A DNA stretch of 36,478 bases from Streptacidiphilus carbonis (GTDB taxonomy: Bacteria; Actinomycetota; Actinomycetes; Streptomycetales; Streptomycetaceae): assembly GCF_000787775.1 (NCBI RefSeq), contig NZ_BBPM01000023.1, positions 1 to 36,478 of the forward strand. The letters are read 5' to 3'. This document shows positions 1 through 36,478 of this stretch, piece by piece. Position numbers and translations under genes: made by a program. Numbering within the stretch: position 1 is the first letter of the stretch; each line of letters opens with the position of its first letter. Under the pieces are notes generated by a model. The model had not been told where the DNA came from and did no database searches. It was given only the letters and a program-made list of their open reading frames with translations.

Positions 1-126
1 GCGCGGGGCGGGGCGCAGGCGCCGGGCCGCGGGGCGCGGCGTGAAGCGGTGGGCCATCTCCGCGATCAGCTCGGCGTGGCTGCTGCCGAGCGGGCCCTCG
101 TCGGGTGTGGAGTCGGTCGGCTTCAT
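1..126 (-). CDS. N-terminal fragment of an unrecognised protein
   Basis: The frame is open from an ATG at 126 to the window edge (42 codons). It encodes a protein starting MKPTDSTPDEGPLGSSHAEL, followed by a helix-like segment (IAEMAHRF) and an Arg/Pro/Ala-rich stretch. Codon use is strongly GC-ending, as in the neighbouring genes, but no family is recognisable from this part. There is no clear Shine-Dalgarno sequence ahead of the ATG. The gene reads out of the window, in the same direction as the protease gene upstream of it. It may be a short hypothetical protein or the start of a larger gene. Confidence 0.4.
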   Translation of the reverse strand, partial: MKPTDSTPDEGPLGSSHAELIAEMAHRFTPRPAARRLRPAPR

Positions 127-185
127 GACACCCAGCCTGCCGGACAGGTGTTTCCAACCAGTTGCACGCCCGTCACGCCTGGTTT

Positions 186-360
186 CCCGAGACTCACCTG
201 AACCGGCGGCGAACGTCAACCACGAGGAGGTTCGCGGGGGCACGGAGGGGTCGCCCCCGACAACACGCAGCCCGAGACTCACCCGAACCGGCGGCGAGCG
301 TCAACCGGATTCACAGCACGCAGGCCGAGACTCGCCCGGAACGGCTGGGCGGCGTCAGCC
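186..360. repeat. Three degenerate direct repeats
   Basis: Copies lie at 186-221, 271-306 and about 324-360. Copies 1 and 2 are both 36 nt, begin CCCGAGACTCACC and end CGTCAACC, and differ at only a few positions. Copy 3 is more diverged (GCCGAGACTCGCCCGGAACG, ending GCGTCAGCC) and runs into the last codons of the protease gene. Copies 2 and 3 also share an upstream ACACGCAG or GCACGCAG. Spacing is 85 and about 54 nt, not a multiple of three, so they do not encode a protein repeat. Function unknown. Confidence 0.7.
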
Positions 361-1239
361 GGGGGTTGTGGCCTGTTGGTAGAGGGCCTTGACGGCGGGG
401 GTGAAGGCGCTGGCGTAGGAGACGGAGTCGGAGTAGCCGCCCTGTTCGTAGCCGCCTATGACGCCGACCAGGGTGCCCCGGCCGGTTCGGGGGTCGATTC
501 CGGTCAGCATCGGGCCGCCGCTGCTCCCGTCGGCGAAGCCGGGGCAGTCGAACTCGGACTGGGTGTCCGAGTACGGCTTCAGCGTGTTGTGGCAGGCCAC
601 CGGCCGCTCCGCGGCCGTGGGGTAGCCGATCACGCCCACCGGCTGCGGCAGCCGCGCCCCGAACTCGATCTGCTCGGCGCCGACCAGGTCCGAGAGCCGG
701 GCCGAGGGGTCGTCCTCACGGTGGACCACCAGGAAGGCGATGTCGTAGTCCGGGTTCCCGTCCGCGACCCAGCGCGGATCGACCAGGATCCGCGAGGAGG
801 CCCACTCGCCGTAGGGCTTCTGCTGGTCGTGGTAGCCGGGCAGGAACACCACCGGCCCGGGCGCGGCCGAGCCGCTCCCGGGTTGCACCACGCAGTGCGC
901 CGCAGTCGCCACCACATCGCCGCCGGGGCTGTCCACCACACTGGCGGTGCAGAAGTGGTGGCTGTCCGGCCCGGTCGACCCGGGCGCGCCGATGAGCACG
1001 CCGACGCTCGGCAGCCCGGCGAAGCTGACGTCGCTCCCGGCCGCGGCCGCGGCCCGCGGTCCGGCGAGGACCGCGGGCACCACCACCGAGGCGTCAGCGG
1101 CGGGCGCGGACCGCGGCGGGTCGGCCGGCGTCGCCGCGCCCGTCCTGCCCTGGCTGTACTCGAGCACCAGGGCGAAGCAGACCGTGAAGGCGACGAGCCC
1201 GACGACGCGGGTGAGCACACGCAACTGCGCACGTGACAC
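355..1239 (-). CDS. Membrane-anchored trypsin-like serine protease
   Basis: Predicted 294-residue S1-family (chymotrypsin fold) serine protease. The GTG start at 1239 is preceded by GGAGAGGAG about 10 nt upstream; the frame is open further upstream but those starts lack a ribosome site. Residues about 8-28 form one hydrophobic segment (signal anchor or uncleaved signal peptide), then an Ala/Pro-rich linker to about 70. The catalytic triad is visible: His115 in TAAHC, Asp166 in NPDYDIAF and Ser240 in DGSSGGP. Cysteines at about 97/116 and 216/232 are placed to form the usual disulfides. The domain should face the outside of the membrane. The substrate cannot be told from sequence; the region before the serine (DCPGFADGSSGG) lacks the classic trypsin S1 Asp spacing, so the annotation 'trypsin-like' refers to fold only. 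Confidence 0.9.
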   Translation of the reverse strand: MSRAQLRVLTRVVGLVAFTVCFALVLEYSQGRTGAATPADPPRSAPAADASVVVPAVLAGPRAAAAAGSDVSFAGLPSVGVLIGAPGSTGPDSHHFCTASVVDSPGGDVVATAAHCVVQPGSGSAAPGPVVFLPGYHDQQKPYGEWASSRILVDPRWVADGNPDYDIAFLVVHREDDPSARLSDLVGAEQIEFGARLPQPVGVIGYPTAAERPVACHNTLKPYSDTQSEFDCPGFADGSSGGPMLTGIDPRTGRGTLVGVIGGYEQGGYSDSVSYASAFTPAVKALYQQATTPG

Positions 1240-1549
1240 GTCGATGTGCTCCTCTCCGAACAAACTAATGGGTCGGAATGATATGCATCGACGGTCGGCC
1301 CGTACACCGGCGCGGTCGAACCGGGCCGACTTCTTGACCCCGGTAAGGCGACGAGTCGTCATAAACGGCTTGCGCGCCCGTTTTCCGGCATTATGCCGTA
1401 CCCGTCAACAGTGCCCAAGCTGCCACGGGCCTGCACTCTTACCCTCTTCGGACAATCGGCCCACTTCGGTCGGTTAAGGTGCCAATACGAACGGATGGGC
1501 CCCAGCCCCCGGACCATCGCATGTCGACCGCGCAGGGAGCCTGACCCAG
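1240..1549. other. Divergent intergenic region, protease / esterase
   Basis: This 310-bp region separates two divergent genes and must hold both promoters. It is less GC-rich than the genes (for example GGAATGATATGCATC near 1276). I see no convincing sigma-70 pair with proper spacing, no RNA gene and no credible small ORF. Confidence 0.5.
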
Positions 1550-2692
1550 ATGAGCCTGACCGGGACAGCGTTCTTCTACGTCCTCATCGCCGCCACCGTG
1601 CTGGCCATGGTGGCCACGCTCTTCGCCTGGGGCGCCGTCCGCGGGCCGCGGCCGGTGCGCTGGCTGACCAGGGTCGTCATGATCGCGATCTGCCAGATCA
1701 CCGCGATCGCCGTGGTGGCCGCCTGGATCAACAACAGCTACGGCCTCTACACGGACTGGAACGACCTGCTCGGCCGGGACAACGGCACCCAGATGGCCGC
1801 GATGCCGGGACCGCCGCCGGGCCGGGCCATGTTCACCCGCTCCGGCAACGGCCTGCTGGAGACCTATGTGCACGGCGAGCACTCCAAGCTCTCCGGCCAG
1901 GTCCTGGTCTGGACGCCGCCGCAGTACGACGAGCGACAGAACCGCACCAAGAGCTTTCCGGTGATCATGCTGCTGCACGGCATCCCCGGCTCGCCGCTGT
2001 CCTGGGTCGAGGGCCTGAACATGCCCGGCATGATCGCCAAGCTGATGGCCTCCGGTCAGGTCAAGCCGGCCGTCGTGGTGATCCCGGTGATCGATCCCGG
2101 CGGCGTCGACACGGACTGCAGCGACACCCCCACCAGGAAGAACGCCACCTGGCTGGCCAAGGACGTGCCGGAGCTGATCCGCAGCCAGTTCCGGGTACTG
2201 CCCGAGGCCAAGGCCTGGGGAATGCTCGGCTACTCCACCGGCGGACTGTGCTCGGTGAAGCTCGCCATGCAGTACCCGGCCAGCTTCGCCGTCGCCGCGG
2301 CGATGAGCCCCGACTCCTTCGCCGGCGACTCGGCGGTGCTGAAGGACCCGGTCCTGCGCAAGGCCAACAGTCCGCTGGCGCTTGCGGACAAGTGGCCACG
2401 GGTGTGGATCTTCCTGGCCACCGCCGCGAAGGACCACTCCAGCCCCCCGTCCAACCTGACCGCGCTGCAGCGGGTGGCCATCCCGCCGACCCTGGTGGCC
2501 GAGCCGCTGGTGCTGGCGACAGGGGGCCACAGCCCCAACACCTGGGTGCGGCTGCTTCCGACCGAGCTGCACTGGATGAGCGACAACCTCGACCCCGCCC
2601 GGGTCCTCGCCCCGCCCAAGAAACCGGCGCCCAAGCCGCAGCCCAAGCATCCGCTGCCGTCGCCCAAGCACTCCGCCGGGCCGGCGCACTGA
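1550..2692 (+). CDS. Membrane-anchored alpha/beta-hydrolase esterase
   Basis: A 380-residue protein of the esterase D / antigen 85-like alpha/beta-hydrolase family (Pfam Esterase). Residues about 6-29 and 40-60 are two membrane helices, so the catalytic part (about 100-350) probably lies outside the membrane. The family's LLHG oxyanion region is at about 141-144, the nucleophile elbow is GYSTGG with Ser229, and His327 (GGHSPN) is the likely catalytic histidine. An acidic residue near 295 may complete the triad. The last 30 residues are a Pro/Lys-rich tail (repeated PKP / PKH), perhaps a wall-contact segment. GGGAG sits about 9 nt before the ATG. The substrate is unknown; mycolyltransferase activity is unlikely because streptomycetes lack mycolic acids. 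Confidence 0.85.
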   Translation: MSLTGTAFFYVLIAATVLAMVATLFAWGAVRGPRPVRWLTRVVMIAICQITAIAVVAAWINNSYGLYTDWNDLLGRDNGTQMAAMPGPPPGRAMFTRSGNGLLETYVHGEHSKLSGQVLVWTPPQYDERQNRTKSFPVIMLLHGIPGSPLSWVEGLNMPGMIAKLMASGQVKPAVVVIPVIDPGGVDTDCSDTPTRKNATWLAKDVPELIRSQFRVLPEAKAWGMLGYSTGGLCSVKLAMQYPASFAVAAAMSPDSFAGDSAVLKDPVLRKANSPLALADKWPRVWIFLATAAKDHSSPPSNLTALQRVAIPPTLVAEPLVLATGGHSPNTWVRLLPTELHWMSDNLDPARVLAPPKKPAPKPQPKHPLPSPKHSAGPAH

Positions 2693-2698
2693 GGTTCA

Positions 2699-2724
2699 CG
2701 GCGCCGGGGAGGTTCCCGGCGCCG
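2699..2724. terminator. Bidirectional terminator hairpin
   Basis: Perfect 10-bp stem CGGCGCCGGG (2699-2708) / CCCGGCGCCG (2715-2724) with a 6-nt loop. It lies between the convergent ends of the esterase and PAC2 genes and could stop transcription from both sides. There is no T-run, as usual for high-GC actinomycetes. Confidence 0.7.
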
Positions 2725-2749
2725 CGGGGCTGCTCAGTTCCCTGGGAGG

Positions 2750-3718
2750 CTACTCGGCTCCCGGGGTGTCGCCCTGCTCGGCGAGGAAGGCCTCGAAGGC
2801 GCGGCCGAGCTCGTCCGCCGAGGGCAGGTCGGTCGGCTCGGCCAGCAGGCTCTCGCGGTCCGTGGCACCCGCCGCGGCGTCGTACTGCTGCTCCAGGCCG
2901 AGGACGGCCCCGCGCAGCTCGTCGTCGCCCTCGGCGATCTGCTGGTCGATGTCGGTGCGCACCTCGTCCAGCTTGGCCCGCAGCGACACCCCCGGCAGCA
3001 CCAGCCCGGTCGCCGCCTGGACGGCCTCCAGCACCGCGACCGCGGCCTGCGGGTAGGGGGTGCGCGCCAGGTAGTGCGGGACGTGCGCAGCGAAGCCCAG
3101 CACGTCGTGCCCGGACTCGGCCAGCCGGTACTCCAGCATCGCCGCGACGCTGGCCGGCACCTGAACCTTCTCGAACCAGCGCGGATAGAGGCCGAGCAGG
3201 TCCTCGCGGCTGCCGTGCGGGGTCAGCCCGACCGGGCGGGTGTGCGGCACGCCCATGGGGATGCCGTGGAAGTTCACGGTGAGCCGGACGCCCAGCTGCT
3301 CCACCACCTGGCGCACGGCGATGGCGAAGCGCTCCCACTCGACGTCCGGCTCCGGGCCGCTGAGCAGCAGGAACGGCGCACCGGCCGAGTCGTGCAGCAG
3401 GAAGAGGTCGATGGCGGGGGCGTCGTAGGAGGTCCACCGGTCCCGGTCGAAGACCATCGCGGGGCGCCGGGCCCGGTAGTCGACCAGCCGGTCGGCGTCG
3501 AAGCGGACCAGCAGCTTGCGCTCGGGATCGTCCAGCAGATGGTCGACGACCTGCTCGCCGACCTCGCCGGCGTCCATGAAGCCCTCGAAGAAGTGCAGCA
3601 GCACGGGTCCGGTGCCGGAGCTCTCCCCGGCGCCCCCGTGCGCGCCCGCGCCGAAGGCCGCCTCGACGGCCTCCAGGGCCTGCGGCTCGAATGCGTACAG
3701 CGCCTTCGGATCAAGCAC
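2750..3718 (-). CDS. PAC2 family protein
   Basis: A 322-residue cytoplasmic protein matching the actinobacterial PAC2 family (related in fold to eukaryotic proteasome assembly chaperone 2). Recognisable parts are [20 protein letters not shown] near residue 45, the central segment [14 protein letters not shown] near 168, and [12 protein letters not shown] near 230; the last third is helical and rich in Glu. The start is GTG at 3718, preceded by GAGGGAGA about 10 nt upstream. Actinobacteria with proteasomes often encode such proteins, but a role in proteasome assembly in bacteria is inference only. It is convergent with the esterase gene. Confidence 0.85.
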
Positions 3719-4208
3719 GGTGAACCCAATCTCCCTCTACTGCGGCCAAAGTCCTACACAGCCACCAGCATCCCCGACCAGCGCAGTATTCCCGAATCGG
3801 AGCCGCACCGGAGCCGTTGTGCCAGCCGGAGCACCCAAACCCGTCGAGGGAGCGCCCCCTCGGACCCCCACACCTCACCACCCGTCCGTGACCACGCCAT
3901 AAGGCGTCCCGCGAGCCGGAGTGACTTGGGCGTCGAGTGCGGGTATGGTCCTCTCGCTGCACCGCATCGCTGCCGTCGGCAGACCTTGCCACAGCTGTAC
4001 CCACGCACGACCCAGCAGCACCCCCGTATCGCACCTTGCCTTCACCTGGCCGCCCGCTGTCCTTCGCGCACACGTTCCTTCCTCGGCCATTTCCCGGACA
4101 GAGACTGTCCCCCCGCTCCCCGCGCCGCCACGGCTGACGCGCTCCGTCGCCGTACCCGGAACCGCTGGGCGCACCCCCATGTCCCGCCGCCTGAAGGACA
4201 CAAGGCCC
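3719..4208. other. 490-bp intergenic region, PAC2 / GNAT
   Basis: The region lies between the divergent starts of the PAC2 and GNAT genes. No reading frame here has the codon bias of the neighbours or resembles a family. The frame upstream of the GNAT start is open (from 3921) but its composition is Pro/Ser/Arg-rich noise. I see no RNA gene and no strong hairpin, so it presumably holds promoters only. Confidence 0.5.
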
Positions 4209-4895
4209 GTGCCCGTACCTGTCTTGCTCCACGGCCGCTCGGTGCGGCTGGAGCCGCTCGACGTGCGTCACATCGAATCCCTCGCCGCGGCCGCCGCGGA
4301 GGACCGCAGCAGTTATGCCTTCACCCCCGTCCCGCACGGGATCGAGGCGACCGCCCGCTACGTGGCGGACGCCCTGGCCGCGCAGGAGGCCGGCCGCGCG
4401 GTGCCCTTCGCCACCGTGCGGGTCAGCGACGGCGCGGTGGTCGGCTCGACCCGGTTCTGCGAGCTGGACTACTGGCAGGGTCCGGTGATCTGGCCGCCGG
4501 CCCCTCGCGGGCCGGTCGGCGACCCGTGGTCCGCGGTGCCGGACGCGGCCGAGATCGGCGCCACCTGGCTGTCCGCGCGGGCACAGGGTACCGGCATCAA
4601 CACCGAGGCCAAGCTGCTGATGCTGCGTCATGCCTTCGACGTCTGGGGCGTGCGCCGGATCTCCATGCGCGCCGACGCCCGCAACGCCCGCTCCCGGGCG
4701 GCGATCGAGGGCCTGGGCGCGGTGCTGGAGGGGGTGCACCGGGCCCACACCAGGGGGCTCGACGGCCTGGTCCGGGGCACCGCGTTCTACTCGATCCTGG
4801 ACGAGGAGTGGCCTGCCGCCAGGGTCCGGCTGGAGCTGCGGGTCAGCACCCCGCGGATCCAGATCGAACCGGCCAGACCGCTGATCTCCGCGTAG
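4209..4895 (+). CDS. GNAT acetyltransferase, RimJ/RimL type
   Basis: A 228-residue N-acetyltransferase of the RimJ/RimL-like branch. Transfer of an acetyl group from acetyl-CoA to an amine (protein N-terminus or small molecule) is expected. The acetyl-CoA-binding motif A appears as ARAQGTGINTEAKLL near residue 125, and the family signature follows: NARSRAAIEGLGA, then GVHRAHTRGLDGLVRGT and a final FYSILDEEWP. I chose GTG 4209 because GAAGGACACAAGG lies just ahead and the protein then begins with the usual strand (LLHGRSVRLEPLD). An in-frame ATG at 4179 is possible. The substrate is unknown. It stands alone, followed by a strong terminator. Confidence 0.85.
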   Translation: MPVPVLLHGRSVRLEPLDVRHIESLAAAAAEDRSSYAFTPVPHGIEATARYVADALAAQEAGRAVPFATVRVSDGAVVGSTRFCELDYWQGPVIWPPAPRGPVGDPWSAVPDAAEIGATWLSARAQGTGINTEAKLLMLRHAFDVWGVRRISMRADARNARSRAAIEGLGAVLEGVHRAHTRGLDGLVRGTAFYSILDEEWPAARVRLELRVSTPRIQIEPARPLISA

Positions 4896-4913
4896 CGGAA
4901 GTACAAAAGGAGA

Positions 4914-4957
4914 CCGGGGCGGTCGAACGGACGCCATTGTCCGTCCGACCGCCCCGG
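4914..4957. terminator. Strong hairpin terminator after GNAT gene
   Basis: A 17-bp stem with one mismatch: CCGGGGCGGTCGAACGG (4914-4930) pairs with CCGTCCGACCGCCCCGG (4941-4957) across a 10-nt loop. It is 18 nt after the GNAT stop codon and can also act on leftward transcripts from ppdK. Confidence 0.85.
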
Positions 4958-5044
4958 CCGTACGGCGGGAACTCTGCGCCGAGCACCGCCGTGCACTGGG
5001 GGTGTCGCGCGCAGCGCGCCCGGTCAAGGGTGGCGGTGGGCGAC

Positions 5045-5151
5045 GGGGGCGGGCAGCCCCCTCCTGGCCCTCATCCTTGGTCGGGGACGGGGGTGTTCAG
5101 GAGGGGTTGCCTCGCGCTGACACCGGAGTGAGGGGCTCCGATGAGGGTGCG

Positions 5152-5161
<10 letters not shown>
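5045..5161 (-). terminator. ppdK terminator; stem includes the stop codon
   Basis: CTCGCGCTGAC (5111-5121) and GTCAGCGCGAG (5151-5161) form a perfect 11-bp stem. The loop holds a smaller stem (CGGAG / CTCCG, 5124-5140). The right arm contains the ppdK stop codon and its last two codons. A second hairpin, GGGGGC / GCCCCC, follows at 5045-5061. The rest of 4958-5110 holds nothing I recognise. Confidence 0.7.
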
Positions 5162-7860
<2,699 letters not shown>

Positions 7861-8391
7861 GGGTCTGTTCTCCTGCCGCACGGTTGCCCTGACGACCGGA
7901 AACATACCCAGATCAAAGGCGCTTCAGCGCCCCCGTTGGGCCGTCAGTGGTTTGTACCGACGGGTAACCCGCTAGATCGAATGCACCGAATCGGCCTTCG
8001 CCTAGGAAACCGAAATCGTCGCCCTGACGTTAGCCCGCCTTCAAAGGTTGAACGGTCCGAAACCGCAAGATCACACCGCCGCTACTCTGCGTTCATGATC
8101 GGTATCGCAGCCGTTGCCCTGCCTTGATTGTCTGCACGCATCTGCCGTCCACTGACGCGGGCACGTTCGGGATCCGTTTCACCCCCCGGTCCACCTGCGC
8201 TTTTACGTCCTTCTGACGCAAAGTGAGCAGCAGTGTGGCCAGAGTCACGTGCCTCCGCACGCCTCCGGCCACATGTCGGACGTAGTTTCGCTGCGGTCCA
8301 CTGGGATGAGCCCTTAGACACCAGCCCCGCCGCCGCGGGGTTCACGCGGGGGTACGGGGGATCGCCCCCCGGGAGGCTGGAGCGCTGAGCC
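7861..8391. other. 531-bp non-coding region between dusB and ppdK
   Basis: Both flanking genes read leftward. The region is clearly less GC-rich between 7900 and 8110 (for example CGAATGCACCGAATCGG) and contains several inverted repeats: GGCGCT/AGCGCC at 7918-7931, CGGGTAACCCG at 7961-7971, and a nested pair at 8234-8273 (TGTGGCC/GGCCACA enclosing CGTGC-CTCC-GCACG). The ppdK promoter must lie here, probably in the AT-richer half. No frame shows gene-like codon bias and no known riboswitch is recognisable. A small RNA is possible but unproven. Confidence 0.5.
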
Positions 8392-8400
8392 TCAGCCTCC
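8325..8400 (-). terminator. Cluster of three hairpins after dusB
   Basis: Going leftward from the dusB stop: GGAGGCTG/CAGCCTCC (8372-8379 / 8393-8400, overlapping the stop codon), GGGGG-ATCG-CCCCC (about 8356-8369), and CCCCGC-CGCC-GCGGGG (8325-8340). Together they look like a composite terminator between dusB and ppdK. Confidence 0.6.
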
Positions 8401-9549
8401 GCTGGTGTCCAGCTCGGCGTCCGCACTGGGTACGGCGCAGTCGTAGGGGTCGTCCAGCCAGCCCTCCGGGAGCACCACCCGGTTCGCCCCCGAAGTGCGT
8501 CCGCGCGGGCCGTCGGCGCTCTCGGGCCAGCGCTGGTCCTGGTCCACCGCGGCGAGGTGCTCGGCCAGCTCGTCCAGCGAGGAGGCCAGCGCCAGGGCCC
8601 TGCGCAGCTCGGAGCCGACCGAGAAGCCCTTGGTGTACCAGGCCACGTGCTTGCGGAAGTCCACCACGCCGTGCTTCTCGTCGCCGATCCACTCGCCCAG
8701 CAGTTGGGCGTGGCGGTGCATCACCCCGGCGACGTAGGAGAAGTCAGGGCGGGCGTACCGGGTCTCCCCTTCGAAGACGCTGACCAGCTCCTTGAACAGC
8801 CAGGGGCGGCCCAGGCAGCCGCGTCCGACCACCACGCCGTCGCAGCCGGTCTCGCGGACCATCCGGACCGCGTCGTCGGCCGACCAGATGTCGCCGTTGC
8901 CCAGCACCGGGACCTCGGCCGGCACGGACTCGCGCAGCCGGGCGATGGCGGACCAGTCGGCGACCCCGCTGTAGTGCTGGATCGCGGTGCGCCCGTGCAG
9001 CGCGATCGCGGACACGCCCTCCTCCGCGCCGATCCGGCCGGCGTCCAGGTAGGTCATGTGGTCGTCGTCGATGCCCTTGCGCATCTTCATGGTCACCGGC
9101 AGCCCGCCGGCGTTGCCCACCGCCTGGCGCAGGATGTCCCGCAGCAGGTTCCGCTTGTACGGCAGCGCGGAGCCGCCGCCCTTGCGGGTGACCTTGGGGA
9201 CCGGGCAGCCGAAGTTGAGGTCGATGTGGTCGGCCAGGTCCTCGTCCGCGATCATGCGGACCGCGCGGCCGACGGTGACCGGGTCCACCCCGTACAGCTG
9301 GATGGAGCGGGGCGTCTCGGAGGCGTCGAAGCCGATCAGCCGCATGGTCTTGCGGTCCCGCTCGACCAGCGCCCGGGTGGTGATCATCTCGGAGACGAAC
9401 AGGCCCTTGCCGCCGGACTGCTCACGGCACAGGGTGCGGAAGGGGGCGTTGGTGATGCCGGCCATCGGCGCCAGCACGACCGGGGGCCACACCTGGATGC
9501 CACCCAGCTTCAGCGGGGCGGTTGCGGGGGCTTCGACGGTCGTGGTCAT
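8392..9549 (-). CDS. dusB: tRNA-dihydrouridine synthase
   Basis: A 385-residue FMN enzyme that reduces uridine to dihydrouridine in tRNA. The N-terminal TIM barrel begins with the family motif VVLAPMAGITNAPFRTLC (residues 24-41). Cys115 in NFGCPVPKVTRKGGGSAL is the catalytic acid. ALHGRTAIQHYSG and NGDIWSADDA are further FMN/tRNA-site motifs, and GCDGVVVGRGCLGRPWLF ends the barrel; a helical tRNA-binding domain follows. The last 50 residues are a less conserved extension. AGGAAGAG precedes the ATG by about 6 nt. The subfamily name DusB is by resemblance to the bacterial DusB/NifR3 type. Confidence 0.95.
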   Translation of the reverse strand: MTTTVEAPATAPLKLGGIQVWPPVVLAPMAGITNAPFRTLCREQSGGKGLFVSEMITTRALVERDRKTMRLIGFDASETPRSIQLYGVDPVTVGRAVRMIADEDLADHIDLNFGCPVPKVTRKGGGSALPYKRNLLRDILRQAVGNAGGLPVTMKMRKGIDDDHMTYLDAGRIGAEEGVSAIALHGRTAIQHYSGVADWSAIARLRESVPAEVPVLGNGDIWSADDAVRMVRETGCDGVVVGRGCLGRPWLFKELVSVFEGETRYARPDFSYVAGVMHRHAQLLGEWIGDEKHGVVDFRKHVAWYTKGFSVGSELRRALALASSLDELAEHLAAVDQDQRWPESADGPRGRTSGANRVVLPEGWLDDPYDCAVPSADAELDTSGG

Positions 9550-9630
9550 CTCTCGCTCTTCCTGGCAGCGGGCTACTCATCTGCGGGCAGACCCCCCATT
9601 GTCCCACCCGGCGGCGGGCGGACCCGACGC

Positions 9631-10521
9631 TCAGCCCTCGGCGGCCAGCCGGTGCAGCCGCTCGACCCGTTCCCGGGTCTCCTCGTCGGCGGGGGTGTAG
9701 CTGATCAGCCGGGTACTGGGGCGCGGGCCCAGCCAGAGCGTGGTGAAGTCGAGGTGCAGCAGCCCGACCCGGGGGTTCAGGAAGCGCTTCTCGCCGTTGT
9801 AGTTCATGCCCACCTCGTGCTGCTGCCACTGCGCGTCGAACTCGGGCGAGGCCAGCCGCAGCCGCTTGAGCAGCGCCTTCCAGGCCGGCTCGGCGACGTG
9901 GTCGGCCATCGCACTGCGGAACTTGGCCACCATCATGGCGGTCGCCTGCTGGTAGTCGACCAGGCCGCGCTTCCAGTCCGGGTGGGTGAAGGCGAGCAGC
10001 ATGAGGTTGCGGTCCTGCGGCGCGATCTCGTCCAGGTCGGTGATCAGCAGCCGGTAGGTGCTGTTGTAGGCGAGCACGTCGTAGCGATTGTTCACCGCCA
10101 CGCAGGGGAACGGTTCCAGTTGCTTCATCATCGCGGTGACCGAGGGGGTTACCGTCGGGCAGGTCGGCACCGGCGTCGGGTCGGGGGTCCCGGCCAGGAT
10201 GAACAGGTGCTGCCGCTCATTGGGGTCGAGCAGCAGGGCGCGCGAGATGGCGTCCAGGACCTGTGGGGAGACCTGGATGTCCCGGGCCTGCTCCAGCCAG
10301 GTGTACCAGGTGACACCGACAGCGGCGAGCTGCGCCACCTCCTCGCGGCGCAGCCCCGGCGTCCGGCGGCGGCCGACCGCGGGCAGCCCGACCTGCTCCG
10401 GCGAGATCCGCTCGCGGCGGCTGCGGAGGAATCCCGCGAGCTCACGACGGCGGACGTCGTCCGGGGCGGTGGACCGGAGCAGTTCGAGCGGGGCGGTGGC
10501 GGAGGCTGATGGGGTGGCCAT
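9631..10521 (-). CDS. XRE transcriptional regulator with MmyB-like domain
   Basis: A 296-residue DNA-binding protein. Residues about 25-105 form a helix-turn-helix of the XRE type (RRRTPGLRREEVAQLAAVGVTWYTWLEQ, given here in parts, then SPQVLDAISRALLLD). The remainder matches the MmyB-like ligand-binding domain: PCVAVNNRYDVLAYN, then WLGPRPSTRLISYTPAD near the end. In actinomycetes these regulators usually sit divergent to the gene they control, as here with an exporter gene 103 bp away. The shared region holds palindromes that are candidate operators. The ATG at 10521 has no good ribosome site, so a leaderless message is possible. The ligand is unknown. Confidence 0.9.
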   Translation of the reverse strand: MATPSASATAPLELLRSTAPDDVRRRELAGFLRSRRERISPEQVGLPAVGRRRTPGLRREEVAQLAAVGVTWYTWLEQARDIQVSPQVLDAISRALLLDPNERQHLFILAGTPDPTPVPTCPTVTPSVTAMMKQLEPFPCVAVNNRYDVLAYNSTYRLLITDLDEIAPQDRNLMLLAFTHPDWKRGLVDYQQATAMMVAKFRSAMADHVAEPAWKALLKRLRLASPEFDAQWQQHEVGMNYNGEKRFLNPRVGLLHLDFTTLWLGPRPSTRLISYTPADEETRERVERLHRLAAEG

Positions 10522-10524
10522 GTC

Positions 10525-10597
10525 TACCAGGATGCACCCTTATGACATCCCTGTGCCAGGTACTCTCAATACCTGGATAACCAGACACTGGTACCAG
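10525..10597. promoter_or_regulatory. Cluster of ACCWGG half-sites, candidate operators
   Basis: Between the regulator and exporter lie CCAGGTA (10556-10562) and TACCTGG (10570-10576) as a perfect 21-bp inverted repeat with 7-nt spacer. A perfect 10-bp palindrome CTGGTACCAG follows at 10588-10597, with a further CCAG at 10581. Another half-site TACCAGG lies at 10525-10531, next to the regulator start. The sharing of one core among sites suggests binding by the adjacent XRE protein; that is inference. Confidence 0.65.
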
Positions 10598-10624
10598 GCT
10601 AAGCCGAGGCGGAAAGTAGTGGCC

Positions 10625-12112
10625 ATGGCTATTCCACTGACCGCACCAGCAACAAGGGCCAACGTTCTGCCGACCGTCACCCGGCTCGGCGGCAACGCTC
10701 CCGAGCAGGCGCCCACAGCGCCCCGGTCCGTTCCCCGGCTCAGCACCCTGGGCCTGTTCACCGTCCTGCTCGGCGCCTTCCTGCCGATGCTGGACTTCTT
10801 CATCGTCAATGTCGCCCTGCCCACCATCGACAAGGACCTGGTCGCGGGACCGGCGACGCTGGAACTGTTCGTGGCCGGCTACGGCATCGCCTACGCCGTG
10901 CTGCTCGTCCTCGGCGGACGGCTCGGCGACCTCTTCGGCCGCCGCCGACTGTTCATCGCCGGTTCGCTCGCCTTCGGCCTGACCTCGCTGGCCTGCGGCC
11001 TGGCCCCGACCGCGCTGGCCCTGGTCGGCGCCCGGGTACTGCAGGGCGCGGCGGCGGCGCTGATGCTGCCGCAGGCGCTGGCCACCATCCAGTCCGCCAC
11101 CGAGGGCGAGCGCAAGGCCCGCGCCATGGGCGTGTACGGCGCGGTCGGCGGTATCTCGGTGGTCATCGGCCAGGTGCTGGGCGGGGTGCTGCTCTCGGCG
11201 AACCTCTTCGGCACCGGCTGGCGCTTCATCTTCCTGGTCAACGTCCCGGTCGCCCTGGCCGCCGCGGTGCTGGCGCTGCGCTCGGTCCCGGAGACCCGCT
11301 CGGCCAACCCGGCCAAGGTGGACCTGCCCGGCACCGGCCTGCTGGCCGCCACGCTGCTGGCGCTGCTGATCCCGCTGATGGAGGGCCGCGCGGTCGGCTG
11401 GGCCTGGTGGACCTGGACCCTGCTCGCCGCCGTCCCCTTCCTCGGCTACGCCTTCGTCCGCACCGAGCGCCGCTCGGAGCAGGCCGGGAACATCCCGCTG
11501 ATCCCGCTGTCGCTGCTGCGCATCAACGGCCTGCGCACCGGGCTGACCATGGCCGTCCCCTTCTTCACCGGTTTCGGCGGCTTCATGGTGGTGATGGCGG
11601 TGGCGCTGCAGCTCGGCCTGCACGAGGGCCCGATCGCCTCCGGCGTGGCCATGGTCCCGATGGCAGTCGGCTTCTTCGCCGCCTCGCTGGCCGGACCGCG
11701 GCTGCTGAGCCGCTACGGCAGCAAGGTGATCCGCACCGGCGCGGTCGTCCAGGGTCTCGGCCTGCTGGTGCTGGCCGTCACCGTCGCCGCCGACTGGTCC
11801 GGCCTCAGCCCGCTGGTGCTGCTGCCCGGGATGGTCATCGCCGGCACCGGACAGGGCCTGGTGATGCCCCCGCTGATCCGGCTGGTGCTCTCCGAGATCC
11901 CGGCCGAGCGCGCGGGCGTGGGCGGCGGCATCCTGGCCACCACCCAGCAGTCCAGCCTCGCCCTCGGCGTGGCCACCCTGGGCACCCTGTTCCTCACCCT
12001 GTCCCCCACCCACGGCATGCATGACGCGCTGACCCTGGTGCTGGCCCTCCAGTTCGTCCTCACCCTGGCCGTCATCGCCCTCTCCACCCGCCTACCCCGC
12101 CGCATCGGCTGA
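10625..12112 (+). CDS. MFS exporter, DHA2 (14-TM) family
   Basis: A 495-residue major facilitator transporter with about 14 hydrophobic segments, typical of proton-driven drug exporters (EmrB/QacA group). Motifs: FFIVNVALPTIDKDL in helix 1, GGRLGDLFGRRRLFIAG (motif A) between helices 2 and 3, GARVLQGAAAALMLP (motif B region), and GAVGGISVVIGQVLGGVL (motif C-like, antiporter). It starts at ATG 10625 with GGAAAG about 10 nt upstream; an in-frame GTG at 10619 is possible. It is divergent from an MmyB-type regulator that probably controls it. The substrate is unknown. Confidence 0.92.
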   Translation: MAIPLTAPATRANVLPTVTRLGGNAPEQAPTAPRSVPRLSTLGLFTVLLGAFLPMLDFFIVNVALPTIDKDLVAGPATLELFVAGYGIAYAVLLVLGGRLGDLFGRRRLFIAGSLAFGLTSLACGLAPTALALVGARVLQGAAAALMLPQALATIQSATEGERKARAMGVYGAVGGISVVIGQVLGGVLLSANLFGTGWRFIFLVNVPVALAAAVLALRSVPETRSANPAKVDLPGTGLLAATLLALLIPLMEGRAVGWAWWTWTLLAAVPFLGYAFVRTERRSEQAGNIPLIPLSLLRINGLRTGLTMAVPFFTGFGGFMVVMAVALQLGLHEGPIASGVAMVPMAVGFFAASLAGPRLLSRYGSKVIRTGAVVQGLGLLVLAVTVAADWSGLSPLVLLPGMVIAGTGQGLVMPPLIRLVLSEIPAERAGVGGGILATTQQSSLALGVATLGTLFLTLSPTHGMHDALTLVLALQFVLTLAVIALSTRLPRRIG

Positions 12113-12137
12113 CGCCGCGCGGTCCGTAGCCAAGGCC

Positions 12138-12162
12138 CCCCCACCGGTACGCCCGGTGGGGG
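12138..12162. terminator. Terminator after the first MFS gene
   Basis: Perfect 10-bp stem CCCCCACCGG (12138-12147) / CCGGTGGGGG (12153-12162) with a 5-nt loop, 25 nt after the MFS stop codon. Confidence 0.85.
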
Positions 12163-12242
12163 CCTGCTGCCTAGGGGCCAGTACGCGGGTCGGGCGGGAA
12201 AGCCCTGGCCGGGTGTCGGTGGCGGGTGGAAGGATCACGGGT

Positions 12243-12848
12243 ATGGCGACGACCGAGAGCAGGCATCCGGCGCGGGCGCGCAGCCGGGAGGAGTTGGCTG
12301 CGGTGATGGCCGAGGGCGGGCGGCCGAAGTGGCTGATGTTCTGGGGGCACCAGGACCGGAGGAGGGGGCACCCCCGTCCGGAGGACGGGGGTGGTTCCGT
12401 CGGGGCCGGGGCCCTCAGTCAGTGGTGGCCGTCGGTGTTCGTGGTGGACGGGGTGGAGTACGCCTCGGCGGAGCACTGGATGATGGCGGGCAAGGCGCGG
12501 CTCTTCGGTGACGAGGAGTCGGTGTCCGGGATCCTCGCGGCCCGGACGCCGGCCGAGGCGAAGAAGCGCGGACGGCTGGTGCGCGGCTTCGACGAGGCGG
12601 CGTGGTCGGCTGCGCGGTTCGGTCTGGTGGTGGACGGCAACGTCGCCAAGTTCGGGCAGGATCCGGTGCTGCGCGCCTACCTGTCCGGGACCGGGAGCCG
12701 GGTGCTGGTGGAGGCCAGCCCGGTGGACCGGGTCTGGGGGATCGGACTCGCCGCCGACGACGAGCGGTCCGCCGACCCGCTGCGCTGGCGCGGGCTGAAC
12801 CTGCTGGGCTTCGCGCTGATGGAGGCCCGGGAGCGGCTGGCACGGTGA
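12243..12848 (+). CDS. NADAR family protein (YbiA-like)
   Basis: A 201-residue protein of the NADAR/YbiA family (N-glycosidases acting on NAD- and ADP-ribose-related or riboflavin-pathway intermediates). Visible family motifs: LMFWGH near residue 35, LSQWWPSVFVVDGVEYASAE then HWMMAGKARLFGD in the middle, FGLVVDGNVAKFGQ, and near the end VWGIGLAADD, WRGLNLLGFALMEARERL. GGAAGGA lies about 10 nt before the ATG at 12243. Between FWGHQ and SQWWP the protein carries about ten extra residues (GHPRPEDGGG) encoded by a DNA palindrome; see the repeat entry. The fold should tolerate it because it falls in a loop ahead of the SQWWP strand. Substrate unproven. Confidence 0.88.
   Translation: MATTESRHPARARSREELAAVMAEGGRPKWLMFWGHQDRRRGHPRPEDGGGSVGAGALSQWWPSVFVVDGVEYASAEHWMMAGKARLFGDEESVSGILAARTPAEAKKRGRLVRGFDEAAWSAARFGLVVDGNVAKFGQDPVLRAYLSGTGSRVLVEASPVDRVWGIGLAADDERSADPLRWRGLNLLGFALMEARERLAR
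12369..12393. repeat. 25-bp palindrome inside the NADAR gene
   Basis: CACCCCCGTCC (12369-12379), loop GGA, GGACGGGGGTG (12383-12393): a perfect 11-bp inverted repeat in coding sequence. It keeps the frame and adds residues absent from the usual family spacing. This looks like insertion of a small palindromic repeat. The 11-mer GGACGGGGGTG also occurs at 5085-5095. Confidence 0.7.
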
Positions 12849-12870
12849 TCCGCCGGGTGCACCCGGCGGA
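12849..12870. terminator. Bidirectional terminator, NADAR / DUF4097
   Basis: A perfect 22-bp palindrome, TCCGCCGGGTG / CACCCGGCGGA, directly after the NADAR stop codon and 9 nt from the stop of the convergent DUF4097 gene. Confidence 0.8.
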
Positions 12871-12879
12871 ATGCCGGCG

Positions 12880-13692
12880 TCATGACCCGTAGGAGATGTC
12901 CACCGGACCGGAGTTGCTGGTGGCCCTGACCGTGGCGCTGCTGCCCGGGTCGTCCAGGCCGTCGTCCACCGAGGCCGGACCGCTGCGGGAGGTCGCTGTC
13001 GCCTGGTAACGGGTGTGCTTGGGCAGCAGGACGTCGACCGGGCCAGAACTCGACCCGGCGCTGACCGACTGCGGCGCGACGGCGAAGTTCAGCGACAGCG
13101 GCCCCGAGGCGCTGCGGGCGGTCACGGTCGCCGACCGCAGTCCGTCGCCCTCGATCGGGCCCGAATCCGACCGCAGCCACAGCGGTCCGCTGACGGCGTG
13201 GAGGTTCAGCGGGCCGGAGTGCGAGCGCAGACTCACCGCGCCGGAGACACCGTCGACCATGACGGCACCGGAGTCCGACTCCGCGTCGACCGCGGTGCCC
13301 GCCGGGACCTGCAGCCGCACGTCCGTCTGGCAGTTGAGCGAGCCCAGGAACGGGCCCCCGCCGCAGGACACCGACAACACCAGGGTGTCCTTGTCCCAGG
13401 AGTAGTCCACCTTCGGCTTGGCGGTGACCCAGCCGATGTCCTGAGCAACCGTCACTTTGCCGCCGGTGCTGCCACCGTGGACCTCGACCGTGCCGCCGGC
13501 GGAGTTGATCCGCACCCGCGAGATCGGATGGCTGCTGGTCCAGCCGGACGTGGCGTCCCGCCGGGCCAGCTTTCCGACCAGCACCAGCCCGGTGGTGCAG
13601 GCCACCACCAGCGCGGTGATCAGCGCGACGATCCACCACAGTCTCTGCTTCAGCGAGTCCGGCCCGTTGAAGGTGATCACGCCTCGGTTCAT
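12880..13692 (-). CDS. Membrane-anchored DUF4097 beta-repeat protein
   Basis: A 270-residue protein with one membrane helix near residues 18-42 and a repetitive outer part. From about residue 135 to the end the motif S-x-SGP-hydrophobic recurs eight or nine times (SDSGAV, SHSGPL, AVSGPL, SDSGPI, SASGPL, SSSGPV, SRSGPA, SNSGPV). Spacing is mostly 8-25 residues, typical of the DUF4097 beta-solenoid. It starts 22 nt after the response regulator stop codon with GGGGGCACC ahead of the ATG, so it is the last gene of the kinase-regulator operon. DUF4097-type domains occur in LiaF/YvlB proteins of envelope-stress systems; a sensing or feedback role here is inference. Confidence 0.85.
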   Translation of the reverse strand: MNRGVITFNGPDSLKQRLWWIVALITALVVACTTGLVLVGKLARRDATSGWTSSHPISRVRINSAGGTVEVHGGSTGGKVTVAQDIGWVTAKPKVDYSWDKDTLVLSVSCGGGPFLGSLNCQTDVRLQVPAGTAVDAESDSGAVMVDGVSGAVSLRSHSGPLNLHAVSGPLWLRSDSGPIEGDGLRSATVTARSASGPLSLNFAVAPQSVSAGSSSGPVDVLLPKHTRYQATATSRSGPASVDDGLDDPGSSATVRATSNSGPVDISYGS

Positions 13693-13714
13693 GGTGCCCC
13701 CTGCTGCTCGTCGG

Positions 13715-14362
13715 TCATGGCCGCTGGTCCAGGAAGCGCAGCACCGCCATCACCCTTCGGTGCTCCCCGTCGGTCGGGGAGAGCGCCAGCTTCATGAAGA
13801 TGTTGTTGATGTGCTTCGCCACCGCACTCTCGCTGACCACCAGGGTCTGCGCGATGGCCGCGTTCGACCTGCCCTCCGCCATCAGCGACAGCACCTCGCG
13901 CTCGCGCGGGGTCAGCGAGTCCAGCGGACCGCTCTGCCGGCGCAGCAGCAGCTGCGAGACCACCTCGGGGTCCAGCGCGGTACCGCCGGCGGCGACCCGC
14001 TCCAGGGCGTCCAGGAAGTCGTCCACATTGGCCACCCGCTCCTTCAGCAGGTAGCCGACGCCGCGGGTGTCCCCGACCAGCAGGTCGGCGGCGTAGCGCT
14101 CCTCCACGTACTGGGAGAGCAGCAGGACCGCCACCGACGGCCATTGCTGACGGATCATCAGGGCCGCCCGCACACCCTCGTCGGTGAAGCCCGGCGGCAT
14201 CCGGACGTCGGTCACCACCACATCGGGGCTGTGCTCCGCCACCGCCGCCAGCAGCGCCTCGGCCTCCCCGACGGCGGCCACGACCTCGTAGCCGACCGCC
14301 TCCAGTACCTTGACCAGTCCGACCCGCAGCAGGACCGAGTCCTCGGCGATCACAGCACGCAC
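13715..14362 (-). CDS. LuxR (NarL)-family response regulator
   Basis: A 215-residue two-component regulator. The receiver domain (1-120) has the acidic pair at Glu7-Asp8, phosphoacceptor Asp52 (VVVTDVRMPP) and Lys near 107 (YLLKERV). The LuxR-type DNA-binding domain (about 148-205) has LTPREREVLSLMAEGRSNAA and SESAVAKHINNIFMKL. The start GTG 14362 lies 13 nt inside the kinase gene, preceded by GGAG 7 nt upstream, so translation is coupled to the kinase. The kinase directly upstream is the evident partner. Targets are unknown; the operon itself is a candidate. Confidence 0.95.
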   Translation of the reverse strand: MRAVIAEDSVLLRVGLVKVLEAVGYEVVAAVGEAEALLAAVAEHSPDVVVTDVRMPPGFTDEGVRAALMIRQQWPSVAVLLLSQYVEERYAADLLVGDTRGVGYLLKERVANVDDFLDALERVAAGGTALDPEVVSQLLLRRQSGPLDSLTPREREVLSLMAEGRSNAAIAQTLVVSESAVAKHINNIFMKLALSPTDGEHRRVMAVLRFLDQRP

Positions 14363-15642
14363 GGCAACTCCACGGTGAGAGTGGTGGGGCCCCCGGAGGG
14401 GCTGCTGACGGCGAGGGTCCCGTCCACCGAGGCGGCGCGCTGCCGCAGCCCGGAGAGCCCGGTCCCCCTCGCCGGGTCCGCACCGCCGATCCCGTCGTCG
14501 AAGACGGTGATCACGATGCGCGGGCCACTCTGCCGCACCGACACCTCGGACCGCGAGGCGCGGGCGTGCTTGGCGATGTTCGCCAGCGCCTCGGAGACCA
14601 CGAAGTAGGCCACCGCCTCCACCGCGGGGGCGGCCCGCTGCTGCAACTCCACGGTCAGCCGCACCGGAAGCGGGGCACGGGCGGTGATGCCGGACAGCGC
14701 GGCGTCCAGGCCGCGGTCCTCCAGCACCACCGGGTGCAGCCCGCGGACCAGGTCCCGGAGCTCGGCGATGGCGGCCTGCGCCTCGCGGTGCGCCTCCTCG
14801 ATCACCTCCATGGCCCGCGGCGCCTGCTCGTCGACCGGGAGTCCCCTGAGCATCCGCCGGGCCAGGCCCAGGTTCATCGCCATGGACACGAGCCGCTGCT
14901 GGGCGCCGTCGTGCAGGTCGCGTTCGATCCTGCGCCGCTCGGCGTCGGCCGCGTCGACGACCTCGCTGCGGCTCTCCGCCAGCGACTCGACCCGGCGCTG
15001 CAGCTCCCTGGCCCGGTTGGGACCGAGCAGCGCGGCCGCCGCCCTGGTGTCCAACTGGCGCACCAGCAGCGCCGCCCAGGGCAGGGTCCAGAGCAGCAGC
15101 ACCCCGAGCACGGTCATCCACAGCAGGCTCCGGCCGCCCTCGTTGACGACCAGGCTGCCTGTCGGCGCCAGCACCGTCCAGGCGTAGACGGTGGACAGCA
15201 CCAGGCCGACGGTCCAGCCCGCCAGCACCAGCACCGCGAACGCGGCCACCAGCGGGCCGGCCAGCAGGTGGTAGGCCAGCTGCCGCCAGGTGCTCTCGGC
15301 CCGGAGCACCCGCAGCCGCTGCCGGCCGCGCAACGGCTGGTCGGGTCCGGGGATCTCCGGGATGTCCAGGCCCAGCAGGGCCCGGAACCGGCTCCGCTGC
15401 AGCCGGGTGAGCAGGGGCAGCAGGCCCAGCAGGACCCCCAGGACCAGTACGGCCCCGATGAGCAGCAGCTTGGGCATCAGCACGGCCGCCCACACCGTCG
15501 GCACCGCCAACGGCACCCCGGCGGCGATGAAGCCGGTCTCCTGCCAGCCCCAGAGCAGCACCGGGCCGCCCAGCACCCGCAGCACGGTCCGCCAGGCGGG
15601 CAGCGGAATCATCCGGGCCGGGCCGGGGGTTGTCGTTGCCAT
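14350..15642 (-). CDS. Sensor histidine kinase (HisKA_3 type)
   Basis: A 430-residue membrane kinase. The N-terminal 195 residues carry about four hydrophobic segments (near 40-60, 60-80, 125-160 and 172-195). The HisKA_3 dimerisation domain has the phosphoacceptor His244 in ERRRIERDLHDGAQQRLV. The ATPase domain has an N-box (SEALANIAKHA), FDDGIGG and GTGLSGLRQRA, and ends near LTVELP. There is no separate extracellular sensor domain, so it may sense within the membrane or through a partner. The ATG at 15642 has only a weak ribosome site. First gene of a three-gene leftward operon. Confidence 0.93.
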   Translation of the reverse strand: MATTTPGPARMIPLPAWRTVLRVLGGPVLLWGWQETGFIAAGVPLAVPTVWAAVLMPKLLLIGAVLVLGVLLGLLPLLTRLQRSRFRALLGLDIPEIPGPDQPLRGRQRLRVLRAESTWRQLAYHLLAGPLVAAFAVLVLAGWTVGLVLSTVYAWTVLAPTGSLVVNEGGRSLLWMTVLGVLLLWTLPWAALLVRQLDTRAAAALLGPNRARELQRRVESLAESRSEVVDAADAERRRIERDLHDGAQQRLVSMAMNLGLARRMLRGLPVDEQAPRAMEVIEEAHREAQAAIAELRDLVRGLHPVVLEDRGLDAALSGITARAPLPVRLTVELQQRAAPAVEAVAYFVVSEALANIAKHARASRSEVSVRQSGPRIVITVFDDGIGGADPARGTGLSGLRQRAASVDGTLAVSSPSGGPTTLTVELPCVL

Positions 15643-15682
15643 GGGTCAGAGCCTAGAAGAGCCGATCAGCGCGCCACCATGA

Positions 15683-15777
15683 ACCCTGAGTCCGGGTCAG
15701 GGTGTACCTGGCACCACCCCCAGTTGGGATCCGCACGCCACTGACTCGGAACGGCCGCACGGGGAGTCTTGTCAGTG
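15683..15777. promoter_or_regulatory. Two inverted repeats in a divergent promoter region
   Basis: ACCCTGA-N7-TCAGGGT (15683-15703) lies 41-61 nt upstream of the kinase start. CACTGAC-N25-GTCAGTG (15739-15777) lies on the side of the rightward gene at 15842. The first has the size of a dimeric regulator site and could serve the LuxR-type regulator; unproven. Confidence 0.45.
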
Positions 15778-15841
15778 TGACCGCGACCCACCTGCCGCAC
15801 CGGCGGCTTCCAGGCGGCTCACAGTTTGGGGAGGGACCCTG

Positions 15842-16270
15842 ATGACCATGCCGCAGCACTGTCCGACGCTGGACCTCGACCTCGACGACATGCCCCTGCT
15901 CGACGCCCCGTGGTCGGTGCGGTTCGGCCTGGGGACGAAGGGCCGGACCGCGCTCGAGGTCTACAACGCGGGCCTGCTGCTGGACATCCTGGTCGCCCGG
16001 CCGCTGGCCGCGGACCTGCTCAGGGGCGCCCGCCGGGCCTCGCCCAACGGGCGGCCCTCGGTGCTCGCCTGGGGGCATCTGCCACCCGACGGAGTGCCAC
16101 CGGCGGTGGTCTGCTCGCAGCGGAACCACACCCGGAAGCCCGCCGAGGCGATCCCCGCCGCCGGAGCCTTCTGGCTGGCCACCCTGGAGGGCTGCTTCGA
16201 CCGGGTCACGGTGACCCGCCGCGACGGTGCCAGCGAGCGGCTGCGGGTCCGCGCGGGGTGGTCGCGGTGA
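15842..16270 (+). CDS. Unrecognised protein, 142 residues
   Basis: I do not recognise the family. The product is soluble: an acidic start (LDLDLDDMPLLD), then a mixed helix/strand body with PWSVRFGLGTKGRTALEVYN and VLAWGHLPPDG, a basic stretch (SQRNHTRKP) and a strand-rich end (FDRVTVTRRDG). It has a very strong ribosome site (GGGGAGGGA, about 6 nt before the ATG). The stop overlaps the next gene's start (GTGA), indicating coupled translation. Codon use is like that of the neighbouring genes. It could be a cytoplasmic partner of the membrane protein that follows; that is a guess from the coupling alone. Confidence 0.75.
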   Translation: MTMPQHCPTLDLDLDDMPLLDAPWSVRFGLGTKGRTALEVYNAGLLLDILVARPLAADLLRGARRASPNGRPSVLAWGHLPPDGVPPAVVCSQRNHTRKPAEAIPAAGAFWLATLEGCFDRVTVTRRDGASERLRVRAGWSR

Positions 16271-16704
16271 GCATCGCCCTCGGCACCGGGACGGGGACCG
16301 CGGCACCTACGCTCGCCCGCCCCGCGCTCACCCGGCCGACGCTCGCGCAGCCCGCGCTGCCCCGCCCCGACCTGGTCGGCCGCGCGCTGGTGTGGCTGGG
16401 CCTGGTGCTCGTGCCCTGGCTCGGCGTGCTGGCCGCCTCCGGCGCGTGGAACTGGGTCGGTCTGGATTCGTTGGAGGCGGCCGGTCTGGTCGTCACCGGC
16501 CTGCTGCTGCGCCGGGCCGACCCGCGGCACTGCCTCACCGCCGCGGGCACCGCGATGCTGCTGCTCACCGACGCCTGGTTCGACGTGACCACCGCTGCCC
16601 CGGGCCAGGCGCTGGCACTCGCCGTCGCCATGGCGGTGCTGGCCGAGCTGCCGCTGGCCTACCTCTGCGCGCGACTGGCGCTGCGCTCACTGCCCAGGGC
16701 CTGA
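16267..16704 (+). CDS. Unrecognised small membrane protein
   Basis: A 145-residue protein from GTG 16267, overlapping the previous stop by four bases. The first 35 residues are a low-complexity stretch of near repeats (LARPAL, LTRPTL, LAQPAL, LPRPDL), a five- to seven-residue period. About four membrane helices follow: near 40-58, 65-80, 92-108 and 115-140. A DAWFDVTTA segment lies between helices 3 and 4. I do not recognise a family. It is the last gene of a two-gene unit and is followed by a strong terminator. Confidence 0.7.
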   Translation: MSIALGTGTGTAAPTLARPALTRPTLAQPALPRPDLVGRALVWLGLVLVPWLGVLAASGAWNWVGLDSLEAAGLVVTGLLLRRADPRHCLTAAGTAMLLLTDAWFDVTTAAPGQALALAVAMAVLAELPLAYLCARLALRSLPRA

Positions 16705-16733
16705 CGATCCTGACGACGGGCCTCAGCACGGCG

Positions 16734-16774
16734 AACCGCCCCCGTACCGGAGTCGATCCGGAACGGGGGCGGTT
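16734..16774. terminator. Strong bidirectional terminator
   Basis: An 18-bp stem with one mismatch, AACCGCCCCCGTACCGGA (16734-16751) / TCCGGAACGGGGGCGGTT (16757-16774), with loop GTCGA. It lies between the membrane-protein gene and the convergent glyS. Confidence 0.9.
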
Positions 16775-16805
16775 CGTTGTCAGCCGTCGTTCAGCTGTGC
16801 GGCTG

Positions 16806-18194
16806 TCAGCAGCCGAGCAGCTTGCCGGCCAGGAAGCCCTCGACCTGGTCCAGCGAGATCCGCTGCTGCTCCATGGTGTCGCGCTCGCGGACGGTCACCG
16901 CGTTGTCGTCCAGGCTGTCGAAGTCGACGGTGATGCAGAACGGCGTGCCGATCTCGTCCTGGCGGCGGTAGCGGCGGCCGATCGCACCGGCGTCGTCGAA
17001 CTCGACGTTCCAGTGCTTGCGCAGGTCCGCGGCCAGACCGCGGGCCTTCGGCGAGAGCGCGGCGTTGCGCGACAGCGGCAGCACGGCGACCTTGACCGGC
17101 GCGAGCCTCGGGTCGAGGCGCATCACCACGCGCTTCTCCATGACGCCCTTGGCGTTGGGGGCCTCGTCCTCGCGGTAGGCGTCCAGCATGAACGCCAGCA
17201 TCGCCCGGTTGACACCGGCCGCGGGCTCGATGACATAGGGGAACCAGCGCTCGTTGGACTCCTGGTCGAAGTACTTGAGGTCCTGGCCGGAGTGCTCGCT
17301 GTGCTGGGTCAGGTCGTAGTCGGTGCGGTTGGCGATGCCTTCCAGCTCGCCGAACTCGTTGCCGCCGAAGTTGAAGCGGTACTCGATGTCGACCGTGCGC
17401 TTGGCGTAGTGGGAGAGCTTCTCCTTGGCGTGCTCGTAGAAGCGCAGGTTCTCCTCACGGATGCCGAGGTCGGTGTACCAGTTCCAGCGCTCCTGCAGCC
17501 AGTACTCGTGCCACTTCTCGTCCTCGCCCGGCTTGACGAAGAACTCCATCTCCATCTGCTCGAACTCGCGGGTGCGGAAGATGAAGTTGCCGGGGGTGAT
17601 CTCGTTGCGGAAGCTCTTGCCGGTCTGGGCGATGCCGAACGGGGGCTTCTTGCGCGAGGTCTGCTGCACGGCGGCGAAGTTGATGAAGATGCCCTGCGCG
17701 GTCTCCGGGCGCAGGTACGCCAGGCCGGCCGGGTCGTCCGCGTTGAACGCGCCCAGGTGCGTCTGCAGCATGCCGGACATCGGCTTGGGCGTGGTGAAGC
17801 CGCCCTTGTTGCCGCAGTTGGGGCAGTTGACGTCGGCGAGGCCGTTGGCCGGGACGTGGCCGTGCTTGGCCTCGTAGGCCTCCTCCAGGTGGTCGGCGCG
17901 GTAGCGCTTGTGACAGGAGGTGCACTCGGTCAGCGGGTCGCTGAAGGTCGCGACATGGCCGCTGGCCTCCCAGACCTCGCGGGCGAGGATGACGGACGAG
18001 TCGAGGCCGACAACGTCCTCACGGCTGGTGACCATGTTGCGCCACCACTGCCGCTTGATGTTCTCCTTCAGCTCGACACCCAGCGGCCCGTAGTCCCAGG
18101 CGGCCTTCTGGCCGCCGTAGATCTCGCTGCAGGGATAGACGAAGCCACGGCGCTTGCTCAGGCTGACGATGGTGTCGATCTTGTCGGCGGCCAC
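16806..18194 (-). CDS. glyS: Glycyl-tRNA synthetase (class II, alpha2 type)
   Basis: A 462-residue enzyme charging tRNA-Gly, of the single-chain homodimeric type used by actinobacteria. Class II motifs are visible: [16 protein letters not shown] (motif 1 region), [20 protein letters not shown] (motif 2), and [15 protein letters not shown] (motif 3). A zinc-ribbon-like insertion has CTSCHKRY and [10 protein letters not shown]. The anticodon-binding domain starts near [14 protein letters not shown]. The start GTG 18194 is preceded by GAAGAGAG about 6 nt upstream and gives the usual N-terminus ([17 protein letters not shown]). An in-frame ATG at 18239 would add 15 residues but lacks a site. No T-box structure is evident in the leader. 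Confidence 0.96.
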
Positions 18195-18385
18195 AGTGCT
18201 CTCTTCAGTACGACGAATGCGGTCAGTGATGGATTTCATTGCACGCGGGGCGCGTCACGGCCATGGGAACGGGACCGGAGGACGCGACCGAATACCTCAG
18301 GTTACCGGTGCCGACGGCGGGGGTTTCACATCCATTGCGGCGACCGGGCTCTGACCGGGTTCCAGAACGGATTCAGCGGCAGAAT

Positions 18386-18423
18386 TTGACAATGGTTTCC
18401 ATTATAGGTGAACATAGTTTTCA
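18386..18423 (+). promoter_or_regulatory. zur promoter with two tandem Zur-box-like sites
   Basis: TTGACA (18386-18391) is a perfect -35; GAACAT at 18410-18415 is the best -10 at 18-nt spacing. TGACAATGGTTTCCA (18387-18401) and TGAACATAGTTTTCA (18409-18423) each match the actinobacterial Zur-box pattern TGAAAATGATTTTCA at 12 of 15 positions, centred 22 bp apart, and cover the -35 and -10. Zinc-bound Zur would block this promoter. The consensus is from memory of streptomycete Zur sites. Confidence 0.7.
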
Positions 18424-18518
18424 TGAGGAGCCGGCGCGTGCACGCGCCGCGGAGCCGCCGGCGGCTGGCACAATGGCGGGGCCACCCTTGTTCGAAAGCC
18501 CGCCCCTGAGGAGCCCCG
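18424..18518 (+). other. zur leader with a perfect 18-bp palindrome
   Basis: CGGCGCGTG/CACGCGCCG at 18432-18449 is followed by a second palindrome GCCGCCGGCGGC. These would fold as stem-loops in the zur leader RNA. A 28-codon frame from ATG 18423 ends at 18509, but it is Arg-rich and probably not a gene. The zur ribosome site GAGGAG is at 18508-18513. Confidence 0.45.
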
Positions 18519-18974
18519 GTGACGTCGTCGCACGCGCAGCAGGCAGCAACGCAGCCGTCGTCCCCCACCGCCGCCCCCGCGCCGGCCCGGTCGACGCGGC
18601 AGCGGACGGCGGTGTCGTCGCTGCTCGCCGAGGTCGACGACTTCCGCAGCGCGCAGGAGCTGCACGATCTGCTGAAGCACCGGGGGGACTCGGTCGGGCT
18701 CACCACCGTCTACCGCACGCTCCAGTCGCTGGCCGACGCCGGTGAGATCGACGTCCTCCGGACGAACGACGGCGAAGCGGTCTACCGACGGTGCAGCAGT
18801 GGGCACCACCACCACCTGGTCTGCAGGTCCTGCGGCCGGACGGTCGAGGTGGAGGGGCCGGCCGTGGAGCGGTGGGCCGAGGTGGTCGCTCGCGACAACG
18901 GGTTCGTGGACGTGGCCCACACGCTGGAGATCTTCGGGACGTGTGCTGAGTGTGCGGCGGCGTCGTCGAAGTAA
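18519..18974 (+). CDS. zur: Fur-family zinc uptake regulator Zur
   Basis: A 151-residue Fur-family repressor. The winged-helix domain (about 25-90) contains FRSAQELHDLL and LTTVYRTLQSLADAGEIDVL, the recognition-helix signature. The metal/dimer domain has the HHHHLVCRSCGRTVEV motif (His96-99, Cys102, Cys105) and a second cysteine pair at 142/145 (CAEC) for structural zinc. Residues 1-24 are a disordered Ala/Pro/Ser tail. The start is GTG 18519 with GAGGAG ahead. The cysteine pattern and Zur-box-like sites upstream favour Zur over Fur, Nur or CatR. In streptomycetes zur usually follows znu transporter genes; none are present here. Confidence 0.9.
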   Translation: MTSSHAQQAATQPSSPTAAPAPARSTRQRTAVSSLLAEVDDFRSAQELHDLLKHRGDSVGLTTVYRTLQSLADAGEIDVLRTNDGEAVYRRCSSGHHHHLVCRSCGRTVEVEGPAVERWAEVVARDNGFVDVAHTLEIFGTCAECAAASSK

Positions 18975-19033
18975 GGGCCGCCCGCTGCCGGGGTTGCCCG
19001 CCGTCTGCGGGCTCTACCACCGTGCTTGGCCTG

Positions 19034-19109
19034 TCGCGCAGTTCCCCGCGCCCCCATCTGGTTGCAACTGAGCCGGTCGCACGACTCAGGGGCGCGGGGA
19101 ACTGCGCGA
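19034..19109. repeat. Hairpin element, copy A (34-nt interior)
   Basis: Perfect 21-bp inverted arms at 19034-19054 and 19089-19109; the core of the left arm is CGCGCAGTTCCCCGCGCCCC. The interior is unique and includes GGTTGCAACTGAG. The element lies between the convergent zur and uppS genes, where it can serve as a terminator. Other copies are at 24829-24875 and 33936-34093. Confidence 0.85.
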
Positions 19110-19149
19110 ACATCAGCCGCCCGCCGGCGTAGAGCCCCTCGCGCGACAC

Positions 19150-19983
19150 TCACCCCTGCTTCGGGAGGACCACCTCGTTGGGGAGTGCTCCGCCGTAGCG
19201 ACGGTCCCGCGAGGCGAACTCCTCGCACGCGCGCCACAGGTCGCGGCGGTCGAAGTCCGGCCACAGCACGTCCTGGAAGACCATCTCCGCGTACGCCGAC
19301 TGCCAGAGCAGGAAGTTGGAGGTCCGCTGCTCCCCGCTGGGGCGGATGAACAGGTCCACGTCCGGCATGTCGGGGTGGTACATGTACTTGGCGAGGGTCT
19401 TCTCATTGACCTTCTTGGGGTCCAGCTTCCCCGAGGCGACGTCCGCCGCCAGCGCCGCCGCCGCGTCGGCGATCTCGGCGCGGCCGCCGTAGTTGACGCA
19501 CATGTAGAGGGTCATCGCGTCGTTGTCGCGGGTCATCTCCTCCGCGACCTGGAGCTCCTGCACCACGCTCTTCCAGAGCTTCGGCATCCGCCCGGCCCAG
19601 CGGATGCGGATCCCCATCTCGTTCATCTCGTCCCGGCGGCGGTGGATCACGTCGCGGTTGAAGTTCATCAGGAAGCGGACCTCGTCCGGCGACCGCTTCC
19701 AGTTCTCGGTGGAGAAGGCGTAGAGCGAGAGGTTCTTGACGCCCAGCTCGATGCAGCCCTTGAGCACGTCCAGGACGACGCTCTCGCCGACCTTGTGGCC
19801 CTCGGTCCGCGGCAGGCCGCGCTCCTTGGCCCAGCGGCCGTTGCCGTCCATCACGACGGCCACATGCTCGGGGACCAGCTCGCCCGGGATCTTGGGCGGC
19901 TGGGCGCCACTGGGGTGGGGGGACGGCGGCAGGTACGCGCGCTGCCGACCGCCGCCGAAGAGACCGCGCCGTGCTGTTGCCAT
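19150..19983 (-). CDS. uppS: Isoprenyl transferase (undecaprenyl diphosphate synthase family)
   Basis: A 277-residue cis-prenyltransferase that extends farnesyl diphosphate with isopentenyl units to make the polyprenyl carrier for cell wall synthesis. Family motifs are complete: [17 protein letters not shown] with catalytic Asp46, [30 protein letters not shown], and [20 protein letters not shown]. The first 30 residues (with a Pro-rich stretch) are variable. The start ATG 19983 has AGAGAG close upstream; the frame is open further but does not look coding. It follows recO by 19 nt and is probably co-transcribed. The chain length of the product cannot be read from the sequence. Confidence 0.95.
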
Positions 19984-20002
19984 GAGCTCTCTGTTCTCCA
20001 AC

Positions 20003-20749
20003 TCAACGATCGACGTACCGGAGCGAGCGAAGCCCCCGCTCCAGGTGCCACTGGACGTACGCCGCGACCAGGCCACTGCCCTCGCGGGCGTGGCGGGGCT
20101 CGGTCGCGTCCGCGGTCTCCCAGTCGCCGGACAGCAGCGCGCCCAGCAGTACCAGTGTCTCAGGGGAGGGTACGACACTGCCGGGCACGCGGCAGTCGGG
20201 GCAGAGCGCCCCACCGGTCTGCACCGAGAAGAAGCGGTTGGGGCCCGGTATCCCGCACTTGGCGCAGTCGCCGAACGACGGTGCGTAACCGTTCACCGAG
20301 AGCGACCGCAGCAGGAAGGCGTCCAGCACCAGCGGTGAGTCGTGCTCGCCGGTGGCGAGTGTCCGCAGCGCGCCGATCAGCAGCAGGTACTGCTGGACCG
20401 CGGGCTCGCCCTCGTTCTCGGTGAAGCGCTCGGCGGTCTCCAGCATCGCCGTGGCGGCGGTGTAGCGGCCGTAGTCGTCGACGATCCGGCCGCCGTACGG
20501 GGTGATCGTCTCGACCTGGGTGCACAGCGCCAGATGGCGTCCGACCAGTTCCTCGCCCCGGGAGAAGAACTGCACGTCGACATGGGAGAAGGGCTCCAGC
20601 CGGGCGCCGAACTTGGACTTGGTGCGGCGCACTCCGCGGGCGACCGCGCGCACCCGGCCGTGCTGGCGGGTGAGCAGGGTGATGATGCGGTCCGCCTCGC
20701 CCAGCTTCTGGGTCCGGAGCACCACCCCGTCGTCGCGGAACAGACTCAT
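20003..20749 (-). CDS. recO: DNA repair protein RecO
   Basis: A 248-residue protein that helps RecR load RecA onto SSB-covered single strands (RecF pathway). The N-terminal OB fold starts [20 protein letters not shown] and includes [19 protein letters not shown]. The helical domain is in the middle. The zinc finger is CAKCG ... CPDCR (four Cys, near residues 172-192). The start ATG 20749 matches the usual N-terminus. The ribosome site (GGCGGG) is modest, and in-frame ATGs at 20758 and 20779 are less likely. A small inverted repeat ATTGTC/GACAAT (20757-20780) lies just ahead. uppS follows 19 nt downstream. Confidence 0.95.
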
Positions 20750-20810
20750 GCCCGCCATTGTCGCGCACGACTCCGACAATCCGGGACGGTCGGCCCGACT
20801 GCGGAAGGCC

Positions 20811-21488
20811 TCAGGAGTGCGGCTGCCGGGTGGCCGCGGCCAGCGTGGCGTCGATCTCCGCCGGGGTGAGCTTGAGGCAGCGCCCTGCGGCGCGGAGCAC
20901 CTCGCGCTCGGTCGGGCGGTACGGGCCGTCGGCGAGGGCGACCAGGGCGCCCTGGGTGAGCAGCCGCTCCCGTCCCGGGCCGGCCAGGTGCGGTGCCAGC
21001 GGCTCCAGCGCGGTGTGCAGCTCGACCGCCAGGCCGCTGCCGCAGCCGTACAGCTCGACCAGGTCCTCGTCGCCGCCGGTGAGCGCGGCGAGGGCGGCCA
21101 GCACCTGGGGCTCGTCCAGCTCCGGGTAGCCGGCTTCGTGGATCACGCCGAGGGCGGTGTCCCGGGTGCCGCGGGCGGTGCCGCCGGCCGCGAGCACGGC
21201 CAGGACGACGGTGTACTGGGCGGTGCGCAGCATCGCCAGCAGGTTGCTGGAGGTGGGCCGCTCCAGGGCGTCCAGGCCGTAGCGGGCCCGGCAGGCGGTG
21301 CACTGCAGGCTGGTCCCGGCGTCGCCGACCGGCAGCAGCGGCAGGCCGAGCACCCGCAGCCATCTGCGGCCGCCCTGGCGGCGGTAGTTGCGGTCGCCGC
21401 CGCAGCCCGGGCAGAAGAACTCCCCGAGCGACTCGGTCCGCCAACGGGCCCGGAGCTCGACCAGCTTGGGGGCCACCAGCATCGTCAC
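20811..21488 (-). CDS. TerB-like protein with N-terminal zinc ribbon
   Basis: A 225-residue protein. Residues 18-65 form a zinc ribbon (EFFCPGCGGDRNYRRQ and LQCTACRARYG, two CxxC pairs). The rest is helical and resembles the TerB tellurite-resistance/DUF533-like fold, with LAVLAAGG, TPAEIDATLAAATR and acidic residues that could bind metal (GGDEDLVELYG). The start GTG 21488 has AGGGGAG about 8 nt upstream; the frame is open to 21545 without a site. Tellurite resistance is a family label only. It reads towards recO with a 61-nt gap and is isolated from leuA by a strong hairpin. Confidence 0.75.
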   Translation of the reverse strand: MTMLVAPKLVELRARWRTESLGEFFCPGCGGDRNYRRQGGRRWLRVLGLPLLPVGDAGTSLQCTACRARYGLDALERPTSSNLLAMLRTAQYTVVLAVLAAGGTARGTRDTALGVIHEAGYPELDEPQVLAALAALTGGDEDLVELYGCGSGLAVELHTALEPLAPHLAGPGRERLLTQGALVALADGPYRPTEREVLRAAGRCLKLTPAEIDATLAAATRQPHS

Positions 21489-21599
21489 GGCACACTCCCC
21501 TGCCTGCGGCACCGACTCCACTGTCGGTTGCACCGATGCTGCCATGCGCGATGACGCCCTGTCAGTACCCCGGGCGGCTGCCGGATCAGAAATTTGTGT

Positions 21600-21648
21600 C
21601 GAAGATCACCGAACCCCGCTGCTGTGCAGCGGGGTTCGGTGATCTTCG
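21600..21648 (-). terminator. 23-bp perfect hairpin terminator after leuA
   Basis: A perfect inverted repeat of 23 bp with a 3-nt loop (TGT). The left arm starts CGAAGATCACCGAACC and the right arm ends GGTTCGGTGATCTTCG. It lies 31 nt after the leuA stop codon and is one of the strongest hairpins in the window. On the leuA strand it is followed by ACACAAATTTC rather than a T-run. Confidence 0.9.
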
Positions 21649-21679
21649 GGCCGCGGGCGACCCTGCGGCGACACGGGTG

Positions 21680-23461
<1,782 letters not shown>

Positions 23462-23510
23462 TCAGAGGCTCGGGCGGAAGAAACCGACGACCGACGACTG
23501 CGGCGTGTCT

Positions 23511-23585
23511 CCTGTAGAAAGCGCACAGCACAGCTCCCCGCGGCGAGGGAGTCGGCCTTGTGAGTACTACAGGCCCTCGCCGCGG
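23511..23585 (-). promoter_or_regulatory. leuA attenuator: mutually exclusive RNA structures
   Basis: On the leuA strand, CCGCGGCGAGGG (23585-23574, within the leader peptide codons) can pair with CCCTCGCCGCGG (23549-23538), a perfect 12-bp stem with a 24-nt loop. Inside the loop, CCTGTAG (23573-23567, the end and stop of the leader peptide) can instead pair with CTACAGG (23517-23511), a 7-bp stem. The two pairings cross and cannot both form freely. Ribosome position on the leader peptide would choose between them. Confidence 0.7.
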
Positions 23586-23614
23586 CAGCTAAGAAGAAGC
23601 AGCCGGGTACGCAT
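23567..23614 (-). CDS. leuA leader peptide, MRTRLLLLSCRGEGL
   Basis: A 15-codon frame from ATG 23614 to TAG at 23567, with four consecutive leucine codons (CTG CTT CTT CTT). Three of them are CTT, which is rare in this high-GC genome. It lies about 120 nt upstream of leuA. Leucine shortage would stall the ribosome on these codons and alter folding of the RNA downstream. This is the known design of amino-acid leader peptides, including those described for actinomycete leuA. Confidence 0.88.
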   Translation of the reverse strand: MRTRLLLLSCRGEGL

Positions 23615-23623
23615 GATTCGTCC

Positions 23624-23629
23624 ACCCTA
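23624..23629 (-). promoter_or_regulatory. Probable -10 of the leuA leader promoter
   Basis: TAGGGT (leuA strand) ends 9 nt before the leader ATG, so transcription would start within about three bases of it and the leader peptide would be translated with almost no 5' untranslated RNA. No convincing -35 is seen at 16-18 nt. Confidence 0.45.
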
Positions 23630-23720
23630 GCCCAGCCTTCCGCACAGCCACAGCAGAACCCGGGGGTATTCCGCCCTTTGAGACGGGGCAAAGGTCCCGA
23701 CGTATTGAGCCGAGTACTGA

Positions 23721-23738
23721 CACAACGTTGTTGTTGTG
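23721..23738. promoter_or_regulatory. Palindrome upstream of the metalloprotease gene
   Basis: ACAACGTTGT (23722-23731) is a perfect 10-bp palindrome, and CACAAC/GTTGTG (23721-23726 / 23733-23738) overlaps it. It lies 15-32 nt before the protease start, in a regulator-binding position. The binding protein is unknown. Confidence 0.4.
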
Positions 23739-23752
23739 GCACTTTGGGTCAC

Positions 23753-24808
23753 ATGACAGCACCCGTCTTCTGCGGCATCGTCCCCCCGCACATCCTCGAA
23801 CACCTGGTCGCGCACGCCGAGGACGACGACGTCCGGCAGGCGGCGGAGCGCTCACTGGCCCTGGACGCCCTCAACCGCGCGCACCGCGCCGAGGCGGCGC
23901 CGCCGGAGCGGGAGGGCGTCGTCGGGCAGCGCGCCGTGGACACCGCGGACCGCACCATCAGTGACGACCACCACACCCAGCGGCTGCCGGGCCGGGTGGT
24001 CCGCACCGAGGGCGGCGCGCCGGTCCCCGACCAGACCGTCGACCGCGCCTACGACGGCCTCGGCGCGACCTTCGACTTCTACCTCGCCGCCTACTCCCGG
24101 CACTCCATCGACGGGCAGGGGCTGCCGCTGGACGCGACCGTGCACTACGGCCAGCAGTACGACAACGCCTTCTGGAACGGCGAGCGCATGATCTTCGGCG
24201 ACGGGGACGGCAAGCTGTTCAACGACTTCACGGTCTCGGTGGACGTGATCGGGCACGAACTGACCCACGGGGTGACGCAGTACAGCGCGAATCTCGACTA
24301 CCAGGACCAGTCCGGCGCGCTCAACGAGTCGGTCTCGGACGTCTTCGGCTCGCTGGTCAAGCAGTACGCCCTCAAGCAGACGGCGGACCAGGCGGACTGG
24401 CTCATCGGCGCGGGGTTGCTCGCGCCGGGCGTGCACGGGGTCGCCCTGCGCTCCATGAAGGCCCCCGGCACCGCGTACGACGACCCGAACCTGGGGAAGG
24501 ACCCGCAGCCGGCCACGATGGCCGGGTACGTCGCCACCAGCGACGACAACGGCGGCGTCCACCTCAACTCGGGCATCCCCAACCATGCCTTCTACCTGGC
24601 GGCGACCGCGATCGGCGGCTTCGCCTGGGAGAAGGCCGGGCAGATCTGGTACGACGTGCTGACGGGCGGAACCCTGTCCGCGTCGGCGGATTTCGCGGCC
24701 TTCGCGGCGGCTACGGTGGCGGCGGCGTACGCCCGCTACGGGGAGGGGGCCGAGGTGTCCGCGGTGCAGGAGGCATGGGTGCAGGTGGGGGTCACCGCGC
24801 ACAGCTGA
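23753..24808 (+). CDS. M4 metalloprotease, protealysin type
   Basis: A 351-residue zinc protease of the thermolysin family. It has no signal peptide. The first 50 residues instead look like the short protealysin propeptide, with its signature in CGIVPPHILEHL (residues 7-18). The zinc site is HELTH (His168, Glu169, His172) plus Glu192 in NESVSDVFG. The catalytic histidine lies in DNGGVHLNSGIPNHAF. The segment WNGERMIFGDGDG and the C-terminal helices also match the family. The ATG at 23753 has a poor ribosome site. Protealysin-like enzymes are short-propeptide M4 proteases often encoded beside a dedicated inhibitor. Here the emfourin-like gene follows 133 nt downstream, but a hairpin element lies between. 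Confidence 0.92.
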   Translation: MTAPVFCGIVPPHILEHLVAHAEDDDVRQAAERSLALDALNRAHRAEAAPPEREGVVGQRAVDTADRTISDDHHTQRLPGRVVRTEGGAPVPDQTVDRAYDGLGATFDFYLAAYSRHSIDGQGLPLDATVHYGQQYDNAFWNGERMIFGDGDGKLFNDFTVSVDVIGHELTHGVTQYSANLDYQDQSGALNESVSDVFGSLVKQYALKQTADQADWLIGAGLLAPGVHGVALRSMKAPGTAYDDPNLGKDPQPATMAGYVATSDDNGGVHLNSGIPNHAFYLAATAIGGFAWEKAGQIWYDVLTGGTLSASADFAAFAAATVAAAYARYGEGAEVSAVQEAWVQVGVTAHS

Positions 24809-24828
24809 GCACAGCGGGTGGCCGGTGC

Positions 24829-24875
24829 TCGCGCAGTTCCCCGCGCCCCTGGACGGGGCGCGGGGAACTGCGCGA
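24829..24875. repeat. Hairpin element, copy B (5-nt loop)
   Basis: Perfect 21-bp arms at 24829-24849 and 24855-24875 with loop TGGAC; same arms as the copy at 19034. It starts 20 nt after the metalloprotease stop and ends 66 nt before the emfourin start. It should form a very stable hairpin able to terminate or attenuate read-through into the inhibitor gene. Confidence 0.88.
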
Positions 24876-24941
24876 ACGGTAACCATGCAGATGGGCAACC
24901 CCCCTGGCCGAACAGTCACCGTGTGCCGCACACTGGCAACC

Positions 24942-25211
24942 ATGCGTATCCAGGTGACCCGTTCCGGCGGCCTCATGGGCCTCCCGCGGAAGTCCGTGCT
25001 GGACACCGAGGGGCGCCCGGACTCCCCGCACATCCACGCGCTGGCGCGCGAAGCCCTGGGAGCCTGCACCCGGTCGCCGACCTTCGGAGTGCCGGACGGC
25101 TTCCACTACACCATCAGCATCGACGGCCGGACCGCCGGCCACTGCGCCGACCCGCAGCTGACGGACAGCCAGCGCGACCTGATCGCGCTGGTGCTGACCC
25201 AGGGTCAGTAG
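24942..25211 (+). CDS. Emfourin-like protealysin inhibitor
   Basis: An 89-residue cytoplasmic protein resembling emfourin, the inhibitor encoded with protealysin in Serratia and with related M4 proteases in actinobacteria. Visible parts: an MRIQVTRSGGLMGLPR N-terminus, a central helix (SPHIHALAREALG), the strand FHYTISIDG and an end resembling the family (SQRDLIALVLTQG). The ATG at 24942 is chosen from the N-terminus; the ribosome site is weak, and in-frame starts at 24885 or earlier exist. Its role would be to hold the neighbouring protease inactive inside the cell. Family assignment rests on residue pattern plus context. Confidence 0.75.
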   Translation: MRIQVTRSGGLMGLPRKSVLDTEGRPDSPHIHALAREALGACTRSPTFGVPDGFHYTISIDGRTAGHCADPQLTDSQRDLIALVLTQGQ

Positions 25212-25224
25212 CGGGGCCCCCGGG

Positions 25225-26211
25225 TCAGAAGCCCAGCTTGCGCAGCTGCTTGGGGTCGCGCTGCCAGTCCTTGGCGACCTTGACGTGCAGGTCCAGGAAG
25301 ACCGGTGTGCCCAGCAGCGCCTCGATCTGCTGGCGGGCGACCGTGCCCACGTGCTTCAGCCTGGCGCCCTTCGAGCCGATGACGATGGCCTTCTGGCTCT
25401 GCCGCTCGATGTAGACATTGGCGTGGATGTCCAGCAGCGGCTTGCCCTCCGGGCGCCCCTCGCGCGGCAGCATCTCCTCGACCACCACGGCCAGCGAGTG
25501 CGGCAGCTCGTCCCGCACGCCCTCCAGCGCGGCCTCGCGGATCAGCTCGGCGACCATGATCTGCTCGGGCTCGTCGGTGAGGTCGCCCTCCGGGTAGAGC
25601 AGCGGGCCCTCCGGGAGCAGCGGCACCAGCAGGTCCGCGAGCAGCTCCACCTGGGTGTTGGCCACCGCCGACACCGGGATGATCTCGGCCCACTCGAAGC
25701 CCAGCTCCGCGCCCAGCTGGGAGATGGCGATCAGCTGCTCGGCGAGCCTCTTGGAGTCCACCAGGTCGGTCTTGGTGACGATGGCGACCTTGGGGGTGCG
25801 CTTGATCCCGGCGAGCTCCTTGGCGATGAACTTGTCGCCGGGGCCGAGCTTCTGGTCGGCGGGCAGGCAGAAGCCGATCACGTCGACCTCGGCCCAGGTC
25901 GCGCGCACCACGTCGTTGAGCCGCTCGCCCAGCAGGGTGCGCGGCTTGTGCAGCCCGGGGGTGTCCACCAGGATCAGCTGGGCGTCGGGGCGGTGCACGA
26001 TGCCCCGGACGGTGTGCCGGGTGGTCTGCGGGCGGTCGGAGGTGATCGCCACCTTGGTGCCGACCAGGGCGTTGGTGAGGGTGGACTTCCCCGCGTTGGG
26101 GCGCCCGACGAAGCAGGCGAAGCCCGACCGGTGCGGGCGGGCCCCCAGAGGGGCGTCGTCGGCGACAGCGGAGGCGGGCCTGGCGGACTGCTGGGTGGGG
26201 CGAGAGCTCAT
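25225..26211 (-). CDS. era: GTPase Era
   Basis: A 328-residue GTPase that binds 16S rRNA and assists 30S subunit maturation. GTP-binding motifs: G1 GRPNAGKST (36-44), the Era switch region TTRHTVRG, G3 DTPGLHKPR, G4 TKTD and G5 SAV. The C-terminal KH domain is clear (HANVYIERQSQKAIVIGSKG, then LLGTPVFLDLHVKV and WQRDPKQLRKLG). Residues 1-28 are a variable tail. The start ATG 26211 has GGGGAG 10 nt upstream; the ATG at 26220 directly abuts that site and is unlikely. It is convergent with the emfourin gene, with only 13 bp between the stops. Confidence 0.96.
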   Translation of the reverse strand: MSSRPTQQSARPASAVADDAPLGARPHRSGFACFVGRPNAGKSTLTNALVGTKVAITSDRPQTTRHTVRGIVHRPDAQLILVDTPGLHKPRTLLGERLNDVVRATWAEVDVIGFCLPADQKLGPGDKFIAKELAGIKRTPKVAIVTKTDLVDSKRLAEQLIAISQLGAELGFEWAEIIPVSAVANTQVELLADLLVPLLPEGPLLYPEGDLTDEPEQIMVAELIREAALEGVRDELPHSLAVVVEEMLPREGRPEGKPLLDIHANVYIERQSQKAIVIGSKGARLKHVGTVARQQIEALLGTPVFLDLHVKVAKDWQRDPKQLRKLGF

Positions 26212-26261
26212 GCGGACCATTCTCCCCTATCCAGGAAGCCCGCGAGGTCAGCGCAGACCGC

Positions 26262-26843
26262 TCATGGGCGCCGGTTCACGGCGGTCAGGTCGATGTCGAT
26301 CGGAAAGGGTACCTGGAGCGTGAGGTGCTCCCGGAAGATTCCCATCGCCACGTACGAGCGGGTGGCCTGCTCCAACTCGAAGACATGCACGACAGGCAGG
26401 CCCCCCTCGTTCTCCACCCGCCAGAAATGCGCAATCCCGGCCTTGGCGTACTTGACCGGTTTGATGTCCAGGTCGCGGGCCTCGGAGTCCGGGGAGACCA
26501 CCTCGACAGCCAGGACCACATCGCCGGGCACGAACGAAGTCTGCTCCGACGAGGTCAGCGCCTCAGCCTTGATGACCAGCAGGTCAGGCTCCGGGCGGTT
26601 CCGCGGTCCGAGGGTGACCGTCATCTCGCGCCGGACGTCGAGCTCCTCGGGGGCCGTCCGGAACAGGCCGAGTTGGAGCAGCAGCATGGCCCGATCGTGA
26701 AAGGCGGTCTGCGGACTCATGAACACCAGGCTCCCGTCGAGCAGCTCCGTGTGCGGAGGCAGGTTGGGAAGCCGGTCGAGGTCGTCGGCGGTCCAGCCGT
26801 CCCGGGGCGGGACAGGCCAGGAGATCTCAGGATCGACGGACAT
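26262..26843 (-). CDS. Uma2 family endonuclease-like protein
   Basis: A 193-residue Uma2 (DUF820) protein with a PD-(D/E)XK nuclease-like fold. Visible parts: WTADDLDRLPNLPPHTELLD at the start, PEPDLLVI, VLAVEVVSPDSEARDLDIKP and VKYAKAGIAHFWRVE, which hold the Asp, Glu and Lys of the putative active site. The start ATG 26843 has GGGAG 6 nt upstream; in-frame ATGs up to 26912 are less supported. Uma2 proteins are abundant in actinobacteria; their targets are unknown. It is placed between era and the small membrane protein gene, in the same direction. Confidence 0.88.
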   Translation of the reverse strand: MSVDPEISWPVPPRDGWTADDLDRLPNLPPHTELLDGSLVFMSPQTAFHDRAMLLLQLGLFRTAPEELDVRREMTVTLGPRNRPEPDLLVIKAEALTSSEQTSFVPGDVVLAVEVVSPDSEARDLDIKPVKYAKAGIAHFWRVENEGGLPVVHVFELEQATRSYVAMGIFREHLTLQVPFPIDIDLTAVNRRP

Positions 26844-26934
26844 TGGTGCTCCCATGGGAAGGATCCTTGCCGACAGGTCCAGCGTACCCACCGTGGTTTC
26901 CTGATCACTCACCCGAACGAGGGGCGTACGCGCA

Positions 26935-27090
26935 CTACTTCCGCTTGAACAGTGAGCCGATGCCCCCCACCACGGTGAACAGGGCCACGATGATCGAGGC
27001 CGCGAGCCAGCCCGGGTTCCGGTGCTCCTGCCAGTGCCCCATTCCCATGAGCACGAAGAGCACCCCCGCTATGAAACCCACACCCCCCAC
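26935..27090 (-). CDS. Small two-helix membrane protein
   Basis: A 51-residue protein from GTG 27090, which has GGAGG 7 nt upstream. It has two membrane helices (about 3-17 and 27-45), a short loop (GHWQEHRNPGW) and a basic end (FKRK). In the same frame a longer version could start at 27180, but that part is Gly/Arg-rich noise. No function is known to me. It sits between the Uma2 and deaminase-like genes and may be co-transcribed with them. Confidence 0.65.
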   Translation of the reverse strand: MGGVGFIAGVLFVLMGMGHWQEHRNPGWLAASIIVALFTVVGGIGSLFKRK

Positions 27091-27189
27091 GGGCACCCCT
27101 CCCCTAGACCCCACAGATCCCCACCATCCCGGTGCGCGGGACGTCCGCCCCGACCCTAGCCGGGCCGGAGCGGATGGCAAGACCGTCGA

Positions 27190-27564
27190 TCAGCTCGCGG
27201 GCACGGTCAGCCGCAGGGTGCCGTCGGGGCCGGCCAGCAGCACCGGGGTGCCCGCGCCGCCCAGGTCCCGCACGGCGGCGAGGTCGTCCGCGGCGACCGC
27301 CTCGGCCGCGCTGACCACGGCCGCCGCCTCCAGCCCCTTCGCGCCGCTGGCCACGGCCATGGCCACCGCCGTCCGCACCGCGCTGAGCTGCAGCGACTCC
27401 AGCGCGACCGTCCCGGCGACGTAGGTGCGCCCGGTCTCGTCACGTACCGCCGCACCCTCGGCGACGCCGTTGCGGGCGCGGACGGACCGCGCCAGGGTGA
27501 TGATCTTCTTGTCCTCGGGATCGATGGGATCCACCGGAGCCTTGGAGGCCGCCTCGTCGCTCAT
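27190..27564 (-). CDS. Cytidine-deaminase-like protein lacking active-site residues
   Basis: A 124-residue protein with the layout of tetrameric cytidine deaminases: DPEDKKIITLARSVRARNG at the start, GAAVRDETGRTYVAGTVALE for the strands, and AVRTAVAMAVASGAK for the next helix. The zinc and proton-transfer motif (C/H-A-E) is replaced by SAVRTA, and no PCxxC motif is present. It therefore should not deaminate cytidine. It may be a structural or regulatory relative. Actinobacteria often keep such a gene beside era, which suggests a conserved non-catalytic role. ATG 27564 has a weak ribosome site. Confidence 0.75.
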   Translation of the reverse strand: MSDEAASKAPVDPIDPEDKKIITLARSVRARNGVAEGAAVRDETGRTYVAGTVALESLQLSAVRTAVAMAVASGAKGLEAAAVVSAAEAVAADDLAAVRDLGGAGTPVLLAGPDGTLRLTVPAS

Positions 27565-27667
27565 GCGTCCGAGGATAAGGCCCGGTCCGGCCGCCGACCC
27601 GCCTCCCCCACCCTCCGCACCGCGGACCGCACGCCGGGTACCCAGCCGACCGCACCGTCGACAGACG

Positions 27668-27697
27668 TTGATAAACCCCCGCCTCCCTGCATAGCGT
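27668..27697 (+). promoter_or_regulatory. Promoter for the LLM oxidoreductase, probably leaderless
   Basis: TTGATA (27668-27673), 18-nt spacer, TAGCGT (27692-27697). The expected start of transcription is at or next to the A of the ATG at 27705, and no ribosome site precedes that ATG, so a leaderless message is likely. Confidence 0.5.
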
Positions 27698-27704
27698 GCG
27701 CGGC

Positions 27705-28583
27705 ATGACGACTCATCGGATCGGCGTGATGTACGACCGCGACTGGGCACCGGAGGGGCTGCTGCCGTTCGCCCGGGACGTGGAGGCGTTGGGGGTCGAC
27801 GACCTGTGGGTGGTCGAGGACCTGGGGTGGACCGGCTCGATCGCGTCGGCCTCCGCCGCGCTCGCGGTGACCGAGCGGCTGCGGGTCGGCATCGGGATCA
27901 CACCGGCGCCGCTGCGCAGTCCGGCGCTGCTGGCGATGGAACTGGCCGCGGTGGCGCGGATGTTCCCCGGACGGTTGACCGCGGGGGTCGGCCACGGGGT
28001 GCGGGAGTGGATGGAGCAGGTGGGGGTCGCGCCGCGCAGTCCGCTGGCGCTGCTGGAGGAGACCCTGCAGGCCGTCCAGGGGCTGCTGCGCGGCGAGGAG
28101 GTGACCGTCCGGGGGCGGGAGGTCAGCCTGGACGGCGTGCGGCTCGTACATCCCCCCGCGGTGCTGCCGCAGCTGCTGGCCGGGGTGGTGCGGCCGCGCT
28201 CCCTGGAGCTGGCGGGGCGCGTCGCCGACGGGGCGATCATCGCCGAGGGCCACGGCCCCGACGATCTGTCAGCCGCCATGCAGCACATGCTGAAGGCCCG
28301 CGACGCCAAGGCCGCCCGGCCCAACCTCACCGTGTTCGCCTTCCTCTGCGTCGACGACGACCCGCAGCGGCTGCGCGGCACCGTCGGCCCCGCGCTGGAC
28401 GGGCACGCCGCCTGGCTGGGCCGCGCCCCCGAGGACGTGTTCGCCGCGGCCGGCCCCGCCCCCACCGCCGCCACCCGGGTCCGGGAGCTGTGGGCGGCGG
28501 GGGCCGACACCGTGGTGCTGCGGGCGGTCGGCCCCGAGCCGTTCCGGCAGATCGAGGCGGCCGTCAGGGAACTGCGCGGCTGA
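27705..28583 (+). CDS. LLM-class flavin-dependent oxidoreductase
   Basis: A 292-residue luciferase-like monooxygenase family protein (TIM barrel using FMN or F420). Family features: GVDDLWVVEDLGWTGS near residue 30, LRVGIGITPAPLRSPALLAM, LTAGVGHGVREWMEQ, and RSLELAGRVADGAIIAEG. The start at ATG 27705 fits the promoter above; a GTG at 27696 is possible. Substrates of this family range from F420-dependent sugar phosphates to xenobiotics and cannot be assigned here. It is the first gene of the accessory block and convergent with the first amidohydrolase gene. Confidence 0.88.
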   Translation: MTTHRIGVMYDRDWAPEGLLPFARDVEALGVDDLWVVEDLGWTGSIASASAALAVTERLRVGIGITPAPLRSPALLAMELAAVARMFPGRLTAGVGHGVREWMEQVGVAPRSPLALLEETLQAVQGLLRGEEVTVRGREVSLDGVRLVHPPAVLPQLLAGVVRPRSLELAGRVADGAIIAEGHGPDDLSAAMQHMLKARDAKAARPNLTVFAFLCVDDDPQRLRGTVGPALDGHAAWLGRAPEDVFAAAGPAPTAATRVRELWAAGADTVVLRAVGPEPFRQIEAAVRELRG

Positions 28584-28586
28584 GCG

Positions 28587-28609
28587 GACCCGTGCTGCGG
28601 CCGCGGGTC
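28587..28609. terminator. Short hairpin between convergent genes
   Basis: GACCCG (28587-28592) / CGGGTC (28604-28609) with an 11-nt GC-rich loop, overlapping the amidohydrolase stop codon. It is the only candidate terminator between the two convergent genes. Confidence 0.45.
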
Positions 28610-29828
28610 AGCGCCGCAGCCGGCGCAGCGCCAGCTCGGCCAGCAGGGCCGCGCCGTCGGCGAGGACGGAGTCGGCGAAGGCGGCCTCCGGCGAGTGGTT
28701 GTACGGGGCGGTCCCCGGGTCCAGACCGTCCACGCAGGCGCCGAGGAAGAAGTAGCCGGAGGGGATCTGCTCGGCGACGTAGGAGAAGTCCTCCGCCCCG
28801 GCGAGGGGCTGCTCCATCGTCGTCCAGCGGTCCTCGCCGAGCAGGTCCTTCACGGTCGCCTCGACGAACGCGGTCTCCCCCGCGTCGTTCACGGTGACCG
28901 GGTACAGGTCGCCGAAGACGGCGTCGATCTGCAGGCCGTGGGCCTCGGCGACCCCGCGGACCACCCGCAGCGACTCCTCCCGCACCCGTTCCCGCGCCTC
29001 CGGGGAGAAGGAGCGGACCGTGGTCTCGAAGAAGGCGTCGTCCGGAATGACGTTGTTGATGGTCCCGGCGCGCAGCAGTCCGGTCGTCAGCACCACCGGG
29101 TCGAAGACGCTGAAGCGGCGGGTCACCATGGTCTGCAGCGCCAGCACCGCCTCGCAGGCCGCCGGGACCGGGTCCAGCGCGGCGGACGGGACCGAGCCGT
29201 GGCCGCCGTGCCCGCGCATGGTGACGGTGAGGGTGTCGGCTGCCGCCATGATCGTCCCCGGGCGTCCGAGGACCTGCCCCTGCGGCATCGCCGAGGAGAC
29301 ATGGAGCGCGTAGGCGGCGACCGGGGTGCTGCCGGAGGCGGCCAGCAGCCCCTCGTCCAGCATCACCTTGGCGCCGCCGTAGCCCTCCTCCCCCGGCTGG
29401 AACATGAACACCACGTCGCCGGCGATCTGCTCGCGCCGCTCGCAGAGCAGCCGGACCGCCCCCAGCAGCGCCGCCACATGCAGGTCGTGCCCGCAGGCGT
29501 GCATCACCCCCGGGACGGCCGAGGCGAACGGCAGTCCGCTGGTCTCCTGGACCGGCAACGCGTCCATGTCCCCGCGCAGCAGCACGGTCGGGCCCTCCCC
29601 GGCACCGCCGCGCAGCACCGCGGTGACCGAGCCGAGCTTCTCCCCCAGGGTGATCTCCAGCGGCAGCCCGGCCAGCGCGGCGACCACCTTGGCCTGGGTG
29701 CGCGGGAGTTCCAGGCCGATCTCGGGGTCCTGGTGCACGGCGTGCCGCAGGGCGACGAGCTCGGGCTGGAGCCGGGCGGCGGATTCGAGCAGGGACGGCA
29801 GGGGCGGCAGGGCCGCAGTCGAGGTCAT
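28608..29828 (-). CDS. M20 family amidohydrolase, copy 1
   Basis: A 406-residue metal-dependent amidohydrolase of the M20D group (hippurate hydrolase / N-acyl-amino-acid hydrolase / IAA-amino acid hydrolase). Motifs: RHAVHQDPEIGLELP, LLRGDMDALPVQE, MHACGHDLHVA (metal His and catalytic region), FQPGEEGYGGAKVM, the lid-domain GHGGHGSVPSAALDPV, and YNHSPEAAF near the end. It starts at ATG 29828 with AGGG about 10 nt upstream. It is clearly a paralogue of the gene at 30072-31331, from which it is separated by 243 bp. The natural acyl-amino acid substrate is unknown. Confidence 0.93.
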   Translation of the reverse strand: MTSTAALPPLPSLLESAARLQPELVALRHAVHQDPEIGLELPRTQAKVVAALAGLPLEITLGEKLGSVTAVLRGGAGEGPTVLLRGDMDALPVQETSGLPFASAVPGVMHACGHDLHVAALLGAVRLLCERREQIAGDVVFMFQPGEEGYGGAKVMLDEGLLAASGSTPVAAYALHVSSAMPQGQVLGRPGTIMAAADTLTVTMRGHGGHGSVPSAALDPVPAACEAVLALQTMVTRRFSVFDPVVLTTGLLRAGTINNVIPDDAFFETTVRSFSPEARERVREESLRVVRGVAEAHGLQIDAVFGDLYPVTVNDAGETAFVEATVKDLLGEDRWTTMEQPLAGAEDFSYVAEQIPSGYFFLGACVDGLDPGTAPYNHSPEAAFADSVLADGAALLAELALRRLRR

Positions 29829-29891
29829 GGGGTCAGCCCTATCATCCGACCGTCGCACCGGTCACTACCCGCACTGCCGCAGGCGCGGATG

Positions 29892-30106
29892 TGCGCGGTG
29901 ACGGTGGGCGCGGCCAACCTCGCCACCCACCTGAAAGTCCGTCATCTCCCGGAACTGCGACGGCTGGAGCAGGAGCCGTGGGCCGGCCGATGGACGGAGG
30001 GGGACGCAGCGACGGCTACGTCCCCCTCGACCCGTGGACCCCCGCCCCGTGGATCCCCGAGGCAGAGGCCGCTACCGCGCCTCCGCCGCCGGTTCCGGAC
30101 CACTGA
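29892..30106 (+). pseudogene. Possible frame-disrupted remnant between M20 genes
   Basis: Two pieces look coding but lie in different frames. From ATG 29889 the frame gives CAVTVGAANLATHLKVRHLP and ELRRLEQEPWAGRWTEGD, with GC-ending codons. From about 29997 another frame gives SDGYVPLDPWTPAPWIPEAE and stops at 30106, inside the 3' end of the next gene. A single frameshift around 29990-30000 would join them into one protein of about 70 residues. I do not recognise a family, and chance is possible. Confidence 0.3.
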
Positions 30107-31331
30107 GCCGGCCCAGCGCCAGTTCGGCCAGCAGGGCCGCGCCGTCGCCCAGCACCGCGTCGTCGAAGAGGGCCTCCGGCGAGTGGTTGTAGGCGGCCGT
30201 GAAGGGGTTCAGGTCGGGCGGGCAGGCGCCGAGCATGAAGTAGGCCGAGGGGACGTGGTCGCCGACCACCGCGAAGTCCTCGGACCCGGCCACCGGACGC
30301 GGCATCTCGATGTAGCGGTCCTTGCCCAGCAGCCCCTGGGCCGTCTCGGCGACATAGGCGGCCTGGTCGGGATCGTTGACGGTGACCGGGTAGCCCTCCT
30401 CGGCCACGGCCTCGACGGTCATTCCGTGCGCCTCGCCGACGCCGCGCACCACCGCGGGCGCCTCCGCCAGCACCCGCTCCCGCGCCTCGGGCGAGAAGGA
30501 GCGGATGGTCGCCTCGAAGACCGCCTCGTCGGGGATGACATTGCCGACCGTGCCCGCGTGGAAGCTGCCGACGGTCACCACCACCGGGTCGAAGGCGTCG
30601 AAGCGGCGGGTCACCATGGTCTGCAGCGCGGTCACCGCCTCGCAGGCGGCCGGGACCGGGTCCAGCGCCAGGTGCGGGCTGGAGCCGTGGCCGCCCCGGC
30701 CGCGCACGGTCACCTTCATGCTGTCCGCCGCCGCCATGATCGGCCCCGGCCGGGTGGCGACCCAGCCGTGCGGCAGCACCGAGGCACCGACGTGCAGGGC
30801 GTACGCGGCGACCGGCAGCTCGCCGGAGGCGGTGAGCACACCCTCCTCGATCATGATCCGGGCGCCGTCACTGCCCTCCTCGCCCGGCTGGAACATGAAC
30901 ACCACGCTCCCGGCCAGCTCCTCGCGCCGCTCGCAGAGCATCCGCACGGCGCCCACAAGGCCGGCGGTGTGCAGGTCGTGGCCGCAGGCGTGCATGACCC
31001 CCGGGATCTTCGAGGCGTACGGCAGGCCGCTGGTCTCCTGCACCGGCAGGGCGTCCAGGTCCGCGCGGAGCAGCACGGTCGGTCCCGGCCGCGCCCCGCG
31101 CAGCACCGCGGTCACCGAGCTGAGCCGCTTGCCGAGGCTGATCTCCAGCGGCAGCCCGTCCAGCGCGGCCAGCACCTTGGCCTGGGTCAACGGCAGGTCC
31201 AGCCCGATCTCGGGCTCCTGGTGCAGGGCCCGGCGCAGCGCCACCAGCTCGGGCTGGAGCAGGGCGGCGGACTCGCGGAGCCCGGTACGGCGGGGGTGTG
31301 CTGCCTCGGACGGCTGTGCTTCCTTCGTCAT
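30072..31331 (-). CDS. M20 family amidohydrolase, copy 2
   Basis: A 419-residue paralogue of the gene at 28608-29828, with the same motif order: RRALHQEPEIGLDLP, LLRADLDALPVQE, MHACGHDLHTA, FQPGEEGSDGARIM, GRGGHGSSPHLALDPV and YNHSPEALF. Similarity extends to DNA (identical GGTCACCATGGTCTGCAGCG at 29121-29140 and 30609-30628). GAGGAGG precedes the ATG by 6 nt, the best ribosome site of the block. It probably arose by tandem duplication. It may be read together with the XRE regulator upstream on the same strand. Confidence 0.93.
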   Translation of the reverse strand: MTKEAQPSEAAHPRRTGLRESAALLQPELVALRRALHQEPEIGLDLPLTQAKVLAALDGLPLEISLGKRLSSVTAVLRGARPGPTVLLRADLDALPVQETSGLPYASKIPGVMHACGHDLHTAGLVGAVRMLCERREELAGSVVFMFQPGEEGSDGARIMIEEGVLTASGELPVAAYALHVGASVLPHGWVATRPGPIMAAADSMKVTVRGRGGHGSSPHLALDPVPAACEAVTALQTMVTRRFDAFDPVVVTVGSFHAGTVGNVIPDEAVFEATIRSFSPEARERVLAEAPAVVRGVGEAHGMTVEAVAEEGYPVTVNDPDQAAYVAETAQGLLGKDRYIEMPRPVAGSEDFAVVGDHVPSAYFMLGACPPDLNPFTAAYNHSPEALFDDAVLGDGAALLAELALGRLSGPEPAAEAR

Positions 31332-31392
31332 GGCGCCTCCTCAGGGGTGGGAGCCCCATCCTCGCCACCGGCGGGCCCCTCGGCCGGGAGGT

Positions 31393-31470
31393 GCAAGGAT
31401 CCGCCGGTACGTGGCGCCCCGCCGCAGGGATCCGCCGTCAGCCGGCGACCTGCCGCAGCGATCCGCGCCG
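31393..31470. repeat. Three 31-bp-period imperfect tandem repeats
   Basis: GCAAGGATCCGCCG (31393), GCAGGGATCCGCCG (31424) and GCAGCGATCCGCGCCG (31455) start exactly 31 bp apart. The third is inside the last codons of the XRE regulator; the other two follow its stop. It suggests local duplication of the gene's 3' end. Confidence 0.5.
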
Positions 31471-32334
31471 CCCCTCGGGCGAGGCCAGCCAGACCAGCTT
31501 CTCGGCGGTGTCCCCGCCGGGGGCCGGGTTGTGCAGCACGATGGTGAGGTCGGGCCGCTCCGGGACCTTCAGCTGGGTGCTCTCGAACCACAGCTCGCCC
31601 ACCAGCGGGTGCTTGATCCCCTTGGCCCGCTGCCCCGGCGGGCGGACGTCGCCGCGCGCCCACAGCTCGGCGAACAGCGGACTCCGCGTCACCAGTTCGT
31701 CGGTGATCGCCCGGAAGCCCTCGTCCTCCGGGTAGTCCGCCGCACAGGACCGGTACTCGGCCGCGACCAGCGCCGCGTCCTCCTCCCAACTCTGGTGCCG
31801 TCCCCGGTAGATCGGGTTGGTGAAGTAGCTGACCAGGCAGTTGCGGCACTGGTTGTTGAAGTCGAAGATCGTCGCGCTGGCCTCGTTGAAGACGATGTTG
31901 TTCCAGTAGCGGTCGATGATGTTGGCCGGGAACGGCATCCAGGAGTCGATGATCCGGGTCAGCCCCTCCGACACCGGCGTCTCGCCCTCGCTCCGGCTGG
32001 GCCGCTGCAGCGGCGGGTTCAGCCCGGCCAGGACGTAGAGGTGGCGGCGCTCGGGCTCGTCCAGCAGCAGTACCCGGGCCACCGAGTCCAGCACCTGCCC
32101 GGAGACGGTGATGTCGCGCCCCTGCTCCAGCCACTGGTACCAGGAGACGCCGACCCCGGCCAGTACGGCGACCTCCTCGCGGCGCAGCCCCGGCGTGCGG
32201 CGCCGGGCGCCGCCGTCCGGGAGCCCGGCCTGGGCCGGGCTCACCCTGGCCCGACGGTTCATCAGGAACTCACGAAGATCCGCCCTGCGGTGGGCATCGG
32301 CGCTGGTGTTGGCCGCGTTCGCCGGCGTAGCCAC
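31438..32334 (-). CDS. Second XRE regulator with MmyB-like domain
   Basis: A 298-residue regulator with the same architecture as the gene at 9631-10521. The XRE helix-turn-helix comprises RRRTPGLRREEVAVLAGVGV, SWYQWLEQGRDITVSGQVLD and ARVLLLDEPERRHLYVLAG. The MmyB-like domain carries MPFPANIIDRYWNNIVFNEA, two nearby cysteines in QCRNCLVSYF, and the C-terminal LTIVLHNPAPGGDTAEKL. The start is GTG 32334 with AGGGAGGGGGAG upstream, a strong site. It is divergent from an MFS exporter gene 81 bp away, repeating the module at 9.6-12.1 kb. Confidence 0.9.
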   Translation of the reverse strand: MATPANAANTSADAHRRADLREFLMNRRARVSPAQAGLPDGGARRRTPGLRREEVAVLAGVGVSWYQWLEQGRDITVSGQVLDSVARVLLLDEPERRHLYVLAGLNPPLQRPSRSEGETPVSEGLTRIIDSWMPFPANIIDRYWNNIVFNEASATIFDFNNQCRNCLVSYFTNPIYRGRHQSWEEDAALVAAEYRSCAADYPEDEGFRAITDELVTRSPLFAELWARGDVRPPGQRAKGIKHPLVGELWFESTQLKVPERPDLTIVLHNPAPGGDTAEKLVWLASPEGRRGSLRQVAG

Positions 32335-32415
32335 GGGCTCCCCCTCCCTGGTGGTCGTACCAACAGCATAAGCACACTCTCTCCAGCCCCACGGAGATCA
32401 CCGAACTATGGACGC
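32335..32415. promoter_or_regulatory. Divergent promoter region of second exporter module
   Basis: The 81-bp region has an AT-richer centre (ACCAACAGCATAAGCACAC). An imperfect palindrome CTGGTGGTCGTACCAACAG lies at 32350-32368; its TGGT/ACCA ends resemble the half-sites at 10.5 kb. The -10/-35 are not clear. Confidence 0.35.
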
Positions 32416-33879
32416 ATGGCAATCGAAACCACGGCAGCACCCACCGCCTCCCGCACCGCGGGGGTCGACGATCCGACAGCGGCGAAGCTGTCCGTCCGGG
32501 CCCGACTGGTCCTCTTCCTGCTCTGCGCCGCCCAGTTCGCGGTGGCGCTGGACTTCTCCATCCTGAACATCGCCCTGCCCACGCTGGGCCGGGACCTGCA
32601 CATGACGCAGGCCAACCTGCAGTGGGGGATGACCGCGTTCGCGCTCCCCTCCGGCGGCTTCCTGCTGCTGTTCGGCCGGATCGCCGACACGGTGGGGCGC
32701 CGGAAGATCTTCATCGCCGGGCTGAGCCTGTTCACCGCCTCCTCGGTACTGGCCACGCTGGCCTGGTCGCCGGCCGCGTTCCTGGCCGGACGGGCCCTGC
32801 AGGGGGTGGGCGCGGCCGCGATCGTCCCGGCCGGGATGGCGCTGCTGACCACCACCTTCAAGGAGGGCCGGGAGCGGGACCGCGCGCTGGGCATCATGGG
32901 CAGCCTGATGGCCCTGGGCTTCACCTTCGGCATGGTCCTGGGCGGCGTCCTCACCGAGACCCTGACCTGGCGTTCCACCATGGCACTCAATGTCGTCATG
33001 GGACTGCTGGTACTGGTCGGCGCGCCGCTGCTGCTGACCGAGTCGCGGAACGAGGTCCGGCAGCGGATCGACGTGCCCGGTGCGATCACCGTCACCGGGG
33101 GGCTGCTGGCGCTGATCTACGGTCTGTCCACGGCGGCGCAGTCCGGGTTCGGCGACGCATCGGTGATCGGCGCGCTGGTGGCGGCGGTGCTGCTGCTGGG
33201 CGGGTTCATCGTGATCGAATCGCGGACCGAGCAGCCGCTGGTCTCGCTGCGGATCCTGCGCCGCCCGAGTGTGGCCTTCGGCAACCTGGGCGGGCTGACC
33301 ACCTTCTCGATGATGACCGCCGTGGTCTTCCTGGGGACGCTGTACCTCCAGCAGGTCAACGGGCTGTCGCCGGTGTCCACCGGGCTGATCTTCGGAGTGA
33401 TGGGCATCGTCTGCGCGATCACCGGCAATGTGGCCCCCCGGGTGGTGGCCCGGATCGGCTCGGTGCGGACCCTGGTGGGCGGGCTGCTGCTGCAGGGGGC
33501 GCTCACCGCAGTGCTGCTGACGATCAGTCATGGCAGCGGGGGGACCTGGGTGTTCACCGTCGCCGCGTCGCTGGCCGCGGTGGGGCACCTCTCGGCGATC
33601 GTCGCCTACAGCGTGACCGCGACGTCGGGTCTGCCCAACGATGAGCAGGGGCTGGCGACGGGGCTGGTCACCACGACCCAGCAGGTGGGGATGACGGTGG
33701 GGATCCCGCTGCTCAGCGCGGTCGCCTCAGCGCGGAGCGATGCTCTGCGCTCAGCCGGGCACACGGTCGCTGACGCGACGTTGGGCGGGGTCCGGGTCGG
33801 CGTCGGGGTCGACGCGGTGCTGATCGTCGCGCTGGCGGTGGTGGTGGGGTTCGGGCTGCGCAAGCGCCCTGGGCAGTGA
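32416..33879 (+). CDS. MFS exporter, DHA2 (14-TM) family, second copy
   Basis: A 487-residue drug/proton antiporter-type MFS protein with about 14 hydrophobic segments. Motifs: DFSILNIALPTLGRDL in helix 1, FGRIADTVGRRKIFIAG (motif A), GRALQGVGAAAIVPAGMALL (motif B region), and MALGFTFGMVLGGVL (antiporter motif C position). It is related to, but not a close copy of, the exporter at 10625-12112. The ATG at 32416 has no clear ribosome site. It is probably regulated by the divergent MmyB-type gene. The substrate is unknown; the neighbouring hydrolases and oxidoreductase could be linked to it metabolically. Confidence 0.92.
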   Translation: MAIETTAAPTASRTAGVDDPTAAKLSVRARLVLFLLCAAQFAVALDFSILNIALPTLGRDLHMTQANLQWGMTAFALPSGGFLLLFGRIADTVGRRKIFIAGLSLFTASSVLATLAWSPAAFLAGRALQGVGAAAIVPAGMALLTTTFKEGRERDRALGIMGSLMALGFTFGMVLGGVLTETLTWRSTMALNVVMGLLVLVGAPLLLTESRNEVRQRIDVPGAITVTGGLLALIYGLSTAAQSGFGDASVIGALVAAVLLLGGFIVIESRTEQPLVSLRILRRPSVAFGNLGGLTTFSMMTAVVFLGTLYLQQVNGLSPVSTGLIFGVMGIVCAITGNVAPRVVARIGSVRTLVGGLLLQGALTAVLLTISHGSGGTWVFTVAASLAAVGHLSAIVAYSVTATSGLPNDEQGLATGLVTTTQQVGMTVGIPLLSAVASARSDALRSAGHTVADATLGGVRVGVGVDAVLIVALAVVVGFGLRKRPGQ

Positions 33880-33893
33880 CCGCAGCACCAACG

Positions 33894-33913
33894 GGGGCGC
33901 GGGGAGCTGTTCG
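33894..33913. repeat. Decayed half of the hairpin element
   Basis: GGGGCGCGGGGAGCTGTTCG matches the right arm of the other copies (GGGGCGCGGGGAACTGCGCG) at 17 of 20 positions but has no left arm. It lies between the MFS stop and the intact copy C, so two insertions or one rearrangement occurred here. Confidence 0.6.
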
Positions 33914-33935
33914 GGCGGTGCTCTACCCCGGTGGA

Positions 33936-34093
33936 GGGCTGGTCGCGCAGTTCCCCGCGCTTCTATCGGGCTGCAACCGACCCACCGTGGGCAAGGTGCA
34001 CCTAGCTACCCCGCGCCGCTCGCGGTGCTGCGACTTGCCCGGAGTGGGTGAGTTGCAGGCCCTTGGGGGCGCGGGGAACTGCGCGACCAGCCC
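33936..34093. repeat. Hairpin element, copy C (108-nt interior)
   Basis: Perfect 25-bp arms at 33936-33960 and 34069-34093, containing the core CGCGCAGTTCCCCGCGC. The interior folds back on itself: GGGCTGCAAC with GTTGCAGGCCC, GGGCAAG with CTTGCCC, and GTGCACC opposite GGTGCTGC near the tip. The whole 158 nt can form one long imperfect hairpin, like a small non-coding mobile element. It lies between the convergent MFS and corC-like genes. Confidence 0.85.
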
Positions 34094-34109
34094 CCTACGG
34101 TCCGCACCG

Positions 34110-35441
34110 TCAGTCCGACTCCGGCCGTTCCTCCTCGTCGCCGTCCTCCCGCAGCACCGGCTCGACCAGGAGCGTGCCGATGCGGTTGCGGCGGCCGGCC
34201 GTGCTCTCGGCCGTGAGGCGGATCCCGCTGATCGGGAGGGCGTCGTCCTCCGGCACCGGGACCTCGACGCCGGAGCCCGGGATGGGGACCCTCCCCAGGG
34301 CCTTCGCCAGCAACCCGCCGACGGTCTCGACGTCTTCGTCCTCCAGTTCGATGCCGAAGAGCTCCCCCAACTCCTCGACCGGAAGCCGCGCGGTAACGCG
34401 GAACGCGCCGTGGTCCAACTGCTCCACCGGAGGGGCCTCCCGGTCGTACTCGTCGGTGATCTCGCCGACGATCTCCTCCAGGATGTCCTCGATGGTGACC
34501 AGCCCGGCCGTGCCGCCGTACTCGTCGATGACCACGGCGACATGGATCCGGTCGCGCTGCATCTCCCGCAGCAGGTCCGCCACCGGCTTGCTGTCCGGGA
34601 CGTAGGTGGCCTGCCGCATCACCGCGCCGACCGGCTCGTTCTCGGCGTCGCGGTTCACGTGGGTGCGCCGGACCAGGTCCTTGAGGTAGACGATGCCGAC
34701 CACGTCGTCCTCGTTCTCGCCGACCACCGGCATCCGCGAGAACCCGCTGCGCAGCGCCAGGGTGAGCGCCTGCCGGACGGTCTTCTCCCGTTCGATCATC
34801 ACCAGGTCGGTGCGGGGCACCATCACCTCGCGGACGATGGTGTCGCCCAGCTCGAAGACCGAGTGCACCATCCGGCGCTCCTCGTCCTCGATCAGCGAGT
34901 CCTTCTCGGCGAGGTCGACCAGCGCGCGCAGCTCCGCCTCCGAGGCGAAGGGGCCCTCGCGGAAGCCCTTGCCGGGGGTGAGCGCGTTGCCGAGCAGGAT
35001 CAGCAGCCGCGGGATCGGGCCGAGGATCCGGTTCAGCGGCAGCAGGACCACGGACGCGGCGGTGGACACGTTCATCGGGTGCTGGCGCCCGATGGTACGC
35101 GGCGAGACGCCGACGGCGACGTAGGAGACCAGCACCATGGCGCCGATGGCGACCAGCAGCGCGGCCCAGGTCGAGTCGAAGGTGCGGACGCAGACCACGG
35201 TCACCAGGACGGCCGCGGCCATCTCACAGGTGACCCGGATCAGCGTCGCCAGATTCAGGTAGCGGATCGGCTCCGCCGCCATGGTGAGCATGCCCTTGGC
35301 CCCGCGCCGCCCGTGCCGGACGGCCTCCTCGGCGCGGAACCGGGACACCCGGGAGATGGCCGCCTCGGCGCAGGCCGCCAGCCAGGCGAACACCACCAGC
35401 AGGACTGCCAGGACCAGGAACCCGGTACTGCTGCCACTCAT
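34110..35441 (-). CDS. CNNM/CBS-domain protein (hemolysin/CorC family)
   Basis: A 443-residue membrane protein of the CorC/HlyC-CNNM family, linked to magnesium (or cobalt) export. The CNNM transmembrane domain is in residues 1-150 (three to four helices). Two CBS domains lie at about 205-325 (IVREVMVPRTDLVMIE, SGFSRMPVVGENEDDVVGIV and HVAVVIDEYGGTAGLVTIED). The CorC_HlyC domain is at about 345-430. An acidic tail (EDGDEEERPESD) ends it. It starts 12 nt after the ybeY stop codon and is co-transcribed with phoH and ybeY. The substrate is not proven for actinobacterial members. Confidence 0.92.
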   Translation of the reverse strand: MSGSSTGFLVLAVLLVVFAWLAACAEAAISRVSRFRAEEAVRHGRRGAKGMLTMAAEPIRYLNLATLIRVTCEMAAAVLVTVVCVRTFDSTWAALLVAIGAMVLVSYVAVGVSPRTIGRQHPMNVSTAASVVLLPLNRILGPIPRLLILLGNALTPGKGFREGPFASEAELRALVDLAEKDSLIEDEERRMVHSVFELGDTIVREVMVPRTDLVMIEREKTVRQALTLALRSGFSRMPVVGENEDDVVGIVYLKDLVRRTHVNRDAENEPVGAVMRQATYVPDSKPVADLLREMQRDRIHVAVVIDEYGGTAGLVTIEDILEEIVGEITDEYDREAPPVEQLDHGAFRVTARLPVEELGELFGIELEDEDVETVGGLLAKALGRVPIPGSGVEVPVPEDDALPISGIRLTAESTAGRRNRIGTLLVEPVLREDGDEEERPESD

Positions 35442-35453
35442 TCCGGTGCCCGC

Positions 35454-35942
35454 TTATCGGGTCGTGGGGGCCGGGGACGGCCCCGTCTCGCCGCGGGCGG
35501 CGCGCCAGTCGTCCAGGATCCGCTTCTGCAGCCCGAACATCTCGCGCTCCTCGTCCGGGTCCTCGTGGTCGTACCCGAGTACGTGCAGCACCCCGTGGAC
35601 GGTGAGCAGCTGCAGCTCGGCGTCCATCGAGTGGCCGTTGGCCTCGCCCTGGGCGGTGGCCACCTCGGGGCACAGCACGATGTCGCCGAGCAGGCCCTGC
35701 GGCAGCTCCTCGTCCTCCTTGCCGGGACGGAGCTCGTCCATCGGGAACGACATCACGTCGGTGGGTCCGGGCTCGTCCATCCACTGGATGTGCAGCGCCT
35801 CCATGGCCTCCGCGTCCACGACGATGAGGGAGAGCTCGGAGAGCGGGTGGATGCGCATCCGGTCCAGGGCGAAGCGGGCGATGTCCAGGATCGCCTGCTC
35901 GTCCACCTCCGTGCCGGACTCGTTGTTGATGTCGATCGACAT
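35454..35942 (-). CDS. ybeY: Endoribonuclease YbeY (rRNA maturation factor)
   Basis: A 162-residue metal-dependent RNase for 16S rRNA 3' maturation and ribosome quality control. The zinc motif [11 protein letters not shown] (His116, His120, His126) is complete. [11 protein letters not shown] and [11 protein letters not shown] are the other family signatures. An unusual feature is the short Pro/Arg-rich tail ([10 protein letters not shown]). The start is 14 nt after the phoH stop codon; the ribosome site is weak, so translation may be coupled. Together with era further left, the window holds several ribosome-maturation genes. Confidence 0.95.
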
Positions 35943-35956
35943 GGGGAGCTCGGATC

Positions 35957-36478
35957 TCAGCTTTCGTTGCGTCGGGGCTTGCGAGGGGCCTGACCGTTGG
36001 CGCCCTGCGCCGCGTCGTACTGCCCGTAGGCGTCGACGATCTTTCCGACCAGCTTGTGGCGGACCACGTCCTGACTGGTCAGACGGGAGAAGTGAATGTC
36101 ATCCACATCATCCAGGATCTCCTGGACGATCTTCAGCCCGCTGGTGGTCCCGCCCGGCAGGTCGATCTGGGTGACGTCACCGGTCACCACGATCTTGGAG
36201 TTGAACCCCAGCCGGGTCAGGAACATCTTCATCTGCTCGGCGCTGGTGTTCTGCGCCTCGTCCAGAATGATGAACGCGTCGTTCAGGGTCCTGCCGCGCA
36301 TATAAGCGAGCGGGGCGACCTCGATGGTGCCCGCGGCCATCAGGCGGGGGATGGAGTCGGGGTCGATCATGTCGTGCAGGGCGTCGTAGAGCGGACGCAG
36401 GTAGGGGTCGATCTTCTCGTAGAGGGTGCCGGGGAGGAAGCCGAGGCGCTCGCCCGCCTCTACGGCGGGGGGGGGGGG
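35957..36478 (-). CDS. phoH: PhoH family protein, C-terminal part
   Basis: 173 residues of the C-terminal half of a PhoH-like ATPase, open to the window edge. It begins [20 protein letters not shown], continues [31 protein letters not shown] (Walker B region), [17 protein letters not shown] and [18 protein letters not shown], and ends with a basic tail. The Walker A part is outside the window. PhoH proteins are RNA-helicase-like ATPases of uncertain role, commonly encoded just before ybeY as here. The first codons at the window edge fall in a run of 12 G and are not reliable. Confidence 0.93.

Follow-up and report, generated by a model that had tools for sequence, protein, structure and literature searches.

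The LEU element before leuA in Streptacidiphilus carbonis: a leucine leader with rare codons, a conserved pseudoknot and copies before other genes

The leuA gene of Streptacidiphilus carbonis is preceded by a member of the known LEU element of Actinobacteria, described by Seliverstov and colleagues in 2005 (PMC1262725). The accessible text of that report sets out a leader peptide, a pseudoknot and a base stem between the Leu run and the leuA Shine-Dalgarno sequence, and the identity of its helices with those called S1 and S2 here rests on that text. We analyzed the leader within a stretch of 36,478 nucleotides (the window) and among its relatives. Our preferred reading, to which we give a probability of roughly 0.6, is that a leaderless leucine peptide carries its sensor codons 5 nt before an H-type pseudoknot, and that stalling controls the translation of leuA. 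We are evenly divided on a wider reading, a modular attenuator family of Actinomycetes in which the pseudoknot is a fixed actuator and the slot 5 nt upstream an exchangeable sensor. With the LEU element of PMC1262725, the window shares the Leu-run leader, the pseudoknot and a Leu run that could base-pair with the Shine-Dalgarno sequence of leuA; its genus adds an insert between S1b and S2b. Two findings go beyond that report's text as covered here: coevolution of the S2a/S1b strand with the Shine-Dalgarno region, and copies before leuB, leuC and short-form leuA. A copy that the report's text does describe away from leuA sits within a transposase gene of Bifidobacterium. For the actinobacterial leuA leader, work from 1999–2005 left paradoxical mutation results and a proposed protein-binding site. 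Leucine and valine are made industrially with some actinobacteria.

Table 1. Features of the leuA leader region in window coordinates.
Feature	Position	Strand	Basis or remark
leuA, 2-isopropylmalate synthase	21680..23455	-	NCBIfam NF002991, TIGR00970; Pfam
leuA Shine-Dalgarno sequence GAGGGAG	23457..23463	-	sequence
S2 3' arm GUCGGUC	23489..23495	-	read from window sequence and same-genus loci
CUACAGG segment, complement of leader end 23573-23567	23511..23517	-	window-specific
S1 3' arm (S1b)	23538..23549	-	covariation, alignment
CUCCCUC, candidate sequestor strand overlapping S2a and S1b	23545..23551	-	7 bp with leuA Shine-Dalgarno sequence
S2 5' arm GGCCGAC (pseudoknot helix)	23551..23557	-	within S1 loop
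Leader ORF MRTRLLLLSCRGEGL	23567..23614	-	15 codons and TAG
S1 5' arm (leader codons 10-14)	23574..23585	-	covariation, alignment
Sensor codons CTG CTT CTT CTT, Leu5-Leu8	23591..23602	-	sequence and codon bias
-10-like box TAGGGT (TAnnnT)	23624..23629	-	near-fixed spacing to leader ATG in relatives

An earlier note on this DNA had proposed a 15-codon peptide with a run of four Leu codons, three of them CTT, and this peptide is present, reading MRTRLLLLSCRGEGL from the ATG at 23614 to the TAG at 23567; its fifth Leu is encoded by CTG. Counted from the first ATG at which leuA could start (23455), the leader ATG is 159 nt upstream; a second leuA ATG (23446) suits the Shine-Dalgarno spacing better. 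Abundance of the operon's end product in the leader peptide is a mark of classical terminator-type attenuators that the window leader bears as well. Leu-run leaders were found at all 80 leuA loci on relatives' genome contigs, a set of close kin since the best 80 of 587 relatives were kept, and at 29/29 relatives' leuA loci from the phylum search, 67/70 further loci of the class, 68/70 hold-out loci and 13/13 same-genus relatives. No leader was found at L151, L201, L206 and L220, and no orientation at L210, L212, L214, L216 and L221. The earlier note had let its claim hang on the conservation of this run or of the complementary segments in leuA leaders, and both the run and the stem S1 are kept across the class; the note was right in outline to see a leader peptide that senses Leu, is probably leaderless and can adopt alternative RNA pairings.

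The leader is probably translated without an untranslated region before it. The TAGGGT box ends 9 nt before the leader ATG, and a TAnnnT motif ending 8-10 nt before the ATG occurs in 81/81 sequences (the window and the 80 genome-contig loci), compared with 0/2754 positions when the same test was applied further upstream. Within 6-13 nt of the ATG, the motif is found in 105/116 sequences of the class set and 59/68 of the hold-out. The use of TAnnnT as a -10 box is taken from the accessible text of PMC8079986; a scan for the sigma-70 consensus found no promoter at the leader. The conserved spacing agrees with a transcription start near the leader ATG. In Streptomyces lividans TK24, the transcript of LeuL1 is leaderless, its start having been mapped in the same study (PMC8079986, as accessible), and the 15-residue LeuL1 peptide, MRFGLLLLSCRGEGL, is nearly identical to the window leader, with FG at residues 3-4 where the window has TR. 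Leaders of this gene have also been met elsewhere: the accessible parts of the respective papers report that a uORF ahead of leuA is protected by ribosomes in Mycobacterium abscessus (PMC4974804) and list leuA leaders of Corynebacterium (PMC5784534, PMC4046766), while ilvB1 leaders are the subject of PMC13236596.

The sensor slot has a real preference for rare codons. Of the 934 codons for Leu counted over 22 window genes, 12 are CTT, yet CTT is the last Leu codon in 84/84 Streptomycetaceae and 73/87 class leaders. It is also the last Leu codon in 24/24 leuS leaders (25 loci, one without a leader found). The leuS attenuators of Streptomyces (LeuL2; PMC1262725 and PMC8079986, as far as accessible) have a leaderless Leu-run leader like that of the window. 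In the window's relatives, they share the CTG-CTC/CTT-CTT codons of the leuA leader but, unlike the window, continue into an intrinsic terminator. Consequently, the codon choice is no side effect of a pairing with leuA, and the proposal that the bias is due solely to a stem between Leu run and Shine-Dalgarno sequence was rejected. Across the order, the codon pattern was seen together with a terminator, judged by eye, at 24/25 leuS loci (L279-L302); the window genome's own leuS leader is MRSVRLLLSRPR (L297). The earlier note had also supposed that the CTT-decoding tRNA is limiting. The tRNA-Leu genes found in the genome comprise two with anticodon GAG and one each with CAG, UAG, UAA and CAA, with 13 of 71 tRNA matches typed, and at this incomplete typing the gene count lends no support to a scarce tRNA-Leu(GAG). 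By standard wobble rules, tRNA-Leu(GAG) also reads the common codon CTC.

Two crossing helices, forming a pseudoknot, are kept by compensatory change. The first, S1, is the 12-bp stem that the earlier note had built from the peptide's own codons as left arm, exactly as described (23585-23574 with 23549-23538); in the window all 12 pairs are Watson-Crick, and the left arm begins 5 nt after the last Leu codon. Covariation in the leuA leaders of relatives, which the note had suggested as a check, is evident. In alignment A1 (87 sequences hand-chosen from 112 candidates, L168 omitted), S1 has 97.3 percent paired cells and changes on both sides in 7 of 11 pairs, S2 as aligned has 77.5 percent paired cells, and the whole structure beats its slid versions on every measure. 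When the arm was fixed 5 nt past the last Leu codon and the best partner taken among 49 positions, S1 paired at 10 or 11 of 11 positions in 169/172 discovery and 62/68 hold-out sequences, for example CCGCAGCGAGG/CCTCGCTGCGG and CCGCGTCGAGG/CCTCGGCGCGG. Six hold-out leaders have Pro as their last residue (L317, L318, L321, L324, L326, L329), and their stop codon falls within the S1 5' arm.

The second helix, S2, forms between the S1 loop and a stretch that in most cases lies 10-20 nt past S1. It had been overlooked in the earlier note, which had also missed that the S1/S2 region and the Leu run are each complementary to the Shine-Dalgarno sequence of leuA. Among partner swaps, 0/2000 were as good as the native S2 pairing in each of the class discovery (n=87) and hold-out (n=68) sets; the figure was 140/2000 in Streptomycetaceae, where the helix hardly varies. 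In the window, S2 includes a single G-U pair and its loop is longer, and its 3' arm lies further from S1 than usual owing to the genus insert. This insert, apparently a hairpin, varies in length among members of the genus (window 23496-23537; L265-L277). Within this group, Streptacidiphilus jiangxiensis (L002) and the same-genus genome G570 (L275) have identical leader and UTR sequences, which makes it probable that the window belongs to Streptacidiphilus. The automatic search for the S2 3' arm picked GUCGGUUU, a few nucleotides downstream of GUCGGUC.

The plain leader fold was not more stable than its shuffles (z 0.79, 157/200 at least as stable), so that the structure is visible only by comparison, and whole-leader thermodynamic stability was dropped as a signal. 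Another pairing did not survive comparison. The earlier note had paired the leader stop region with a segment beyond it over 7 bp, and while CCUGUAG/CUACAGG is there in the window, an exact complement of the leader's last 7 nt, searched within 140 nt downstream, was found in 1/81 sequences, the window only, and by eye in 0/13 same-genus loci. We therefore rejected it as window-specific.

The same pseudoknot occurs before other genes. A covariance model built from 44 leuA elements (R1) matches at least 140 of 148 class genomes. In the window's own genome, the leuA copy is the only one (next best R1 match at E 0.44; one R2 match at E<=0.01), and neither model matches at the leuS leader. Among the stretches covered, the pseudoknot stands before leuB at 16 loci (L377, L380-L387, L390, L429, L430, L433, L437, L442, L449), all of which exceed the NCBIfam cut-off for 3-isopropylmalate dehydrogenase; at a seventeenth leuB-type locus, L441, the leader is present, with no leuB within the stretch covered. 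In both loci examined for it, leuB is followed by ilvE, the branched-chain aminotransferase gene (E 1e-81 and 1e-73, from partial ORFs that fall below the whole-protein cut-off). Three further copies precede leuC (L378, L379, L439; NCBIfam), and three precede the short-form leuA (TIGR00973; L452, L453, L454) in genomes without a long-form match, so the LEU element follows function and not gene descent. Second leuA copies carry it too. At four other loci (L431, L435, L438, L440), a LEU-type element with the Val/Leu leaders MLVV, LLVT, LVLVV and VVVT precedes a small protein that has a below-cut-off match to Pfam LeuA_dimer in one case of four (E 0.12) and resembles, by eye, the regulatory domain of LeuA. 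S1 is kept in an alignment of 33 sequences that includes 11 leuB- or leuC-type copies. The weak R2 matches L432, L436, L443, L444, L445 and L446, and also the match L451, were judged to be chance, with no branched-chain leader. The element family can be searched by covariance model. Rfam release 15 gave no match above the gathering score for the window leader or for 13 loci with copies elsewhere. In a literature search that left subscription papers mostly outside, we found no report of copies before leuB or other genes; as far as this search goes, the copies before leuB, leuC and short-form leuA are new, which is not proof of novelty.

What changes before leuB is the sensor. The slots of the 17 leuB-type leaders, several of them close kin, read VRIL, VLIL, IFVL, VLI and similar, with Ile in 17/17, Val in 16/17 and Leu in 17/17. 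Their codons include GTA for 15/21 Val, ATT for 7/17 Ile and CTT for 14/23 Leu; within leuB itself, GTA, ATT and CTT stand at 2.2, 2.3 and 2.5 percent. There is an even chance, in our judgement, that the slot of the modular family holds Leu before leuA and leuC, and Val, Ile and Leu, often as rare codons, before leuB-ilvE. Natural codon swaps beside an unchanged pseudoknot offer a direct and simple test of codon sensing, and this family-level pattern is the part worth following. An attenuator that senses codons predicts such an exchange to suit the operon, whereas a binding site for a protein would not need it. At 13 of the 17 leuB-type loci (L381-L387, L390, L429, L430, L437, L441, L449), leuB is separated from the element by a conserved small ORF whose end reads ALQEAMDRRDNGGETGH or similar.

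How the element would act on leuA can be sketched from these parts; the stalling, the direction of control and its placement at the level of translation are what we infer. When charged tRNA-Leu runs short, a ribosome would stall on the leader Leu codons and hide the Leu run, leaving S1 and S2 free to form. With S1 and S2 formed and the run covered, neither S2a/S1b nor the Leu run would hide the Shine-Dalgarno sequence, and leuA would be translated. When leucine is plentiful, the ribosome would travel on over the S1 5' arm as far as the stop codon; once it is released, the Shine-Dalgarno sequence would be paired by S2a/S1b, by the Leu run or by both. The logic resembles that of erm-type translation attenuators, in which a ribosome halted on the leader exposes a start site that is otherwise concealed; in those, the signal is a ribosome stalled by a drug and not by a shortage of amino acid, and no pseudoknot is known from them.

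Coevolution suggests that the S2a/S1b strand, common to S1 and S2, takes part in such a translation switch, which makes it a concrete switch to mutate. Its complementarity to the Shine-Dalgarno region was spotted in the first set and then tested, and the hold-out loci were collected afterwards. After removal of row and column means from the native and swapped duplex energies, the centered energy was -1.68 kcal/mol in the discovery set (n=88) and -1.19 in the hold-out (n=68), the latter drawn from other species of largely the same families and with column-permuted controls that average -0.22 and not 0. In each set, 0/2000 swaps and 0/20 column-permuted controls were as low. The effect is smaller in Streptomycetaceae (0.45, 0/200 swaps). 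When the strand was split, the junction alone gave no signal and S1b alone gave one in the discovery set only; contiguous helices alone differed little from swaps, and a reversed-junction control reached 13/200. At the leuB-type loci, pairing of S2a/S1b with the Shine-Dalgarno sequence of the next small ORF was matched by 17/2000 swaps (n=13; the other 4 of 17 loci have no small ORF, and the doubtful starts L382, L387, L390 and L429 were retained). The class set in the pairing tests includes four outside-class loci (L094, L096, L097, L102). The tests omit 4 of the 80 genome-contig loci (distance filter), L112-L139 (Streptomycetaceae repeats), L168 (mis-anchored run), six outside-class leaders, and L332 and L340 (no leader found); a few other mis-anchored rows were kept, such as L092, L094, L316, L345 and L358.

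Folding simulations back the translation switch only weakly. With ribosome footprints in place, the start site was more open in the stalled state than at the stop codon in 75/84, 60/87 and 51/68 sequences. In nested partition-function folding, the mean unpaired probability of the Shine-Dalgarno sequence, stalled versus at stop, was 0.38 versus 0.20 in Streptomycetaceae; the class sets gave 0.35 against 0.26 and 0.35 against 0.21. Most of this simulated opening is owed to the ribosome covering the Leu run, which is more often the partner of the Shine-Dalgarno sequence than S2a/S1b is, and other partners take 0.30 to 0.64; masking S2a/S1b in the stop state raised access slightly (0.20 to 0.24, 0.26 to 0.30, 0.21 to 0.22). 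In the window itself, constrained folding showed next to no switching, with the Shine-Dalgarno sequence unpaired at 0.39 stalled and 0.35 at stop. Since the simulated switching is modest, and practically absent in the window, the switch is a supported proposal and not a result.

The base-stem model of PMC1262725, as its accessible text gives it, assigns the anti-Shine-Dalgarno role to the Leu run: the pseudoknot brings the run near the leuA start, and a stall frees that start. We regard this as a tentative contender at somewhat under even odds. When the window leader is folded to minimum energy without coding sequence, GAGGGAG pairs with the Leu run (23600-23593), and with the pseudoknot imposed the mean pairing probability of this stem is 0.51, 0.33 and 0.53 in the three sets. 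However, adding 30 nt of coding sequence leaves the window with a probability of at most 0.02, and in longer stretches the minimum-energy fold no longer contains the stem. Coevolution of the run with the Shine-Dalgarno sequence is weak in the discovery set (69/2000 swaps and 1/20 column controls as low) and hold-out (22/2000 and 0/20), and it gives no signal in Streptomycetaceae (57/200 swaps) or in the leuB-type slots (830/2000, n=13); the leuS leaders with terminators, moreover, use the same Leu codons. The mutation paradox may have its root here, in that altering the Leu codons of leuA also alters a strand that could base-pair with the start site.

Classical or Rho-dependent transcription attenuation, in place of control at translation, seems to us unlikely. 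A terminator scan found no terminator-like site in the window leader, unlike the classical terminator-type attenuator, and leuL1 is without a typical terminator according to the accessible text of PMC8079986, although the leuS leaders of relatives and some outside-class leuA leaders have a like peptide followed by what appears by eye to be a terminator. In the leuB-type loci, 261-779 nt separate the element start from the GDGIG motif of leuB downstream, which is far for start-site occlusion of leuB itself and speaks for attenuation. That the pseudoknot instead binds a regulatory protein and the peptide is no sensor, as PMC1262725 in its accessible text prefers because the S. coelicolor leuA leader mutations (Craster 1999, as cited there) misfit classical attenuation, would suit the strong structural conservation but is improbable, since leuB-type leaders hold the pseudoknot fixed while the codons 5 nt upstream become Val, Ile and Leu to fit the ilvE operon, which favors codon sensing by the ribosome, and since the S1 offset from the sensor codons is near-invariant and these codons are often rare. 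The mutation results cited there nonetheless count against our preferred reading too.

A use of the pseudoknot beyond the class was considered and rejected. A phylum sample of 149 genomes gave matches in 14: 12 class members, the window's own genome among them, and two from outside, of which G108 is an ordinary leuA leader (L102) and G046 a chance match within a coding region. Three further outside-class leuA leaders are of the same build (L094, L096, L097). In 6 of 12 outside-class stretches (L211, L213, L215, L217, L218, L219), the leuA leader ends one codon after the Leu run and is followed a few nucleotides on by a hairpin and then, by eye, an intrinsic terminator, which would make it a transcription attenuator in the same place. 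At four other loci (L431, L435, L438, L440), a LEU-type element with the Val/Leu leaders MLVV, LLVT, LVLVV and VVVT precedes a small protein that has a below-cut-off match to Pfam LeuA_dimer in one case of four (E 0.12) and resembles, by eye, the regulatory domain of LeuA.
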